From positions 94,245 through 158,244 of the forward strand of contig JAIMAQ010000006.1 in NCBI GenBank assembly GCA_023511875.1: a stretch of DNA of 64,000 nt, in the 5' to 3' direction. Position 1 is the stretch's first letter; each line of letters starts with the position of its first letter. The notes under the pieces were generated by a model. That model ran no database searches and was not told the origin of the DNA. It worked only from the letters and a program-made list of their open reading frames with translations. Made by a program: the position numbers and the translations under genes. The DNA is from Thermoflavifilum sp. GTDB taxonomy: Bacteria; Bacteroidota; Bacteroidia; Chitinophagales; Chitinophagaceae. Below, one piece after another: positions 1 through 64,000 of this stretch.

Positions 1-1200
1 CTGGAGGGCTGGGAACACCTCACCCACCACTTGATGATTTGGGATTACACCGTACAATTCACCCATTATTTAGCCCCTTTCCCAGACCTTCATACTTTTC
101 AACCCAACATCCAATACTTCGCAGCCCATCATGTCGAAGCCGTGTTTGCTCAAGGCAGTGGTGAAGATCAAAGCGTGTTTGATGAAATGCGTTGTTATTT
201 ATTGGCTAAATTGCTCTGGAATCCACAAGCCAATACCCATCAGCTCCAAAAAGATTTTTTGCAAGGTTACTATGGAGCCGCCGCACCTTTCATAGCAGCT
301 GCACTCGATCAATTACAACAAGCCTTGTTGCAATCGCATGCTCGGCTGGATATCTACGGCAACCCGCTAGACGCAAAAACGAGCTGGTTGAGCCCAAATG
401 ATCTCCAGGCTTATCGACGACATTTGGATAATGCCCTACAAGCCGTAAAAGATAAACCACAGCTGCAACGCCGTGTACAAAAGCTTTATCTTTCTTATCT
501 CTATGTGAGGCTGCTTCAAGCTTGGTTTTATGGCACAGATCCTCATGGAGCTTTTCTCCAAGATGCTTCTGGTAAATGGATCATCAACCCTGAAATACCT
601 AAGCTCATCAATCAATTTAGTCATATCTGCCAGCAACAACATATTCTTTACCTCAATGAAGATCACCAAACGGTATCGACATTTATAGAGCAGCTGCAAG
701 ATATGCTTGCTCAGGGGGTGCAGGTAAGCTTAGCTTTTCACAAACCAGTGCGATTGCTAACACCCAATATTGCCGACTATCCAGCTAAAGGGCCGCAAAC
801 GCTTACAGATGGCATTATAGGAAGCTATGATTACGCTTTTAACTGGCTGGGCTGGAATAATCAAGACATGAAACTGGAAATTGATTTACAACAAATCGAT
901 ACCATCCACCAAGTAACGATGGCATTTTTGCAAGATCAACGACACGCCATCTTTCTACCCACGAAGATAGCCATATATGGAGGCAATGATAGGCAACAAC
1001 TTCATTTATTACAAGAATCTACACTTCCCAGTGCAACACCCGATGAAACGGTTCATCGCAAAATCATTACACTTACCATACATCCCACTGCTATACGTTA
1101 TTTACAGATCATAGCGAGCCCACTCGCTACTATGCCCGATTGGGCAAATCAACCAGGAAGAAAACCTTCGATATTCATCAGTGAAGTCATGGTCAAATAA
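1..1200 (+). CDS. DUF4838 domain glycosidase-like protein, 3' part only
   Basis: The reading frame is open to the left edge, so the TTG at base 31 is not the start and the N-terminal part is outside the window. The visible part opens with a stretch typical of DUF4838 proteins (WDYTVQF, then a motif of the NIQYFAAHHVEAVFAQG type), which sit in the glycoside hydrolase TIM-barrel superfamily and are common in polysaccharide-degrading Bacteroidota. The last ~130 residues look like an F5/8-type C (CBM32-like) jelly roll: a LTDG...YAFNWLGW opening and a KIAIYGGNDRQQL strand. The role is probably exported or surface carbohydrate processing, but the substrate cannot be read. No partner gene is seen on this side, since the next gene is a glycosyltransferase with its own promoter. 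Confidence 0.75.
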   Translation: MEGWEHLTHHLMIWDYTVQFTHYLAPFPDLHTFQPNIQYFAAHHVEAVFAQGSGEDQSVFDEMRCYLLAKLLWNPQANTHQLQKDFLQGYYGAAAPFIAAALDQLQQALLQSHARLDIYGNPLDAKTSWLSPNDLQAYRRHLDNALQAVKDKPQLQRRVQKLYLSYLYVRLLQAWFYGTDPHGAFLQDASGKWIINPEIPKLINQFSHICQQQHILYLNEDHQTVSTFIEQLQDMLAQGVQVSLAFHKPVRLLTPNIADYPAKGPQTLTDGIIGSYDYAFNWLGWNNQDMKLEIDLQQIDTIHQVTMAFLQDQRHAIFLPTKIAIYGGNDRQQLHLLQESTLPSATPDETVHRKIITLTIHPTAIRYLQIIASPLATMPDWANQPGRKPSIFISEVMVK

Positions 1201-1404
1201 AAGATAGGTTTTACTGTTTCTCATTGTTTACTTCCCACATGTGTGTTTGTGTTCAGCAAGTTTGTTAAATCATGAAGAGCACATGAAGATGATTGTATAA
1301 ACAATGCATTCACCATTTGAATAGATATTCCATTTTCTTCACTTAACTCATCTTATTTCAACATTAAGCAACAGAAAGTTTCTAATAAAATTTCTCTTAA
1401 AGTT

Positions 1405-1412
1405 TAATTTTG
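1405..1412 (+). promoter_or_regulatory. TAnnTTTG -7 box for the GT2 gene
   Basis: TAATTTTG matches the Bacteroidota -7 consensus and lies 22 bases before the ATG at 1435. It sits in the AT-rich 234-base gap after the DUF4838 gene. I see no strong hairpin or other gene in that gap. Confidence 0.6.
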
Positions 1413-1434
1413 ATCTTTCGATTATACATCAAAC

Positions 1435-2316
1435 ATGCAACACATTCTGGCATACACACATCTCAAGCGCAATATTTCTCCTCGTTTTTCCATTCTCATT
1501 CCTACTTGGAACAACTTAGATTATCTACAGTTATGTATTCGAAGCATTCGCCAGCATTCTAGTTTTGCACATCAAATCATTGTGCATATCAATGAAGGCA
1601 CCGACGGCACTTTGGAATGGGTGAAAGCTCAACCCGATATTGATTACACATATTCTCCCCAAAATATCGGTATTTGTTATGCATTAAATGTAGCCAGGCG
1701 ATTGGTGCAAACCGATTATATGGTGTATCTCAACGACGATATGTATGTATGTCCAAACTGGGATCGTGAATTGTGGGAAGAGATCCAACGCTTGCCCAAT
1801 AATTTTTTCTTTTTATCGGCCACGGCAATTGAGCCAATAGCTTCTAGCCATTGCGCTATCCAAGGTGATTTTGGATGGGATCCCCATCATTTTCAAGAAG
1901 AAGATTTATTGAACAGTTTTCAACAGTTTCACAAAACTGATTGGATGGGAGCTACTTGGCCTCCCAACATCGTACATCGAGATCTTTGGGATCTGGTTGG
2001 AGGCTATAGCATAGAATTCTCTCCAGGCATGTATTCCGACCCAGATTTCTCCATGAAGCTCTGGCAAGCTGGCGTTCGATATTTCAAAGGGTTATCGGCG
2101 AGCAGGGTGTATCATTTCGGATCAAAAAGCACCCATCGTATTCGCAAAAACAAGGGCTATTATACGTTTATTCGCAAATGGGGGATCACCTCAAGTACAT
2201 TTACCCGCTTTTATCTGCAACGCGGAATGCCCTTCACAGGGCCAACACCAGAGCCAGTTTTGCCCGCATGGATAAGATGGAAAAATCAAGGAAAAAAACT
2301 CATTGCTGCCTGGTAG
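1435..2316 (+). CDS. family 2 glycosyltransferase
   Basis: A GT-A fold glycosyltransferase of about 293 residues. The N-terminus has the Rossmann-like nucleotide-sugar site (FSILIPTWNNLDYL), and the DXD-type metal/nucleotide motif is LNDDMYV near residues 99-105. A later acceptor-side segment reads GGYSIEFSPGMYSDPDFSMKL, the usual ED-type region of GT2 enzymes. There is no membrane segment, so the enzyme should be cytosolic or peripheral and act on a lipid-linked or LPS/polysaccharide acceptor; donor and acceptor are unknown. It ends 7 bases before the convergent thiL stop. It stands alone and is not part of a visible polysaccharide locus, although a second GT2 gene lies 2 kb away. Confidence 0.85.
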   Translation: MQHILAYTHLKRNISPRFSILIPTWNNLDYLQLCIRSIRQHSSFAHQIIVHINEGTDGTLEWVKAQPDIDYTYSPQNIGICYALNVARRLVQTDYMVYLNDDMYVCPNWDRELWEEIQRLPNNFFFLSATAIEPIASSHCAIQGDFGWDPHHFQEEDLLNSFQQFHKTDWMGATWPPNIVHRDLWDLVGGYSIEFSPGMYSDPDFSMKLWQAGVRYFKGLSASRVYHFGSKSTHRIRKNKGYYTFIRKWGITSSTFTRFYLQRGMPFTGPTPEPVLPAWIRWKNQGKKLIAAW

Positions 2317-2323
2317 GCCTAAA

Positions 2324-3379
2324 TCATTCCTGATGAAAAGCGTTCCAGCCTTGTGCTACCAGTTTATACTTATTCCCCCCTTTGGTGATGATATGAGCAC
2401 CTTCGCTGATATCGGTGATATACCCTACAACGCTGATTTGCTCGCTGGTAGTGATTTTATCATAATCTTCTGGGCTAATGGTAAACAACAATTCATAATC
2501 TTCCCCACCACTCAGCGCACAAGCTGTAGGATCAAGTTGAAAAGGATAAGCCGCCAAACGTGTTTCTTCGGCAATGGGAATTTTTTCTTCATAAATCACA
2601 CAGCCCACATTACTGCGTTTGCAAATATGCAAGATATCTGAGCTAAGCCCATCGCTAATATCCATCATAGCAGTGGGTTTGATGTGATTTTCTTGCAACC
2701 ATTCTACGATATCTTGTCGAGCCTCGGGTTTTAACTGTCGGCCTATGACATACGTATAAGGCTCCAATTCGGGCTGCATCTTTGGATCATCTAGATAAAG
2801 CCGTTTTTCTCTTTCCAAGATTTGCAAGCCCAAATACGCTGCACCCAAATCACCACTGACACAGATGAGATCACCTTTACGGGCTGTGCTCCGTAAAACA
2901 AATTGATCGGGAGCCACTTCACCAATAGCGGTAACAGAAATAATAAATCCTTTTTGAGAAGAAGAGGTGTCGCCCCCAACCAGATCGACTCCATAGCGCT
3001 CACAAGCCAGGTATACTCCTTCATAAAACTCTGTCAAGGCTTCCACACTAAAACGATTGCTCACGGCGATGCTTATCGTGAGCTGCGTAGGAGTAGCCAT
3101 CATGGCATATATATCAGATAAATTAACGACGACCGACTTATAGCCTAAATGTTTGAGGGGAGTATACAGGAGATCGAAATGAATGCCTTCGATGAGCAGA
3201 TCGGTGCTGATTACCGTTTGTCGGCCAAAATGATCAATCACGGCTGCGTCGTCGCCCACGCCTACGAGGGTACTAGCATGTTGAATCTCGATGTTTTTAG
3301 TGAGGTATTCGATTAAGCCAAATTCACCGAGGGCTGAGATCTCGGTTCGCTCGTTTTGAGGAGGTGTCGGTGTTTCCAT
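2324..3379 (-). CDS. thiL: thiamine-monophosphate kinase
   Basis: ThiL phosphorylates thiamine monophosphate to thiamine diphosphate with ATP, the last step of cofactor synthesis in the cytosol. At 351 residues it has the normal length. The family signatures are visible: FGLIEYLTKN near the N-terminus, GVGDDAAVI (Mg/ATP site), STDLLIEGIHFDL, GGDTSSSQ, and a late MDISDGLSSDILHI followed by SGGEDYELLFTI. It lies 21 bases downstream of the SuhB-like phosphatase gene on the same strand, so the two are probably cotranscribed. No other thi genes or TPP riboswitch are seen nearby. Confidence 0.95.
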   Translation of the reverse strand: METPTPPQNERTEISALGEFGLIEYLTKNIEIQHASTLVGVGDDAAVIDHFGRQTVISTDLLIEGIHFDLLYTPLKHLGYKSVVVNLSDIYAMMATPTQLTISIAVSNRFSVEALTEFYEGVYLACERYGVDLVGGDTSSSQKGFIISVTAIGEVAPDQFVLRSTARKGDLICVSGDLGAAYLGLQILEREKRLYLDDPKMQPELEPYTYVIGRQLKPEARQDIVEWLQENHIKPTAMMDISDGLSSDILHICKRSNVGCVIYEEKIPIAEETRLAAYPFQLDPTACALSGGEDYELLFTISPEDYDKITTSEQISVVGYITDISEGAHIITKGGNKYKLVAQGWNAFHQE

Positions 3380-3400
3380 GGAAAAATATTTTACGGGTGG

Positions 3401-4171
3401 TTAAGCCGTTTGTACGGCCTGAAGTAATTGTGGATGAATATGTCCATTGGAAGCAATGAGTTGAGAGCCATTGAGCTGAAAAGGCTGGCCAGAAAAATCT
3501 GTTACCATGCCTCCTGCTTCGCGTACAATCAATGCTCCCGCAGCCACATCCCAAGCATGAATATAATGTTCCCAATAACCATCAAAACGTCCACAAGCCA
3601 CCCAACACAAATCAATAGCGGCAGAACCTAACCTGCGCACAGGCACGCCCTGCTTGATAAAATAGCCAAATACTTCTACGGGATCATGAGGCATATCGCG
3701 CCATTGGTAGGGGAAACCTGTCACTAAAAAAGCTTGCTGGATATCGTCTTGCTGCGATACATGAATTGCTCGATCGTTGAGATAAGCCCCTTTGCCTTTC
3801 TCTGCAAAAAACAATTCTTGCAAAAAAGGATTGTATACGGCACCCATGATTACCTCGCCGTCTTTCTCGAGTGCAATCGATACAGAACAAATAGGAAGCC
3901 GATGAGCAAAGTTTACCGTACCATCGAGTGGATCAATGATCCAGCGATAAATACTGGTTTGTTGACTCGCCCCAGATTCTTCGCTCAACAGGGCATGATC
4001 GGGAAAATGTGAGCGAATGCGTTCTAGAATCAACGTCTCTGCGTGCTTGTCTACTTCGGTAACTAAATCATTGAGCGCCGTTTTATGGTCGACTTGAAAA
4101 TTTTGGTCAATGCCTTCCAGCAAAACCTGTCCGGCTGCGCGAATGGTGTCTAGCAAAAATGATTTGAACAT
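3401..4171 (-). CDS. inositol monophosphatase family protein (SuhB-like)
   Basis: A Mg-dependent, lithium-sensitive-type phosphatase of about 256 residues. The metal-binding and catalytic signatures are clear: LLSEESG, WIIDPLDGTVNFAHRLP, and the C-terminal WDVAAGALIVREAGG. Family members hydrolyse inositol-1-phosphate or related sugar phosphates, or act as SuhB; the exact substrate cannot be told. I chose the ATG at 4171 rather than 4204. A perfect -7 box (TATCTTTG) ends only 4 bases before that ATG, so transcripts would begin at or next to it and could not contain the longer start. It is the first gene of a probable operon with thiL. Confidence 0.88.
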   Translation of the reverse strand: MFKSFLLDTIRAAGQVLLEGIDQNFQVDHKTALNDLVTEVDKHAETLILERIRSHFPDHALLSEESGASQQTSIYRWIIDPLDGTVNFAHRLPICSVSIALEKDGEVIMGAVYNPFLQELFFAEKGKGAYLNDRAIHVSQQDDIQQAFLVTGFPYQWRDMPHDPVEVFGYFIKQGVPVRRLGSAAIDLCWVACGRFDGYWEHYIHAWDVAAGALIVREAGGMVTDFSGQPFQLNGSQLIASNGHIHPQLLQAVQTA

Positions 4172-4175
4172 GTTA

Positions 4176-4183
4176 CAAAGATA
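4176..4183 (-). promoter_or_regulatory. -7 box abutting the suhB-like start
   Basis: On the minus strand the sequence reads TATCTTTG-taac-ATG. With transcription starting about 5-7 bases past the box, the mRNA would be leaderless or nearly so. Confidence 0.55.
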
Positions 4184-4228
4184 GGAGATCCCTGTTTGTT
4201 TCATTGGCCAGCCAATTTTGGCTTCTTG

Positions 4229-4236
4229 TATCTTTG
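4229..4236 (+). promoter_or_regulatory. TAnnTTTG -7 box for the second GT2 gene
   Basis: TATCTTTG lies 16 bases upstream of the ATG at 4253, back to back with the divergent suhB-like promoter. Confidence 0.6.
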
Positions 4237-4252
4237 AGTAGGCAACTTAAAG

Positions 4253-5380
4253 ATGAAACTATCGATTATCATTGTACATCATCAAACACCCCACGACCTG
4301 GAGCTTTGCCTTTGGGCAGCGCAAGAGGCTATCCGTGAAATAGCTGCCGAGATCTGGGTGGTCGACAATGCATCGGATGGGGAAAATACCCGCAGGGTGA
4401 GCACTTATTTTCGCCAAGTACATTGGATCTGGAATACAGAAAACTTAGGATTTGCCAAGGCCTGCAATCAAGCGGCTCGCCAAGCTTCAGGCAAATATTT
4501 ACTTTTTTTAAACCCAGACGCCTTCATCGATCACGAGGGGCTATGCCTAGCACTCGAGTTTTTAGAGACCCACCCCAACGTGCATATGCTTGGCCCTTGG
4601 TTGTTTAATATGAGGGGACAATTTTTAAAAGAATCGCGCAGGGCTTTTCCTACGCCATGGAATAGCTTCTGCAAGATGGCGGGACTCGATCATGTTTTTC
4701 CGAATGCGCGCCTATTCACTGGATATTATGGGGGGCAATTGCCCATTGATCAAGTACAACCTGCTGAAGTGCTCTGTGGAGCTTGCCTACTCGTACGCCA
4801 CCAAGCCTGGGAAGTTGTTGGAGGCTTCGATGAAGATTTTTTCTTATACGGTGAAGATATCGACCTGTGTTTACGCATGTATCAGAAAGGTTTCCAAAGT
4901 TATTTTCATCCGAAATGGAAAGTACTGCATATGAAATATCGAAGCGCAGGCCAAGATGTACGATGGCATCGACAACATTTTTTCCAGGCAATGAAAATTT
5001 ATGCGCACAAGCATTTCCCCTACAGCCAATGGTTGTTATTTCCTTTCATCGATCTCTTTTACACCTTATCGCGCTTTTCGCCGAAATTTACCCAAGTAAA
5101 TTCTTCCATTACCCTCCCAAAACCTCCACAAGGCATAATCTTCACAAAAGCAGCAAACAGAAACCTGCCATTCAGCTTACCAGAATCGTGGAAAATTCTC
5201 GACATTGACAGCTTAAACGGGAATGGCTTGGAAGATGAGCTGCCAGAAGATAAGATCATTGTCGTCGATCCCACCACTTATTCCCTACGCACTCTCAATA
5301 GCTTTTTGATGCGAATACCTATTTCTTTCCCCATAGCTTGGATGGCGCCCTATTCAGGAAGGTTGATCCTAGCTAAATAA
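4253..5380 (+). CDS. family 2 glycosyltransferase, rhamnosyltransferase-like
   Basis: A 375-residue GT2 enzyme of the WbbL/rhamnosyltransferase type. It starts MKLSIIIVHHQTP, has WVVDNASDG at about residues 35-43, the NLGFAKACNQAA helix, and the DXD-like FLNPDAF near residue 85-91. The acceptor-side signature is GGFDEDFFLYGEDIDLCLRM. The last ~90 residues are a less conserved tail with no clear domain. It probably adds a deoxysugar or hexose to an envelope glycan precursor at the cytosolic face. It is monocistronic as far as can be seen, with its own -7 box and a 115-base gap before the next gene. Confidence 0.87.
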   Translation: MKLSIIIVHHQTPHDLELCLWAAQEAIREIAAEIWVVDNASDGENTRRVSTYFRQVHWIWNTENLGFAKACNQAARQASGKYLLFLNPDAFIDHEGLCLALEFLETHPNVHMLGPWLFNMRGQFLKESRRAFPTPWNSFCKMAGLDHVFPNARLFTGYYGGQLPIDQVQPAEVLCGACLLVRHQAWEVVGGFDEDFFLYGEDIDLCLRMYQKGFQSYFHPKWKVLHMKYRSAGQDVRWHRQHFFQAMKIYAHKHFPYSQWLLFPFIDLFYTLSRFSPKFTQVNSSITLPKPPQGIIFTKAANRNLPFSLPESWKILDIDSLNGNGLEDELPEDKIIVVDPTTYSLRTLNSFLMRIPISFPIAWMAPYSGRLILAK

Positions 5381-5456
5381 ACGGGTAAATGATTTTTCAA
5401 TTGGTTTTGCGGCCAATAAGTGATAAGCTATACTGGACTTTCTCATAGTTAATGCC

Positions 5457-5464
5457 TAATTTTG
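5457..5464 (+). promoter_or_regulatory. TAnnTTTG -7 box for the GH3-family gene
   Basis: TAATTTTG lies 31 bases upstream of the ATG at 5496. Confidence 0.5.
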
Positions 5465-5495
5465 CCCGCACCTACCATCTAAGCTCAGGAACAGA

Positions 5496-7034
5496 ATGCC
5501 CATCATCGGAAACTTAATTGCGCGTTCACTGCAGATCAAAAAGCAGTTTCAGATTACGCTCAGCACACCCCGCACCTACCAATTACAAGTGCTGAGACGA
5601 TTGCTACAAAAAGCCCAGTTTACTGAGTTTGGCATGCATTACCATTTTACCCGAATCTTATTGTTACCACACTGGCTGCAAGAATACCAGCGCACCGTGC
5701 CAATACATAGCTACAACGATATGTATCGCAAGTGGTGGCACAAATGCCTGCAAGGCATTCCAGACGTCACCTGGCCAGGAAAAGTGCCTTATTTTGCCCT
5801 AAGCTCAGGCACTTCTGAATCGTCGAGTAAACATATACCTGTTACGCGCGACATGCTGCGCAACATTCGCAAGGTGGGAATGAAGCAGCTATACTCCATG
5901 GTCAACTTCGACTTACCTGCAAAAACTTTTGAAAAAGGCATTTTGATGCTGGGTGGCACTACCGCCCTCAACCAATGTGGAGATTACTACGAGGGCGATA
6001 TGAGTGGAATTAGTGCCAAAAATATTCCCCGATGGTTTAGGGCTTTTTACAAACCCGGCGAAAAAATTGCCAGCAAACCCGATTGGGATCAACGCATTCG
6101 GCTCATCGTACGCAAAGCTCCAGAATGGGATGTGGGTACCATTTGCGGCATTCCAGCATGGGTACAAATCGTGATGCAAAATATCGTGGAATACCACGGG
6201 GTAAACCATATTCACGAGATCTGGCCCAATCTCGCCGTATACATCCATGGGGGCGTGTCAATAGAGCCCTATCGCGAGAGCTTCAAGCATTTGCTGGGGC
6301 GCCCCATCACCTTCATTGAAACCTACATGGCTTCTGAAGGCTCGTTTGGCTTTCAGGCTAGGCCCGGTGTGAGGGGCATCAAGCTGGTACTAAACGCCGG
6401 GATTTTCTATGAATTTATTCCTTTTACCCGAGAATATTTTTCTGAAGATGGCGAACTCATAGGCCATCCACCTAGTTACCTGATCGATGAAGTGCAAGAA
6501 GGTGTCGACTATGCCGTAGTGCTGAGCACTTGTGCAGGAGCCTGGCGTTATTTGATTGGCGACGTGGTGCGCTTTACCGATGTAGCCGAGCACGAAATCG
6601 TTATCATAGGTCGTACTAAGCAATTCTTAAGCCTTTGTGGCGAACATCTCTCGATCGATAATATGAACCGAGCTATCGATATTGTTTCCCGAGAGTTGGG
6701 TATTACTATACGTGAATTCACCGTTACCGGTATCAAATACCATGACCTATTTGCCCATAAATGGTATATCGGTACCAACGACCCACATGTCAATGCTGAA
6801 CAGGTAAAAGCTTTACTCGACAAAACCTTATGTGAGCTCAATGATGATTATGCCGTTGAACGAGCATCTGCATTGAAAGAGGTTTTCGTGGAAATATTAC
6901 CCAACGATGTGTTCATTGGCTTTCTTCGACATATCGGCAAAGAGGGGGGCATGAATAAATTCCCCCGTGTATTGAAAGACGAAAAGTTAAAACAATGGGA
7001 AGAATACCTGCGTAGTAAGCGAATCATCTCTTGA
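5496..7034 (+). CDS. GH3 auxin-responsive promoter family protein (acyl-adenylating amido synthetase-like)
   Basis: A 512-residue member of the ANL adenylating superfamily related to plant GH3 acyl-acid amido synthetases. The ATP motifs are present: ALSSGTSESSSK (P-loop-like, about residue 105), IETYMASEGSFG (the Y-x-A-S-E motif, about residue 280), and WRYLIGDVVRFTD (the nucleotide-binding Y-x-x-GD motif). Known relatives adenylate a carboxylic acid and join it to an amino acid. In bacteria most members, including this one, have no assigned substrate. The LysE-type exporter begins 62 bases downstream in the same direction, so a product-export pair is possible, but that is only inference from position. 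Confidence 0.88.
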   Translation: MPIIGNLIARSLQIKKQFQITLSTPRTYQLQVLRRLLQKAQFTEFGMHYHFTRILLLPHWLQEYQRTVPIHSYNDMYRKWWHKCLQGIPDVTWPGKVPYFALSSGTSESSSKHIPVTRDMLRNIRKVGMKQLYSMVNFDLPAKTFEKGILMLGGTTALNQCGDYYEGDMSGISAKNIPRWFRAFYKPGEKIASKPDWDQRIRLIVRKAPEWDVGTICGIPAWVQIVMQNIVEYHGVNHIHEIWPNLAVYIHGGVSIEPYRESFKHLLGRPITFIETYMASEGSFGFQARPGVRGIKLVLNAGIFYEFIPFTREYFSEDGELIGHPPSYLIDEVQEGVDYAVVLSTCAGAWRYLIGDVVRFTDVAEHEIVIIGRTKQFLSLCGEHLSIDNMNRAIDIVSRELGITIREFTVTGIKYHDLFAHKWYIGTNDPHVNAEQVKALLDKTLCELNDDYAVERASALKEVFVEILPNDVFIGFLRHIGKEGGMNKFPRVLKDEKLKQWEEYLRSKRIIS

Positions 7035-7096
7035 GTTCTATCTCTAAGCACATATTTTCTTAATTTCCCGCCCTGATTTTGAATTTTGAATAGGGC

Positions 7097-7750
7097 ATGT
7101 TGATTGCTTTTCTCACCGGGTTGGCTATTGGCGCTTTTCTCTCGATCTCGATGGGGCCTGTGGTATTTGCCTTGATCAAGCAAAGCGTGAACAGCGGGTT
7201 TAAATCGGGCTTACTGTTTGCCTTAGGCGTATCGGTAAGCGATACGAGCTTTGTGCTGTTGGGCAATTTGGCCAGCCAATACATTTTGATGCTGGAAAGT
7301 TTTAAGCGACAAATCGGTATTGGCGGGGGCATACTGCTGATCTTCATGGGCATCCATGCTATTTTTTTCCGAAAGGTAAGCCTGGCCTCGGGTGATGAAG
7401 AAATGCTCATGCCTACCCTGGGTAAATCGGATTACCTACGGAGTTGGCTTGCTGGTTTCTTGATGAACACCCTCAATCCTGCCGTGATTTTGTTTTGGAT
7501 TCCTACCATTGCTGGTCTAGCCGTTAAATTCCCCGACCCAGACCAGCGCGTAATCTTGTACGTAACTTGCTTAGGGCTTGTTCTCTCAACCGACTTGCTC
7601 AAGGCCACCCTGGCCGATAAGATTCGGCACAAGCTCACCCTGCGAAAAGTGATCTGGCTCAACCGTATCTCGGGCACGATTATCTGCTGCTTTGGATTGT
7701 TTCTGATTTACAAAGTTATCTTCGACGTAGGTAATATGGCTGCTCATTGA
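7097..7750 (+). CDS. LysE family translocator
   Basis: A 217-residue inner-membrane protein with about six hydrophobic segments and the LysE/RhtB hallmark near the N-terminus (GLAIGAFLSISMGPVVFALIKQS). Another family region is FLMNTLNPAVILFW in the second half. Members export amino acids or similar small molecules by proton antiport; the substrate is unknown here. The ATG at 7097 gives a normal family length. The last 7 bases overlap the end of the convergent lacI gene. Confidence 0.88.
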   Translation: MLIAFLTGLAIGAFLSISMGPVVFALIKQSVNSGFKSGLLFALGVSVSDTSFVLLGNLASQYILMLESFKRQIGIGGGILLIFMGIHAIFFRKVSLASGDEEMLMPTLGKSDYLRSWLAGFLMNTLNPAVILFWIPTIAGLAVKFPDPDQRVILYVTCLGLVLSTDLLKATLADKIRHKLTLRKVIWLNRISGTIICCFGLFLIYKVIFDVGNMAAH

Positions 7751-8817
7751 GAAGTAGTGGGTAAGCCACGGGGATGTTCTTTTTTCTTAAGCAAGCTCGT
7801 TGAAGCCCTTACCAAAACTTCTGCCTGCAACTTGCGCGTCTCAAATTCTTTTATAGGGCGCTTACTCTCGATCAGCTGCAACAATAGCTCAGTGGCTATA
7901 CGCCCCATCTCAAAAGCGGGTTGTTTGATCACCGTGAGGGGTGGATCTAACAACTCGGTGAGCTCTGAATTGGAAAAACCTGCTAATCCCATTTGCTGGG
8001 GTATGCGAATCTGCAACAAACGTAAAACGCGTAAAGCATTTGTAGTGAGTTTGTCTGAAGCAGCAAAAATAGCATCGGGCCTGGGTCGCAACTGGAGTAA
8101 GCTGCGAATGGCAGTTTCCACTTCATCGTAATACATGCCGCCATGATCGCAGTAGCGAATCCATTCCCTGCGCATAGGCAATCCATGATCTAGCAACGCT
8201 TTCTCATATCCGGCCAGCCTTTCTTTGGTGATAGATAAGAAAGCTGCATTGGCCAGAATAGCAATTCTGCGAAATCCATTGGTAATGAGATGCATAACGG
8301 CTTTATGTGAAGCCTGAAAACCATCTACCGTTACTTTGTGTGTAGGAATATCTTCCGCCACCCGATCAAAAAAAACAATAGGCAAGCCCTGAGCATGGAG
8401 CTGACGAATCATGCTCAAGTCGGTAGTCTCTGTAGAAAGAGAAATTAATAAGCCATCTACCGATCGAGAAGCTAAATACTGTAAAGCACGCCATTCTTTC
8501 TCACTCGACTCTCTACTTTGCGAAATGATCACTTGATAGCCTTTCTCATAGGCAATAGACTCAATGCCATTGATCACTTGTGAAAAAAAGCTATTGGCTA
8601 CTTCACACACAATCACCCCCAGTGAAAGGCTACGGCGCTCTCGAAGGCTTAGGGCAATAGGGTTGGGTTGATAATTGAGCCTGGCTGCATACTCCAAGAC
8701 CAGCTTTTTGGTTGCAGGGTTAATCTCATAGCTGTCGCGCAAAGCCCTAGAAACCGTAGAAGTAGATAGGTTTAAAGCGCGAGCAATGTCTTTTATGGTA
8801 GGCGCTGAATATTTCAT
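7744..8817 (-). CDS. LacI family transcriptional regulator
   Basis: A 357-residue LacI/GalR regulator. The N-terminal helix-turn-helix and hinge are typical (TIKDIARALNLSTSTVSRALRD, then NYQPNPIALSLRERRS). The rest is a periplasmic-binding-protein-like ligand domain (LGVIVCEVANSFFSQVINGIE, DGLLISLSTET, GLAGFSNSELTELLDPPLTVI). It lies 52 bases downstream of the NagZ/serine-hydrolase fusion gene on the same strand, which suggests that it responds to a sugar or muropeptide signal and may control that gene. A perfect 8-bp hairpin sits in the gap between them. The C-terminus overlaps the lysE end by 7 bases. Confidence 0.92.
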   Translation of the reverse strand: MKYSAPTIKDIARALNLSTSTVSRALRDSYEINPATKKLVLEYAARLNYQPNPIALSLRERRSLSLGVIVCEVANSFFSQVINGIESIAYEKGYQVIISQSRESSEKEWRALQYLASRSVDGLLISLSTETTDLSMIRQLHAQGLPIVFFDRVAEDIPTHKVTVDGFQASHKAVMHLITNGFRRIAILANAAFLSITKERLAGYEKALLDHGLPMRREWIRYCDHGGMYYDEVETAIRSLLQLRPRPDAIFAASDKLTTNALRVLRLLQIRIPQQMGLAGFSNSELTELLDPPLTVIKQPAFEMGRIATELLLQLIESKRPIKEFETRKLQAEVLVRASTSLLKKKEHPRGLPTTSQ

Positions 8818-8838
8818 CTGGTGATGGGTTTGTGCTCA

Positions 8839-8857
8839 CCCACCTGCTTCAGGTGGG
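8839..8857. repeat. perfect 8-bp inverted repeat, 3-base loop
   Basis: CCCACCTG-CTT-CAGGTGGG lies between the end of the NagZ fusion gene and the lacI start codon. There is no T-run on either side, so it is a poor intrinsic terminator. It could be an mRNA processing or stability hairpin between two cotranscribed genes, or a regulator site for LacI. Confidence 0.6.
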
Positions 8858-8869
8858 AATGTAATTTAC

Positions 8870-11800
8870 TTATTTTTTCTCAAACTCTCCAGTAGGCGGT
8901 ACAACACCCATGGCATCGTAAAGAGTTTGTTGGATCTTTCCACGAATATTCATTTGAATCAGCTTCATATTTGCACCACCATCTGGACACACTCGATTGC
9001 TGAGAAAAATAAAGCTAAGCTGATAAGCGGGATCTACCCAAATGCAAGTGCCGGTAAAGCCAGTATGGCCAAAAGTCAATGGAGAGGCGCTAGCGCAAGG
9101 ATAAGGCACTGGATCTTTCATCCGATCTTTTTCAGGCTTATCCCAACCCAATCCACGCCGACTAATATTACTGCGGTAACCCGTAAAGTATTGAATGGTT
9201 TGTGGCTTTAAAAAATGTTTGCCATTTATGGAGCCTCCATTTAGTAGCATTTGCATGAGTACGGCTAAATCATAAGTATCGGCAAAGAGCCCTGCATGAC
9301 CAGAAATTCCACCAAACATGGCAGCACCAGGGTCATGCACGTCGCCATGCAACTGTTGCAAGCGAAATTGTTGCTCGTTTTCTGTTGGGGCAATATCGCG
9401 CAAAGCGGCAAAGCTACGTGGCCGAAAACCTGTACTTGTCAATCCAAGAGGGGCATAAAATGTTTTTTCTACATATGCATCCAGCCTCATCCCGGTGATA
9501 GCTTCTATCACCTTTTGCATGAGGATAAAATCATTATCACTATACACATACCTGTGCAAAGGCCCAAGCTTACTATCTCGAATCTGGGCATACATACTAT
9601 CGATATAAGCAGGATTCATATATAAATGTTCGGCCACACGCACAGTATGTAGCGGATCACGCTCGTGACTATAGAGCACACTATCGGGATGCACACCATC
9701 ATAGAGGGTAGAACGATAAAAGGGGATCCAAGCCACCAAGCCTGCTTGATGCAACATTACATCCCGAATGGTTAGTGGCGCCTTATCACTTCCCCTGAGC
9801 CAAGGCAAATAATCTCCAAGCGTAGCATCCAACCTAAGCTTACCTTCATCGTAAAGACGCATGGCGGCCAAAGTGGTTGCGCAGATCTTGGTACAAGACG
9901 CCATGTCATAAATCGAGCTCAGCCTAACGGGTAAACTGTCGCTATAATCGAGATAGCCGTAGGCTTTATGAAAAAATATTTTACCCCCACGGGCAGCCAG
10001 CACCACACAACCTGGTGTGGCATGGGCAGCTATAGCCTCTTCGGCAATGGTATCGATACGTTTTAAAATAGCTGGATCAACACCCACTTGTTCGGGTTGC
10101 ACATAAGGTAGCACCACGCGATTGTGGATCCAAGTCATAAGGCCACTGCCCGAATGATAGCGCCCACTAATGCTTACGGGCAAACGCCCCTGTGGCGACA
10201 ACCTACCAAAGAGCATGGCAGCCGCTGTGGCATCGGCCTGTGCATCTTCCCTTGCCGGCCGCGCTACATCACCAACAGATGGATAAGCCACTAAAATAGC
10301 TTCTCCATCAGAAAAATATTGCAGGGCATAAGGATTCCCAAAAAGCACCGTCACCGTTCGAGCTTCTTGTTGCAATTGTTGCACCAACAAAATCTCGGCG
10401 TCAGACAGCCCAAACCTATTGGCCGGAGACCGATCGAGCCCATGAACACCTACGATCACGGCATCGTAATCGTATTTCAGCTTTTCAACAAGTGGGGCAA
10501 TATTTTCCCAGGGTGAAGAAGCCGGGAAAAAATAAGCATCTATGGGATGATACACCTGCAAAGCCTGAGCAAAGCTCCTCTGGCTAGTATCCAAGCCTAC
10601 GCCCACATAAGCCAGGCGTTTGTTATCTTCAGTGGAAAAAGGCAACAACTGATGATCATTTCCCAACACGGTAAAGCTACTGTCATCGATGAGCTTGCGT
10701 AAGTGGGCGACTCCTTGATTGAGGTCTTCGAGTAGGTGGGTCGTATCGATCGGCTGCCAGTATGCTAGTCCAACTGCATATTTGGCCTCGAGAATACGTC
10801 GTACCCGTGCATTAAGGGTAGCCATGCTGATCCGACGATATCGGATAGCTGCATAAATCGTGTCAATAGCTTCTGATACATTTTCCGGCAACACAAGCAC
10901 ATCATTTCCGGCTTCGAAAGCACGCAAGGCGGCTTCACCATGTTGAAAATAGTTGGTTACCCCCTTCATATCAAGGGCATCAGTAAATATTAAACCCCGG
11001 AACGACAATTGTTTTCTCAGCAATTCGGTGATGATTTTATGAGAAAGAGAGGCTGGCATATGAGGTGCATCGTCGAGTGCGGGCACCTGCAGGTGGCCCA
11101 CCATAATCCCTTTCACACCTGCCCGAATGAGTTGTTTAAACGGATACAATTCGAGGGTATCGAGCTCGCGGTGCGACTTATTGACAAGTGGTAAATCGAG
11201 ATGTGAATCTACCTTGGTATCGCCATGCCCGGGAAAATGTTTAGCCACGGCTATAATCCCTTCTTTTTGCAGGCCCTGCATATAGGCCTTAGCATAATGG
11301 CCGACGATGTGCTTATTTTCACCAAAGGAACGATCATTGATTACGGGATTATCGGGATTATTGTTGACATCGGCATCTGGGGCAAAGTTGATCTGGATTC
11401 CCATGCGTTTACACTGCCTGCCCACCATTTCACCCATTCGATAAATCAGCGAGGCATCGGGAAGTGCTCCCAACTGCAACTGTTTGGGAAAAGGCTCTAC
11501 GCCCTGCAAACGCATGGCCAGACCCCATTCGCCATCAATAGCTACCCATAGCGGCACCGTGCTGATCGACTGATAGTTATTGGTCAATAAAGCCTGCTGC
11601 ACGGCATCACCTTGAAAAAATACGATTCCCCCCACACCCGTATCGCGGATCAGATGGGTAATCTGGGCTTGCTGCTCAGGCGTGGGAGGATTATACACCC
11701 GAATCATCATGAGCTGGGCAATCTTGTGAATAGTGTCCATGCGATGCAACACACTGTCGGCCCAACGACGAGCAGGTGGCACCTGATGTTTAACCATGTG

Positions 11801-11899
11801 TTGTGCTTGAACAAAGGTCGACAAGCTTATTCCTACGCATATTCCGAATAGCCTGAGGCTATTCCAAAGGTTTTTCGGGTATAACATGTGAACAAACAT
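8870..11899 (-). CDS. NagZ-type glycoside hydrolase family 3 fused to a class C-like serine hydrolase
   Basis: A 1009-residue exported two-domain enzyme. Residues 1-33 are a signal peptide (hydrophobic LFGICVGISLSTF, cut after QAQ). Residues ~40-400 are a GH3 beta-N-acetylglucosaminidase with the NagZ signature KHFPGHGDTKVDSH (220-233), which supplies the His/Asp acid/base, and FTDALDMKGV carrying the nucleophile Asp. A second GH3-type alpha/beta domain follows to about 620. The C-terminal ~380 residues are a beta-lactamase/penicillin-binding-like serine hydrolase with SCTK (SxxK), YSDND (YxN-type) and HTGFTG (KTG-equivalent). The combination suggests periplasmic muropeptide or cell-wall recycling. 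Similar fusions are known in Bacteroidota. It is divergent from mutL and probably cotranscribed with lacI. Confidence 0.92.
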   Translation of the reverse strand: MFVHMLYPKNLWNSLRLFGICVGISLSTFVQAQHMVKHQVPPARRWADSVLHRMDTIHKIAQLMMIRVYNPPTPEQQAQITHLIRDTGVGGIVFFQGDAVQQALLTNNYQSISTVPLWVAIDGEWGLAMRLQGVEPFPKQLQLGALPDASLIYRMGEMVGRQCKRMGIQINFAPDADVNNNPDNPVINDRSFGENKHIVGHYAKAYMQGLQKEGIIAVAKHFPGHGDTKVDSHLDLPLVNKSHRELDTLELYPFKQLIRAGVKGIMVGHLQVPALDDAPHMPASLSHKIITELLRKQLSFRGLIFTDALDMKGVTNYFQHGEAALRAFEAGNDVLVLPENVSEAIDTIYAAIRYRRISMATLNARVRRILEAKYAVGLAYWQPIDTTHLLEDLNQGVAHLRKLIDDSSFTVLGNDHQLLPFSTEDNKRLAYVGVGLDTSQRSFAQALQVYHPIDAYFFPASSPWENIAPLVEKLKYDYDAVIVGVHGLDRSPANRFGLSDAEILLVQQLQQEARTVTVLFGNPYALQYFSDGEAILVAYPSVGDVARPAREDAQADATAAAMLFGRLSPQGRLPVSISGRYHSGSGLMTWIHNRVVLPYVQPEQVGVDPAILKRIDTIAEEAIAAHATPGCVVLAARGGKIFFHKAYGYLDYSDSLPVRLSSIYDMASCTKICATTLAAMRLYDEGKLRLDATLGDYLPWLRGSDKAPLTIRDVMLHQAGLVAWIPFYRSTLYDGVHPDSVLYSHERDPLHTVRVAEHLYMNPAYIDSMYAQIRDSKLGPLHRYVYSDNDFILMQKVIEAITGMRLDAYVEKTFYAPLGLTSTGFRPRSFAALRDIAPTENEQQFRLQQLHGDVHDPGAAMFGGISGHAGLFADTYDLAVLMQMLLNGGSINGKHFLKPQTIQYFTGYRSNISRRGLGWDKPEKDRMKDPVPYPCASASPLTFGHTGFTGTCIWVDPAYQLSFIFLSNRVCPDGGANMKLIQMNIRGKIQQTLYDAMGVVPPTGEFEKK

Positions 11900-11944
11900 A
11901 AATGAATTTCAAATCTATTGGATTATTTTCTGAACTTGCAGGCT

Positions 11945-13882
11945 ATGGCCGACAAAATTCAGCTGTTGCCAGAACATCTTGCCAACCAAATTGCTGCTGG
12001 TGAAGTGATCCAGCGACCAGCATCGGTAGTCAAAGAATTATTGGAGAATGCCGTAGATGCCGGTGCTCAAGAGATTCAACTGATCATAGAAGAAGCTGGC
12101 AAGCGACTTATTGAAGTGATAGACAATGGATGCGGTATGAGCGAAACCGACGCTCGGATGAGTTTCGAGCGGCATGCCACATCCAAAATTCGCGATATTG
12201 ATGATCTATACCGCATTCGCACCATGGGCTTTCGCGGCGAAGCGCTGGCATCTATAGCTGCAGTGGCCGAGGTGGAAATGCAAACGCGGCTCCACGACCA
12301 ACAACTAGGCACTTGGCTCGAAGTAGCTCAAAGCCGTGTAATAAAGCAAGAACCCTGTGCTTGCCCAGCTGGTACGCGTATTCGGGTAAAAAATCTATTT
12401 TTTAGCGTTCCTGCTCGTCGACATTTCCTTAAAAGTGATGCTGTAGAGCTTCGTCATATCTGGGAAGAATTTAACCGAGTAGCGCTGGCCTTTCCAGATA
12501 TTCGCTTCAGCTTCATCCATGAAGGCGAGCTACAACTTCGGCTAGAAAAGGGTTCACTCAAGCAACGGATTGTGCAGCTGCTTGGCAAACCATATGCCGA
12601 TAAGCTGGTTCCTGTACAGGAGCAAACCCCTTATTTAAACATCCAAGGTTTTGTGGGAAAGCCTGAAACCGCTAAAAAAAATCGGGGAGATCAGTACTTT
12701 TTTGTCAATCAGCGGTTTATTCGGAGTAGCTATCTGCATCATGCCGTAGCCAATGCTTTTGCCCAGATGATTTCTCCAGAAAGCTTTCCGCTCTATGTGC
12801 TTTTTCTGGAGCTAGACCCAGCAGAGGTTGATGTAAACGTGCATCCCACTAAACAAGAGATTAAGTTTAGTGACGAAAAAATGGTATATGCCTTTGTACA
12901 AGCGGCTGTGCGCCATGCTCTTGCCGTGGCTAGTGTCACGCCTTCGCTCGATTTTGAATTACCACCGCATATCCAGCATAGTCCTGCTTTGAGCAAGCCA
13001 GTAGACCCCCAACAACAGCAGCAACTTCTTCATTCCCCTCTATTCAACAGCTTCTCTCGACCCCATCAGGCGCATGCTATTGAACCCCTTACCAACAGTC
13101 ATTCGGAGCATATGCCTGCATTTCCTAAGCCGTCTGGTTCCAGCCGTAATTGGCAATCCATCTATGCATTAGCCCACATTTCCTCTCCATCAGTGCCAGA
13201 ACAAGCGCGGCTAGACCTCCCCGAGGAAAATCTTGAAAACGCAAGCTTCCCTGTGCAGCTTCACCAGCGCTGGATCATACAGCCAGTTAAATCGGGTTTC
13301 ATCTTGCTTCACCAGCGCTATGCTCACGAGCGCATTCTGTACGAACGATACCAACAAGCCTTTACCCAACAACCTATAGCCACCCAAGCTTGCTTGTTCC
13401 CCCAAAGCCTGCAGCTTTCACCAGCCGATGCGGCTTTGCTCTTACAAGTGATAGACGATTTGCGCTTGCTTGGATATGAGATCAACCCCGATCCTCAAGA
13501 TCCTCAGGTGTTTGTGATTAGGGGCATCCCGGCCGATTTACCCGCTGGCAATGAGAGTGAAACGATCGAAGACCTGCTTGCTCAATGCAGAATGAATCTA
13601 GCCTCCCTCCGACCAGAACGGCGAGAACAACTGATCCGAACTCTATCGCGCCAACATGCTGTACCAGAAGGCAAAATACTCTCTCGTCGGGAAATGCAAC
13701 AACTCATCGACCAACTATTTGCCTGCCAAGAGCCTCAGCTGAGCCCATCAGGCAAAAAGACTTTTATTTGGATTCGGGAAGAAGAGGTGAATGCATGGCT
13801 AAGCTTATCTCATGGCAACAACCCATCGCGGATGGTCGAAACCCATATCCCTCCCGATCCTCTGGCACCCATTTCTTCGTAA
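11945..13882 (+). CDS. mutL: DNA mismatch repair protein MutL
   Basis: MutL is the ATP-dependent mediator between MutS and downstream nicking or unwinding enzymes. The GHKL ATPase motifs are intact: VKELLENAVDAGA, VIDNGCGMSE, TMGFRGEALASIAA, followed by the PVNVHPTK-type segment (VDVNVHPTKQEIKFSD). I start at the ATG at 11945 (MADKIQLLPEHLANQIAAGEV), since the track used an upstream TTG. In the C-terminal dimerisation domain the endonuclease motif that is DQHA-x2-E-x4-E in nicking MutLs reads HQRYAHERILYE, and the CPHGRP zinc motif is replaced by SPSGKKTF. The protein is therefore probably not a classical MutL endonuclease. It lies divergent to the NagZ fusion with only 45 bases between the two starts. 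Confidence 0.96.
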   Translation: MADKIQLLPEHLANQIAAGEVIQRPASVVKELLENAVDAGAQEIQLIIEEAGKRLIEVIDNGCGMSETDARMSFERHATSKIRDIDDLYRIRTMGFRGEALASIAAVAEVEMQTRLHDQQLGTWLEVAQSRVIKQEPCACPAGTRIRVKNLFFSVPARRHFLKSDAVELRHIWEEFNRVALAFPDIRFSFIHEGELQLRLEKGSLKQRIVQLLGKPYADKLVPVQEQTPYLNIQGFVGKPETAKKNRGDQYFFVNQRFIRSSYLHHAVANAFAQMISPESFPLYVLFLELDPAEVDVNVHPTKQEIKFSDEKMVYAFVQAAVRHALAVASVTPSLDFELPPHIQHSPALSKPVDPQQQQQLLHSPLFNSFSRPHQAHAIEPLTNSHSEHMPAFPKPSGSSRNWQSIYALAHISSPSVPEQARLDLPEENLENASFPVQLHQRWIIQPVKSGFILLHQRYAHERILYERYQQAFTQQPIATQACLFPQSLQLSPADAALLLQVIDDLRLLGYEINPDPQDPQVFVIRGIPADLPAGNESETIEDLLAQCRMNLASLRPERREQLIRTLSRQHAVPEGKILSRREMQQLIDQLFACQEPQLSPSGKKTFIWIREEEVNAWLSLSHGNNPSRMVETHIPPDPLAPISS

Positions 13883-13919
13883 ACCCTGCATACTGTTGGG
13901 ATAGGAGTCAAAAGCCCGT

Positions 13920-13927
13920 TATCTTTG
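13920..13927 (+). promoter_or_regulatory. -33/-7 promoter of the uncharacterised lipoprotein gene
   Basis: TATCTTTG (-7) has a TTG at 13896-13898, 21 bases upstream, as a possible -33 element. The ATG at 13947 is 19 bases downstream. Confidence 0.6.
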
Positions 13928-13946
13928 CCGATCTAGACATTCAAAC

Positions 13947-15020
13947 ATGCTACGTTTTATACATCCCGCGCTCATGCTAAGCATTTGCCTGATAGCAGCA
14001 GCTTGTGGCCCGCACCAGCGCTCTGCCGCTTCACACCCGGATAGCTTGTTGACCATCCATCAACCTTTACCCACCCACCCTATTCGCTCGTTTGCCGATT
14101 CACAACCTTCTCTACCCCAAAAACCAGATACCTCGCCAGCAGCAAAACCCGATACAGGAAAGCATCATCCTGATACCACTCAACATGCTATAGCCAATCG
14201 ACGAGTTTGGCCAGTGAAATTCCCCCCTACATTGCCGGGATCAATCTTTCCCGAACATCGGGTGGTGGCTTTCTATGGCAATTTGTATTCAAAAAAAATG
14301 GGCATATTGGGCGAATTGCCTCCCGATCAGATGGTTGCCAAACTCTTACAAATGGCTCACATGTGGCAACAAGCCGATACAACCAAAAAGGTGATTCCCG
14401 CCCTCCACTTGATTGCGGTTACGGCTCAGGGGTATCCCGGCAAAGACGGTAAACATCGGCTGCGTATGCCCAACTGGATGATCGATAGTGTCATGCATAT
14501 GGCTAGCCGCATTAATGGACTCGTATTTTTGGACGTGCAGGTAGGGCTGAGTACGCTGCAAGACGAAGTTCCACGTTTGGAACCTTACTTAAAACTGCCC
14601 AACGTACATTTAGCTATTGACCCCGAGTTTTCGATGAAAACGGGTGCCGCACCGGGTACTCGTATCGGCACTTTCGACGCTGCCGATGTGAATTATTGTG
14701 CCGATTTTTTAACTCGTTTGGTCCAACAATACCACCTCCCTCCAAAAATCCTCGTTGTTCATCGGTTTACACAGCGCATGTTGACCAACTACAAGGACAT
14801 TAAGCTTAGGCCTGAAGTGCAGATTGTTATGGATATGGATGGTTGGGGGCCAAAATCTTTAAAAATCGATTCGTATAAAAACTTCATTGCCCGTGAACCC
14901 GTGGAATACACAGGATTCAAACTCTTTTTCAAAAACGATACCCGCAATGGGCAACCGTTGATGACTCCTCAAGAAGTGTTATCCCTTTTCCCGCCACCCG
15001 TTTATATCCAATATCAATGA
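13947..15020 (+). CDS. uncharacterised lipoprotein with a TIM-barrel-like domain
   Basis: I do not recognise the family. The protein has 357 residues. It starts with a lipoprotein signal peptide (LMLSICLIAAACG, lipid Cys near residue 20), then about 65 residues rich in Pro, Ser, Asp and Thr that look like a flexible linker. The C-terminal ~270 residues alternate beta strands and helices: RVVAFYGNLYSKKMGILGE, ALHLIAVTAQG, INGLVFLDVQVGLS, VHLAIDPEFSMK, PKILVVHRFTQRML, VQIVMDMDGWG, YTGFKLFF. The acidic residues at strand ends (DVQ, DPEF, DMDG) would suit a barrel glycosidase or polysaccharide deacetylase-like active site, but this is inference. The last 7 bases overlap the convergent DUF302 gene. 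Confidence 0.8.
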   Translation: MLRFIHPALMLSICLIAAACGPHQRSAASHPDSLLTIHQPLPTHPIRSFADSQPSLPQKPDTSPAAKPDTGKHHPDTTQHAIANRRVWPVKFPPTLPGSIFPEHRVVAFYGNLYSKKMGILGELPPDQMVAKLLQMAHMWQQADTTKKVIPALHLIAVTAQGYPGKDGKHRLRMPNWMIDSVMHMASRINGLVFLDVQVGLSTLQDEVPRLEPYLKLPNVHLAIDPEFSMKTGAAPGTRIGTFDAADVNYCADFLTRLVQQYHLPPKILVVHRFTQRMLTNYKDIKLRPEVQIVMDMDGWGPKSLKIDSYKNFIAREPVEYTGFKLFFKNDTRNGQPLMTPQEVLSLFPPPVYIQYQ

Positions 15021-15415
15021 TTGGGCGCCAATCGATGAAGCACTTGTTGTAATTTTTTTCTGACTTCTTCGGCAATATTCTTGAGCTGGTCATTGTGGAC
15101 AGCAGCCATCGAAGCTACTGGATCTACAGCTGTAACCTCAATTTCACCAGCGGTATTTTCTTCTACCACCACATTACAGGGAAGCATAGTACCTATCTTA
15201 TCTTCGGCTTGCAAGGCCTGATAGGCAAATGGCGGATTACAAGCACCCAAGATCCGATACTTCCGAAAATCTACATTGAGCTTTTTTTTCAATGTAGCTT
15301 GCACATCTATTTCGGTGAGTACGCCGAAACCCTCTGCTTGCAAGGCATCAGTAACCCGCTGGATAGCTTCTTCGAAAGTAACGTTTTCCAAACGCGTATT
15401 GAAATAATAACTCAT
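15014..15415 (-). CDS. DUF302 domain-containing protein
   Basis: A 133-residue cytosolic protein, nearly all of it the DUF302 domain: FEEAIQRVTDALQAEGFGVLTEIDVQATLKKKL, RILGACNPPFAYQAL, IGTMLPCNVVVEE, VDPVASM. The biochemical role of DUF302 is not established. Members are often found near redox, heavy-metal or sulfur-handling genes. It lies 86 bases downstream of the second copper-efflux adaptor gene but has its own likely regulator site: a perfect GTAAC-N4-GTTAC dyad 46 bases before the ATG. Expression may thus follow the Crp/Fnr regulator at 38.5 kb and not, or not only, copper. Confidence 0.9.
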   Translation of the reverse strand: MSYYFNTRLENVTFEEAIQRVTDALQAEGFGVLTEIDVQATLKKKLNVDFRKYRILGACNPPFAYQALQAEDKIGTMLPCNVVVEENTAGEIEVTAVDPVASMAAVHNDQLKNIAEEVRKKLQQVLHRLAPNH

Positions 15416-15460
15416 AGCATTAGTTTTATTCGAATTTCATCTTTTATTCCAAAAATCTGC

Positions 15461-15474
15461 GTAACCTCCGTTAC
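15461..15474 (-). promoter_or_regulatory. GTAAC-N4-GTTAC dyad, candidate Crp/Fnr-family site
   Basis: GTAAC-CTCC-GTTAC is an exact 5+5 dyad with a 4-base spacer. Its near edge is 46 bases upstream of the DUF302 ATG. An identical arm pair at the identical distance stands before the DUF2892 gene (38148-38161). At the matching offset downstream, a degenerate -7 box (GAAATTCG) is found, as expected for an activator-dependent promoter. Confidence 0.6.
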
Positions 15475-15501
15475 ACGAAAAAAGTTAAATGGACAAAGCT
15501 T

Positions 15502-16731
15502 TTATTGGCTTCTACCTTTCATATTCATATCTGACATTTGCATACCCGCCATATTTACCCCACTTCCATAGATTAACTCATACTGGCTGTTGAGCAAATA
15601 GGCTCCTTGAGCTACTACTTGTTCACCGGGCTTCAGCCCCTGCCATACAGCAGCCCATCCCTGATGAATAGGTCCCAGGTCAATCTTTTTCCTTACATAT
15701 GTATGAGGTTTTTGCTGTACCCACACCAATGGTTGGCCTGTTTCAAACATAATTGCCGAAGCCGGCACCTGCAAGGCACTCGAATAAGGCTTATGTGTGT
15801 CTATCTCCAACTCTACATAAGCCAATTCTCCAGGCTGGATATGGACTTGGGGATCAGAGATCACGATATTGAGCAAATATACCATTGATTGTGGCTGTAC
15901 TGCTGGATTAGAAAAAGCTATTCGGCCTGTAAATATTTGTTGAGGATGAGCGGGTAGCTCGATGCGGATATCTTTAACCAAAGGCAAGATAGAGATGTCT
16001 TCAGGGCTAAGCTGTGCTTGTACCCAAAAAGTAGAAGTGCGCGTAAGTTGAACGACGGATTGCCCCTGAGCCACATAATCGCCTTCTTGTTTGAGCTTAG
16101 CGGTTAAATATCCACTCGTTGTGCTATACACCGTGAGGGTGTCTATCGACAAATGATGAACAGATTTGCCGCTGGTGATCAGTTGCCGAAATGCTTCAAT
16201 TTGTTGCCTATTTAATCCTCGCCGTAAAAGCCGTCTTTCCAGCGCATGCAAAAAAAGAGTATCTGACGGCGCTCGATGTTGTATAGCAGTCAGATAAGTC
16301 TGTTCATCGGCAGCGAGATCGGGACTATATACCTGAAATAGGGGCTGGTGAGCGCGCACATATTCTCCAGGATTGTTGACATACAGCTTCGTAATCCAGC
16401 CAGAAAATACAGGACTATAAGTTGTTATTTGGGTAGGATCAAATACCGTAGTACCCGTAAGCCTACGTATCTCTACCACTTGCCCGGTGCCAACAGGGAA
16501 TGTATGAATGCCCGCAAGCCGTTCCTGAGCCGAGGTAAGGGTAATGGGCATTGCAAACATGTCATGCATTTGTTGCTGCATATCTTGTCGGCCGTGCATA
16601 TTGTGTACATGAGCAGAAACCGAATCGGCTGACACAGTGTTAGTGGTGTTGGATGACGGTTGAAGACGACATCCCGCCCCCAATGCAATTGCCAAAAAGA
16701 ATCCTAATGAATATTGATTAATAGTGCTCAT
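15502..16731 (-). CDS. CusB-type RND efflux periplasmic adaptor with Met/His-rich ends
   Basis: A membrane-fusion protein of about 409 residues (ATG at 16731; the track start at 16755 adds 8 residues and overlaps the upstream gene). The lipoprotein signal is LGFFLAIALGAGC. It is followed by a Met/His-rich stretch (AHVHNMHGRQDM, QQQMHDMFAM). The adaptor core follows: YSPVFSGWITKLYVNNPGEYV, a helical hairpin, YSTTSGYLTAKLKQEGDYV (barrel-sandwich) and beta-barrel and membrane-proximal parts. The C-terminus is again Met-rich (NMAGMQMSDMNMKG). Such clusters bind Cu(I)/Ag(I). It is the last pump gene of the copper island, right behind a second adaptor gene, which is unusual because one adaptor normally suffices. 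Confidence 0.9.
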   Translation of the reverse strand: MSTINQYSLGFFLAIALGAGCRLQPSSNTTNTVSADSVSAHVHNMHGRQDMQQQMHDMFAMPITLTSAQERLAGIHTFPVGTGQVVEIRRLTGTTVFDPTQITTYSPVFSGWITKLYVNNPGEYVRAHQPLFQVYSPDLAADEQTYLTAIQHRAPSDTLFLHALERRLLRRGLNRQQIEAFRQLITSGKSVHHLSIDTLTVYSTTSGYLTAKLKQEGDYVAQGQSVVQLTRTSTFWVQAQLSPEDISILPLVKDIRIELPAHPQQIFTGRIAFSNPAVQPQSMVYLLNIVISDPQVHIQPGELAYVELEIDTHKPYSSALQVPASAIMFETGQPLVWVQQKPHTYVRKKIDLGPIHQGWAAVWQGLKPGEQVVAQGAYLLNSQYELIYGSGVNMAGMQMSDMNMKGRSQ

Positions 16732-16751
16732 ATCTTTAAAAAAATTATAGG

Positions 16752-18119
16752 TCACGGATGCCCAAGTATATGGGCTGATTTCTGAGCAGAAGAGTACCAG
16801 CTTATAGCAGATTCCAGTGAAACAGGGCTGTCGGGATCGACCATATATGCCGCATGACGAGCTACTCGTTCACCAGGAGAGAGTCCGCTTAACACCTGCA
16901 CCCAATCGTTAGATATCATGCCCAATTGCACTTCCCTCACATGAAATACATGGGGAAATTGCTTGTCTTGAACCCAAACCACTTCATGGCGCCCCAAGAA
17001 GTCTACTGCAGAACGCGGTATAAACAATCCCTGCGGGGTGTGTATGCGAGGAAAAATCTCGGCCCGAATAAGGCTATTGTACTTCCATTGGTCAGGGATA
17101 TTGTTCAAATAAACCCGAATCGAAGCAAAATTCTGAGCATCTGGATCTCGAATGGGAGGAATAAAGTCAACTCGTCCCTTTACTCTTCCTTGGAGGTTGC
17201 CTTCTAACCACAGATCCACAGGATCGCCCACCTGTATTTGCGCAAGCTGGGCATTACTCACTTGTACAATTGCCCAAGCTCGTTGCTCATTCAAAATAGC
17301 CAGCACTGGAACGCCTGCCTCCACATAAGCACCCTTTACATAGGGTAATGTCATTGGCTGCATGGTAGGAGATGAATGACCATCCTCCGTCGACATAAAC
17401 CCCGAAGCGGGTATCTCGGGTAGGCTGAGGATGCCCGATGCTGGACTAGCAAGGACGAAAGTCACAATAGGTTGCAAACTCCGCCGCACCTGTGCAATCT
17501 CTCGTGGCAACATGCCTTGAAGACGCAGGCTTTCTTCTAGCGACAACACCAAGGCAGTATCGTGTTGGCGAACGGCCTGAATCCAATATTGCTGCACAGT
17601 AAGTAAATCAGGGCTATATATCCTCATCAGAGGTTGACCCTTGCGCACATGGCTGAATAATGAAGGTACATATAAGGAATCTATCCAGCCGCTCACACGT
17701 GGTGTAATTAACTGCGTATAGCGTTGATCATAAGTGAGGTAGCCGACGGCTTGAATAGTATCGGGAATAACTGCACGAGATGGAACAGTTGTAGCAAAAT
17801 CGCCGATTACCGTTTCGGTAACGGGCTCTTCGAGTAAATTGAGCAAGCTATCTGGTTGTTCAGTTGTCGTATCCGCTGTCTCTGGCTCACTCGACAGTGA
17901 ATGGAACTCTAACGTCATGCCACAAATTGGGCATTTCCCTGGCTGATCTCTATGTATCTGAGGATGCATGGAGCAGGTGTAATACCCATTTTGGTGCTGC
18001 ACGGCCGCAGCATTCTTTTTCCCCGTAAACTCGTTGCAGCCATATGCCCAAAAGGCTGTAGTGAAGGCTATTATCCAGATGTGCAACCAGAGAATTCTTT
18101 GCATTATTGGGTGTTTCAT
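16752..18119 (-). CDS. cusB: CusB-type RND efflux adaptor with N-terminal heavy-metal-binding (HMBD) domain
   Basis: A 455-residue periplasmic adaptor that links the CusA pump to the CusC channel. The lipoprotein signal ends AFWAYGC. Residues ~45-72 are an HMBD zinc-ribbon-like metal site, YYTCSMHPQIHRDQPGKCPICGM, seen in many Bacteroidota CusB proteins and thought to collect Cu/Ag ions. The adaptor core follows: ITPRVSGWIDSLYVPSLFSHVRKGQPL, then YIKAGAPV-like lipoyl parts and a beta-barrel (WAIVQVSNAQLAQIQVGDPVDLWL). It is 38 bases downstream of the cusC-like gene and immediately upstream of the second adaptor, so the genes are cotranscribed and probably translationally coupled. Confidence 0.93.
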   Translation of the reverse strand: MKHPIMQRILWLHIWIIAFTTAFWAYGCNEFTGKKNAAAVQHQNGYYTCSMHPQIHRDQPGKCPICGMTLEFHSLSSEPETADTTTEQPDSLLNLLEEPVTETVIGDFATTVPSRAVIPDTIQAVGYLTYDQRYTQLITPRVSGWIDSLYVPSLFSHVRKGQPLMRIYSPDLLTVQQYWIQAVRQHDTALVLSLEESLRLQGMLPREIAQVRRSLQPIVTFVLASPASGILSLPEIPASGFMSTEDGHSSPTMQPMTLPYVKGAYVEAGVPVLAILNEQRAWAIVQVSNAQLAQIQVGDPVDLWLEGNLQGRVKGRVDFIPPIRDPDAQNFASIRVYLNNIPDQWKYNSLIRAEIFPRIHTPQGLFIPRSAVDFLGRHEVVWVQDKQFPHVFHVREVQLGMISNDWVQVLSGLSPGERVARHAAYMVDPDSPVSLESAISWYSSAQKSAHILGHP

Positions 18120-18157
18120 AGTAAATGAGGTTTTGGGTTGTGTGGAAAAAACATGTT

Positions 18158-19432
18158 TTATTGTTCTAAAGCGGTTAACAAATCAATTTGCGTTTGCAAG
18201 TATTGTTGCATCAGATCCCAGTAGGTCAACTTTTTGGCTGTCCATTCCTGCCAGGCTTGAAGGGTTTCGTAAGCATCTCCGGTGAGCTCTCCTAATGCCT
18301 GCACATAAGATTGATAAGCCTGCTCATAGGCGGGCAACACTTGTTGTTGATATGCACGTACTTGTTCAGATAAAGATTGCAAGCGATGTTGAAGCTGAGC
18401 AATGCTTCCCTGAGCTTCAAAAAGCTGCTCTTGTTGCTGCTGACGAAGCGCTTTGATTTCTTCTCCCACAGCCAATATTTGATATCGCTGGGTACGCGCA
18501 GCCCAAGGTAGCTGTGGCAAGCTAATCATAGCCATCAGGTTGTACATATACATTCCATCGGGCATACGCATATTGTCCCACGTCAAGCCAATCTGTGGCT
18601 TCAGCTCGGCTTTCAGCAGCTGTTGCTGCCAAGACAGGCTAAGCGCCTGATGGGTCATCAAGCGAATATCCGAGCGATTGTGCAGCAAATAAGCAGTATC
18701 CACTGGCCCCAGCACTGCATGGGCTAAAGGAGGTACTGAAGTGTCTATTTGAAGCAAGGCGCCCACAGGTTTATTCATCAAGCCATTTAAGACGGCCGAT
18801 TGTTGCCCTCTTTCACTGACGAGCGCTACTTCTTGGTTTTGCAAATCGGCCAAATTAGCCCGAGCCTGATAAATATGAAAAGGTTGCGCCTTGTTATAAG
18901 AAAGATTTTTCTCTAAAATCCGAATCAACAACTGGAGCTGCTCTTGTTGTTCTCTAACCGCTTGTAACTTATGCTCACTGATCCAGAGGAGCATATAAGC
19001 CGTTCGCGCTTGAAAATATAGCTGGTTTCTGAGTACGGCCTGTTGATCGGCATATTGAGGAATTAGTGATCGTTCATAATTGGCTTGTGCTTGCTGATGG
19101 CTAAATATGGGCAGGGTCTGTTGTAGGCGAATCATGGGCATTTTCCGTGCCGAGAGATTTCCCGTTTTCGACATTCCCGGGTAAGGAAATTCACTGGCTC
19201 CAACCCCTACTTCTGGCACTGGCCATCCTTTGGCCGCCAGCGCTCTTTGAATGGCTGCCTGTTGACTATAAACATAAGCTTGCAAGCCAGCATTGCGCTG
19301 ATTCACGCTATCTAAAACCTGAGAAAGGCTGAGCCCTTGGGCATATGCTTGCCCGCCACTACACCCCCAAAGCCATCCCAAGAGGATAATGCCTAGACCT
19401 GATAGTGAAAATATCTTCATCTGATGTCTCAT
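18158..19432 (-). CDS. cusC: CusC-type TolC family outer membrane channel
   Basis: An outer-membrane efflux protein of 424 residues with an N-terminal lipoprotein-like signal (LGIILLGWLWGCSGG). The rest is the long helical coiled-coil pattern of TolC proteins, with two internal repeats rich in Gln, Leu and Ala (ANYERSLIPQYADQQAVLRNQLYFQAR; LQSLSEQVRAYQQQVLPAYEQAYQSYVQALGEL). It should form the trimeric exit duct of the copper pump. It lies 25 bases downstream of the C-terminal half of cusA and upstream of the two adaptor genes, so the order is cusA-cusC-cusB-cusB. Confidence 0.9.
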   Translation of the reverse strand: MRHQMKIFSLSGLGIILLGWLWGCSGGQAYAQGLSLSQVLDSVNQRNAGLQAYVYSQQAAIQRALAAKGWPVPEVGVGASEFPYPGMSKTGNLSARKMPMIRLQQTLPIFSHQQAQANYERSLIPQYADQQAVLRNQLYFQARTAYMLLWISEHKLQAVREQQEQLQLLIRILEKNLSYNKAQPFHIYQARANLADLQNQEVALVSERGQQSAVLNGLMNKPVGALLQIDTSVPPLAHAVLGPVDTAYLLHNRSDIRLMTHQALSLSWQQQLLKAELKPQIGLTWDNMRMPDGMYMYNLMAMISLPQLPWAARTQRYQILAVGEEIKALRQQQQEQLFEAQGSIAQLQHRLQSLSEQVRAYQQQVLPAYEQAYQSYVQALGELTGDAYETLQAWQEWTAKKLTYWDLMQQYLQTQIDLLTALEQ

Positions 19433-19457
19433 CTTTATTCAATTTTTACCCAAAAAG

Positions 19458-21371
19458 TTATGGAGCATGGGCAACACGGATTTCTCCATATCGCTTGAGC
19501 TCGCGTTCTTTAAACAGCAGATATACCACTGGCATGACGAGAAGTACACATTCGGCTGAAGTGATTACTCCCCCAATCATGGGTAAGGCAATAGGTCGCA
19601 TAAGCTCAATGCCGGTACCTTTCGACCAGAGCACAGGTATTAAACCCATCAACACAATCAATACCGTCATTAGCTTGGGCCGTAGTCGACGTGCTGCCCC
19701 TTCTATCACATAATGTTCTAGGGTGGCCCGATCCACCGTTTTGCCTTTTTCCTGGATCATCTTATGCATTGCTTCGTCGAGATAAATGACCATTACCACC
19801 CCCGTCTCAATGACGATTCCAAAGAGGGCAATAAAGCCTACGACGACCGCTACCGACAGATTAGCCCCCCAGGCATACACCATGAAAATGCCTCCCATGA
19901 GCCCAAAAGGCACAGTGAGCAATACATTGATGGTATCGTGCCAGTTATCGAATGTGAGAAAGAGAATAAAAAAGATCAGAAAAAGCACTAGCGGAATAAT
20001 GATCTGTAGCGTTTGCTTGGCATGAAGTTGATCTTGCCATTCTCCGCTCCATTCCAAAAAATAGCCTGGTGGGAGTTTCACAGATTGTTGAACCTTTCGA
20101 ATAGCTTCCTGTACAGTACTCCCCATATCCCGTCCGCGTACATTAAATAGCACTGTACCCCGTAGCAAAGCATTTTCACTGTTGATCATCGAAGGGCCTT
20201 CACTCAACCGGATATCTGCTACTGCGCTTAGTGGCACAGGTCCATTGGCTGTTTGCACGGGAATTTGCCGAATCTGATCTAGACGATCACGCCAATCCTG
20301 TGCTAATCGGATGTTAATCGAATAACGCTCACGACCCAACACCATTTGGCTCACCGAGGCTCCACCAATAGCGTATTCAATCACCCGATTAATGGCTTCT
20401 GTAGAAAGACCATATCTACCCAGTGCATCTCGTTTTACAGAAATATCTAAAAATTTCCCTCCACTGAGCGGCTCGGGATACAAGTCCACTACACCGGGAA
20501 TACCTTGCAAGGCATCCGCAATGCGTTGTTCGATCATGCTCAGAGTATCGAGCCGAGCGCCAAATATTTTCACACCCACATCGGTACGAATACCCGTGTT
20601 GAGCATGTTGATTCGGTTGATAATAGGCTGCGTCCAACCATTGGTCACACCTGGAATCTGAAGTTTTTGATTCAATTCTCGGATTAAGCTATCCTCAGTT
20701 ACGCCTTTGCGCCACTGGCTACGTGGTTTTAACTCGATGATCGTCTCGATCATATTGAGTGGAGCAGGATCTGTAGCAGAGGAAATACGCCCAGCTTTCC
20801 CCAACACATTCTTCACCTCTGGCACTGAGGCAATGATATGATCCTGAATTTGAAGCAATCGTTTTATTTCCGCATTAGAAGCATCGGGTAGGGTTACTGG
20901 CATAAACAACAATGAGCCTTCATTGAGCGGTGGCATAAACTCTTGACCAAGCCGAGTAAACAATCCCAGCGAAATGAGCAATACCACGATATTCACCGCT
21001 ATTGTTGTTTTCTTCCAATGCAGGCATTTTTTCAAAATGGGTTCATAAAGCCTTACAAAAAACGAACTGACAGGATTTGCTGATTCTGGCCGCATCCGAC
21101 CTTTCATAAAATATACCATCAATACGGGCACCCAGGTGACGGCCAACAACATCGAGCTAACGATGACTAGCGTCTTGGTCCAAGCCAACGGATGAAAGAG
21201 CCTCCCTTCCCGACCAGTGAGCAGAAATACAGGTAAAAAAGAAACCACAATAATGAGAATAGAATTGAAAATAGGCTTACCTACTTGCCTGGCAGCTCGA
21301 TCTATAATGGAAATTCGTTCTTCTGGTTTCTTATCAGACGATGTATGCATATGTCTGGAGTGAACATTCAT
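19458..21371 (-). CDS. cusA: CusA/CzcA-type RND pump, C-terminal half (split ORF)
   Basis: 637 residues that match the part of CusA/CzcA from just after TM4 to the end: AARQVGKPIFNSILIIVVSFLPVFLLTGREGRLFHPLAWTKT (TM5-6), the second porter domain (GTDVGVKIFGARLDTL, GLSTEAINRVIEYAIGG) and TM8-12 (LVVGFIALFGIVIETGVVMVIYLDEA-type). It starts at ATG 21371, two bases after the TAA of the N-terminal half, in another frame. Together the halves give about 1056 residues, the normal length of one pump. The N-terminal ~22 residues (with RHMH and HTSSDKK) correspond to the cytosolic TM4-TM5 loop. Either the pump works as two chains or the gene carries a frameshift. Confidence 0.9.
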   Translation of the reverse strand: MNVHSRHMHTSSDKKPEERISIIDRAARQVGKPIFNSILIIVVSFLPVFLLTGREGRLFHPLAWTKTLVIVSSMLLAVTWVPVLMVYFMKGRMRPESANPVSSFFVRLYEPILKKCLHWKKTTIAVNIVVLLISLGLFTRLGQEFMPPLNEGSLLFMPVTLPDASNAEIKRLLQIQDHIIASVPEVKNVLGKAGRISSATDPAPLNMIETIIELKPRSQWRKGVTEDSLIRELNQKLQIPGVTNGWTQPIINRINMLNTGIRTDVGVKIFGARLDTLSMIEQRIADALQGIPGVVDLYPEPLSGGKFLDISVKRDALGRYGLSTEAINRVIEYAIGGASVSQMVLGRERYSINIRLAQDWRDRLDQIRQIPVQTANGPVPLSAVADIRLSEGPSMINSENALLRGTVLFNVRGRDMGSTVQEAIRKVQQSVKLPPGYFLEWSGEWQDQLHAKQTLQIIIPLVLFLIFFILFLTFDNWHDTINVLLTVPFGLMGGIFMVYAWGANLSVAVVVGFIALFGIVIETGVVMVIYLDEAMHKMIQEKGKTVDRATLEHYVIEGAARRLRPKLMTVLIVLMGLIPVLWSKGTGIELMRPIALPMIGGVITSAECVLLVMPVVYLLFKERELKRYGEIRVAHAP

Positions 21372-21373
21372 GG

Positions 21374-22633
21374 TTAATTGTTTTCTGTAAGATGACGATG
21401 AGCATTTTCAATCATGACAATACTGGCATCGGCAATGACCCCAATTGCAATAGCAATACCACTGAGCGACATGATATTGGAGTTAAAACCCATCCAGTGA
21501 ATAAATATGAAACTGATCACCACAGCAATGGGTATAGTGAGAATGGCTACCAAAGCACTTCGCACATGGAACAAAAACACGATGATGATAATAGATACAA
21601 GGATGACTTCTTCGATCAGCGTGTGCTGGATACTATGGATAGCCGATTCAATCAGGGTACTGCGATCGTAAGCAATATGGAATTCCACTCCAGGTGGTAG
21701 GCCAGCTTGCACGGATTTCATTTTTTCCTTTACTGCTCGGATTACCGCATCGGCATTGGCTCCGTATCGCATGATTACCACCCCGCCTACTACTTCTCCT
21801 TGCCCATTTTCGTCGGTAAACCCCAAGCGATGATCGCCACCCATCTGCACCTGAGCAATATCTTTCAATAAAATAGGGGTAGAGCCCACGGTAGCTACGG
21901 GAATCTGCTCAAGATCATCGAGTTTCTTGAGATAGCCCAACCCGCGAACGATATAATTCGTGCCATTCAAATCGATCACACTCCCTCCCACATCGCGGTT
22001 GTTTTCTTGAATAGCTTGAATAACTTGTTCTAAGGAAATATGATAATAAGTGAGTTTATGGGGATCTAATCGCACTTGGTATTGCGGTTGAAACCCGCCA
22101 AAAGAGGCTACCTCACTCACTCCTGGCACATCTTGCAATGCAAATTTTACATACCAATCCTGGATACTCCGCAAAGTACCTAGATCATATCCTTTCCCTT
22201 CTAACGTATACCAAAACACCTGCCCCACACCCGTGGCATCGGGGCCTAGAGTGGGCACCACATCGGGAGGTAATTGCTTTTGGGCATAACTTAATCGCTC
22301 CAAAACACGACTTCGTGCCCAATACGGGTCGGTACCATCTTCAAATACCACATACACAAAGCTCATCCCAAACATGGAAGTACCTCTGATATCTTTTACC
22401 TTCGGAATGCCTTGCAAGCTACTCACCAATGGAAAGGTTATCTGATCCTCAATAACCTGTGGCCCTCTGCCAGGCCATTCGGTAAAAACAATGACTTGTA
22501 CATCGGAGAGATCTGGAATAGCATCTACTGGGGTATGCATGAGCGCATATATACCCCAGCCCAATAAGCCCAAAGTGAAAACGGTAACCGTAAATCGATT
22601 ACGGATAGACCATGAAATTAAACGTTCAATCAT
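21374..22633 (-). CDS. cusA: CusA/CzcA-type RND pump, N-terminal half (split ORF)
   Basis: About 419 residues from the ATG at 22633 (MIERLISWSIRNRFTV; the track's longer start adds 14 unlikely residues). It carries TM1, the first porter domain (DVQVIVFTEWPGRGPQVIEDQITFP, a classic CzcA/CusA signature) and TM2-TM4. It stops shortly after the conserved TM4 proton-relay segment AIAIGVIADASIVMIENAHRHL. The stop (TAA) is followed by CC and the ATG of the second half. The proton-relay Asp and the substrate-entry region are intact, so the sequence shows no decay apart from the break. The gene lies downstream of the HMA and HYC_CC_PP genes. Confidence 0.9.
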   Translation of the reverse strand: MIERLISWSIRNRFTVTVFTLGLLGWGIYALMHTPVDAIPDLSDVQVIVFTEWPGRGPQVIEDQITFPLVSSLQGIPKVKDIRGTSMFGMSFVYVVFEDGTDPYWARSRVLERLSYAQKQLPPDVVPTLGPDATGVGQVFWYTLEGKGYDLGTLRSIQDWYVKFALQDVPGVSEVASFGGFQPQYQVRLDPHKLTYYHISLEQVIQAIQENNRDVGGSVIDLNGTNYIVRGLGYLKKLDDLEQIPVATVGSTPILLKDIAQVQMGGDHRLGFTDENGQGEVVGGVVIMRYGANADAVIRAVKEKMKSVQAGLPPGVEFHIAYDRSTLIESAIHSIQHTLIEEVILVSIIIIVFLFHVRSALVAILTIPIAVVISFIFIHWMGFNSNIMSLSGIAIAIGVIADASIVMIENAHRHLTENN

Positions 22634-22735
22634 GTTGTTTGTGCATTTGAAACGAATCAATACTTCATAGACCATGACATCCCTTGAGCTTTTGCTCAGC
22701 TGTTCATGGGCCTTACCTGTGAAAGCCGATTCGTA

Positions 22736-23119
22736 TCAAATGCGCCAAACGCTATGGCGGAGATAAAGGGGAATTTGGAGAAGACTAAAAGGTGGACTAT
22801 TCGCAAATTGTGGGTCGGCACAATCGTTCCAAAAAGGTAAATTCATCACCGATAGTCGATAAACCACCCCCACAGCCGGTGTATAGGATTTCCATTCCGA
22901 AGATGCATTGGTCAATAAGGGGTGACTATCGGCAATCTTCCAGAAATGGGTGAAATCCTGACAACAATTGGGCTTGGAAGCTTGCCCGCAATCATTTACC
23001 GGGAAATTAACCCGAATGCCAACTAACTCTCCACAACAATAATGTGCTGAAACGGCTATTCCACTCACCCCAATGGTGTATATCCACAATAAACCGAGAA
23101 TGGCCGCTTTTTTCAGCAT
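22736..23119 (-). CDS. HYC_CC_PP family small exported protein
   Basis: 127 residues with an N-terminal signal peptide (AAILGLLWIYTIGVSGIAVSA). It then has the pattern that names the family: HYCCGE, NCCQDF and, near the end, NSPPF. Proteins of this type are common in Bacteroidota next to copper or other heavy-metal efflux genes, and their function is not established. The paired cysteines and His after the signal peptide suggest periplasmic Cu(I) binding. It is 13 bases downstream of the HMA chaperone gene and just upstream of cusA, inside the copper operon. Confidence 0.85.
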   Translation of the reverse strand: MLKKAAILGLLWIYTIGVSGIAVSAHYCCGELVGIRVNFPVNDCGQASKPNCCQDFTHFWKIADSHPLLTNASSEWKSYTPAVGVVYRLSVMNLPFWNDCADPQFANSPPFSLLQIPLYLRHSVWRI

Positions 23120-23132
23120 ATGTTAGTCAATA

Positions 23133-23438
23133 TTACTGACAACAAGATTTGCGATGGGTAAATAGGCTTTTGAATAAAGAACGTTTTTTCGATTGTTGGG
23201 TGGGCTGCGCTGTTGATGATGCCTCATCTTGCAGGTAAATGCGATAATGACCAGCAGCCTCTACAGCAGCTCTCACCTGTTCCATAGATACAGGCTCCTC
23301 ACTGCTCATTACCGCCCAACCTCCCGATAAATTTACTTGTACATCCTTGACTCCAGACAAAGCTAAAAGTGCTTTTCTTATATTTTGTACGCAACCTTCA
23401 CAGTGCATACCCTCTACCCGATAAACTTTTGTTTCCAT
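23133..23438 (-). CDS. HMA-domain copper chaperone with C-terminal Cys pair
   Basis: About 101 residues from the ATG at 23438. The track's longer start lies upstream of part of the promoter and is rejected. Residues 1-67 are a ferredoxin-like heavy-metal-associated domain with GMHCEGC (CxxC metal site), as in CopZ/MerP. It has no signal peptide, so it should be a cytosolic Cu(I) carrier. The remaining ~35 residues are a basic, Ser/Gln-rich tail ending RKSCCQ, an extra CC pair that could be a second metal or disulfide site. It is the first gene of the copper operon, with a -7 box TACCTTTG 21 bases upstream. Confidence 0.88.
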   Translation of the reverse strand: METKVYRVEGMHCEGCVQNIRKALLALSGVKDVQVNLSGGWAVMSSEEPVSMEQVRAAVEAAGHYRIYLQDEASSTAQPTQQSKKRSLFKSLFTHRKSCCQ

Positions 23439-23459
23439 CACGCATAACTTTTTACCAAA

Positions 23460-23467
23460 CAAAGGTA
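23460..23467 (-). promoter_or_regulatory. -7 box of the copper efflux operon
   Basis: TACCTTTG on the minus strand ends 21 bases before the HMA chaperone ATG at 23438. No obvious copper-regulator dyad was seen next to it by eye. Confidence 0.55.
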
Positions 23468-23521
23468 ATCTACTCCACACGCCAAGGTGTTATAAAATTT
23501 GTAGAAGAGTTTGTAAAATTT

Positions 23522-24238
23522 TTATTCGGTGCCATCTGTAAATTTATACCCCACTCCTCGTACCGAATGAAAATATTTGGGGTGGCGGCTATCCTCTTCG
23601 AAATATTTTCGAAAGTTCAAGATGAAATTATCGATCGTGCGGGTAGTAGGGTATACATTGTATCCCCAAACCACTTGTAAGATTTTTTCGCGCGGTACTA
23701 CTTCGCCTTTGTTTTCAATCAATAATTTTAACAACATCGTTTCTTTCTTGCTGAGTTCATGTTTTTTCCCATCCTTACCCACACATTCCTGTGCAGCAAA
23801 ATCAATTTTATTAGGCCCAAATTCGTACACATCGGGCACACTAGAACGATCGCGTAGTTTTTTATTTTTGACAATCAATTTCTCTACCCGCAGCAACAAT
23901 TCCTCGAGATTAAAAGGCTTGGTCATATAATCGTCGCCCCCTTTACGCAAGCCCAGCACCCGATCGGCACTGGTATTGCGAGCACTCAAGAAAAGAATGG
24001 GCACATCGTTGTTTTGCAAGCGAATGTTTTCGGCCACAGCAATACCATCCATCTCGGGCAACATGATGTCGAGAATGATGAGATCGAAATATTCATTTTT
24101 GATGGCTTTAAGCGCATCTACACCATTGTCTACTGCAGTGACCTCATATCCTTCCAACTCCAGATTCAATTTCAGAGATTCCTGTAGGTTTTCCTCATCT
24201 TCTACCAGCAAGATAGAGGCTTTGTAATTTTTATGCAT
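23522..24238 (-). CDS. OmpR/PhoB family response regulator
   Basis: About 238 residues from the ATG at 24238. The receiver domain has the acidic pair in LLVEDEENL, the phospho-acceptor Asp57 in LIILDIMLPEMDG, and Lys in DDYMTKPFNLEEL. The C-terminal winged helix (KKHELSKKETMLLKLLIENKGEVVPREKILQVVWG, then TIDNFILNFRKYFEED, VRGVGYKF) binds DNA. It follows the sensor kinase by 32 bases and should be its partner. The copper operon begins downstream on the same strand, but has its own promoter. Control of the copper genes by this system is possible, not shown. Confidence 0.94.
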   Translation of the reverse strand: MHKNYKASILLVEDEENLQESLKLNLELEGYEVTAVDNGVDALKAIKNEYFDLIILDIMLPEMDGIAVAENIRLQNNDVPILFLSARNTSADRVLGLRKGGDDYMTKPFNLEELLLRVEKLIVKNKKLRDRSSVPDVYEFGPNKIDFAAQECVGKDGKKHELSKKETMLLKLLIENKGEVVPREKILQVVWGYNVYPTTRTIDNFILNFRKYFEEDSRHPKYFHSVRGVGYKFTDGTE

Positions 24239-24270
24239 GGTTGATGGCATAATAATATGTTTTTAACGAT

Positions 24271-25284
24271 TTATTCTCGAGCAAGGGGTAATGCTATTTC
24301 AAAGATACTGCCATGTGGCTTTCTATCCAATACCCGAATGATTCCTTGATGCTCATGAATAATTTTTTGGGTGAGATATAATCCTAGGCCCGTTCCTTTT
24401 GTTTTTCGGGTATTTTCATTGCCAATGCGATAAAAACGCTGAAATATTTTGGTTTTTTCTGCATCGGGGATACCCATACCTTCATCGGCCACACTCACCA
24501 ATGCCAGATTTTGCTCACGCCTTAATCCCAACTCTACCGTGCTACCACGTGGAGAATATTTAATAGCATTTTCAATCAAGTTATTGATAGCCAAGCTCAG
24601 AGTAAGCATGTCGCCATTCACCCATACATCGGGTTCTACATGCGCAACGATTTGGTGCGATGGAGCACGTCGCTGCTGCTCGGCAATGCATTGCATCAGG
24701 AGCTGGCTCAGGTTCACCTTCTCACGAACCATTTGATATTGCCGACTTTCAAATTGAGAAGCCAAAAGCATGTTGTTGCACAAATGATTGAGGCGGTTAG
24801 TTTCACCCAGCATGCTTTCGAGAAGCTTTTGCTGCTTGTCGGTATCCAACTTACGTTTCAATAAGGTTTCCAAATTGAGCTGAAGGGCTGCTATAGGTGA
24901 TTTCAACTCATGCGTAACGGCCATCATAAAATTGTTTTGTTGCCGAGAAAGTAAGATTTGCCGGCGAGTGGCTCGATATACATAAGCTGCGCCGATGAGA
25001 ATAACCACCAAAAAAGTGATTCCTTCACCCCAATATTTAAATTCTCGCATACGCTCTTCATGAGCAATGCGCTCCATTTCTTGGTTGAAGCGTTGTGGAT
25101 ATTGCAAGCTATCCACAGTGAGGCGTAAATATTGCTCTTGACTCTCCGTAATGATATCGCTCTGATGCATCAAAGAAATGCCCCACCAAATCAATGCGGC
25201 CAACGTATAGATTAACAAAAAGAAATAAAAATAAGTGATAAAGCGTGTGCTTTTTTGCTTGAAAACCGCTTTTTGACGTTTCAT
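24271..25284 (-). CDS. sensor histidine kinase
   Basis: 337 residues. Two membrane segments (about residues 15-37 and 87-105) flank a short ~50-residue extracytoplasmic part, too short for a classical sensor fold. The HisKA domain has NNFMMAVTHELKSPIAAL with His125. The ATPase domain shows the N box (LAINNLIENAIKYSPRG), the G1 box (VADEGMGIPDAEK), the F box (IFQRFYRIGN) and the G2 box (GTGLGLYLTQKI). It is cotranscribed with gldH upstream (22 bases) and its response regulator downstream. The signal is unknown. Confidence 0.94.
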   Translation of the reverse strand: MKRQKAVFKQKSTRFITYFYFFLLIYTLAALIWWGISLMHQSDIITESQEQYLRLTVDSLQYPQRFNQEMERIAHEERMREFKYWGEGITFLVVILIGAAYVYRATRRQILLSRQQNNFMMAVTHELKSPIAALQLNLETLLKRKLDTDKQQKLLESMLGETNRLNHLCNNMLLASQFESRQYQMVREKVNLSQLLMQCIAEQQRRAPSHQIVAHVEPDVWVNGDMLTLSLAINNLIENAIKYSPRGSTVELGLRREQNLALVSVADEGMGIPDAEKTKIFQRFYRIGNENTRKTKGTGLGLYLTQKIIHEHQGIIRVLDRKPHGSIFEIALPLARE

Positions 25285-25306
25285 ATGATGATCTAAATCT
25301 TTTTAA

Positions 25307-25840
25307 TTACTGCATATGAGCTGCAGCGCTATCGGCCTGTTGTTTGATGAACACAGCTTGTCGAGATCCAATCTTTTCAATTCTCAGGCCCACATTCATG
25401 ATATAGGGCAAGGGATTATCGCGCATGTCTTGCTCAAAAGTAAATCGATAGGTTCCGATTTGGTTGAAATAAGCTCGATGCTGAATAAGGATGCGATGAA
25501 AGAAGATATCTTCTATACCAGTGCCAAACCATTTACCAGTAGGGTCGGCAAGCGGCAGCTCTACTCGACGCCGAATGGCATGCCCATTGGGAAATTCGGT
25601 AGTAATAAGTAACCACAAATTGCTATACCGATAATCATTGGTATGCCGCAACACCACGTAAATATCATATAAGGCAGTAGTATCGGTAATCTGCACAGTA
25701 AAGCTAGGACGAAAGTTGGCATACCATCGCTGCTGGGGAATGGCAACCTGTTGTTGAAACACATTTAATTTTTGGGAAAACTGGCAAGCACTACATAGAC
25801 TCATCAGTAAGATGAAGCAAGCCAACAGATTTCGTTTCAT
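25307..25840 (-). CDS. gldH: gliding motility lipoprotein GldH
   Basis: 177 residues with a lipoprotein signal peptide (LLACFILLMSLCSAC, lipid Cys near residue 19). The body matches GldH: the DTTALYDIYVVLRHTNDYRYSNLWL core, then FPNGHAIRRRVELPLADPTGKWFGTGIEDIFFHRI, and a terminal MRDNPLPYIMNVGLRIEK. GldH is required for gliding in Flavobacterium, where its exact task is not settled. In non-gliding Bacteroidota it is kept and presumed to serve the envelope or type IX secretion. A near-consensus -7 box (TATCTTTA) lies about 20 bases upstream. It sits between yicC and the two-component genes. Confidence 0.9.
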   Translation of the reverse strand: MKRNLLACFILLMSLCSACQFSQKLNVFQQQVAIPQQRWYANFRPSFTVQITDTTALYDIYVVLRHTNDYRYSNLWLLITTEFPNGHAIRRRVELPLADPTGKWFGTGIEDIFFHRILIQHRAYFNQIGTYRFTFEQDMRDNPLPYIMNVGLRIEKIGSRQAVFIKQQADSAAAHMQ

Positions 25841-25887
25841 ATCTGTAACTATCTACTTGTAAAGATACATGAAAACAGATGCGCTAA

Positions 25888-26772
25888 TTAGAGGATGTTT
25901 AACACTTGCTCTTTCGCTTTTTCCAATTCATCTTTCATCAATACCACCCATTGCTGGATGAGGGCGTCACCGGCTTTAGAGCCTGTGGTATTGATTTCTC
26001 GCCCCATTTCTTGTAATAAAAAACTCAACTTGCGCCCTTTTACCACTTCAGGATCATCTAATACCTGCTCAAAATATCGACAATGGTTTTCCAGCCTCAC
26101 TATTTCCTCGGTGATATCCATTTTCTCGATGTAATAAATGAGTTCTTGTTCCAATCGGTTTTGGTCGACTTGCTCTTTTGACAAGTATTCTTGTAAAGAT
26201 GCTTCCAATCGCCGTTTCACTTTTTCACGTCGTTGTGGATCTTGTTTTTTCACTTCTTGTAAATATTCCAAAATACGACATACATGTTGCCGCAGTGCTT
26301 CTTCCATAGCCATCCCCTCTTGTAAGCGATGCGCGTTGAGTGCTTCGATAGCTTCCAGTAAAACCGTTCTTACCTGTAGCCAATCTTGCTCGGGCAACAC
26401 TTCATTAGCAGGCATAACCACATCGGGAAGCTTAATCAGTATAGGTAGCGCTTGCTGCTGCCACCCATCGGGTATTTGCAAATGGTGGGCTAGTTGTTGC
26501 AGTTGGTCATAATACTGTTGAGCCAATGCTGTGTTGAAAGCCACCAGATTTTGACCCTGGTATTGTTGTAGATTAATGCTGAGGTCAATAGAGCCTCGTT
26601 GCAAATATTGCTGCAATAGAGCTCTGATATCTGCTTCATAAGGCTTAAGCGCTGCAGGCAATTTAATATTGGCATCGAATTGCTTTCCATTGAGCGAACG
26701 CAGTTCCACCACCACGGCAAGGCCATTTTCATGTTTTTCGGCCCGGCCATAACCAGTCATCGATCTAAGCAT
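25888..26772 (-). CDS. YicC/YloC family endoribonuclease
   Basis: 294 residues, full length for the family. The N-terminus MLRSMTGYGRAE is the family signature, followed by VVELRSLNGKQFDANIKLP. The C-terminal DUF1732 part is seen in DITEEIVRLENHCRYFEQVLDDPEVVKGRKLSFLLQEMGREINTTGSKA. YicC proteins cut or promote turnover of RNAs, in the cytosol. The downstream neighbour is gldH, 47 bases away on the same strand. Confidence 0.93.
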   Translation of the reverse strand: MLRSMTGYGRAEKHENGLAVVVELRSLNGKQFDANIKLPAALKPYEADIRALLQQYLQRGSIDLSINLQQYQGQNLVAFNTALAQQYYDQLQQLAHHLQIPDGWQQQALPILIKLPDVVMPANEVLPEQDWLQVRTVLLEAIEALNAHRLQEGMAMEEALRQHVCRILEYLQEVKKQDPQRREKVKRRLEASLQEYLSKEQVDQNRLEQELIYYIEKMDITEEIVRLENHCRYFEQVLDDPEVVKGRKLSFLLQEMGREINTTGSKAGDALIQQWVVLMKDELEKAKEQVLNIL

Positions 26773-26849
26773 ATTTATACGATTTCTGATGCAAGATATA
26801 TTTGGATGATAGCAAACCTAACAATATGTGGTTGGAAAAACAAACTCTA

Positions 26850-27452
26850 TTAAACAACCAATGCTAGGTTGATTTCCTGTTGACTAAGTTCTCGATAATC
26901 TCCTGGCTGTAAAGATCCTAGTGACAATCGTCCAACCGCACAACGAATTAATCGCAATGTGGGATAACCGATAGCTGCTGTCATTTTTCGAATTTGATGA
27001 TATTTACCTTCATACAACGTCATGCTGATCCATGAAGTAGGGATATGCTGGCGAAACCGAATGGGTGGGTATCTCTCCGGAACAGGTGGAGCCTCATGGA
27101 GTATGCGTATGGCATCGGCAGGCAAAGGACGTGTGTGATACCATTGTCGTTTGATACGAATCGGTACACCATTCAATAAAGGTGCAATTGCAGCTTCAGT
27201 GATCTGCCCTTCTACCTGCACCCAGTAGGTTCGAGTATGTCCTTTTGAGGGATGTAACAATTGTGTATGCAAGCGTTTATCATTGGTTAGCAACAACAAT
27301 CCCTCGCTTTCATAATCTAACCGCCCAATAGGATATACATCTTTCGGAACGTCTACTACATCGGCTAGCGTAGTCTTGCCAGGCACTGCCGAGAATTGAC
27401 ACAATACTCGATACGGTTTATACAACATAAAATAACGGTAAGCATTGGGCAT
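26850..27452 (-). CDS. rRNA pseudouridine synthase, RsuA/RluE type
   Basis: A 200-residue single-domain pseudouridine synthase. It lacks the N-terminal S4 domain, as RluE does. Visible motifs are FMLYKPYRVLCQF (motif I), YPIGRLDYESEGLLLLTND with the catalytic Asp in the RLD triplet, and the late LYEGKYHQIRKMTAAIG and LIRCAVGRLSLGSLQPG. RluE modifies 23S rRNA; by length and start this is the likely type, but the target base is inferred. It is divergent from lpxD with a 295-base gap that holds an odd terminator-like hairpin. Confidence 0.88.
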   Translation of the reverse strand: MPNAYRYFMLYKPYRVLCQFSAVPGKTTLADVVDVPKDVYPIGRLDYESEGLLLLTNDKRLHTQLLHPSKGHTRTYWVQVEGQITEAAIAPLLNGVPIRIKRQWYHTRPLPADAIRILHEAPPVPERYPPIRFRQHIPTSWISMTLYEGKYHQIRKMTAAIGYPTLRLIRCAVGRLSLGSLQPGDYRELSQQEINLALVV

Positions 27453-27502
27453 ATCATATCATTCCTATCGTAAAATTATCATACAGATATAGATATCATA
27501 AA

Positions 27503-27533
27503 AAAGCCCAGCAGCTAAACTGCTGGGGCTTTT
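27503..27533 (-). terminator. intrinsic terminator-like hairpin in a divergent gap
   Basis: The arms AAAGCCC-AGCAG and CTGCT-GGGGCTTT enclose a CTAAA loop, with a T-run on the minus-strand side (TTTTTT) and TTTT on the plus side. It lies between two divergent genes, so it ends neither of them. It may end a short minus-strand transcript, or attenuate the pseudouridine synthase gene from a far-upstream promoter. Confidence 0.65.
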
Positions 27534-27638
27534 GCTGAATTACAATGGGTTAGTAAGTATGTGCGGTAAATTTTACTACACAATATTAAAAGATAATTTT
27601 GATTAAATAAAATTTTTTTTCTTCTTTTTATGCACATC
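27513..27638 (-). CDS. possible short leader ORF (about 40 codons), weak
   Basis: A minus-strand ATG near 27638 opens about 40 codons (MCIKRRKKILFNQ... ending NSAKAPAV) and stops inside the loop side of the hairpin at 27503-27533. A short basic peptide whose stop lies within a terminator hairpin is the layout of an attenuation leader, but the codons show no run of a single amino acid. I regard coding as unproven; chance is quite possible in this AT-rich stretch. Confidence 0.2.
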
Positions 27639-27695
27639 ATGTCAACTATATTTCTGCACAGATCGGCATTCAAAACCAGAATGCACAAATGATGC

Positions 27696-27703
27696 TACCT
27701 TTG
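27696..27703 (+). promoter_or_regulatory. -7 box of the lpxD-like gene
   Basis: TACCTTTG matches the Bacteroidota -7 consensus, 43 bases before the ATG at 27747. Confidence 0.6.
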
Positions 27704-27746
27704 CACAGCTTACATTTGTTTTACATCACTTATAAAAACATACTAC

Positions 27747-28691
27747 ATGCAATTACCAGCACCTATATCTGTTGAATGGATTGCCAAATATCTTCATGGT
27801 GAAATCATTGGTAACGCCCATCAACAAGCCAACGGAATTAATGAAATTCACCAGGTGCGGCACGGCGATATCACTTTTGTAGATCATGAAAAATATTACA
27901 AAACTGCTTTACAATCGGCGGCAACAGTAGTGTTGATCAATCAAAGATTATCTGCACCGGCAGGCAAAACCTTGATTTTGGTAGATGATCCTTTCCGTGC
28001 ATACAATCAACTGGTTCGTCATTTTCATCCTTTTTCTTTTCCAGAAACATCTCTTGCTCAGTCCATACAAGTAGGTGAGGGAACGCGTATTGCTCCTGAA
28101 GTGGTGATAGGTGAGCATGTACAAATAGGAAAAGATTGCCTTATTTATCCCCATGTGACGATTTACGACCATTGCATAATTGGCGACCGAGTGATTATCC
28201 ACTCGGGTACAGTAATTGGTGCAGATGCATTTTATTATAAAAAACGTACAGGCGAAGTATGGCAATATGAAAAAATGATCAGTTGTGGACGTGTAGTGAT
28301 TGAGAATGATGTAGAAGTTGGTGCAAATTGTACCATTGACAAAGGTGTGAGTGGCGATACACTCATTGGTGCTGGAACTAAAATCGACAATTTGGTACAT
28401 GTAGGTCACGATACACGCATTGGTAAAGGTTGTTTGATTGCTGCACAAGTAGGCATTGCAGGTACCGTCATCATCGAAGATCATGTGACGTTGTGGGGGC
28501 AAGTGGGTGTTTCTAAAGATCTAACTATAGGGCGAGAAGCTGTGGTGCTGGCGCAGAGTGGTGTTCCTAGCTCATTGAAAGGTGGGCAAATTTATTTTGG
28601 CTATCCGGCAGAAGAAGCTCGCTACAAACGCCGAGAAATTGCTTGGATAAAACGCATTCCAGAAATTTGGGAAAAGGTTAAACATCTGTAA
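27747..28691 (+). CDS. LpxD-like UDP-3-O-acylglucosamine N-acyltransferase
   Basis: 314 residues. The N-terminal ~100 residues are the uridine-binding domain (SVEWIAKYLHGEIIGNA, GDITFVDHEKYYKTALQSAATVVLI). The rest is a left-handed beta helix of hexapeptide repeats, with the catalytic His region DNLVHVGHDTRIGKGCLIAAQVGIAGTVIIEDHVTLWGQVGV. LpxD adds the second hydroxyacyl chain in lipid A synthesis. Bacteroidota often carry a standard LpxD in the lpx cluster and a second, shorter LpxD-like paralogue elsewhere. This one, alone and slightly short, is more likely the second. The last 14 bases overlap the convergent epimerase gene. Confidence 0.88.
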   Translation: MQLPAPISVEWIAKYLHGEIIGNAHQQANGINEIHQVRHGDITFVDHEKYYKTALQSAATVVLINQRLSAPAGKTLILVDDPFRAYNQLVRHFHPFSFPETSLAQSIQVGEGTRIAPEVVIGEHVQIGKDCLIYPHVTIYDHCIIGDRVIIHSGTVIGADAFYYKKRTGEVWQYEKMISCGRVVIENDVEVGANCTIDKGVSGDTLIGAGTKIDNLVHVGHDTRIGKGCLIAAQVGIAGTVIIEDHVTLWGQVGVSKDLTIGREAVVLAQSGVPSSLKGGQIYFGYPAEEARYKRREIAWIKRIPEIWEKVKHL

Positions 28692-29694
28692 CTATTGCCT
28701 CCCGACGAGAGGGCTGCAAGCTCAGCAGAAATTGTTGACAAGTATATGCAATGGTTTCATTGAGTGGGGTAAATTGAAAATCAGGAAAATACTGTAAAAA
28801 TTTGCTGGCATCATAATAGAGTCTTAACTGAGATGTATGCACCGTTTCGTGTGTCACCACCGGTTCATAATCACGATGTAGCCATGCTTTTATTCGTTGA
28901 TACCATGCTACGCATTCTCCCATCCATTGATTAGCGGGGAAACGAGGAGGAGGCTGGTGAAAATATTGAGCAATAGTGGTAAACAATTGCCGATACGACC
29001 AGTTATCTCCATTCAATATAAACCTTTCTCCATTGATATTTGCACACATAAGCAAATGCATAGCTTTTGCTACATCGCGAACATCCACAAAACCATTTAC
29101 ACCTGTTGAGTAAAAAGGGAAGCCCGCGTATATTTTTTGAAACAATGCAGGAGAGCCAGTATGCCAATGGCCAGGCCCGAGAATGATAGTGGGATAAACT
29201 ACTACTACTTGCAATCCTTCTGCCATACCACGCCACACCTCCATTTCTCCCAAATATTTGCTTAAAGCATATGCCGAATGAAACTTTCTATCTTCGGGCA
29301 AAGATTGTTCGGTGATGTGTTGCTCACCTTCTCCTCTGCCCAACGCGGCAACAGAGCTTACATGCACGAGTCGTTTTACCTGCATATCCAAACAAAGATC
29401 TACCAGTTGGCGTGTACCATCCACATTTACCTGCATCAATTCACGACGTGCTTTGCGAGAAAAACTCACCTTCCCCGCACAATGATAAACCTGGTGAACA
29501 TCTTGCAAGGCTTCACGCATAGCCGCCAAATCCAATAAGTCGGCCTTCACCCATTCTACTTTATCTTGTATTTCTTCAGGAAAATCCGGGATCTGTGCTC
29601 GGTAAATAGCTTTCACAGACAGTCCTTGCGCCACGAGATGGCGAATGAGGTGACTGCCCAAAAGGCCAGTTGCTCCAGTAACCAAAATAGACAT
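28678..29694 (-). CDS. NAD-dependent epimerase/dehydratase (extended SDR)
   Basis: 338 residues with the N-terminal Rossmann motif GATGLLGSHLIRHL, YHCAGKVSFSRKAR, SSVAALGRG, and the catalytic YALSKYLGE (YxxxK). It belongs to the dihydroflavonol reductase / 3-beta-HSD-like group of extended SDRs acting on nucleotide sugars, hopanoid or other alcohol substrates; the substrate is not clear. A -7 box TATTTTTG lies 16 bases upstream of the ATG. It sits 65 bases downstream of pheS. Confidence 0.87.
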   Translation of the reverse strand: MSILVTGATGLLGSHLIRHLVAQGLSVKAIYRAQIPDFPEEIQDKVEWVKADLLDLAAMREALQDVHQVYHCAGKVSFSRKARRELMQVNVDGTRQLVDLCLDMQVKRLVHVSSVAALGRGEGEQHITEQSLPEDRKFHSAYALSKYLGEMEVWRGMAEGLQVVVVYPTIILGPGHWHTGSPALFQKIYAGFPFYSTGVNGFVDVRDVAKAMHLLMCANINGERFILNGDNWSYRQLFTTIAQYFHQPPPRFPANQWMGECVAWYQRIKAWLHRDYEPVVTHETVHTSQLRLYYDASKFLQYFPDFQFTPLNETIAYTCQQFLLSLQPSRREAIVTDV

Positions 29695-29710
29695 GATACC
29701 AAATGCTACA

Positions 29711-29718
29711 CAAAAATA
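29711..29718 (-). promoter_or_regulatory. -7 box of the epimerase gene
   Basis: TATTTTTG on the minus strand, 16 bases before the ATG at 29694. Confidence 0.5.
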
Positions 29719-29759
29719 CAGGGAATATACCAGGCACTCTTCAAATCTGGCAAGTCGTG

Positions 29760-30806
29760 CTAGATCGCCGCAATAAATTGTCGAAGAAAGCGCAGATCAT
29801 TTTGGGAATATAAGCGCAAATCATTTACCCGATATTTCAATTGGCAAATTCTTTCTATACCCATCCCAAATGCATAGCCTGTGTACACTTCTGGATCAAT
29901 CTGAAAATTACGAAGCAGATCGGGATGCACCATGCCACAACCCAAAATCTCTACCCACCCCGTGTACTTGCACAAACTACAACCCTTACCCCCACACACC
30001 GTACACGATATATCCATTTCTGCACTGGGCTCAGTAAATGGGAAATACGAAGGGCGAAACCTCACACGGGTATGATGCCCAAACATTTCTTCAACAAAAT
30101 AATATAGGGTTTGTTTGAGATCGGCAAACGATACCTGTTGACTCACATACAACCCTTCTACCTGATGGAAAAAGCAATGTGCACGTGCAGAAATGGTTTC
30201 ATTACGATACACTCTTCCTGGACAAATTACCCTGACGGGCAAGGGTTGCGATTCAAGTACTCGTGCTTGTACCGAAGAGGTATGCGTACGAAGCACCCAC
30301 ACGGGATCGCGAGAAAGGTAAAAAGTATCTTGCATGTCGCGTGCAGGATGATCGGGCGGCATATTGAGTGAAGTGAAATTATGCCAATCATCTTCAATCT
30401 CAGGACCTTCAGCAACGGCAAAACCAATGCTTTCAAAAATACGAACCATTTCTCGACGAACGATACTAAGTGGATGATGACTACCCAATGGCAAGGGCTC
30501 GCCGGGAAGAGTAATATCTACACCTGCAATCTCCGAAGCCGTCGACGTAGATACTTGACTTTGTTGAATACGTTGCCGATGGGCAGCATATTGGTTTTCT
30601 GCAAATTGTTTTAAATCATTCAACTCACGGCCAATGGCTTTTTTCTGCGCAGCATCGAGCATGCCTAGCTTACTAAACAATTGTTTCAATTGGCCTTTGC
30701 TGCCCAAATAACGAATTCGAAATGCTTCTAATTCTTGCGCATCGTTAGGCGATGCCAATGCTATGGCTTGGCGGAGTGTTTGAATTTCTTTCAATAAATC
30801 GTCCAT
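29760..30806 (-). CDS. pheS: phenylalanine-tRNA ligase alpha subunit
   Basis: 348 residues, full length. The N-terminal coiled-coil arm (IRYLGSKGQLKQLFSKLG) is followed by the class II catalytic core: GFAVAEGPEIEDDWHNFTSLNMP, HPARDMQDTFYL, the motif 2 region (RTHTSSVQARVLE, RVYRNETISARAHCFFHQVEGLYV) and motif 3 (YAFGMGIERICQLKY). PheS forms a heterotetramer with PheT to charge tRNA-Phe. pheT is not adjacent, as is often the case in Bacteroidota. A -7 box TAATTTTG ends only 5 bases before the ATG, so the mRNA is probably nearly leaderless. Confidence 0.96.
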   Translation of the reverse strand: MDDLLKEIQTLRQAIALASPNDAQELEAFRIRYLGSKGQLKQLFSKLGMLDAAQKKAIGRELNDLKQFAENQYAAHRQRIQQSQVSTSTASEIAGVDITLPGEPLPLGSHHPLSIVRREMVRIFESIGFAVAEGPEIEDDWHNFTSLNMPPDHPARDMQDTFYLSRDPVWVLRTHTSSVQARVLESQPLPVRVICPGRVYRNETISARAHCFFHQVEGLYVSQQVSFADLKQTLYYFVEEMFGHHTRVRFRPSYFPFTEPSAEMDISCTVCGGKGCSLCKYTGWVEILGCGMVHPDLLRNFQIDPEVYTGYAFGMGIERICQLKYRVNDLRLYSQNDLRFLRQFIAAI

Positions 30807-30811
30807 GTGCG

Positions 30812-30819
30812 CAAAATTA
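30812..30819 (-). promoter_or_regulatory. -7 box abutting the pheS start
   Basis: The minus strand reads TAATTTTG-cgcac-ATG. The predicted transcription start falls at or within a base or two of the start codon. Confidence 0.5.
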
Positions 30820-30858
30820 GTTTTTTACTAGCCAAATACCTGTTTACGGAAACCCACT

Positions 30859-31857
30859 TTATAGAGCTGCCACCTCGATGACTTCAAAGCTACCCGGTAC
30901 TAAAGGTGGCCGCCCGTGAGAGCCTGAGGTGGATTGTTGAAAACGCGCCGTGGAAAGAAATAAATGATGAGTAAGCGTATCTATTGTGCTGGTGCGAGCA
31001 CCAGGGGCGGTCTTCAGGTTCTGCACTATTTTATACTGCTCAGGATCGCGTTCTTGAATAACCGTGAGAGTGCCTTCCCCATTCGAACTAAATATGTGAT
31101 GCGTTACGGGATCAAAATCAATTCCATCACAACCCTTGCCAATAGGTAGTTTGGCCACTACTTGACCATTAACAGCATTCATCACTACCAATAACTGATT
31201 GCCACAACCAGCAAACAAGCGATGTTGACGCCAGTCAATAGACAACCCCGTAGGTCTCATACCGCCATTCAGAGGCCAACGATAATCTGCTTGAAAACGA
31301 TGCAAGTCTATGCGTTGTATTTCGTTACGATCTTCAATATTCACAAACAAATGCCCCTCCAGATCGCTTACAGCTGTTTCGGGTTTACCATCCACAGGTA
31401 TCGTATGTATCACCCGATCGTTTACTGGATCGATCACAGATAAATCGTGGCTGCGTCCATTGCAGGTGATGATGGTGTGCGTAAAAGGTTCAAACAAAAT
31501 AGCATCAGGGTCTTGCCCAGTAGCAATATTGTGTAAAACGCGATGATGGATGATATCCACCACTGTCACTTCATTGCTTCGACCATTGCTGATATAAGCC
31601 TTATTAAGATCGGGCACAAATGCAATGCCATGTACGCCGTGTAACTGATGAATCACCGTAATCAACTTACCTGAATGCTCATCAACTACATCTACTTCAT
31701 CACCATGAGATACATACAATTCATGAGTAGGCGTGTATACCGATAAATAATCCCATCCACCATTACCCCCAATAGGAATATCCCTAACCACTGCATAAGG
31801 CTGCACAAGGGCATACATCGGAAACAAAAACAATAATAAACCATTGATAAATCGCAT
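30859..31857 (-). CDS. YncE-family beta-propeller protein, exported
   Basis: 332 residues with an N-terminal signal peptide (INGLLLFLFPMYALVQP). It then has about six to seven repeated blades, each with a xxVVDxxxxxVxxxIxxG type strand pair (VDVVDEHSGKLITVI, VTVVDIIHHRVLHNIATGQDPDAILFEP, LSVIDPVNDRVIHTIPVDGKPETAV, LLVVMNAVNGQVVAKLPIGKGCDGI). This is the YVTN/YncE propeller type. The ligand and cellular role are unknown; such proteins are periplasmic or surface-exposed. It stands alone, 52 bases upstream of pheS on the same strand. Confidence 0.85.
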   Translation of the reverse strand: MRFINGLLLFLFPMYALVQPYAVVRDIPIGGNGGWDYLSVYTPTHELYVSHGDEVDVVDEHSGKLITVIHQLHGVHGIAFVPDLNKAYISNGRSNEVTVVDIIHHRVLHNIATGQDPDAILFEPFTHTIITCNGRSHDLSVIDPVNDRVIHTIPVDGKPETAVSDLEGHLFVNIEDRNEIQRIDLHRFQADYRWPLNGGMRPTGLSIDWRQHRLFAGCGNQLLVVMNAVNGQVVAKLPIGKGCDGIDFDPVTHHIFSSNGEGTLTVIQERDPEQYKIVQNLKTAPGARTSTIDTLTHHLFLSTARFQQSTSGSHGRPPLVPGSFEVIEVAAL

Positions 31858-31996
31858 CGGAGCAAAATTTTCACTAAGCTAACTCATAAAACCGAAGAAA
31901 ATCTGAAAGGAATAAATAAAAATATGCTACCCATATTTCTCTCCGTCTATCGGTTACATGAAATGAAATACAGAAGGCTAGTCATGCGGAAACGAT

Positions 31997-32656
31997 TTAT
32001 TTGAACATAAGTTGCTTCACTTTTTCTGGATCTTCTTTTTCCTTTTGTAGATCAAAGAAGGTTCCAAACACTCGATCCCACAATGAGGTACTCACCCCAA
32101 AACCCTTGTGCTCATCTTTGTAATGATGTAGATGATGATTGCGCCACAAGGGTTTCATAAATTTAAATGGTGGTTTCCAAGCATGAATGGCATAATGCAT
32201 ACTCCCATAAATGAGATAACCCAGTAAGAAACCCGGAAAGAAAGCAAAAGCATATTTTCCAAAAATCAAATATTGCACAGAAAAGATAATAGATGCCAGT
32301 ATCAAGCTAGGTACAGGAGGCATAAATAGTCGTTGCTTGTCGCGCGGAAATTCATGATGATTACCATGCAAAATGTAAATCACCCGCTGTATGCGTGGAT
32401 TATCGGAAACGAAATGAAACACAAACCGATGCATGAAGTATTCAAACAATGTCCACGAAAACATGGCCAACAAAAAAATACCCGCTATCGTCCATGAAGG
32501 GATTTCTACATGGGTATAACTATAATACAGCATATACCCAATCACGGGAATATACATACCCCAAATAACCAGCGGATGCGTTTTAGTGAGAAATTCGAGG
32601 TACTCGTTTTCAAACAAACGCGCCTGACCTTTATTTTTAATCTTATCGAAATGCAT
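31997..32656 (-). CDS. fatty acid hydroxylase / sterol desaturase family membrane protein
   Basis: A 219-residue integral membrane di-iron enzyme. The eight-plus histidine motifs are visible: HRFVFH, HGNHHEFP, HYAIH and HHLHHYKDEHKGFG. Two hydrophobic pairs span the membrane. By length and the HxxxH/HxxHH pattern it is closest to the fatty acid 2-hydroxylase (Scs7/FA2H-like) group. In Bacteroidota a likely substrate is the acyl chain of a sphingolipid or ornithine lipid, by inference. A -7 box TAAATTTG sits 18 bases upstream of the ATG. Confidence 0.88.
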   Translation of the reverse strand: MHFDKIKNKGQARLFENEYLEFLTKTHPLVIWGMYIPVIGYMLYYSYTHVEIPSWTIAGIFLLAMFSWTLFEYFMHRFVFHFVSDNPRIQRVIYILHGNHHEFPRDKQRLFMPPVPSLILASIIFSVQYLIFGKYAFAFFPGFLLGYLIYGSMHYAIHAWKPPFKFMKPLWRNHHLHHYKDEHKGFGVSTSLWDRVFGTFFDLQKEKEDPEKVKQLMFK

Positions 32657-32674
32657 AACCCATCATTTTCTCAC

Positions 32675-32682
32675 CAAATTTA
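32675..32682 (-). promoter_or_regulatory. -7 box of the fatty acid hydroxylase gene
   Basis: TAAATTTG on the minus strand, 18 bases before the ATG at 32656, inside the 53-base gap behind the serine hydrolase gene. Confidence 0.5.
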
Positions 32683-32709
32683 CGGTTTACCCGTCAGCCA
32701 GTCAAGCAT

Positions 32710-34065
32710 TCAGTTGTCTACGTCTCTGATAAGGGGTCGTTTATCCTGAGGATCTCGTTGTTCATAACGAATTTGAAACCTACTTAAATCGGGTTTATAT
32801 GCTCGCTTTCGATGCAATTCATATTGATAAATAAGCTGCCCGAGTTGATATAAAAACGGATGTCCAATTTCTTCATATTCATATCGATCGTCGTTGAGCA
32901 CTTCATCTTTGTTTACATATATGGTAGCCGCCAGCATGAATTCTACCTGATGAGTAAAATCTACCACATATGATACATCGGTGAGGAAACCATACGACCA
33001 ACCTACTTTGTTAAACACCCTTACCCCCGGCGGCAAATGATGATGTGCACTGTCGCGAAAGAAAAATTTGACATAACTGTCGTAATACTGAGAAGAATCA
33101 TATTTAGGATAATTGGTTTCTCCTGGAAATTGCGACAAGTATTGATAAAGAAAATGGTAATCATCGGCAGTGAAATGAAAACGAGATTTCTTGGGAACAG
33201 ATTCAGGAAACAAAATTGCGCGAAGCATATACAATAAATCTTGTAGCGAGATTCGGTTTTGCATGCTAAAATCCATGGGCTCAGGAATCCATTTCCCCTG
33301 CCGATCATAATAAGCTCTCCCGATGTAGATGGGAGGGCCTGGTGGTATAGGATAGGGATTATACAATACAGGCTGCGCATAGAGTAAATGCCCTTCAGTG
33401 TCTAAAAAACGAATCGGGTTGGTATAGCGATTTTGTTGTTCACTAAGTCCCATAAATTGCCTGATGATGTGGGCGGTTCGATAACCTTTTTTGTGGAGTT
33501 GTTCCTGAATAGGTTGTTGGCCTACAAATTGATAGAGCCGATTGTACGCATCGTTGTCGCTTACGATAAAAGCCTTGCGAATGAAATGTGCCACAGAAGG
33601 ATATCCGTTAGGAGAAGTGCTGTCGTACAGCTCTGGATGCTGCCAAGGATAGGCACTATCGATTTGCATGCGGGTATCTTTGTTTAAACCCGAAATATGC
33701 AACTCATGAATCTTTTCTAGTGCCAAGCAAGCCAAAGGAAGCTTTACTGTAGAAGCCGGATAGAAATATTGCTGTGGATCAGCATGATAAGCATAGGTGT
33801 GAAATTGCGGACGATTGTGTGCATCTCGTTGAATCTGTACATAAAGGATTTGCAATCGATAGGTATCGGGGTGGCTAATCACTTCCTGAAACAACGAATC
33901 TGGATGGGCAAACAAGAGTTGCTGAAACCACGCATTAGCGCGCGATGATGTTTGCCCTACTGCAGAAAACATACTCATGAGGTGTATTCCCCAGGAAACT
34001 ATTACCCCTAGCAATAACTTTTTCTGGATGCCATAATTTTTCGGCCGGCTACACATGGGTTTCAT
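32710..34065 (-). CDS. exported class A beta-lactamase-like serine hydrolase
   Basis: 451 residues. The N-terminal segment LLLGVIVSWGIHLMSMFSAVGQ is a signal peptide. The beta-lactamase-2 type fold is marked by FYPASTVKLPLACLALEKI (SxxK with the nucleophile Ser) and FIVSDNDAYNRLYQF (SDN motif). The KTG-type motif is seen as KVGWSYGF. At about 400 mature residues it is larger than a true class A beta-lactamase and has long insertions, so a peptidase or transpeptidase-like role is as likely as antibiotic hydrolysis. The start codon lies two bases after the stop of the YdjC-like gene, so the two are translationally coupled. Confidence 0.85.
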   Translation of the reverse strand: MKPMCSRPKNYGIQKKLLLGVIVSWGIHLMSMFSAVGQTSSRANAWFQQLLFAHPDSLFQEVISHPDTYRLQILYVQIQRDAHNRPQFHTYAYHADPQQYFYPASTVKLPLACLALEKIHELHISGLNKDTRMQIDSAYPWQHPELYDSTSPNGYPSVAHFIRKAFIVSDNDAYNRLYQFVGQQPIQEQLHKKGYRTAHIIRQFMGLSEQQNRYTNPIRFLDTEGHLLYAQPVLYNPYPIPPGPPIYIGRAYYDRQGKWIPEPMDFSMQNRISLQDLLYMLRAILFPESVPKKSRFHFTADDYHFLYQYLSQFPGETNYPKYDSSQYYDSYVKFFFRDSAHHHLPPGVRVFNKVGWSYGFLTDVSYVVDFTHQVEFMLAATIYVNKDEVLNDDRYEYEEIGHPFLYQLGQLIYQYELHRKRAYKPDLSRFQIRYEQRDPQDKRPLIRDVDN

Positions 34066-34067
34066 AT

Positions 34068-35072
34068 CTATTGCTGTATGGCGGCTCTTCGCTGCATCAC
34101 CTCACGCCAGGTGGTAATGATAAATCCATGTTGTCTTAAAAAAGCTTGAAACCCAGGATCGAGCATGGCCAACATATCGGCTTTTCGGATATCGCCACTA
34201 TCCGATATTTTCTGGAAAATACAAGAGGCATCGGTACAATGCATGATCACCATGGTTAATCCGGGTTTTAATTCCAGCAATGTTTTTTCATACAAAGCTA
34301 CTCGCCATTTGCGCAGGTGATCATCATCGCGAGGCATATTAGTTGGTATTTTCCAATCATAGCTAGTATTGTGTAAATCATCCAACACGGGCAATCCTGC
34401 TTGCCAAAGCATTTTACCCAACGCTTGTAACTGTTGCAATTGTTCTGGGCTAAGCCTCATTTGTTTGTTCAAATAGCTATCGTGCCCACCAGGCAACATA
34501 ATTGGAATATGATGGCTGATGCCCAATTGCACATAGGCTTGTAGAAAAGCTGGTGTTGCAAATAAAGTACCCATATGGGAGTCGAGGTGTGTAGGATAAA
34601 AGCCCATACGCTCTGCCATCGCCAGCTGAGCCTCTATTTCACGACTCACTTCTTGTGGTGAAGCATGCTTCACCACATCCGCTACATCTGGCCAAAAATG
34701 CCCTGTGCTATCCACCAAACCGGGTACAGCGGCTGCACCCGCCACAGGCATCCATCGATAATCTTTCCATTCGGAAGTCAAGGTTAAATGCAAACCCGCA
34801 TCTACATGATGCTGAATAATATACCGCACCATATGCGGCACCCAAGGGCAGGGCATCATAACACTGGTAGAGCGTGCTGCACCTTGTTGCAACACCCGAA
34901 TAATGCCGCTATCGGAATCAAACGACATGCCTGCATCATCCATATGCAAAATCAAAACACGCGCGGTATCCGGGAAACCTAGTCGCATTGCATAAGTGCT
35001 GTCTTGTGCATGTACATAACGTTGTTGGCAAAATAGCAACAGACTCGCTGCACAGATAAGGTAACGAAACAT
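34068..35072 (-). CDS. exported YdjC/ChbG-family carbohydrate deacetylase-like protein
   Basis: About 334 residues from the ATG at 35072 (MFRYLICAASLLLF, signal peptide cut after VHA); the track start adds 19 residues. The YdjC fold motifs are present: LILHMDDAGMSFDSDSGI (metal Asp pair), DAGLHLTLTSEW (metal His) and PTHLDSHMGTLFATPAF (HLDSH). YdjC enzymes deacetylate N-acetylated di- or oligosaccharides such as chitooligosaccharides. Cytosolic ChbG lacks a signal peptide, whereas this one is predicted to be exported. It heads a two-gene unit with the serine hydrolase. Confidence 0.87.
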   Translation of the reverse strand: MFRYLICAASLLLFCQQRYVHAQDSTYAMRLGFPDTARVLILHMDDAGMSFDSDSGIIRVLQQGAARSTSVMMPCPWVPHMVRYIIQHHVDAGLHLTLTSEWKDYRWMPVAGAAAVPGLVDSTGHFWPDVADVVKHASPQEVSREIEAQLAMAERMGFYPTHLDSHMGTLFATPAFLQAYVQLGISHHIPIMLPGGHDSYLNKQMRLSPEQLQQLQALGKMLWQAGLPVLDDLHNTSYDWKIPTNMPRDDDHLRKWRVALYEKTLLELKPGLTMVIMHCTDASCIFQKISDSGDIRKADMLAMLDPGFQAFLRQHGFIITTWREVMQRRAAIQQ

Positions 35073-35150
35073 ATAGCTCAATACATTTGGTGTCGAGCAG
35101 AAAGTTAGGGGTAATTTTTGGTTTTTCATGCCAGCCTCAGCATGAATTGC

Positions 35151-35158
35151 TATTTTTG
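35151..35158 (+). promoter_or_regulatory. -7 box of lysS
   Basis: TATTTTTG lies 28 bases before the lysS ATG at 35187. Confidence 0.5.
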
Positions 35159-35186
35159 CAAGCCCATCGACAACAATCTATTCAAC

Positions 35187-36734
35187 ATGGCTCTGGTGTT
35201 ATCGGAACAAGAACGTATACGAAGAGAAAAATTAGCTCAACTACAACAACTGGGCATTGATCCCTATCCGGCTCCATTGTATGAGGTAAATGCGCATGTT
35301 CAACATATTCGCGAACAGTTTGATCCCGTACATCCTGAGGCTTTTCAAGATGTATCACTTGCTGGTCGTATCATGACCATGCGCGATATGGGAAAGGCCA
35401 GCTTTGCTGACTTGCAAGATAGCACGGGCCGCATTCAGCTATATGTGCGGCGCGACGATATTTGCCCCGGGGAAGATAAAACACTGTACAACACCGTCTG
35501 GAAAAAATTGCTCGACATTGGAGATATCATTGGGGTAAAAGGATATGTGTTTTATACCAAAACTGGAGAGCTCTCTATTCATGTGCGTTCGTTTACCCTA
35601 CTGTGCAAATCGCTTCGCCCCTTACCCATCGTCAAAGAAAAAGAAGGTGAAGTATACGACGCCGTAACCGATCCAGAATTTAAATACCGCCAGCGTTATG
35701 CACACTTGATTATTGAGCCCCAAGCTCGCGAACGCTTTGCACAAATTACTCGGATGAAGCAAGCTATTCGCGATTTTTTGAATCAGCGTGGAGCATTGGA
35801 AGTGGATACTCCTGTGTTGCAAACTATTCCGGGTGGTGCCGCAGCTCGCCCGTTTATCACCCACCACAATGCATTGGATATTGATCTATACCTGCGTATT
35901 GCCAATGAGCTATACTTAAAACGCCTGATTGTTGGAGGTTACGATTGGGTATATGAGTTTAGCCGCAATTTCCGTAACGAAGGTATGGATCGTACCCATA
36001 ATCCAGAATTTACCATCCTGGAGTTTTATGTGGCTTATAAAGATTATTTCTGGATGATGGAAATCACCGAACAATTGCTGGAATATGTGGTAAAAACCCT
36101 GCATGGCACTACGGTAATTCCGGTAGGCGATAAGCAAATTGATTTTAAAGCACCTTATCCACGTATTGCTATCTTCGACGCGATTCATGAGTTTGCGGGA
36201 GTAGATGTAAGCTATATGAACGAAGCACAGCTTAGAGAAGTATGTCATCGGCTCCATATCCCTATCGATCAGACCATGGGCAAGGGAAAACTGATTGATG
36301 CTATTTTCAGCGAAACTTGTGAATCTCATTTCATCCAGCCCACTTTCATCACTGATTATCCAGTGGAAATGAGTCCACTCACCAAGAAACATCGCAGTAA
36401 ACCCGGGCTGGTAGAGCGTTTTGAGCTCATCATCAATGGCAAAGAAATCGCAAATGCTTATACCGAATTAAATGATCCCATTGATCAACTACATCGTTTT
36501 GAAGAACAAGTGAAACTCATGCAACGTGGAGATGAAGAAGCGATGTACATTGATTACGATTTTATTCGGGCATTGGAATACGGCATGCCCCCTACTGCTG
36601 GCATAGGCATTGGTATAGACAGGCTGGCCATGTTGCTCACTAATCAACCCTCTATCCAGGATGTGCTATTTTTCCCGCAGATGCGCCCCGAGCAGTCTTC
36701 ACATCACCTGGATAAAAAAACCATCTCAGAGTAA
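35187..36734 (+). CDS. lysS: lysine-tRNA ligase, class II
   Basis: 515 residues from the ATG at 35187 (MALVLSEQERIRREKLAQL); the track's TTG start lies upstream of the likely promoter. The N-terminal OB-fold anticodon domain has VSLAGRIMTMRDMGKASFADLQD. The class II core shows RYAHLIIEPQARERF, motif 2 (RIANELYLKRLIVGGYDWVYEFSRNFRNEGMDRTHNPEFT) and motif 3 (GMPPTAGIGIGIDRLAML). It charges tRNA-Lys with lysine in the cytosol. It is monocistronic, divergent from the YdjC gene. Confidence 0.97.
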   Translation: MALVLSEQERIRREKLAQLQQLGIDPYPAPLYEVNAHVQHIREQFDPVHPEAFQDVSLAGRIMTMRDMGKASFADLQDSTGRIQLYVRRDDICPGEDKTLYNTVWKKLLDIGDIIGVKGYVFYTKTGELSIHVRSFTLLCKSLRPLPIVKEKEGEVYDAVTDPEFKYRQRYAHLIIEPQARERFAQITRMKQAIRDFLNQRGALEVDTPVLQTIPGGAAARPFITHHNALDIDLYLRIANELYLKRLIVGGYDWVYEFSRNFRNEGMDRTHNPEFTILEFYVAYKDYFWMMEITEQLLEYVVKTLHGTTVIPVGDKQIDFKAPYPRIAIFDAIHEFAGVDVSYMNEAQLREVCHRLHIPIDQTMGKGKLIDAIFSETCESHFIQPTFITDYPVEMSPLTKKHRSKPGLVERFELIINGKEIANAYTELNDPIDQLHRFEEQVKLMQRGDEEAMYIDYDFIRALEYGMPPTAGIGIGIDRLAMLLTNQPSIQDVLFFPQMRPEQSSHHLDKKTISE

Positions 36735-36749
36735 ACCTGCTGGATACGA

Positions 36750-37013
36750 TCATGGCAAGCGCATCCATATTCTTCTATGCACCACCACAACAGGCTGAGG
36801 GTTAACAGCAACTACTACTGGCGGCGGAACAGGTGATATCACAACTCGCAAATGCCTATGTACAGGTGCAGGATATACCACAACAGGCGGGGGCAAAGGT
36901 CTACCTATTTGTATGCCTACAGCCACATGTATTTGAGCCGATACCCGATGAATGCCCACCAGGGAGCTTATACAACAGGCTAACAGCCACGCTCGATGTA
37001 TCATAAACCGCAT
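36750..37013 (-). CDS. small exported Pro/Val-rich hypothetical protein
   Basis: An 87-residue protein with a signal peptide (WLLACCISSLVGIHRVSA). The mature part of about 60 residues is dominated by the repeats PPPVVVYP, VPPPVVVA and PQPVVVVH and three HR pairs, and ends WMRLP. It belongs to no family I know. Such short Pro/Val-rich exported proteins (often followed by Arg/His) are frequent in Chitinophagaceae. The signal peptide and the repeat pattern favour a real gene over a shadow ORF. It converges on lysS with 15 bases between the stops. Confidence 0.6.
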   Translation of the reverse strand: MRFMIHRAWLLACCISSLVGIHRVSAQIHVAVGIQIGRPLPPPVVVYPAPVHRHLRVVISPVPPPVVVAVNPQPVVVVHRRIWMRLP

Positions 37014-37115
37014 TTTTTATAAATGAGACCAACCCTGTAACCGAAGGTTTAATCGATAAATCAGCTTGCATGTTTAAAGATTTTGGGTTATTTTTCTTCT
37101 TCAAAAACAAAACGT

Positions 37116-37487
37116 ATGAAAAATATAATCCCCAACCGCGTAGCCATGATTGTCTTTGCCATTCCTTTCTTGTATATTGGCATCAATCATTTGCTGTATG
37201 CTTCTCAGATGGCATCAATGTCGCCAATTCCTCCCGGCAAGTTTTGGATTATCATATCTGGAATAGCTCAGATACTAGCCGGTATTTCATTTATCATCAA
37301 CGTGCGAGCTAAACTTGCGGGCTATTTACTTGCTTTGTATTTATTGCTCGTTATTGTGCTGGTACGATTGCCCATGGGGTTTCATGATGCTAATCAAAAT
37401 CTCATGTTGGTGAAAGACTTAGGCCTTCTGGCTGGGGCTATTTTATTAGCCAACCAAGCAGCTTCCCCACAGAAAAAAGAAAGCTAG
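37116..37487 (+). CDS. DoxX-like four-helix membrane protein
   Basis: 123 residues from the ATG at 37116 (MKNIIPNRVAMIVFAIP); the track start is upstream and non-ATG. Four hydrophobic segments: AMIVFAIPFLYIGINHLLYA, FWIIISGIAQILAGISFII, LAGYLLALYLLLVIVLV and LVKDLGLLAGAILLA. The GxxxHF/HxxY-like first helix and the KDLGLLAGA last helix are typical of the DoxX/MauE-like group. The function is not known; members are linked to quinone or thiol redox in some species. It converges on the thioredoxin gene. Confidence 0.78.
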   Translation: MKNIIPNRVAMIVFAIPFLYIGINHLLYASQMASMSPIPPGKFWIIISGIAQILAGISFIINVRAKLAGYLLALYLLLVIVLVRLPMGFHDANQNLMLVKDLGLLAGAILLANQAASPQKKES

Positions 37488-37493
37488 GTGCCA

Positions 37494-37862
37494 CTAGGCT
37501 GTTTGTGATGGGGCCGAAGTAGCTTGTGTTGCTTCGGCTTCTTTTTTGATGTCGTCTAAAATACGTTGTAAAACTTGTAAGAGTTGATCAGGTGGTACCA
37601 CGCCAGAATGACGCCAGAGAGGCTCACCCTTGCGAAAAACCATTAACGTGGGCACTCCAGAGATTTGATATACACTCGCTACTAAAGGCTGCCGGTCTAC
37701 ATCTACTTGATGAAACAAAACCTGATCACCTATGCGATGTTTCACTTCTTCCAAAATAGGCTCCATCATCTTGCAAGGCATACACCATGTGGCAAAAAAA
37801 TCGACCAACACAGGTTTTTCACTTCGGATGATCTCCGAAAACGTAAGTTGATTCTTTGACAT
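37494..37862 (-). CDS. trxA: thioredoxin
   Basis: A 122-residue thioredoxin without a signal peptide. It has the active site in VDFFATWCMPCKMMEPILEE (Cys27, Cys30; CMPC instead of the standard CGPC), SGVPTLMVFRKGEP with the conserved cis-Pro, and a short hydrophilic tail. It should reduce protein disulfides in the cytosol. The CMPC variant is expected to shift the redox potential relative to standard thioredoxin. It is 33 bases downstream of the DUF2892 gene on the same strand, with the Crp/Fnr gene before that, so it is probably part of the same redox unit. Confidence 0.93.
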   Translation of the reverse strand: MSKNQLTFSEIIRSEKPVLVDFFATWCMPCKMMEPILEEVKHRIGDQVLFHQVDVDRQPLVASVYQISGVPTLMVFRKGEPLWRHSGVVPPDQLLQVLQRILDDIKKEAEATQATSAPSQTA

Positions 37863-37895
37863 ATTCCTCTATTTTTATACTTAAAATCCCATGCT

Positions 37896-38102
37896 TTACC
37901 TGGGCACACGACACGTGCTAATGCCCAGTATTCGGTACAAGGGGCAAAAATTGATCAATGCCGTCAGCAATAATACAATGCCGACAATCAATAAAACAAT
38001 GCCCCATGTTCCAGTAACGGTATGGGTAAAATATAAGATACCTAACACGATGGCTATAAGGAACCGGATCAAACGGTCGAGTTTACTCATATTGGTTTTC
38101 AT
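37896..38102 (-). CDS. YgaP-like DUF2892 small membrane protein
   Basis: About 68 residues from the ATG at 38102 (MKTNMSKLDRLIRFLIA); the longer track start overlaps the regulator site and the end of the Crp/Fnr gene. Two membrane helices (FLIAIVLGILYFTHTVTG and GIVLLIVGIVLLLTALI) are followed by CPLYRILGISTC, the cysteine motif of the DUF2892 module. This is the membrane part of YgaP, which in E. coli is fused to a rhodanese domain. Here it stands alone. The motif and the neighbours suggest persulfide or thiol redox. A GTAAC-N4-GTTAC dyad stands 46 bases upstream of the ATG. Confidence 0.85.
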   Translation of the reverse strand: MKTNMSKLDRLIRFLIAIVLGILYFTHTVTGTWGIVLLIVGIVLLLTALINFCPLYRILGISTCRVPR

Positions 38103-38117
38103 AACTTGAATTTTTAT

Positions 38118-38125
38118 CAAAATAA
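38118..38125 (-). promoter_or_regulatory. near-consensus -7 box of the DUF2892-trx unit
   Basis: TTATTTTG on the minus strand (one mismatch to TAnnTTTG). A start about 6 bases further puts the upstream GTAAC dyad centre near -42, the usual place for a class II Crp/Fnr activator. Confidence 0.45.
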
Positions 38126-38147
38126 CTACATAAAACGATGTTTTTAC

Positions 38148-38161
38148 GTAACATGGGTTAC
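38148..38161 (-). promoter_or_regulatory. GTAAC-N4-GTTAC dyad, candidate Crp/Fnr-family site
   Basis: GTAAC-ATGG-GTTAC overlaps the stop codon of the Crp/Fnr gene and lies 46 bases before the DUF2892 ATG. Arms and distance are identical to those of the DUF302 site at 15461-15474. It resembles the dyads I recall for HcpR-like members of the Crp/Fnr family. Confidence 0.65.
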
Positions 38162-38766
38162 ATAGTATGCTTTGGTTGAAGCAGCACAATACGATTACGG
38201 CCCAATTGCACAATGCCTTCGTTTTCCAATTGCTTAAGCAAGCGTGAAACCACTACTCGATCGGTACCCAACTCGTCGGCCAATTGCTGATGGGTGATTT
38301 GCAATTCATGGGATTTATTCAGAGAAGATTTTTTTTGAAGCAGTGTTAATAGGCGTTCATCCATTCGTTTAAAAGCTACTGCGTTGAGCACATTGAGAAC
38401 TTCTTCAAACCGACGGTGATATAAGCGAAACATAAATTCGATAAAGCCATATTCTTCACGAATCATGCGACGAACTTCATCAATGGAGATCAACAAGATA
38501 TCGGCATCTTCTTCTACTACTGCTTTGATCTTACTTTTTTCATCATGCAACCCTCCTAGAAACGACATCACACAGCTCTCCCCAGGTTGGATGTAATACA
38601 GCAGGATTTCTTTTCCTTCTTCGTTTTGCTTCAATATCTTCACCACTCCCGACAGCACTATGGGTACGCTACGGATATAGCTGCCTTCTTGCAACAACAC
38701 TGCTCCCGATGGGAATGTGCGTACTTCACCCACTTCCATCCATTTTTCCCGAAAATATTCTTCCAT
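38158..38766 (-). CDS. Crp/Fnr family transcriptional regulator
   Basis: About 202 residues from the ATG at 38766 (MEEYFREKWMEVGEV). The N-terminal cyclic-nucleotide-binding-like jelly roll has FPSGAVLLQEG, VLSGVVKILKQNEEGKEILLYYIQPGESC. The long dimer helix follows, and then the C-terminal helix-turn-helix ITHQQLADELGTDRVVVSRLLKQLENEGIVQL. There is no N-terminal Cys cluster of the Fnr type; a single Cys in GESCVMSF could be a redox or thiol switch, by inference. It probably acts on the GTAAC-N4-GTTAC sites at its own 3' end and at 15.46 kb. It is 71 bases downstream of the dienelactone hydrolase gene. Confidence 0.92.
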   Translation of the reverse strand: MEEYFREKWMEVGEVRTFPSGAVLLQEGSYIRSVPIVLSGVVKILKQNEEGKEILLYYIQPGESCVMSFLGGLHDEKSKIKAVVEEDADILLISIDEVRRMIREEYGFIEFMFRLYHRRFEEVLNVLNAVAFKRMDERLLTLLQKKSSLNKSHELQITHQQLADELGTDRVVVSRLLKQLENEGIVQLGRNRIVLLQPKHTM

Positions 38767-38837
38767 AAGCTCGATCTTATTTAGCCATAAATATAATGAA
38801 AGATATGGCAGATGGCTAAACAACTGTTACTGCTCAC

Positions 38838-39560
38838 TCATCTGCCCGAGTGCTGACGGAAAAAAGCTTTTATGAGCTCCCAGGCTACAGCTGCCGAAGC
38901 GGGATGATAGCTGGCTCGAGCATCGCAGAAGAAACCATGATCGGCAAGAGAAAATACTACGTTGATATAATCTTTTTGTTGAGCATCGAGCGATCGGGTA
39001 ATGGCCTGTATATGATCGGAGGTGATGTGCTTATCTTGCCCTCCCCAACACAAAAGCAATGGCGATTGAATGTGATCAACCCGATCGAGCAATTGCTGAG
39101 CAATACCTCCACCATAAAAACATGCAGCAGCACGCAGCGGAAGCACCGTTGCAGCTAAAAATGAAACCCTTCCCCCTAAACAAAAACCAATGGAAAGTAT
39201 TTGCTCTGCTTGCACCCGAGGATGAGCCGCCAAAGCCTCAGCCGTAGCGCGTATGTCGGCCTCAAGCCCCTCGAGAGTAAGGGCATTTAGATGCTGTCTT
39301 GTTGCTGCAAAATCAGTGTAGCTACATACAAATCCCTTTGCTGTGCGATGATATAGCTCTGGTGCCATGACCACATATCCTTCTGCAGCTATGCGCCTAG
39401 CCACATCGCGGATATGATCGTTGACGCCAAAAGCTTCCTGAAAAAGCATTACTCCTGGCAAACGCTTACCAGTAGCCTCTTCTGGAAAGGCTACATAAAC
39501 ATCCATTTGGGTACCATCGGCCACAGGAAATGTTTTCAGCTCTTGAAAAACCTTGCTCAT
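38838..39560 (-). CDS. dienelactone hydrolase family protein
   Basis: A 240-residue alpha/beta hydrolase. Motifs: LFQEAFGVNDHIRDVARRIAAEGYVVMAPELYHR (oxyanion region), SIGFCLGGRVSFLAA with the nucleophile Cys of the GxCxGG motif, WGGQDKHI (Asp) and ADHGFFCD (His). It acts in the cytosol on lactones or esters; the true substrate is unknown. The start overlaps the end of the MFS gene by four bases (ATGA), so the two are translationally coupled, which suggests that transporter and hydrolase belong to one process. Confidence 0.9.
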   Translation of the reverse strand: MSKVFQELKTFPVADGTQMDVYVAFPEEATGKRLPGVMLFQEAFGVNDHIRDVARRIAAEGYVVMAPELYHRTAKGFVCSYTDFAATRQHLNALTLEGLEADIRATAEALAAHPRVQAEQILSIGFCLGGRVSFLAATVLPLRAAACFYGGGIAQQLLDRVDHIQSPLLLCWGGQDKHITSDHIQAITRSLDAQQKDYINVVFSLADHGFFCDARASYHPASAAVAWELIKAFFRQHSGR

Positions 39561-40909
39561 GATATTTCATTTTTATGGTAAAAAAATTGCAGAATCCTGG
39601 CTCGTAGATTTTTGGCGTTTGTTGCTTGCAACTGGTTTGTTGGATATCCATCCTCTGATGATGTGTGGCTAGCTGGCCTATGTCTTAGCCATAGGGAAGC
39701 CAGCAAACAAAAAGTCGCCATGATACCTACTGCCCAAGGCGCACTCAATACACCCGCGATAGCCCCAGCCGCCAGACTGCCAAAAGGCATTGTACCTTGT
39801 AAACTAAGCGTATAAAAGCTCATAACCCTCCCCCGCTTGTCGTCGGTCGTAAAAATTTGCAATAAAGTGTTGGTCGTGGCTGTATGCAACATTTGTGCGA
39901 AACCCGTTACTGCCATACACACCAGCGATAACCACAATACACGCGACAAAGCAAAGACAAGCATCCCCACGGCAAGCGTGATTCCTGTAAACGACACAAT
40001 GCGCAACATGGTAGGCAACGTCTTGCGATTGGTAAGATACAGAGCACCTGTGATAGCGCCCACCCCCGAAGCACTCATCAACATCCCAAAAATACCTGCA
40101 CCTCCGCCCAGTATGCGCTGAGCAAATACGGGCGCTAAAGTGCGTATGCTGGCATTCACGAAACTAACAACTGCTAATAAGCCTAATAAACGCGCCATCT
40201 GTTCATGATGCCATACATACCGAAATCCTTCTTGTAAGAGCTGCAACACATGCCTTTCTTTTTCTGTAGAATGAAATTGCTCATAGATCAACCGCATCGC
40301 TATCACACAAGCCACCACAACCGCATAGCTTAAGGCATTTATAAAAAAACACCAGGCCTCTCCAACGGTAGCGATCAACACACCTGCCACAGATGGACCA
40401 ATGAGTCGAGAAAGATTGAATATGGTGGAGTTGAGGGCAATCGCATTTACCAACGCCTGCTTATCGCGATTGACCATTTCAACCACAAACGATTGGCGCA
40501 CGGGCACTTCGAAGGCATTTACCGTGCCTAAAAATATACTTAAGCCAATAAGATGCCACACATTTACCACATGCACTATAGTTAGAAGTCCAAGCAGCAA
40601 GGCTTGCAACATGGCAAGCGACTCAATGCGGGCTAATGCCTTCTGCTTATTCCATCGATCGGCATATACACCTGCAAACGGAGCAACGAGAAATATGGGA
40701 ATTTGCTCACAAAAACCTATAATGCCCAACCAAACAGCCGAATGTGTAAGCTGATAGGCCAACCACATCATGGCCATTCGCTGAATCCAGGTACCAATCA
40801 ACGAAAACAACTGCCCTATTAGAAACAGCCGATAGTTTCGATAGCGCAATGCTTTTTGCTGATGCCAATACCATCTTAGTCTAATCGTACTACTTTTCCA
40901 ACCCTTCAT
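39557..40909 (-). CDS. MFS transporter of the EntS/MFS_3 type
   Basis: 450 residues with about 12 hydrophobic segments. Family signatures include YRNYRLFLIGQLFSLIGTWIQRMAMMWLAYQLT at the N-terminus, FAGVYADRWNKQKAL (the loop 2-3 MFS motif), VNAIALNSTIFNLSRLIGPSVAGVLI and GRVMSFYTLSLQGTMPFGSLAAG. This group exports siderophores, drugs or other metabolites by proton antiport. The substrate is unknown. It heads the unit MFS-dienelactone hydrolase. Confidence 0.9.
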   Translation of the reverse strand: MKGWKSSTIRLRWYWHQQKALRYRNYRLFLIGQLFSLIGTWIQRMAMMWLAYQLTHSAVWLGIIGFCEQIPIFLVAPFAGVYADRWNKQKALARIESLAMLQALLLGLLTIVHVVNVWHLIGLSIFLGTVNAFEVPVRQSFVVEMVNRDKQALVNAIALNSTIFNLSRLIGPSVAGVLIATVGEAWCFFINALSYAVVVACVIAMRLIYEQFHSTEKERHVLQLLQEGFRYVWHHEQMARLLGLLAVVSFVNASIRTLAPVFAQRILGGGAGIFGMLMSASGVGAITGALYLTNRKTLPTMLRIVSFTGITLAVGMLVFALSRVLWLSLVCMAVTGFAQMLHTATTNTLLQIFTTDDKRGRVMSFYTLSLQGTMPFGSLAAGAIAGVLSAPWAVGIMATFCLLASLWLRHRPASHTSSEDGYPTNQLQATNAKNLRARILQFFYHKNEIS

Positions 40910-40924
40910 CTGTCTTTCTTTTCG

Positions 40925-40951
40925 TATGCATGGCTTTGATCACCATGCATA
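40925..40951. repeat. perfect 9-bp inverted repeat between usp and the MFS gene
   Basis: TATGCATGG and CCATGCATA flank a 9-base loop. There is no T-run next to it on the minus strand, so it is not a standard terminator. It lies 15 bases upstream of the MFS start codon and may be an operator or an mRNA hairpin. Confidence 0.55.
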
Positions 40952-40964
40952 AATAGCCAAACAT

Positions 40965-41816
40965 TTATTCTGTTGTTGCGGGCGGGATCGTTAACACGGG
41001 TACCGAACTGCGAAACAACATGGCTCTCGTATGCCTAACTTTCAGCAAGCTCTCCAGTCCGTGGTGAGCACGGGGAATCATCAAAATCATATCGGCGTGC
41101 TGCTCTTTCACAAAATCTTTAATCCCACTTACTACCTGACGCGACACAAGTTCATGAAAACTCATGGGCACCCCTGCCAGCTGGCTGTTGATCCAGTCTA
41201 GCTCCTTCCTGAGCTGAGCTTCCTCTTCTTGGCGAGTAGGGCGCACATACAATACCTGGATCTCAGCCTGGAAAAGCTCAGCGATGTTGCGAATACGATC
41301 GAAAGGAATAGTACGCCGCACATCGATCATATCGCAAGCAAATACGATTCGACGAATACCTTGCTGAATGGGAAAATCGGCCCTGGGCGGCACAGTGACC
41401 ACGGGATAACCTGCACGCCGCACAATTTCAAGGGTATGACTCCCCAGGAAAATATTGCCCATACCAGCCCCCGTGAGCCCAATCACGATGAAATCAACGC
41501 CTGCTTGGGCACTCACCTTACGAATATGATCAATAAGCCCTTCATTGGTGGCAATACATTCTATTTTTAACTGGTGATCTACGTCTTGTTTGATTTGTTC
41601 TTTGCGTTCCTCTAGCCGTTCGCGGATATAAGTTTTCATCGTGTCGAAATGCAACATGTTTAATTCATATTCCGATACAGGCGAAGGGGCTTCAAATACA
41701 TGCAACAATATTAACCTACCCTCATTGTGAAACTGCTTGGCCAGCAATTGTGCAGCATAAGTAGTTGCATGACTTGCATTGAGCGAAAAATCAGTGGGCG
41801 CTAAAATGGTTACCAT
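40965..41816 (-). CDS. tandem universal stress protein (UspA-like)
   Basis: 283 residues with two Usp domains. The first covers about residues 1-145 and begins TILAPTDFSLNASHATTYAAQLA-like, ending in the nucleotide loop VIGLTGAGMGNIFLGSHTLEIVRRAGYPVVTVP. The second (IRRIVFACDMIDVRR to SVPVLTIPP) is degenerate in the ATP loop (IPRAHHGLESLLKVRHTRAMLF). Such proteins respond to nutrient, oxidative or redox stress in the cytosol. No strong -7 box was seen directly before it. Confidence 0.9.
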   Translation of the reverse strand: MVTILAPTDFSLNASHATTYAAQLLAKQFHNEGRLILLHVFEAPSPVSEYELNMLHFDTMKTYIRERLEERKEQIKQDVDHQLKIECIATNEGLIDHIRKVSAQAGVDFIVIGLTGAGMGNIFLGSHTLEIVRRAGYPVVTVPPRADFPIQQGIRRIVFACDMIDVRRTIPFDRIRNIAELFQAEIQVLYVRPTRQEEEAQLRKELDWINSQLAGVPMSFHELVSRQVVSGIKDFVKEQHADMILMIPRAHHGLESLLKVRHTRAMLFRSSVPVLTIPPATTE

Positions 41817-41900
41817 AACGTAAGATTATCAGATCTGTTCTTTATGGTTAATTTACGCATCTTCTGCCGATTATCCACAAAACGGAGACAGCTACTACCC

Positions 41901-43454
41901 TCAATGTGCACCAGCAGGCATCATGCCTCTACCACGGTTAAATTTCTGTAAGTACAGCAAAGGGATCATGAATAGAAAAAATACACCTACAATCCAAAAC
42001 ACATCAGCATAAGAAAGCAATGCCGTTTGTCGCATCAGTTGGCCATCAATGGCTTGATATGCCATCTTACTGGCTGATGTAGCATCATACCCTTTTGCTT
42101 GAAAGCCGTGTACAAATAGATAATAGCGATCCAAAAAAGCATTATTGTATGGATTCATGTGTTCAACAAGTCGATCACGGTGAAAGGCAATGCGCCTGTC
42201 TAAAAAGGTGGTAATTAAAGCAATGCCAAACGAGCCACCCAACTGTCGAGCCATATTATTTAATCCAGTACCTTGCCCAATATCTTTCCCGCGCAGCTCT
42301 TGAACGGCTAGAGTAGTGATTGGCACAAACAATAAGCTCATTCCTAAACCTCGAATGATGAGTGGCCAAAAAAAATCATTTGTGCCCGAGACCTGCGTGG
42401 TATAATGCACCATTTGCATACAAAAGAGGAAAAAAATGAAGAACCCCGCCGTAGCTAAAAATTGCGCAGGAACCCGATTTTTCAACATAGTACCTACCCA
42501 AGGCATCATAAAAATAGTGGCTAAACCACCTGGTAAGAGTAAAAGCCCCGTTTGTTCAGCCGTAAATCCTAAAATGTTTTGACACAAAATGGGAAATACA
42601 AACACCGATCCATACAATCCCAAACCCAAGATGAAAGAGGTAAGCATGCCTAAGCTGAAGCTGCTATACCGTAAAATGCGAAAATCTACTACTGGCTCTT
42701 CTACATTCATTTCTCGCCAAACAAACAATATTCCAGCCACTAGAGCAACAAAACTGAGCACGGTGATAAAGGTTGAAGCAAACCAATCTTCGCGCTCGCC
42801 CTTTTCTAACACCGTTTGCAAGCAACCTACAGATATGGCTAGCAAGGCAATGCCCCACCAATCTACCGGTTTGTGTCTACTGCTTCTGGGAGTATGCCGA
42901 ATAAAAGTCACCACTAAAAAGGTGGCCAGGGCACCCACGGGAATGTTCACATAAAACACCCAAGGCCAGGAAAAATGATCATTGATATAACCGCCGATGG
43001 TAGGCCCTACAGTAGGACCCACAACCGCACCCAATCCAAACAAAGCCGTTGCCATTCCAATCTCCTCGGGTGGCCAAGCTTCCAGCAAAATGGCTTGAGC
43101 CGTAGAAAGCAAGCCACCACCCGCCAGCCCCTGGATAATGCGGAATATGATCAATTCGTTTAGGCTGGTGGCGTGGCCACAGAAAAATGAAGCCGCGGTA
43201 AACACGATGATCGAAAACAAAAAATAATTTTTACGTCCAAAACGCTCACCCAGCCAGCCCGACATGGGCAATATTACCACATTAGAAATAGCATAAGCCG
43301 TGACCACCCAGCCCACTTCATCGAGCGTAGCACCTAGATTACCCATGATATCGGGTAACGATACATTGACAATTGTGGTATCAATCAGCTCCAGCAAGGA
43401 TGCCATGATCACGGTGATGGTCACAATCCATTTTCGAATACCTTTTTCTGCCAT
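41901..43454 (-). CDS. emrB: DHA2 family MFS drug transporter (EmrB-like), second copy
   Basis: 517 residues, 14 hydrophobic segments. DHA2 motifs: LELIDTTIVNVSLPDIMGNLGATLDEVGWVVTAYAI (motif D1), WLGERFGRKNYF (motif A), QGLAGGGLLSTAQAILLEAWPPEE and GAVVGPTVGPTIGGYI (motif C). It couples to an EmrA adaptor and an outer-membrane channel to export hydrophobic compounds by proton exchange. It is the last gene of the emr operon. By eye it is very similar along its whole length to the copy just upstream, so the two arose by tandem duplication. Confidence 0.93.
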   Translation of the reverse strand: MAEKGIRKWIVTITVIMASLLELIDTTIVNVSLPDIMGNLGATLDEVGWVVTAYAISNVVILPMSGWLGERFGRKNYFLFSIIVFTAASFFCGHATSLNELIIFRIIQGLAGGGLLSTAQAILLEAWPPEEIGMATALFGLGAVVGPTVGPTIGGYINDHFSWPWVFYVNIPVGALATFLVVTFIRHTPRSSRHKPVDWWGIALLAISVGCLQTVLEKGEREDWFASTFITVLSFVALVAGILFVWREMNVEEPVVDFRILRYSSFSLGMLTSFILGLGLYGSVFVFPILCQNILGFTAEQTGLLLLPGGLATIFMMPWVGTMLKNRVPAQFLATAGFFIFFLFCMQMVHYTTQVSGTNDFFWPLIIRGLGMSLLFVPITTLAVQELRGKDIGQGTGLNNMARQLGGSFGIALITTFLDRRIAFHRDRLVEHMNPYNNAFLDRYYLFVHGFQAKGYDATSASKMAYQAIDGQLMRQTALLSYADVFWIVGVFFLFMIPLLYLQKFNRGRGMMPAGAH

Positions 43455-43463
43455 TTTATTTTT

Positions 43464-45023
43464 TTATTCCATTACTAAATGCCCCGCTTCTGCTGTTTGT
43501 CCACGGTTAAATTTTTGGAAATACAACAAGGGGATAATGCATAAAAAGAATACGCCCACAATCCAGAATACATCGGCATAGGTGAGCAAAGCTGCCTGTT
43601 TCATGAGCATGCCATCTGTGGCTTTATAAGCCATTTCTTTTGCCTGCTGAAAATCATAGCCCCTACTCATGAAACCATGCCAGAGCAATTGAAAACGCTG
43701 AATAAATGATGGATTGTAGGGATTAATGTGGCCGATGAGTATATCTCGATGATAAGCCATCCGCCTGTCTATAAAAGTAGTGATCAAAGCAATTCCAAAG
43801 GAGCCACCCAATTGCCTACCCATATTATTGAGTCCAGTGCCCTGGCCAATATCTTTACCTCGCAAATCTTGTACAGCAAGTGTGGTGATGGGCACAAATA
43901 GCATACCCATGCCCAGCCCACGAATGATGAGAGGCCAAAAGAAATCTTCGTTGCCCACTTGTGCTGTGGTGCGTTTTTGCATCATCATACAAAAGATGAA
44001 AAACACAATCATCCCGGCTGTAGAAATAAACTGTGCGGGTACTCGATTTTTCAACATCGTACCTACAGCTGGCATCATGAAAATCGTAGCTATTCCTCCT
44101 GGTAGCAGCAAAAGCCCGGTTTGCTCAGCTGTAAATCCTAAAATGTTTTGACACAAAATAGGAAAAACAAATACCGACCCATACAAGCCCAATCCGTAAA
44201 TAAAAGAAGTAAACATTCCTAAGCTAAAGCTTCGAAATCGAAATATTTTCAAGTCAACGATGGGCTCGGTGGCGACCATTTCTCGCCAGATAAACGCTAT
44301 AGCACCGAGAATGGCCGCAAAGCTGAGTATCTGAATATAAGTAGTGGCAAACCAATCTTCACGTTCACCCTTTTCTAAGACAACTTGTAAGCTCCCCACC
44401 GCAATAGCCAGGAAAGCAATTCCCCACCAGTCGATAGGCTTACCCTTACCCGTAGCGGGTGTAGCCCTGATGAAAGTAACCGATAGGAAAGTCGCCAAGG
44501 CACCCACAGGCACGTTCACATAAAATATCCAAGGCCAAGAGAAATGATCGGTGATGTATCCACCCAAAGTAGGGCCAATTGTAGGGCCTACTACGGCTCC
44601 TAATCCAAAAATTGCTGTAGCCAATCCCACTTCTTCGGGCGGCCAGGCTTCTAACAAGATAGCTTGAGAAACGGCCATGATGCCACCTCCTGCCAAACCT
44701 TGAATAATCCTAAACACAATGAGCTCATTTAACGAATGGGCATGGCCACAGAAAAATGAAGCCAGTGTAAAAATGATGATCGATATTGTGAAATAGTTTT
44801 TACGTCCAAAACGTTCGCCCAGCCAGCCCGACATGGGCAATACAATTACATTAGCTACTGCATAGGCCGTGACCACCCATCCTACATCATCGAGTGTGGC
44901 TCCCAAATTTCCCATGATATCGGGCAAAGAAACATTGACGATGGTGGCATCAATTAACTGCAACAAAGCAGCAATGATTACCGTAATAGTAATGATGATC
45001 TTTCGAAATCCTCTTTCTGCCAT
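43464..45023 (-). CDS. emrB: DHA2 family MFS drug transporter (EmrB-like), first copy
   Basis: 519 residues, 14 hydrophobic segments, with the same motifs as its downstream twin (LIDATIVNVSLPDIMGNLG, WLGERFGRKNYF, GAVVGPTIGPTLGGYI). Differences gather in TM1 to TM3, the periplasmic loop near residue 360 (MMQKRTTAQVG against MVHYTTQVSG in the other), and the C-terminal tail. The start lies 83 bases downstream of emrA and the stop is 9 bases before the second copy, so both are read from one transcript. Keeping two pumps behind one adaptor suggests different substrates or paired subunits. Confidence 0.93.
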   Translation of the reverse strand: MAERGFRKIIITITVIIAALLQLIDATIVNVSLPDIMGNLGATLDDVGWVVTAYAVANVIVLPMSGWLGERFGRKNYFTISIIIFTLASFFCGHAHSLNELIVFRIIQGLAGGGIMAVSQAILLEAWPPEEVGLATAIFGLGAVVGPTIGPTLGGYITDHFSWPWIFYVNVPVGALATFLSVTFIRATPATGKGKPIDWWGIAFLAIAVGSLQVVLEKGEREDWFATTYIQILSFAAILGAIAFIWREMVATEPIVDLKIFRFRSFSLGMFTSFIYGLGLYGSVFVFPILCQNILGFTAEQTGLLLLPGGIATIFMMPAVGTMLKNRVPAQFISTAGMIVFFIFCMMMQKRTTAQVGNEDFFWPLIIRGLGMGMLFVPITTLAVQDLRGKDIGQGTGLNNMGRQLGGSFGIALITTFIDRRMAYHRDILIGHINPYNPSFIQRFQLLWHGFMSRGYDFQQAKEMAYKATDGMLMKQAALLTYADVFWIVGVFFLCIIPLLYFQKFNRGQTAEAGHLVME

Positions 45024-45106
45024 AACGCTCCGATTTTACTGTTTTTACGGTCATCACGGCCTGAATTGTTTTATCTAAGTACGGTGCTTGGCGCTTATTT
45101 CGGTGA

Positions 45107-46159
45107 TTATTTTTTGATATGTACCCTTACAAATACACTCAATCCTGGGCGCAAGCGTTTACGCCATTCTTCATTCAAATGGGTAAAGGCAATACGTACG
45201 GGCACCCGCTGCACCACTTTTACAAAATTGCCTGTAGCATTGTCGGGTGGCAATAACGAGAATTTAGCACCCGTAGCACCAGAAAAACTTTGCACTACCC
45301 CTTCAAAGCTGGTATCTGGATAAGCATCTACATCGATATCTACTCGCTGCCCCACGTGAATATCACCGATCTGCGTTTCTTTAAAATTGGCTGTTACATA
45401 AATACTCGAATCCATCACAATAGAGAATAGGGTTTGGCCAGCCTGCACCAGTTGGCCAGGCTGAATATTTCGCTTAGAAACGATGCCCGAAACAGGCGCT
45501 GTAATCACTGTGTATGATAATTGCAGTTTAGCAAAGTCAACATTGGCTTTTTGGATATCAATATTCGTAGCGGTTGCTTTTACTTGTTGTTGTGTGGTGC
45601 TCACTTGTTCATGTAAAGCGGCAACTTGTTTTTGAGCGGCTTCCAATTCAGCTTCGGCAGCATCTCGTTGTGCCTTAATAGCATCAAACTGAGCCTGGGT
45701 AATCGCGTGATCATGCAATAAATTTAAGTAACGATTGTAATCTTGTTGGGCCTTCCACAGTTGCACTTGAGCAGCAGCTACACGAGCCTGAGCAGGATCA
45801 ACATTGGCCGCTACCGATTGTACATTATAGCGCGATACATTTACATTGGCCATAGCGGCTTTTAATGCCGCTTCTGCTTGCTCAAGTTTTATGCGATAAT
45901 CACGATCGTCTAAAATCACGAGCGTATCACCTGCATGTACATACTGGTTGTCTTGAAACAAAATATCTTTCACATATCCACTTACTCTGGCAACAACTGG
46001 ACTGATATCCCCATCAATTTGTGCATCGTCGGTGGTTTGATAATGTTGATAATAAATGTATTCATGAATACCAAAAATAGCACCTCCAATTAAAACGATT
46101 CCGAGTACGATAGGCATGATTAATTTGCCAACAGATCGCTTTCCTGCTCTTTTTTCCAT
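45107..46159 (-). CDS. emrA: EmrA-like HlyD family periplasmic adaptor
   Basis: 350 residues. One N-terminal membrane anchor (IMPIVLGIVLIGGAIFGI) is followed by the split barrel-sandwich domain (DGDISPVVARVSGYVKDILFQDNQYVHAGDTLVILDD), a long helical hairpin rich in Ala and Gln (about residues 85-195) and the second half of the sandwich plus beta-barrel (LSYTVITAPVSGIVSKRNIQPGQLVQAGQTLFSIVMD). It bridges EmrB in the inner membrane and the TolC-like channel. It is the third gene of the operon, 54 bases after the TolC gene. Confidence 0.93.
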   Translation of the reverse strand: MEKRAGKRSVGKLIMPIVLGIVLIGGAIFGIHEYIYYQHYQTTDDAQIDGDISPVVARVSGYVKDILFQDNQYVHAGDTLVILDDRDYRIKLEQAEAALKAAMANVNVSRYNVQSVAANVDPAQARVAAAQVQLWKAQQDYNRYLNLLHDHAITQAQFDAIKAQRDAAEAELEAAQKQVAALHEQVSTTQQQVKATATNIDIQKANVDFAKLQLSYTVITAPVSGIVSKRNIQPGQLVQAGQTLFSIVMDSSIYVTANFKETQIGDIHVGQRVDIDVDAYPDTSFEGVVQSFSGATGAKFSLLPPDNATGNFVKVVQRVPVRIAFTHLNEEWRKRLRPGLSVFVRVHIKK

Positions 46160-46213
46160 AATTAATTGATGATTTAGTTTCGAATAAATAGTTGTTTAAT
46201 AAAGTTTATCTAA

Positions 46214-47554
46214 TCATGGTAATAATGTTCCTGTAGATGCTATCAACTGATAATAAGCCAATATAGCATCCACACGCGCCAATTGCAAGTCTACCCTAGC
46301 TTTGAACAACAATGTCTCTGCATCAATACGGTCTGTTGTCGTAGCTAGCTGATTGCGGTATTTAGATTCCATCATTCGATCATTTTCTTCGGCCTGTGCC
46401 AAGGCTACTTCAAGTACGTGAATGCGTTGAAGAGCCAATTGATAATCATGATATTGCTTGTAAATATCTTCTTTAATTTGGTCGATAAGCATAGCCTGTT
46501 GCAATTGAGTTTCTGTTTTTTGCACCTCGGCTTCTGCTATGCGATGTGGAGCCGTATACAAACTGCTGATGTTCCAACCCAGTGTTAGCCCAACAGTAAT
46601 GGGTGCCAGATAAGTGTTTGCTGGAGGAATTATTTTATTGTTAGGATTAATAAAATATCCACTCACACCTGCAGCAAGTGTAGGCAAGCGACTATCTTTT
46701 TCCTTTTTTATTTGCAAATCATTCAATTGTAATTGATATTGATAAGCTTCCAAGTCTCTCCGATGCTGTAATGCCATTTGCAAATAGCTATCGATAGGTT
46801 GCAAAGGCGGTACTGCTTGAAAGCTATCGGGTACAATCTCCGTGCTATCGGGAAGCCCCAGCAAAATATTTAAGTCGTAATTCACAATCTTGCGTTGGTT
46901 TTCCAATTCCAAAGCATTCAGATTAACATCAGATAGCTGGAGTTGAAAACGCAATACATCATTTTGTGTAGCCAATCCCTGTTGTTCAAAATGACGTGTT
47001 TCTTCAAGACGTTGTTGGATATCAGTAATATTTTGTTCAACAACCTGTTGGTTGCCGATAATCTTCAACAGGTTGCCATATACTTGTATAATCGATGATG
47101 CGATATAGTTTCGATTGTTGATCGTGTCGAGTGATGCTATCTTTTTTAATATACTAGCCGACTCACGCGCATAGCGCAATTGATTGCCAGCGAATATAGG
47201 CTCTTGTACAGAAAGCGTACCCAAATACAATCTAGATGTTCCGGGCAAGCGCAAAGTGTCTCGTCCAAACACCAGTTGCTTTGTAGGAATAAATGCCTCA
47301 CTTACTCCATAGCTTATTTTTGCAGAAGGCAACATAGCATCGCGTGCCTGTTCATATTTGAGTATGGCTTCTTGTACACGTGCACGTGAGATTTGAATGG
47401 GTTTACTGTTTTGTAAACCCAATGAGATAGCCTTTTGTAGGGAAAGATGTAAAGTGTCTTGTGCGATAGCTCCTTGAAAATTCAAGCTAAACAAAATTCC
47501 AAAGCCTATACAATTAAGATACATCCGGAATGTTACGTGTTGCATATTTCTCAA
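46214..47554 (-). CDS. TolC family outer membrane channel of the emr operon
   Basis: 446 residues. A signal peptide (YLNCIGFGILFSLNFQGAIA) is followed by two helical repeat halves typical of TolC proteins (LSLQKAISLGLQNSKPIQISRARVQEAILKYEQARDAMLPSAKI; LQMALQHRRDLEAYQYQLQLNDLQIKKEKDSRLPTLAAGVSGYF). It should form the outer-membrane exit duct for the EmrAB pump. It begins 10 bases after tetR on the same strand. Confidence 0.92.
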   Translation of the reverse strand: MRNMQHVTFRMYLNCIGFGILFSLNFQGAIAQDTLHLSLQKAISLGLQNSKPIQISRARVQEAILKYEQARDAMLPSAKISYGVSEAFIPTKQLVFGRDTLRLPGTSRLYLGTLSVQEPIFAGNQLRYARESASILKKIASLDTINNRNYIASSIIQVYGNLLKIIGNQQVVEQNITDIQQRLEETRHFEQQGLATQNDVLRFQLQLSDVNLNALELENQRKIVNYDLNILLGLPDSTEIVPDSFQAVPPLQPIDSYLQMALQHRRDLEAYQYQLQLNDLQIKKEKDSRLPTLAAGVSGYFINPNNKIIPPANTYLAPITVGLTLGWNISSLYTAPHRIAEAEVQKTETQLQQAMLIDQIKEDIYKQYHDYQLALQRIHVLEVALAQAEENDRMMESKYRNQLATTTDRIDAETLLFKARVDLQLARVDAILAYYQLIASTGTLLP

Positions 47555-47564
47555 GTCTTTACTT

Positions 47565-48203
47565 TTACGATGTTGACTTTGATGATTGATTCATATCTGC
47601 AATGAGATGTGTTAAAATCATCTTTTTTAAATGTTTTTTCACACGGTTCTTGATGCGTAAACTGTACTCATCAAAATTTATTTCTGGGATGTTCATGAGT
47701 CTACAGTAAAATGATTTTGATAAGGTCACTTGTGAAATGGTTCCCACAATACTGGCCACAGTTAATTCAATATCTACCTTCCGAAATATTTTTTTCTTTT
47801 GTCCTTCTTCGATAATTTTTTTAATGATATCTAAATTTTGCTTCTTTATGGCCATCATCTGCTCTTTAATATGGGCTTCAGAAAGCATAGAAAGCTGCCT
47901 GCTCATGATATTGTGAAAACGATGGTGAGTAAGAATGCGATCTACATACACATCAATTACTTTCTCCATTTTATGTATAGGATCTTCATTCGGATTTTTT
48001 TTAAGAATATCAAGCAAATTACTGGTATAACCTGCACGATATTGAATGAGTGCTTCAAGCAATTTTTCTTTAGAGCCGAAGTAATAAGAAATCATGGCTA
48101 TATTCACCTCTGCTCGTTGAGCAATATCGCGCACAGAAGTGCCTTCATAGCCTTTTTCTGCAAACAACTCTTCAGCTACCTCTAAAATCTTTTCTTTTTT
48201 CAT
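47565..48203 (-). CDS. TetR family transcriptional regulator of the emr operon
   Basis: About 212 residues from the ATG at 48203; the track begins at a TTG two codons earlier. The N-terminal helix-turn-helix is clear (KILEVAEELFAEKGYEGTSVRDIAQRAEVNIAMISYYFGSKEKLLEALI). The C-terminal ligand domain is unspecific, as usual. It is the first gene of the efflux operon and lies directly behind a 33-base dyad that covers its promoter, so autorepression relieved by a pump substrate is the likely mode. The unusually Lys-rich C-terminal tail (RIKNRVKKHLKK) has no known meaning. Confidence 0.94.
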   Translation of the reverse strand: MKKEKILEVAEELFAEKGYEGTSVRDIAQRAEVNIAMISYYFGSKEKLLEALIQYRAGYTSNLLDILKKNPNEDPIHKMEKVIDVYVDRILTHHRFHNIMSRQLSMLSEAHIKEQMMAIKKQNLDIIKKIIEEGQKKKIFRKVDIELTVASIVGTISQVTLSKSFYCRLMNIPEINFDEYSLRIKNRVKKHLKKMILTHLIADMNQSSKSTS

Positions 48204-48233
48204 CACCAATATAAAACGTCAAAAAAAGCGACG

Positions 48234-48241
48234 CAAAATTA
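48234..48241 (-). promoter_or_regulatory. -7 box of the tetR-emr operon
   Basis: TAATTTTG on the minus strand, with TTTG at 48264-48261 exactly 19 bases upstream as the -33 element. This is the full Bacteroidota two-part promoter, and its -33 lies inside the dyad operator. Confidence 0.7.
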
Positions 48242-48271
48242 AACGACTGTTTGATTTAAACAAACGTTTAA
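48239..48271. promoter_or_regulatory. 33-bp dyad, probable TetR operator
   Basis: The symmetric arms are TTAAACG-nn-TGTTT on the left and AAACA-nn-CGTTTAA on the right, around a 5-base centre (GATTT). All 12 arm positions pair. It lies 36 bases upstream of the tetR start codon and overlaps the -33 and the edge of the -7 element, which suits repression by the adjacent TetR. Confidence 0.75.
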
Positions 48272-48311
48272 TTATAACCTTTACAAAAAAATAACAAATT
48301 GTTTGGGTGGG

Positions 48312-48968
48312 CTATCCAGGAATGCGAGTGATGTATTTTTCCATTTCTTTGATTTGCTTAACCAACTCAGGTGTAGTAGGGCGAAGGTCTTTGGCTTTTT
48401 TGAAATACATTTTTACCGCTTTAAAATCGCGCCGATTCATGGCTATAGCGGCTAATTGTAAATAAGCAGCTGAAGTATTTTCTTTGTCGGGCAAGCCCAG
48501 TCGGATAGCTGTACGCAAGTTAGCATAGGCTGTTTTCAAATCTCCTTTTTGATAGGCAATAGCCCCCAATTGAAAATAGGAAACCCCCTCATATTCCTTC
48601 ATCGTCTTGCTTTTTGTTTCTAAGCTCTTGCGAATGTTTTCTTCTGCACTATTCAAATCTTGATCTACCATATCAAGATTAGAGCGAATCAAATAATATG
48701 CTTGACGAAGGGGCTTAAACAACAATTTTGGAAAATGAATTGTATTGAGTAAACGCCTGGCTTCATCAAATTCACCGGCTTCCACTGCATCTTGAATCAA
48801 TCTCATAGGCCCTACCATGAAATGACCAATTAGCAAAATCAATCCAATTAAATAAACGATCCAGGCAATGAGAATGCCGCTACTGATATTCACCCATACA
48901 CCAATGGCAATAATCAATAAGGCGATATACAAACGATATAAGATAAAAAATCTCCAAAATTTTTTCAT
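48312..48968 (-). CDS. membrane-anchored TPR protein
   Basis: About 218 residues from the ATG at 48968 (MKKFWRFFILYRLYIALLI); the track start adds 20 residues. Two hydrophobic segments (about residues 8-27 and 33-53) anchor it, and the remainder is helical with tetratricopeptide-like repeats: EGVSYFQLGAIAYQKGDLKTAYANLRTAIRLGLPD, SAAYLQLAAIAMNRRDFKAVKMYFKKAKDLRPTTPELV. No catalytic motif is seen, so the role is probably protein-protein contacts at the inner membrane. It is divergent from marC. Confidence 0.82.
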   Translation of the reverse strand: MKKFWRFFILYRLYIALLIIAIGVWVNISSGILIAWIVYLIGLILLIGHFMVGPMRLIQDAVEAGEFDEARRLLNTIHFPKLLFKPLRQAYYLIRSNLDMVDQDLNSAEENIRKSLETKSKTMKEYEGVSYFQLGAIAYQKGDLKTAYANLRTAIRLGLPDKENTSAAYLQLAAIAMNRRDFKAVKMYFKKAKDLRPTTPELVKQIKEMEKYITRIPG

Positions 48969-49090
48969 GGGTAAAATTGTTGATGCTAATGAATAGATGC
49001 TCAGCAAAATTACGATTTCCCTGGCCATGAAAATATTTGTCGATAAAAGCGCAGAAAAACATAGAAATTTGATGCGTAATTGCTTGATCT

Positions 49091-49657
49091 ATGCGTCATG
49101 TCAAAGATATTCTCACCATTACTTTTACCTTATTTGCCGTGATTGATATTTTAGGATCGATTCCTGTACTCATATCACTGAAAGAAAAATTAGGCCGCAT
49201 ACAACCCGTCAGAGCTACACTGGCATCGGGCTTGCTCATGATCTTATTCTTGTTAGTAGGTGAGCCTTTCTTATCGCTGATGGGCGTAGATATCCATTCA
49301 TTTGCCGTGGCTGGTTCGATAGTGATCTTTATTTTAGGACTGGAAATGGTATTGGGGGTTGAATTTTTTAAAAGTGAAAAGAGTGCTGAAGCTGGAGAGC
49401 TGGTACCCATTGCTTTCCCATTGATTGCGGGTTCTGGCACGCTCACCACGATCATGTCGCTTAAAGCTAATTTTAGTTTTTATGATATCCTCGCGGGTAT
49501 TTTGATTAACTTAATTGTGGTATACGTCGTTTTGCGATCGCTGCATTACATTGAACGTATGCTGGGTGAGGCAGGATTATTGGTGATTAGAAAATTTTTT
49601 GGAGTTATCTTAATTGCTATTGCAGTAAAAATTTTCAAAACCAATCTGGGCATTTAA
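49091..49657 (+). CDS. MarC family membrane protein
   Basis: 188 residues with six hydrophobic segments. The family signature is seen at the start of the protein (FTLFAVIDILGSIPVLISLKEKLG) and in the middle (GGIVIFILGLEMVLG-like, then VPIAFPLIAGSGTLTTIMSL). It is an integral inner-membrane protein of unknown transport function; the old link to multiple antibiotic resistance is not supported for MarC. It ends 23 bases before the tRNA promoter box. Confidence 0.9.
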   Translation: MRHVKDILTITFTLFAVIDILGSIPVLISLKEKLGRIQPVRATLASGLLMILFLLVGEPFLSLMGVDIHSFAVAGSIVIFILGLEMVLGVEFFKSEKSAEAGELVPIAFPLIAGSGTLTTIMSLKANFSFYDILAGILINLIVVYVVLRSLHYIERMLGEAGLLVIRKFFGVILIAIAVKIFKTNLGI

Positions 49658-49680
49658 GGTCGATTGAGTAGGAGAATTGC

Positions 49681-49688
49681 TAATTTTG
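49681..49688 (+). promoter_or_regulatory. -7 box of tRNA-Arg
   Basis: TAATTTTG ends 8 bases before the mature tRNA 5' end, so transcription would start only one or two bases upstream of the tRNA. Confidence 0.65.
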
Positions 49689-49696
49689 CGCCACTT

Positions 49697-49768
49697 GGCC
49701 CCGTAGTACAATGGATAGTACATGAGTCTCCGGAACTCAGGATCCGCGTTCGATTCGCGGCGGGGTCA
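49697..49768 (+). tRNA. tRNA-Arg (anticodon CCG)
   Basis: A complete cloverleaf can be folded by hand. The 7-bp acceptor stem is GGCCCCG with CGGGGTC (one G-T pair), and the discriminator is A. The D stem is GTAC/GTAC with the GG loop. The anticodon stem is TGAGT/ACTCA around CTCCGGA, giving anticodon CCG, which reads the Arg codon CGG. The T arm is CCGCG-TTCGATT-CGCGG. No CCA is encoded (ACCG follows). The 3' end overlaps the antisense stop codon of maeB by three bases. Confidence 0.95.
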
Positions 49769-52057
49769 CCGCTCGATTTCTTTTTTTCGGCATTTCTGCT
49801 GGGCATCTACTACGGCAATGGTGACCATATTCACGATTTGGCGAACAGAGCTTCCCAATTGCAATACATGTACGGGTTTTTTCATGCCCAGCAAGATAGG
49901 GCCAATCGCTTCGAAACCCGCTACGCCCATTAAGAGATGGTAAGCAATGTTTCCCGCGGCTAAATTGGGGAAGATAAGCGTGTTTACATCGCCCTTCAAC
50001 AAATCAGTAAATGGATAGTTGTCGCGTAGCACTTCTTTATTGAAAGCAAGACTCGCTTGAATTTCCCCATCTACCAATAAATCGGGTGCCTTTTGTTTCA
50101 CTATCTGCACGGCATCGCGCACCAATATGGCTTCTGGAGTATCGCTAGTACCAAAATTAGAATACGAAAGCATGGCTATGACAGGCTTGATGCCAAATTG
50201 TTCTACTTCGCGTGCTACCAGCAGAGTGATATCGGCAAGCTCTTCAGCACTGGGGTTGAGGTTGATGGTGGTATCGGCCAGAAATAATGGACCTTTTCGA
50301 GTAAGGATGATATACATACCTGCTACGCGTTTCACGCCGGGCTCTGTACCAATGATCTGAAGAGCCGGGCGAATAGTATCAGGATAATTGCGCAATAAAC
50401 CAGAGATAAAAGCATCGGCCTCACCCGTTTCCACCATCATACAGCCAAATGGTGTGCGCGATCGCATAGCTTTTCGAGCTTCGTACAGATTCACACCCCT
50501 GCGCTTGCGCTTGTCGAAATATATATCCCCAAAACGAAGTCGTTTTTGTTCCATTTCATCAGACTGGGGATCGATAATGGGTACATCGGGCAGCTCGATC
50601 CCATTTTCTACCATTAACTGCTGAATCTTCCGATAGTCGCCCAATAAAATAGGATAAGCGATTTTTTCTTCCCATACAATACGAGCTGCTTTGAGGATTT
50701 TCACATTGTCGGCGTCGGCAAAGACTACCTTTCTGGGATCTTTTCTGGCTTTTGCTCCTAGAGACCGAATTAACTGATTATCGAGCCCGAGTCGATTGCT
50801 AAGCTCTACCCGATAAGCTTCCCAATCGGTAATCTGTTTTTGAGCCACACCACTTTCTATGGCTGCTCGGGCTACCGCCGGTGCCACAGTGGTAATCAAG
50901 CGCGGATCAAAAGGCTTCGGAATGATGTAGTTACGGCCAAAAGAAAGGGTTTTTTGGCCATAAGCGACATTGACAATATCGGGCACTGGCTGGCGAGCTA
51001 GTTCGGCCAAAGCATGTACAGCAGCCAATTTCATAGCTTCATTGATCTGAGTAGCTCGTACATCCAATGCTCCTCGGAAAATATACGGGAAGCCCAGCAC
51101 GTTGTTGACCTGATTGGGATAATCCGATCGACCAGTAGCCATAATCACATCGGGCCGCGCTTTCACTGCTGTTTCATAGTCAATCTCGGGATCGGGATTG
51201 GCTAAAGCAAAAACAATAGGATTTTTCGCCATACCCTTCAACATATCGGCCGTAAGCACATTCCCCACGCTGAGCCCCAGAAACACATCGGCTCCTTTTA
51301 AGGCTTCTTGCATTGTTTTCACCCGGCTACGGGTGGCAAACAACATGCGCACGGGATCTAAATCTTTGCGATGCACATCAACTACCCCATCCTTATCGAA
51401 CATAATGATGTTTTCTTTCTTAGCGCCTAAGGCTAAATAAAGCCGTACACAGGCAATGGCAGCCGCCCCTGCTCCACTCACTACAATTTTTACCCGACCA
51501 ATTTTTTTATTGACGAGCTGCAAGGCATTGATTAAAGCGGCTCCAGAAATGATTGCTGTGCCATGCTGATCGTCGTGCATGACTGGGATGTGCATCTCCT
51601 TGCGCAAGCGTTCTTCGATATAAAAACATTCCGGGCTCTTGATGTCTTCTAAATTAATGCCACCAAATGTGGGTTCGAGCGCCTTTACAACACGTACAAA
51701 TTCATCAATATCCTGCACGTTCAACTCCAGATCAAATACATCGATATCAGCAAACATTTTAAACAACACACTTTTCCCTTCCATCACAGGCTTGCTGGCT
51801 TCAGGGCCAATATTGCCCAATCCTAATACTGCCGTGCCATTGGTAATTACCGCCACTAAATTGCCACGTGCCGTGTATTGATAAACCGCTTCCGGATTCC
51901 GCTGAATGGCTCGGCATGGCTCCGCAACTCCAGGCGTATAGGCCAAAGAAAGATCACGCTGCGATTTGGTTTCCTTGGTGGGAACTACCTCAATCTTACC
52001 AGGCCTATCTTTTGCATGGTATATCAACGCATCTTGTTGCTGAGTAGTGTCGGGCAT
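49766..52057 (-). CDS. maeB: NADP-dependent malic enzyme (maeB type, fused to a phosphotransacetylase-like domain)
   Basis: 763 residues from the ATG at 52057 ([14 protein letters not shown]); the track start would overlap the divergent DUF4293 gene and is unlikely. The N-terminal malic enzyme part has [36 protein letters not shown] and the NADP-binding [21 protein letters not shown]. The C-terminal ~330 residues are a PTA/PTB-like domain ([52 protein letters not shown]) that in known MaeB enzymes is regulatory and responds to acetyl-CoA. It converts malate to pyruvate and CO2 with NADPH. The stop codon overlaps the 3' end of the tRNA gene. Confidence 0.94.
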
Positions 52058-52150
52058 AATAAACAGGCTTAGGCTATGCAAGTTAACAAACCCACCGCAG
52101 AAGCACCTAGTTAATACCGATTTATTATCTTTACCCAAACTATATACTGC

Positions 52151-52579
52151 ATGATTCAACGAATTCAAACTTTGTATTTATTGTTAGCCGCCTGTTGTGG
52201 AGTGCTTACCTGGATCATCCCTTTCGGTAAAGTGGAATGGCTTCAACAACCCTTAACGACTTACGTGGCCAACGATAGCTTCTGGCTCACCTTGCTCATG
52301 ATATTGGCTATCTTGCTGGCTATCATAGCCATCTTCTTGTTTAAAAATCGCCCGCTACAGTTTCGCCTCACTATATTTGGATTGCTAGCTTCATTGGCTG
52401 CACTGATTTTGGAATATCGTATGATCCATCTCCACCAACAAGAAACTACATTGGTACAACGAGCTTATTATTGGATAGGCATAGCCTTACCAGTGATGAT
52501 GATGCTGTTTTTTTTACTGGCTGCACGCAGTATCCGTAAAGATGAAAAACTCGTGCGCTCGGTCGATCGACTTCGTTAG
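52151..52579 (+). CDS. DUF4293 domain-containing membrane protein
   Basis: 142 residues. It begins MIQRIQTLYLLLAACCGVLTWIIPFG, the DUF4293 signature, and has four membrane segments; the last is IGIALPVMMMLFFLLAAR and is followed by a basic cytosolic tail (RSIRKDEKLVRSVDRLR). The family is confined to Bacteroidota and has no assigned function. A near-consensus -7 box (TATCTTTA) lies 17 bases before the ATG. It is divergent from maeB. Confidence 0.9.
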   Translation: MIQRIQTLYLLLAACCGVLTWIIPFGKVEWLQQPLTTYVANDSFWLTLLMILAILLAIIAIFLFKNRPLQFRLTIFGLLASLAALILEYRMIHLHQQETTLVQRAYYWIGIALPVMMMLFFLLAARSIRKDEKLVRSVDRLR

Positions 52580-52615
52580 AAGCCCTTTAGATACAACGAT
52601 ATTGGGAAAAAATAC

Positions 52616-52628
52616 ATCACGATGTGAT
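52616..52628. repeat. 13-base palindrome ATCAC-GAT-GTGAT
   Basis: It lies in the 149-base gap between the DUF4293 stop and the hydroxyacid dehydrogenase stop. It shares the core CACGATGTGA (in one strand) with the palindrome at 57577. No T-run follows, so it is not a plain terminator. Confidence 0.4.
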
Positions 52629-52728
52629 TTCACTCCCTCTATACTTCAGATAGATAACTATTTGCACATCCACGGTGAGAAATTTTACCCACTCAAAAAA
52701 TAATAAAACCGCTCGCTATGTATAGCTC

Positions 52729-53682
52729 TCAGCCAACGACATGAATAGGTACCCCCTGTAGAAAAGCTTTAAGATTTTCTACAATTTGGTATAATAGTCT
52801 TTTTCGAGCCGCCTGTGTAGCCCAAGCTTGATGAGGAGTGATGATGCAACGTGGTGCATGCAATAAGGGATGATCGGCAGGCGGAGGTTCTATTGAAAGC
52901 ACATCGAGTCCGGCTCCTGCAATGCGGCCATTCTGCAAAGCCTCGGCTAAGTCTTGTTCCTGGATCAACTTACCACGAGCCGTATTGATCAAAAAAGCCG
53001 TGGGCTTCATGTGCGAGAGTAATTCACGATTCACAAAGCCAACATTACTGGCCGTCAGCGGGCAATGCAAGGAAACCACATCGGCTTGCGTAAAACAGGT
53101 CAACATATCTACAAATGATACTCCCTCCATGCGATCTCGCTCGGGATGCGTATGCACAGCAATGACCTGCATGCCCATAGCTAATGCAATGCGTGCGACC
53201 GATTTACCAATTCGCCCCAAACCCACAATTCCCATGGTGAGGCCTTGTAGCTCTACCAGCGGACAAAGCTGATAACTAAAATCCGAACAGCTCGACCAGT
53301 CTGATTGATGCACACTCCTATCGTGTAAGCCCACATGCTGCGTGAGCTCGAGCAAAAGAGCAAAACAGTGCTGGGCTACTGAAGCCGTGCTGTAATCGGG
53401 CACATTCGTGACCACAACACCTTTTGCTTTCGCTGCAGCCACATCGATCATATCGTATCCCGTGGCCATCACACCAATATAGCGTAATGAATCAGCCTGC
53501 TGGATATGCTCTGCAGAGATTGCTACTTTATTGGTCAATACCGCCTCTGCACCACGAATTCGATTGGCTGTTTCCGTGGAAAACGTCCGATCATAAATCC
53601 GCACCTCTCCTAATTCTCGTAAAGGTTCCCAGCTCAAATCGCCCGGATTAAGGGTGTATCCATCTAATACCACTATACGCAT
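52729..53682 (-). CDS. D-2-hydroxyacid dehydrogenase (glycerate dehydrogenase-like)
   Basis: About 317 residues from the ATG at 53682 (MRIVVLDGYTLNPGDLSW). The NAD-binding domain has GLGRIGKSVARIALAMGM. Catalytic residues are visible in the usual order: Arg in NTARGKLIQE, an acidic residue in the EPPP segment, and His in ITPHQAWAT. The first residues, VLDGYTLNPGDLSWEPL, match glycerate dehydrogenase-like members. It would interconvert hydroxypyruvate or a related 2-oxoacid with the D-hydroxyacid in the cytosol. It is divergent from the alpha-galactosidase gene. Confidence 0.9.
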   Translation of the reverse strand: MRIVVLDGYTLNPGDLSWEPLRELGEVRIYDRTFSTETANRIRGAEAVLTNKVAISAEHIQQADSLRYIGVMATGYDMIDVAAAKAKGVVVTNVPDYSTASVAQHCFALLLELTQHVGLHDRSVHQSDWSSCSDFSYQLCPLVELQGLTMGIVGLGRIGKSVARIALAMGMQVIAVHTHPERDRMEGVSFVDMLTCFTQADVVSLHCPLTASNVGFVNRELLSHMKPTAFLINTARGKLIQEQDLAEALQNGRIAGAGLDVLSIEPPPADHPLLHAPRCIITPHQAWATQAARKRLLYQIVENLKAFLQGVPIHVVG

Positions 53683-53753
53683 GAACAAAATTTTGTAAAT
53701 AGTTAATTGAAAAAAGCTAAAAAATTGTCTTTATACCAAACAAAATGAGGAAT

Positions 53754-53761
53754 TATTTTTG
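53754..53761 (+). promoter_or_regulatory. -7 box of the alpha-galactosidase gene
   Basis: TATTTTTG lies 50 bases before the ATG at 53812, which leaves a 5' leader of about 45 bases. Confidence 0.45.
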
Positions 53762-53811
53762 AGAATTCAAATCTTTTGACTTATTTCAACAACTCATTAA
53801 AACCTGCTACC

Positions 53812-54981
53812 ATGCGTCGTTTTTTATTCTTAGCCATCTGGGTTGGATTAACGCTCTGCAATGGATGGATGCTCGCCAGTGCACAACCAGGCAATGGATT
53901 GGCTAAAACCCCGCCCATGGGGTGGAATAGCTGGAACCATTTCGGCTGTGATATCAATGAAAATATCATTAAAGAAATGGCCGATGCTATGGTGAACAGC
54001 GGCATGAAAGATGCTGGCTATACCTATATCAATATTGATGATTGCTGGATGGATACGGTGCGCGATGCACAAGGACGCCTGCAAGCCGACCCAAAGCGAT
54101 TTCCACACGGCATCAAGTGGTTGGCCGATTATGTGCACAGCAAAGGATTAAAATTGGGAATATACTCTTCTGCTGGCACCAAAACCTGCGCAGGTTATCC
54201 AGCCAGCCTGGATCACGAAGAAATCGACGCTAAAACCTTTGCCAGCTGGGGTGTAGACTATCTAAAATACGACAACTGCTACAACCAAGGCCGCCCCCTC
54301 ATTGAACGCTATCGAGCTATGCAACAAGCATTGGCTCACTGCGGCCGCTCTATTGTATTTAGCATTTGTGAGTGGGGGCTAGAAAATCCCTGGGAATGGG
54401 CTCCTCAACTGGGTAATCTCTGGCGTACTACCGGTGATATTCGCGATAGCTGGGAAAGTGTGATGAGTATCCTGGATCAACAAGTGGGATTAGATAAATA
54501 TGCTGGACCTGGTCACTGGAACGACCCCGACATGCTAGAAGTAGGCAACGGTGGTATGACCACTACAGAATATCGCGCTCATTTTAGCCTCTGGTGTATA
54601 CTGGCAGCTCCTTTAATCGCAGGCAACGATTTGCGAAACATGAGTCCTGAAACCAAAGAAATCTTGACCAACGGAGATATGATTGCCGTAGATCAAGATC
54701 CATTAGGCAAAGAAGGATATAAACTCCAAGATAATGGCGACGAAGAAATTTGGGTGAAAGAAATGTCGGACGGTAGCCGCGTGGTGCTGTTTCTGAATCG
54801 AGGAACACAAACAGCTTTCATGACCACCAATGCCGAACAAATTGGATTGCCTCAGGCTCCACACTACCGCCTTCGCAATCTCTGGTCGCATAAAGAGAGC
54901 CAAACGGCATGGCTAATTCGCGGATTTGTGCCTCCACATGGCGTATTGGTATTTCGTGTATGGCCCCTCTCTAATGGCTAG
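53812..54981 (+). CDS. alpha-galactosidase, glycoside hydrolase family 27
   Basis: About 389 residues from the ATG at 53812 (MRRFLFLAIWVGLTLCNGW), with a signal peptide cut after ASA. GH27 signatures: KTPPMGWNSWNHFGCDI (residues ~32-48), the nucleophile Asp154 in DYLKYDNCY, the acid/base Asp209 in WRTTGDIRDSW, and GHWNDPDMLEVGNGGM. A C-terminal beta-sandwich ends VLVFRVW. The length is normal. It is secreted to the periplasm or beyond and removes terminal alpha-galactose from oligosaccharides or galactomannan. No SusC/D pair or other polysaccharide locus gene is nearby. Confidence 0.95.
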   Translation: MRRFLFLAIWVGLTLCNGWMLASAQPGNGLAKTPPMGWNSWNHFGCDINENIIKEMADAMVNSGMKDAGYTYINIDDCWMDTVRDAQGRLQADPKRFPHGIKWLADYVHSKGLKLGIYSSAGTKTCAGYPASLDHEEIDAKTFASWGVDYLKYDNCYNQGRPLIERYRAMQQALAHCGRSIVFSICEWGLENPWEWAPQLGNLWRTTGDIRDSWESVMSILDQQVGLDKYAGPGHWNDPDMLEVGNGGMTTTEYRAHFSLWCILAAPLIAGNDLRNMSPETKEILTNGDMIAVDQDPLGKEGYKLQDNGDEEIWVKEMSDGSRVVLFLNRGTQTAFMTTNAEQIGLPQAPHYRLRNLWSHKESQTAWLIRGFVPPHGVLVFRVWPLSNG

Positions 54982-55049
54982 TTAGTAATTTTTGCGTAAG
55001 ATTTCTTAAGCGCTGCAATCTGCTTCTTCAAGATACGAAGTACAGGGTC

Positions 55050-55057
55050 TAGTTTTG
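55050..55057 (+). promoter_or_regulatory. -7 box of the AhpD-like gene
   Basis: TAGTTTTG lies 22 bases before the ATG at 55080. Confidence 0.5.
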
Positions 55058-55079
55058 TTGTTACACAAATGCAACAATC

Positions 55080-55526
55080 ATGTCTGCCCAGCAGCGTATA
55101 GACCTATCTGCAATAGCGCCAGAAGCTTATGAAGCGATGCGCGCTCAAGAAGCATACATTCGGAAAAGTGGATTGGATCGAAAATTATATGAATTAATTA
55201 AGATTCGAGCTTCTCAAATCAATGGTTGTGTGTTTTGCTTAAACATGCATACCCGTGAGGCTAGAGCCTTGGGCGAGACAGAGCAACGCATTTATGCATT
55301 AAATGCTTGGCAAGAAGCTCCTTACTATACAGAGCAGGAACGGGCTGCATTAGCGCTTACCGAAGCCATCACCCTGGTTTCTGAAACGCGTGTACCCGAT
55401 GAAGTATTTGAAAATGCCCGACAGCACTTTAACGAACAAGAATTGGCTGCATTGATCTTGGGTATTGCAGCCATCAACACCTGGAATCGCCTGGCTATTA
55501 CTTCCCGCACTCCACCCCAAGATTAA
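55080..55526 (+). CDS. carboxymuconolactone decarboxylase / AhpD-like alkylhydroperoxidase
   Basis: 148 residues, all-helical CMD fold. The AhpD-type redox motif is intact: INGCVFCLNMHTREAR with Cys50, Cys53 and His57. EQERAALALTEAITLVSETRVPDE is the second conserved helix pair. Members reduce peroxides or act in related thiol chemistry. It is a cytosolic protein. The EamA gene starts 67 bases later with its own -7 box. Confidence 0.92.
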   Translation: MSAQQRIDLSAIAPEAYEAMRAQEAYIRKSGLDRKLYELIKIRASQINGCVFCLNMHTREARALGETEQRIYALNAWQEAPYYTEQERAALALTEAITLVSETRVPDEVFENARQHFNEQELAALILGIAAINTWNRLAITSRTPPQD

Positions 55527-55544
55527 ACATCTTTTTGTAAAACC

Positions 55545-55552
55545 TACCTTTG
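55545..55552 (+). promoter_or_regulatory. -7 box of the EamA gene
   Basis: TACCTTTG lies 41 bases before the ATG at 55594. Confidence 0.5.
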
Positions 55553-55593
55553 CAAACGCCTTACTGATTGGCAAACCAAGCAACGCTTACCAC

Positions 55594-56511
55594 ATGCCTC
55601 GATATGATCTTGCCTTGCGCCAACGCTGGCTTACCCCTGCTTATGTAGCTTTAGGACTGGTAAGTTTTTTTTGGGGCACTACCTATTTTGCGATACGCAT
55701 AGGCGTTGCCCATATGCCAGGACTTATGCTTGCCAGTATCCGCCAAACCCTTGCGGGTAGCATGCTCATTTTGATCTACCTCCTAAAAGGACAACGATTG
55801 CCCAACATTCGTGAGTTGAGCAAGCTTTTGGTGATGGGCGTATTGCTATTGGGCATAAGTAATGGCCTCATGAGTTGGGGAGAAGAATATGTACCTAGCG
55901 GTTTAACGGCTATTCTAGCCGCAGTATACCCCATCACCATGGCTGTTTTTAGCCTATGGTTTTTGCCAGGCACTCATTTTACACGGCAATTGTATGTGGG
56001 TATGTTGCTGGGCTTAGCTGGAGTGTTATTCATTTTTTATCCTAACATTTGGCTGGGGCAGCAAGCTCATTTTTTATGGGGTGCCTTGCTCATTTTGCTT
56101 TCCACAGTGAGTTGGTCGGCAGGCACTATTTACGCTACCAAGCATTCTATTACCTTGCCTTTATTGTTTGCGACCGGCTGGCAGATGTTGTTTGGCGGGA
56201 TTTCTCTGGTGCCTATATGCTGGATTACGGGCAACATTATTCCCTTGCGCACTATTCCTGCACAAGCCTGGTGGGCTATCCTTTACTTGATTGGATTTGG
56301 CTCACTAATTGGTTATGTGGCCTATATCTACGCCATTCATCACTTGCCCCCTGCGCAGGTATCGATTTATGCCTACATCAATCCCATTGTAGCAGTGATA
56401 TTAGGCGCTATTTGGCTACACGAACCCATTGACCTACGCATAGCAACAGGATCGCTCATCACGCTCGTAGGAGTAGTGCTCGTACAGCGCAGCTTTCAGC
56501 GTACTGGGTAG
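55594..56511 (+). CDS. EamA/DMT family transporter
   Basis: About 305 residues from the ATG at 55594 (MPRYDLALRQRW); the track's long start runs through the upstream gene. Ten hydrophobic segments with two EamA repeats: YVALGLVSFFWGTTYFAIRIG and, in the second half, YLIGFGSLIGYVAYIYAIHHLPPAQVSIYAYINPIVAVILGAIWLHEPI, the hallmark C-terminal repeat. These carriers move metabolites or nucleotide-sugar-like drugs across the inner membrane, often outward; the substrate is unknown. Confidence 0.9.
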   Translation: MPRYDLALRQRWLTPAYVALGLVSFFWGTTYFAIRIGVAHMPGLMLASIRQTLAGSMLILIYLLKGQRLPNIRELSKLLVMGVLLLGISNGLMSWGEEYVPSGLTAILAAVYPITMAVFSLWFLPGTHFTRQLYVGMLLGLAGVLFIFYPNIWLGQQAHFLWGALLILLSTVSWSAGTIYATKHSITLPLLFATGWQMLFGGISLVPICWITGNIIPLRTIPAQAWWAILYLIGFGSLIGYVAYIYAIHHLPPAQVSIYAYINPIVAVILGAIWLHEPIDLRIATGSLITLVGVVLVQRSFQRTG

Positions 56512-56554
56512 ACAAACGAGGTGAGTGGCGCTCTCCAAAACGGTTGATAAACAT

Positions 56555-57541
56555 CTAATGGGGCAAAACGGGGTTATTTTGCATGACCGTTTCTATGCGC
56601 TGTCGGATTTCTGGCGTAAGTTGTCGATACACTTCAACCGCTTTCAAGTTTTCTTGTAGTTGCGATAGTTTGCTGGCGCCCAAAATCGTCGTACTCACGT
56701 GTGGGTTGCACAAGCACCAAGCAATTGCCAGTACAGGCAGGGAAATGCCTATATCTTCGGCTATTCGTTGCAAGGCTTTTACCTTTTCAATTTTTTCTGG
56801 GGTAATGAGTTTTTCTTTTAGCCATTCATATCCAGGTAAAGCAAGTCGGCTATCGCGTGGTATTCCAGCGTTGTATTTACCCGTAAGCAAGCCAGAGGCC
56901 AGCGGACTCCAGGTGGTAGTTCCCAAACCAATGCTGGAATATAGCGGAAGAAATTCTTTTTCTACTTTTTCGCGGTTAAACAGGTTATACTCCGGCTGTT
57001 CCATCGTAGGGCCTATCAAGTGGTAACGTTCGGCGATCATATGGGCTTCCATGATTTGGCCAGCACTCCACTCAGAAGTGCCCCAGTAGAGAATTTTGCC
57101 TTGTTGTAAAAGATGATTCATGGCCCAAACAACTTCTGCAACGGGCGTTTCTGGATCGGGACGATGACAGAAATACAAATCCAAATATTCTACTTGCAAA
57201 CGTTGTAAAGCCTCGTTACAAGCTTCAATAATATGCTTGCGGCTTAAACCTTTTTGATTGGGCTTATTGTCTTTTCCATGCCAGCCAAAAAACACCTTAC
57301 TGGAAACCACAAAGGAAGAGCGTTCCCAGTGTTTTTGCTTGAATATCTTTCCCATGATTCTTTCCGATTCCCCGTGGGCATAACCTTCTGCATTATCAAA
57401 AAAATTGATGTCTTGATCGTAAGCATATCCCATGAGTTCATCGGCTAATTTTTCATCTACCTGTTGGTGAAAAGTGGTCCAGCTGCCATAGGAAACAATA
57501 CTTAATTGCAAACCCGATTGACCTAATCTTCTATATTCCAT
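56555..57541 (-). CDS. aldo/keto reductase, potassium channel beta-subunit type
   Basis: 328 residues. The (alpha/beta)8 fold is shown by MEYRRLGQSGLQLSIVSYGSWTTF, DINFFDNAEGYAHGESERIMG with the catalytic Asp/Tyr, VSSKVFFGWHGKDNKPNQKGLSRKHI (Lys) and LDLYFCHRPDPETPVAE (His). The length and the sequence fit the Kv-beta/YghZ group, NADPH-dependent cytosolic reductases of aldehydes and ketones. An exact 6-bp-arm palindrome stands about 35 bases upstream of its start codon. Confidence 0.93.
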   Translation of the reverse strand: MEYRRLGQSGLQLSIVSYGSWTTFHQQVDEKLADELMGYAYDQDINFFDNAEGYAHGESERIMGKIFKQKHWERSSFVVSSKVFFGWHGKDNKPNQKGLSRKHIIEACNEALQRLQVEYLDLYFCHRPDPETPVAEVVWAMNHLLQQGKILYWGTSEWSAGQIMEAHMIAERYHLIGPTMEQPEYNLFNREKVEKEFLPLYSSIGLGTTTWSPLASGLLTGKYNAGIPRDSRLALPGYEWLKEKLITPEKIEKVKALQRIAEDIGISLPVLAIAWCLCNPHVSTTILGASKLSQLQENLKAVEVYRQLTPEIRQRIETVMQNNPVLPH

Positions 57542-57576
57542 AGATGATGATTTTTCTATTTGCGGATATTGAGTAA

Positions 57577-57591
57577 TTCACATCGTGTGAA
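57577..57591. promoter_or_regulatory. palindrome TTCACA-TCG-TGTGAA, possible operator
   Basis: A perfect 6-bp-arm palindrome 35 bases before the aldo/keto reductase start codon. It may be a regulator site. On the plus strand a T-run follows it about 6 bases later, so a weak terminator is the alternative. Confidence 0.45.
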
Positions 57592-57668
57592 GAACTTTTT
57601 TTATGAAACGGCATGAATATTGGTAGTTTTACTTAAAGGATTTTAGGTTAAAATAGGTTAAAGCGTTG

Positions 57669-57694
57669 AAAGGCCCCGTTTATACGGGGTCTTT
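57669..57694 (-). terminator. hairpin terminator behind lptC
   Basis: The arms AAAGGCCCCG and CGGGGTCTTT (one G-T pair) enclose the loop TTTATA, just beyond the lptC stop at 57699. The stem ends in A/T pairs on both sides, so it may work in both directions. Confidence 0.65.
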
Positions 57695-57698
57695 GCTT

Positions 57699-58277
57699 TT
57701 ACTCGGGCAATTGGCTTTGGTTAACCATGATCTGGCTATTGGTTACTTCAAGCACTTTATATTTCGAAAAGTCGGCCGAAGCCTCAAGCCCTTTGCCCAT
57801 AATCAATTGCGTAGGAGTAGTAATTTTTACCCACCCCGGTGCAATAAACAACTGACGTTGTGGATCCCAATATAGGCTATCACATTCTAATCGCTCTCCT
57901 TGAATGTTCATTACCACTACATGATTTTCTACAGTGATCCGATTGGTATTTTCAAAGAACACTCCCTCGCCAGCAATTAAATTAGATTGCACGTGCAAGC
58001 TATCATCAAAAAAGTTAGCATGTACCCCACCATACATGATTACCCGCGGGGTATCTGTTTGATAATGTTTTAAATAAGGAGCCATTATTTCTGCACGTAC
58101 CCGAGCAGCCTGGCTATACAGAATACGTACACTATCTGCAGTTTCTACATTGGTAAAAGGTGCATGTAAAGCCTGAATATCGGCTAATTTATTCACGCAA
58201 CCGCTGAAAAGTATCACTAGCAGCCATATTCCAAACAAAAAAGTAAGGAATCGCATATGTCTAATACCTACAAACAT
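57699..58277 (-). CDS. lptC: LPS export protein LptC-like lipoprotein
   Basis: 192 residues (185 if the second Met at 58256 is used). A lipoprotein signal LTFLFGIWLLVILFSGC is followed by an OstA/LptC-type beta-jellyroll with repeated VxNxxxIxGExxxF-like strands: MYGGVHANFFDDSLHVQSNLIAGEGVFFENTNRITVENHVVVMN, CDSLYWDPQRQLFIAPGWVKITTPTQLIMGKGLEA. LptC bridges the LptB2FG transporter and the LptA bridge in lipopolysaccharide export. In Bacteroidota LptC is often a lipoprotein. It follows the Lon-N gene by 15 bases. A near -7 box CATCTTTG lies 4 bases before the first ATG. Confidence 0.85.
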   Translation of the reverse strand: MFVGIRHMRFLTFLFGIWLLVILFSGCVNKLADIQALHAPFTNVETADSVRILYSQAARVRAEIMAPYLKHYQTDTPRVIMYGGVHANFFDDSLHVQSNLIAGEGVFFENTNRITVENHVVVMNIQGERLECDSLYWDPQRQLFIAPGWVKITTPTQLIMGKGLEASADFSKYKVLEVTNSQIMVNQSQLPE

Positions 58278-58292
58278 GTTGCAAAGATGAAA

Positions 58293-58928
58293 TCAAAATT
58301 TGGGTAATTGTAGGTCTCGAAAATGTCCATTCCATTTCACTCGCTCTTTTAATCGTTCTATTTCATCTATGATAGGGCGAATGTTTTTCAAATGTCGACG
58401 CAAAAATTCTTGACGTTGACGTTCATGCAACAGTTCCAATACTTGATATTCGCCTTCCAAACCCAGACAAGCATGATGAGCCAGGTCGTATGCCGATAAA
58501 TGATCAATGGGTTTATCAAACGATTTCTCAATATTTAGCCGTTGATGTAGCCATTGCAAAGCCATGATGAGCGATTCCATTAACCGCCGATCACCTTCGG
58601 TGCGATTATCGGGATAGTGCACAATAGCACCGGCATAAGGCTTTTCTGGAATGTCGCGAACCACCTCTAATATGCGAAATACTTTAATTCCACGCGCGCG
58701 AATATCTATAGCCCCATCTGCATGAGTTTTTGCAATCTCGATCACTTGCATCAGCGTTCCGTATTCGTGCAATCGGCCTTTGATAACAGGTGGAATGCCG
58801 AAGCCTTTTTGGCTTTCCACACTTTCTCGAATCAATTGCTGATAAGGTTTTTCACGAATATGTAAATTTAACTGCTCACCTGGATATACTACCAGCTCCA
58901 ATGGGAATATGGGAATGAAGTTAGTCAT
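58293..58928 (-). CDS. LON peptidase N-terminal (substrate-binding) domain protein
   Basis: 211 residues. The LON-N domain is recognised by IFPLELVVYPGEQLNLHIREKPYQQLI, GFGIPPVIKGRLHEYGTLMQVIEI and IRARGIKVFRILEVV. The AAA+ and protease parts of Lon are absent, so it is a stand-alone substrate-binding type protein of unknown task (as in other short LON-N proteins). A C-terminal ~50-residue coiled coil follows (LHERQRQEFLRRHLKNI, IDEIERLKERV). It is cotranscribed with lptC. Confidence 0.88.
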   Translation of the reverse strand: MTNFIPIFPLELVVYPGEQLNLHIREKPYQQLIRESVESQKGFGIPPVIKGRLHEYGTLMQVIEIAKTHADGAIDIRARGIKVFRILEVVRDIPEKPYAGAIVHYPDNRTEGDRRLMESLIMALQWLHQRLNIEKSFDKPIDHLSAYDLAHHACLGLEGEYQVLELLHERQRQEFLRRHLKNIRPIIDEIERLKERVKWNGHFRDLQLPKF

Positions 58929-58991
58929 ATTTCAATATTAACAAAAAAATCGGAATTTGCCCGCCAGTTATGGATTTGACATTATACCGAC

Positions 58992-59750
58992 ATGCAACCA
59001 CTTTCTGCCATCGTCATTACTTTTAATGCCAGCGCATATATTTCCCAATGCCTGCAGTCGCTTATCCCTGTAGCTAGTGAAATATTGGTGGTCGACAGTT
59101 ACTCAACCGACAACACCCCTCAACTGGCTCAAGCTTTTCCCGTGCGATTTATTCAGCATACTTGGGAAGGCTATGGGCAACAAAAAAACTGGGCCATGCA
59201 ACTGGCTACTCATGATCATGTGCTCTTTATCGATGCCGATGAAGTGTTGTCGCCTGAATTACAGCAATCCATTCTGCAAGTTCGCCAGCAAGGCTTTACG
59301 GGTGGGTATCGTTTACAACGTTTGAATCAATATTTTAACAAATGGATTCGGCATGGATTGGAATATCCCGACCATAAGATTCGGTTGTTTAACCGGCTGC
59401 AAGCTCGATGGAGTGAAGATCCTGTGCATGAAACCGTTGTTTTTTCTATACCTATAGAGATTCAATTGTTGGATGGGTTTTTGTTTCATTATACCTATCG
59501 AGATATACATACCTTATGGTTAAAGATGGATCGGTATGCACATCTGGGAGCCGAAAAATTGTATCAACAAGGTAAAAAAGCCTCGACAAAAACATTGTTA
59601 TTGCATCCTATAGCTACCTTTGGCAAAGCTTATTTGCTAAAAGCCGGTTGGAAAGAAGGCACTGCTGGGCTTATGCTAGCTGTACTGAATGCTACATCGG
59701 TATTTCTGAAATATGCCAAGCTCTGGCTCAAACAGCAGGGTTTAAATTAA
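58992..59750 (+). CDS. family 2 glycosyltransferase, WaaE/KdtX-like
   Basis: 252 residues. It has the compact lipooligosaccharide-type GT2 pattern: LSAIVITFNASAYISQCLQSL, VASEILVVDSYSTDNT, GYGQQKNWAMQLATHDHVLFIDADE (DAD metal motif near residue 90), and VHETVVF. This group adds a beta-glucose or similar residue to the inner core of LPS. It is divergent from the Lon-N/lptC unit, which suggests a shared LPS context. A C-terminal hydrophobic helix (GLMLAVLNATSVFLKYAK) may bind the membrane. Confidence 0.88.
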   Translation: MQPLSAIVITFNASAYISQCLQSLIPVASEILVVDSYSTDNTPQLAQAFPVRFIQHTWEGYGQQKNWAMQLATHDHVLFIDADEVLSPELQQSILQVRQQGFTGGYRLQRLNQYFNKWIRHGLEYPDHKIRLFNRLQARWSEDPVHETVVFSIPIEIQLLDGFLFHYTYRDIHTLWLKMDRYAHLGAEKLYQQGKKASTKTLLLHPIATFGKAYLLKAGWKEGTAGLMLAVLNATSVFLKYAKLWLKQQGLN

Positions 59751-59827
59751 AAGTTCTGTTAATTCTTGTTATCCCTTCAAACTAAATCTTGTGCGCATGC
59801 GTAAATAATGAATATAAACAAAGATTT

Positions 59828-60403
59828 ATGTACAGATTTTTTTCTCGTTTATCTGCAAAGAAAGTATGGTCAATCACTAGCGTGTTGCTGATCTGTGCTT
59901 CATGCAGTTTTTCCCAATCGCATCAGAAATTTGTTACTAAAAATCATCAAATTATTGCTATGGATCATCGAAATAATCCCTACTATTCGAGAACAGACAC
60001 CACCACCTTGCACGTGTCTGATGCAGAATGGAAGAAGATTTTACCGCCAGAAGTGTATCGGGTAGCCCGCGAAAGAGGAACTGAGCCACCCTTTCAAAAC
60101 CGTTTCTGGAATTTTAGCGGCAAGGGTACATACTATTGTGCCGTTTGCGGAAACGCTTTATTTCGCTCTGATGCCAAATTTGCTAGCAGCTGTGGCTGGC
60201 CAAGCTTTTTTGAACCAGTTCGTAAAAACAGTGTTATTTATCGACCCGATCATTCTTACGGTATGGAACGCACTGAGGTCATTTGTGCACGTTGTGGCTC
60301 ACATCTCGGGCATGTTTTTGAAGATGGGCCACCCCCAACTGGCTTGCGCTATTGTATGAATTCGATAGTACTCGATTTTGTACCCGATAGTACGGCACGC
60401 TAA
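59828..60403 (+). CDS. msrB: peptide-methionine (R)-S-oxide reductase, exported
   Basis: About 191 residues from the ATG at 59828. The N-terminus is a lipoprotein-like signal (VWSITSVLLICASCSF), unlike the cytosolic MsrB of most bacteria. The MsrB domain then has VSDAEWKKILPPEVYRVARERGTEPPF, two zinc CxxC pairs (CAVC and CARC), CGWPSF, GSHLGHVFEDG and the catalytic RYCMNS with Cys in the RxCxN motif. It reduces methionine-R-sulfoxide in periplasmic or lipid-anchored proteins. Its reducing partner is not in the window. It stops 43 bases before a hairpin that abuts the next start codon. Confidence 0.94.
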   Translation: MYRFFSRLSAKKVWSITSVLLICASCSFSQSHQKFVTKNHQIIAMDHRNNPYYSRTDTTTLHVSDAEWKKILPPEVYRVARERGTEPPFQNRFWNFSGKGTYYCAVCGNALFRSDAKFASSCGWPSFFEPVRKNSVIYRPDHSYGMERTEVICARCGSHLGHVFEDGPPPTGLRYCMNSIVLDFVPDSTAR

Positions 60404-60445
60404 GCCCATTCTGTACCCGTTTGAACGCCAAATAATAATTGAAGT

Positions 60446-60472
60446 AGGGTTTTCGTTATCCTAGAAAACCCT
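60446..60472 (+). terminator. perfect 9-bp stem-loop with T-run, abutting the next start codon
   Basis: The arms AGGGTTTTC and GAAAACCCT enclose a 9-base loop, followed by TTTT and then ATG. It fits an intrinsic terminator for msrB. However, its T-run ends exactly where the L,D-transpeptidase gene begins, so it may also control translation of that gene. Confidence 0.7.
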
Positions 60473-60476
60473 TTTT

Positions 60477-61016
60477 ATGCTTTCCCTGTGCTGGATCATG
60501 CTTATGTGCATGTTTGTCTTGCACGCCAAAGATCCTGGGCATCAGATTGATATAAAGCATGTAGATCCAGATAAAGTATTTCTATTGATCGATAAATTCC
60601 ATCATCGGCTTTATGTGTATGAAGATACCAAATTGCTTGCTTCGTTTCCGGCCGTATTTGGTAGCGATGATCTTTCAGATAAGATGATGGCTGGTGATCG
60701 GCGAACACCCGAAGGCACTTTTCATATCATTGCCAAGCGATATGATCAACGTTGGTCGCGTTTTTTGTTGCTCGATTACCCCAATGAAGAATCTTATCAA
60801 AAATTTCAAGCCCGTAAAGCTGCTCATCTCATTCCCGAAAATGCATCTATTGGGGGAGGCATTGGTATTCATGGTACTTGGCCAAAAGACGATTTTGTAT
60901 TTACCTACATGCAAAACTGGACCAATGGTTGCATCAGTATTCCCAACTATGCTATTCGTCAAATATACGAGATCGTCAAAATTGGAACACCTGTCGTGAT
61001 CAAAAGGCGACTCTGA
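60477..61016 (+). CDS. L,D-transpeptidase (YkuD fold)
   Basis: 179 residues with an N-terminal signal or anchor (MLSLCWIMLMCMFVLHA). The YkuD domain has VFLLIDKFHHRLYVYEDTKLLASFPAVFG and GDRRTPEGTFHI, and then the catalytic block: IGIHGTWPKDDFVF (His) and NWTNGCISIPNYAIRQIYEIV with Cys in the NGCIS motif. It cross-links peptidoglycan at meso-diaminopimelate or anchors proteins, in the periplasm. The SHGC motif has the less common form TNGC. The start is preceded immediately by a stem-loop. Confidence 0.9.
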   Translation: MLSLCWIMLMCMFVLHAKDPGHQIDIKHVDPDKVFLLIDKFHHRLYVYEDTKLLASFPAVFGSDDLSDKMMAGDRRTPEGTFHIIAKRYDQRWSRFLLLDYPNEESYQKFQARKAAHLIPENASIGGGIGIHGTWPKDDFVFTYMQNWTNGCISIPNYAIRQIYEIVKIGTPVVIKRRL

Positions 61017-61109
61017 TATTTTTTAAAAAATCCAATCCAAATAAGTTGGTGTTTCGTACATAATAAAGAAATAACATTCACCAATTTTCTCACTGTAAAA
61101 ACATTTAAT

Positions 61110-61805
61110 ATGAAACACCAACAAGTTCACATCTCACGGGAAGATACGCTTTCGCAGCCTCTTCCACGCAGAGCTTTTCTTCGTTATGCTGGGCTTGGCT
61201 CTGCCAGCTTAGCTGCCTTATTCATGGCAACTAGCTGCAAGAAAAACAATTCTTCCTCACCTGCATCTTCTACAGCAAATCTCAGCAACGACGATGTAGG
61301 TATTTTAAATTATGCGTATGCATTAGAACAATTAGAGGCGGCTTTTTATACACAGGTTGTGCAAACACCATACAGCGGTATCAGCCAAGTGGAGCTAGCC
61401 ATGTTTACGGATATTCGCGATCATGAAATTGCACATCGAGAATTTTTTAAAGCAGCATTGGGTACAAGTGCAATTATCAGTTTACAATTCGACTTTAGTA
61501 GTATCAATTTCAGCAGTCGAAGCAGCGTAATTGCTACAGCAAAAGCTTTTGAAGATTTAGGTGTATCGGCTTACAACGGTGCTGGTGTTTATCTCAAGAC
61601 CCCAGATTATCTGACCTTGGCTGGCAAAATTGTATCGGTAGAAGCCCGACATGCTGCTTACCTACGCGAGCTAGTGATGGTTGACACCTTTGTAGATAGC
61701 GATGTAGTAGATAGTAATGGTTTAGACATGTCGCGTAAACCTTCGGAAGTGCTTGCAATTGCAAGTACTTACATCAAAACAAAAATTACTAGCCAATTAC
61801 CTTGA
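61110..61805 (+). CDS. exported ferritin-like (DUF/ferritin_2) protein
   Basis: 231 residues of the Ferritin_2 (desiccation-related) type. The N-terminus has a twin-arginine-like start (PLPRRAFLRYAGLGSASLAALFMATSC), which ends in a lipobox Cys, so Tat export with lipid anchoring is possible. The four-helix bundle shows metal-ligand type motifs: YALEQLEAAFYTQVV, DHEIAHREFFKAALG, AKAFEDLGVSAYNG and SVEARHAAYLREL. The function is unknown; a redox or metal-storage role is inferred. It is followed 40 bases later by a second member of the same family. Confidence 0.88.
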   Translation: MKHQQVHISREDTLSQPLPRRAFLRYAGLGSASLAALFMATSCKKNNSSSPASSTANLSNDDVGILNYAYALEQLEAAFYTQVVQTPYSGISQVELAMFTDIRDHEIAHREFFKAALGTSAIISLQFDFSSINFSSRSSVIATAKAFEDLGVSAYNGAGVYLKTPDYLTLAGKIVSVEARHAAYLRELVMVDTFVDSDVVDSNGLDMSRKPSEVLAIASTYIKTKITSQLP

Positions 61806-61845
61806 TTCTATCCTATTTCTTTCACAGTAATAAAATTTAAATGTT

Positions 61846-62685
61846 ATGAACATGTATCGCATTTTTCGGGCTATCGAAGAAATTGATCCCGAAGTATATG
61901 AACGCCTCGACACACGGCGTCAAGCTATGAAAGAGTTTGCTCATATTGGTAAAAAACTTTCGTTTGCCGCCTTGCCTATAGCGTTGGGAGCTATGCTCAA
62001 CAAAGCGTATGCACAAAGCAACAGCTCTGCTAGCGTTGTTGACATTCTCAACTATGCACTCACTTTGGAATATCTCGAGGCCACGTTTTATAGCATGGGG
62101 GCTGCACAAGGCAGTGGGCTAATACCTAATAGTGCCGACCTCACCGCTGTTCAAAAGATTAGTACAGATGAAACTGCCCATGTGAATTTTTTGAAAGCCG
62201 TGATTCCGCAACTTGGAGGTACACCTGTAAATAAACCCAACTTCGATTTTACTGCTGGAGGTACCTTTCCAGATGTGTTTAGCAATTACCAAACATTTTT
62301 GGCGGTAGCACAAGCCTTTGAAGATACCGGTGTGCGGGCATATAAGGGTCAAGCAGCCAATGTGATGAGCAATAGCACAGTGCTGCAAGCAGCATTAGAT
62401 ATTCACTCTGTAGAAGCGCGTCATGCATCGAAGATTCGACAAATGCGTCGCGCTAATGGCTTTAGCAATAGCGTGAAGCCCTGGATCACGGGAAATGACA
62501 CGGGCGGAATTGGCTCGGCCGTGCAGCCTGTATATGCAGGTGAAGAAAACACGGTACAAGCTGGCATTCAGATTACTGGTATTGGCGGATTATCTATTAG
62601 CGCCAACGCCGCTTCTGAAGCTTTTGATGAACCACTCGATATGCAATCAGTGTTGGCTATTGCTAATTTATTCATTAAATCATAG
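61846..62685 (+). CDS. ferritin-like (Ferritin_2) protein, second copy
   Basis: 279 residues, with the same core motifs as its upstream neighbour: YALTLEYLEATFYSMGAAQ, STDETAHVNFLKAV, AQAFEDTGVRAYKGQ and SVEARHASKIRQMRRANG. Unlike it, the N-terminus is a soluble ~60-residue extension (MYRIFRAIEEIDPEVYERLDTR) followed by a hydrophobic segment (FAALPIALGAMLNKAYA), which may be an internal signal. Sequence identity outside the ligands is low. The two probably form a heteromeric or paired system. A bidirectional terminator follows. Confidence 0.88.
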   Translation: MNMYRIFRAIEEIDPEVYERLDTRRQAMKEFAHIGKKLSFAALPIALGAMLNKAYAQSNSSASVVDILNYALTLEYLEATFYSMGAAQGSGLIPNSADLTAVQKISTDETAHVNFLKAVIPQLGGTPVNKPNFDFTAGGTFPDVFSNYQTFLAVAQAFEDTGVRAYKGQAANVMSNSTVLQAALDIHSVEARHASKIRQMRRANGFSNSVKPWITGNDTGGIGSAVQPVYAGEENTVQAGIQITGIGGLSISANAASEAFDEPLDMQSVLAIANLFIKS

Positions 62686-62710
62686 CAGCTAATCATCGCT
62701 TAGAATGATG

Positions 62711-62740
62711 AGGCTCGTGTTATCATAAAAACACGGGCCT
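62711..62740. terminator. bidirectional terminator between ferritin-like gene and proC
   Basis: The arms AGGCTCGTGTT and AACACGGGCCT (one mismatch) enclose a loop of ATCATAAA-type bases. Convergent genes end on both sides; the first T of the proC stop lies in the stem. Confidence 0.75.
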
Positions 62741-63543
62741 TATTCATCTCTAGCAATCTTGCGGTAAGAAACGGTGATTCCTTTGATCAGGGAAGAACTA
62801 AACCCTTGATGTTCCATTTCATTGAGGCCTGCAATAGTGCATCCTTTAGGTGTTGTTACCTTATCGATTTCCTCTTCGGGATGACGATTGCCTCGGATAA
62901 GCAATTCGGCTGCTCCTTTAACAGTTTGCGCAGCAATGAGATTGGCCGTGCGAGCATCGAAGCCAATTTCAATGCCGCCTTGTATACTGGCACGAATAAA
63001 ACGCAAGGCATAAGCTATACCACAAGCCCCCAGAATAGTGGCGGCATCCATGAGCTTTTCATCGATGACGATGGATTTGCCCAGTTGATTGAAAACTTGT
63101 TCTGTCCAGGTAATTTGTTCGGGTGTAGCCTGTTTGAAACTCAAACAAGTCATCGATTCGCGAATAGCAATAGCCGTGTTGGGCATGGCCCGAATTACGG
63201 AAACAGGCTTGTTGATCCAACTAGAAAGCTCATCAATCGTGATTCCTGTAACCACACTGATCAACAAATGATGTTGAGGCTTGAGTTCGGGTGCAATTTC
63301 ATGGACAACGGTCTTTGTGTTGTACGGCTTCACTGCCAAAATCACCACATCAGCCCATTTCACGGCTTCGGTATTGCTCGTCATAAGCTTTACCCCTCTT
63401 TGTTCAAAATGCAAGATAGGCGTTAGATTACGCCGAGTGATCACGAGCTGGCCCGGCTGCAAAAATCCTGTTTGCAACAAACCTTCAGCAATAGAGCTGC
63501 CTAAATTCCCCCCACCAATAATTGCTAATTTGGAAAAAGACAT
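62740..63543 (-). CDS. proC: pyrroline-5-carboxylate reductase
   Basis: 267 residues, normal length. N-terminal Rossmann motif: LAIIGGGNLGSSIAEGLLQTG. Further signatures: VKWADVVILAVKPYNTKTVV, PVSVIRAMPNTAIAIRESMTCL, and at the C-terminal dimer domain, VTTPKGCTIAGLNEMEHQGFSSSLIKGI. It makes proline from P5C with NAD(P)H in the cytosol. It converges on the ferritin-like gene with a shared terminator. Confidence 0.95.
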   Translation of the reverse strand: MSFSKLAIIGGGNLGSSIAEGLLQTGFLQPGQLVITRRNLTPILHFEQRGVKLMTSNTEAVKWADVVILAVKPYNTKTVVHEIAPELKPQHHLLISVVTGITIDELSSWINKPVSVIRAMPNTAIAIRESMTCLSFKQATPEQITWTEQVFNQLGKSIVIDEKLMDAATILGACGIAYALRFIRASIQGGIEIGFDARTANLIAAQTVKGAAELLIRGNRHPEEEIDKVTTPKGCTIAGLNEMEHQGFSSSLIKGITVSYRKIARDE

Positions 63544-63860
63544 GGAAATAATTTTTAATAATGTAAAGTTATAGCGAAATGATTAGAAAAATTTCATCAA
63601 ATTCCTACTTACTAGATATTTTACCTAACACAAATTAATATATCATATTCACTCTGTGGGGAATGCCAATGGCGTTGATCTCGAACAGATGCAACAAAAA
63701 AGTCTTTGCCAGCATTGTTATGTTTAACCCTGATAATGAATCAGAAGGCTTCTAGCCTAACTTGTTGACATGAGTTTTCATGATGTCGATTAGCAATTAT
63801 TATTCAGGAGTAACCCTTGAAGCAAGTGGAACATGTATCTAAAATAATAAAACAATCAAC
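63544..63860. other. intergenic stretch with no supported gene
   Basis: 317 bases. AT-rich, without an ORF of useful length. A 30-codon plus-strand ORF at 63663-63755 (ASIVMFNPDNES, TAG) faintly recalls the N-terminus of GT2 rhamnosyltransferases (VIVTYNPD), but it is too short to call. No strong hairpin or TAnnTTTG box was seen. Confidence 0.5.
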
Positions 63861-64000
63861 ATGAAACTAAAACTGGGGTCAGATGAAAATAAAAGTGAAT
63901 CAACGTACACAAGCCTATCGAATTTTTTCATTTTCCGTAGCGAAATGGAGCCCATTTTAGCCATTTTTCTGGCAGTCTTGAACTTTCTTTGCTTCTTTCT
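63861..64000 (+). CDS. 5' end of a membrane protein gene, cut by the window edge
   Basis: The ATG at 63861 opens a frame that runs off the right edge without a stop (46 codons visible). The start is MKLKLGSDENKSES..., followed by a hydrophobic segment MEPILAIFLAVLNFLCFF. A short acidic N-terminus and then an FRSEM helix of this kind is seen in sugar ABC-transporter permeases of the RbsC type, but the identity is only a guess from 46 residues. The ORF track did not list it because it is shorter than its limit. Confidence 0.5.
   Translation, partial: MKLKLGSDENKSESTYTSLSNFFIFRSEMEPILAIFLAVLNFLCFF

Follow-up and report, generated by a model that had tools for sequence, protein, structure and literature searches.

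Predicted Crp/Fnr operators at a fixed promoter spacing before sulfide and persulfide genes in Thermoflavifilum and other Bacteroidota

Two dyads and a regulator gene in the window

The window, by which is meant the whole stretch of 64,000 nucleotides of Thermoflavifilum sp. DNA that was analysed, lies on contig 29 of a genome of 2.70 Mb that is 99.7% complete. Pattern search with GTAACNNNNGTTAC recovers two exact copies of the dyad GTAAC-N4-GTTAC in the window, at 15461-15474 and 38148-38161 (both assigned to the minus strand), and no third exact copy, which confirms the number and the positions given in the original prediction; dinucleotide shuffles give an expectation of 0.03 dyads per window, and two copies were reached in none of 100 shuffles. 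The dyad at 38148-38161 is the predicted operator of a minus-strand operon in which the first gene encodes a YgaP-like transmembrane protein with a DUF2892 domain (37896-38102; Pfam PF11127, 80 bits) and the second a thioredoxin (37494-37862; Pfam PF00085, 90 bits, with the NCBIfam thioredoxin model also above its cut-off). This dyad overlaps the 3' end of a Crp/Fnr regulator gene, as had been claimed, and contains that gene's stop codon (38158-38160). The dyad at 15461-15474 is the predicted operator of a minus-strand DUF302 gene (15014-15415; Pfam PF03625, 93.8 bits).

Both dyads end 46 bases before a start codon (38148 against an ATG that ends at 38102, and 15461 against one that ends at 15415), and each is followed after 22 bases by a -7 promoter box on the minus strand: TTATTTTG at 38118-38125, which matches TAnnTTTG at five of six positions, and the degenerate GAAATTCG at 15431-15438, which matches at four of six and makes the DUF302 promoter the weakest of the promoter set. 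The 46-base distance and the two boxes had been reported before and are found as described. A CusB-like gene (15502-16755) immediately precedes the DUF302 gene, and a weakly DoxX-like membrane protein gene on the plus strand (37083-37487; 21.9 bits, below the Pfam cut-off) converges on the thioredoxin gene.

The regulator gene (38158-38766, minus strand) encodes 202 amino acids from an ATG at 38766. Its product belongs to the Crp/Fnr superfamily, with the cNMP_binding domain (PF00027, 47 bits) and the HTH_Crp_2 domain (PF13545, 49.8 bits) both above their Pfam cut-offs, and its structure model (mean pLDDT 87) has the CRP/CAP fold, the Foldseek match to T. thermophilus CAP 4ev0 having an E of 2.8e-15 and a TM of 0.79; the earlier gene calls for the regulator, the DUF2892 protein, the thioredoxin and the DUF302 protein all stand under Pfam. 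Alignment to CRP places the regulator's only cysteine, Cys65 (in GESC; codon at 38572-38574, minus strand), in the phosphate-binding cassette, in which the cAMP contacts of CRP are unmatched. All 20 aligned homologues have this cysteine, as do the regulators of 77 of the 77 scorable loci among the 80 described below. The recognition helix carries Arg, Val and Arg at CRP positions 180, 181 and 185, the Val at the specificity position 181 being residue 171 of the regulator by alignment (codon at 38254-38256, minus strand). The genome has two cNMP-binding proteins, this regulator and a response-regulator fusion on contig 34, and no dyad was found in it before the regulator gene itself.

A fixed promoter spacing before sulfide and persulfide genes

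When the genome is scanned by pattern search it yields four exact dyads against six copies of the reversed control pattern, so the dyad is not overrepresented by number, and the signal resides in the placement of its copies. All four precede sulfide or persulfide genes: besides the DUF2892-thioredoxin operon and the DUF302 gene, the third precedes a gene for a persulfide-dioxygenase (PDO)-like protein that combines an MBL fold with rhodanese domains, and the fourth a gene for an SQR-like FAD oxidoreductase whose match to the SQR model is below the NCBIfam cut-off. A search of the genome for the promoter geometry, in which up to two mismatches were allowed, adds a GTGAC...GTTAC variant with a perfect TAATTTTG box before a TauE/SafE gene. 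The original prediction had looked to a genome scan for rhodanese, MBL-fold, TauE/SafE and DUF302 targets, and all of these kinds turned up. From what is established about these families, the targets suit roles in the oxidation of sulfide, the handling of persulfide or the export of sulfur compounds, DUF302 being of unknown function.

Within the genus, the DUF2892-thioredoxin site lies behind the regulator gene in five of five Thermoflavifilum genomes, and TauE/SafE sites are present in the same five, being of the GTGAC type in two of the other four; the PDO site is found in three of those four, the SQR site in two, and the DUF302 site in three (exact in G004, with one half-site changed in G001 and G002; G and L numbers denote genomes and loci). 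A few exact dyads in the other Thermoflavifilum genomes lie inside genes. Intergenic exact dyads that have no assigned downstream gene occur in sister species at L061 (G001 C2:2277307) and L065 (G002 C1:2076404). At L001, L060, L066 and L070 the dyad separates PDO from a divergently oriented cysteine desulfurase-like gene; that gene's own -7-like box stands at other offsets, so the dyad may not control it.

The distance from the dyad to the start codon varies in the genus from about 43 to 64 bases, and the 46 bases common to the two sites in the window were accordingly rejected as a meaningful spacing; what is invariant is the distance from the dyad to the TAnnTTTG box, which is 22 bases, or 23 at two PDO promoters. 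Averaged over 30 intergenic sites, the match to TAnnTTTG reaches 5.23 of 6 at offset 22, compared with 1.85 (sd 0.27) elsewhere, and a score of at least 5 is reached by 25 of the 30 at that offset and by at most two sites at any other. The sequence that separates the dyad from the box is low in information, as is expected of a functional footprint. The operator of a class II Crp/Fnr promoter is centred near -41.5, and the fixed 22 bases would place the dyad there: with the start of the box set at -12, the centre of the dyad comes to lie at about -41.5 relative to the inferred transcription start. This supports the claim that transcription would begin some 42 bases from the dyad centre, in the class II activator arrangement.

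The same elements were followed through 80 loci, nearly all of them named as Bacteroidota, that were retrieved with aligned regulator homologues as the query. When the noncoding DNA of these loci was searched for palindromes without bias, over 1024 half-sites and spacers of 0-10, GTAAC-N4-GTTAC ranked first among the non-homopolymer motifs, with 9 observed against 0.23 expected and at spacer 4 only, followed by GTGAC-N4-GTCAC (5 against 0.07). If sites are counted with the third base of each half-site left free and one further mismatch allowed, the 22-base spacing yields 108 sites in 69 of the 80 loci, while other spacings yield a mean of 4.0, relatives not being down-weighted in these counts. 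The second-highest spacing, offset 7 with 25 matches, was considered as a counter-example and rejected, because these matches come from conserved sequence that precedes the dyad, read on the opposite strand. A site lies just behind the regulator gene (between -30 and +200 of its 3' end, on the same strand) in 58 of the 80 loci, so the layout seen in the window is a conserved module rather than an accidental overlap; the genes after these 58 sites are TauE/SafE (23), DUF2892 (14), rhodanese (6), PDO (3), DUF302 (2), peroxiredoxin (1) and unassigned (9).

A sulfur island of 26 kb on contig 1 of G026 (2653-2680 kb; L053-L055) carries seven exact dyads. It includes an operon ordered PDO-HMA-MBL/rhodanese-peroxiredoxin-rhodanese-rhodanese-DUF2892-thioredoxin, a TauE/SafE gene that diverges from cydAB, SQR and YeeE-like genes, and one further copy each of a PDO and a Crp/Fnr gene. 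One G026 dyad has a perfect box 22 bases away on both sides.

In 395 Bacteroidia genomes, picked irrespective of the regulator, the query dyad-N21-23-TAnnTTTG finds 120 sites in 81 genomes against 14 sites of the reversed pattern, and is thus about nine times commoner; the spacing is exactly 22 bases in 95 of about 117 intergenic sites, a few of which are counted twice in overlapping loci. The first genes of the sulfur type are led by PDO (19), rhodanese (14, of which three are large flavoprotein-rhodanese fusions) and TauE/SafE (11), and further first genes are thioredoxin (5), SQR (3), cydA (2), DUF302 (1) and a YeeE-like gene. Other first genes are OEP/TolC of efflux operons (11), DUF983 (9), SulP (4), frdX (4), DsbD-like genes (3), MauG-type peroxidases (3) and hcp, and several of these targets (TolC/RND, DUF983 and MauG peroxidase) have no obvious tie to sulfide metabolism. 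A regulator homologue, admitted at E up to 1e-25, is present in 70 of the 81 site-bearing genomes as against 163 of the 314 others (Fisher p 5e-9, a value that ignores kinship), and five of the 11 site-bearing genomes that lack one are hcp/frdX genomes.

In many genomes the same promoter stands before the gene of an outer-membrane efflux protein (OEP/TolC), which a CusB-like gene often follows (L251, L253, L257, L258, L276, L284, L287, L291, L313 and L314). DUF983, the function of which is unknown, recurs as the first gene at L260, L268, L270, L271, L272, L280, L290, L301 and L308, sometimes with a rhodanese or Crp/Fnr gene next. Genes for hcp and frdX carry the same dyad-N21-23-box promoter at L213, L215, L216, L223 and L237.

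The probable reader of the dyads and its candidate signal

The dyads are interpreted here as predicted operators of a sulfide and sulfane-sulfur detoxification regulon driven by the Crp/Fnr activator encoded at 38158-38766, a reading to which a probability of about 0.8 is assigned. The motif, its fixed spacing, the target set, the gene arrangement and the conserved cysteine are direct observations on the sequences, and at that level they bear out the core of the original prediction, namely that the two sites belong to a single Crp/Fnr-type regulon, are spaced as in class II promoters and serve thiol or persulfide targets. Beyond these observations, we infer DNA binding by the regulator, activation rather than repression, and the identity of the effector. 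In the proposed mechanism, a regulator dimer would bind GTAAC-N4-GTTAC, with its centre at about -41.5 and TAnnTTTG 22 bases further on, and would act as a class II activator that recruits RNA polymerase. In this genome the regulon is predicted to comprise DUF2892-thioredoxin, DUF302, the PDO-like MBL-rhodanese protein, TauE/SafE and the SQR-like oxidoreductase. As the signal, sulfide-derived sulfane sulfur (persulfide or polysulfide) acting on Cys65, at the place where CRP would hold cAMP, is the likeliest candidate. The response would raise oxidation of sulfide by the SQR-like enzyme, oxidation and transfer of persulfide by PDO and rhodanese, thiol repair by thioredoxin and export by TauE/SafE. 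The stronger proposition, that one-cysteine Crp/Fnr activators throughout the phylum sense sulfane sulfur directly at Cys65 and drive detoxification from an invariant class II promoter, is advanced tentatively, at slightly less than even odds; if it is true, this family would be the Bacteroidota counterpart of SqrR, CstR and FisR.

The alternative that survives best retains the regulon and its reader and replaces the signal, which would be general thiol oxidants, oxygen, the redox state, a metal, or a small ligand bound in what was once the cyclic-nucleotide pocket, with the sulfide genes forming part of a wider redox response. A single cysteine is able to react with several oxidants, and the targets elsewhere include cydAB, peroxiredoxin, DsbD-like proteins, MauG-type peroxidase and TolC/RND operons. 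However, PDO, rhodanese and TauE/SafE are by far the commonest targets, and cydAB also fits a sulfide response, because cytochrome bd resists sulfide; taken as a whole, this account is considered rather unlikely, while retaining appreciable weight.

It is probably the protein encoded at 38158-38766 that reads the dyads: it has the Crp/Fnr domains, is one of two cNMP-binding proteins in the genome, and its homologues co-occur with the sites. Loci with Val181 have A-type half-sites (GTAAC) in 39 of 44 cases, whereas loci with Glu181 have G-type, CRP-like half-sites (GTGAC) in 17 of 18, and this link agrees with the published specificity positions (PMC1274295). That residue 181 sets the half-site base is suggestive, the phylogenetically corrected test pointing in the same direction with only three independent changes, which leaves it underpowered. 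Another DNA-binding protein might read the dyads, the neighbouring Crp/Fnr gene being a passenger, and the obvious candidate is the response-regulator/Crp fusion on contig 34, which is the genome's only other cNMP-binding protein and has a Crp-type HTH; but this fusion carries Lys-Glu at the matching positions, while the half-site base tracks residue 181 of the neighbouring regulator and the sites lie directly behind that regulator in 58 of 80 loci, so that a different reader is improbable.

Only slightly less probable again is membership of the HcpR regulon, in which a heme-binding, NO-sensing Crp/Fnr protein controls hcp and its relatives through GTAAC-N4-GTTAC. The operator of the HcpR2 regulon, described in Clostridia, Bacteroides and Thermotogales, is the identical GTAACnnnnGTTAC (Rodionov 2005, PMC1274295), and HcpR2 shares with the present regulator the Crp/Fnr fold and the Arg at CRP position 180. 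Some Bacteroidia sites also precede hcp and frdX beside Pro181 regulators, and because the HcpR2-type neighbours of the L215 and L223 sites are among these, two Crp/Fnr subfamilies share one operator in the class. HcpR2, however, has Pro181 and controls hcp and frdX, and the HcpR of P. gingivalis binds heme (PMC12750200), whereas the present regulator has Val181, a conserved Cys65 that the HcpR2-type proteins of L215 and L223 lack, and sulfide genes as its predicted targets, and a search for hcp (PF03063) gave no match in this 99.7% complete genome. The earlier pointer to HcpR-type proteins thus held for the motif and failed for membership, which was rejected. Since HcpR and the present subfamily share one motif, regulon predictions based on the motif alone would mix nitrosative with sulfide responses.

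Chance, by which two 10-base matches would lie before genes by accident, is negligible: the genome-wide count does not exceed that of the reversed control, but all four copies precede genes of one pathway, a spacing of 22 is fixed across a class over an interval that is itself hardly conserved, and the shuffles, the palindrome scan, the box match at offset 22 and the spacing in the 80 loci all reject it. A terminator was rejected because the dyad is not G+C-rich and keeps a constant distance to a promoter box, a cAMP-type CRP because of the unmatched cassette contacts, the Val181 and a score of 57 bits against a cut-off of 266 for the NCBIfam CRP equivalog, and FNR because it requires four Fe-S cysteines while the regulator has one cysteine.

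Relation to known sulfide regulators

CstR is a CsoR-family sulfide regulator. The known sulfide regulators of other families include SqrR/BigR/YgaV of the ArsR family and the sigma-54 activator FisR (PMC9774590). The predicted regulon falls into the functional class of SqrR, CstR and FisR in that its operators precede SQR, PDO, rhodanese and sulfur-export genes, which are the genes that SqrR/BigR/YgaV, CstR and FisR control, by cysteine-based sensing where this has been studied. SqrR, BigR and CstR act as repressors and each have at least two cysteines, whereas the protein described here is a Crp/Fnr protein with one cysteine and an operator at the activator position. It resembles CRP/CAP in its fold, in the Arg at positions 180 and 185 and in the class II spacing, and differs in the replacement of Glu181 by Val and in having a cysteine among the unmatched residues of the cassette that would hold cAMP.

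No Crp/Fnr precedent for sulfane-sulfur sensing at a pocket cysteine was found in the literature searched. In sulfide-treated cells of Acinetobacter baumannii a cysteine of a Crp-like protein is persulfidated (PMC7315123), and by analogy this makes the chemistry proposed for Cys65 plausible; the A. baumannii protein, unlike the present regulator, is an orthologue of E. coli Crp, with 50% identity, and has no shown sulfide regulon. Regulators of the ArsR, CsoR and FisR types have been described for sulfide and persulfide control, and the literature searched held no Bacteroidota equivalent. The novelty of a sulfide-response switch in Bacteroidota is provisional: no earlier description of a Crp/Fnr sulfide regulon in the phylum was found in the open literature, to which the search was confined.

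The operator, the promoter geometry, the regulator and the candidate sensor residue apply to cultured genera such as Chryseobacterium, Sphingobacterium, Pedobacter and Bacteroides. An asymmetric form of the site, preceded by an A-rich stretch and cTTnT, occurs in Chryseobacterium, Sphingobacterium, Niabella and relatives (L143, L144, L178, L183 and others among L128-L205); its distal half is GTAAC and its promoter-proximal half is mostly GTAGC.
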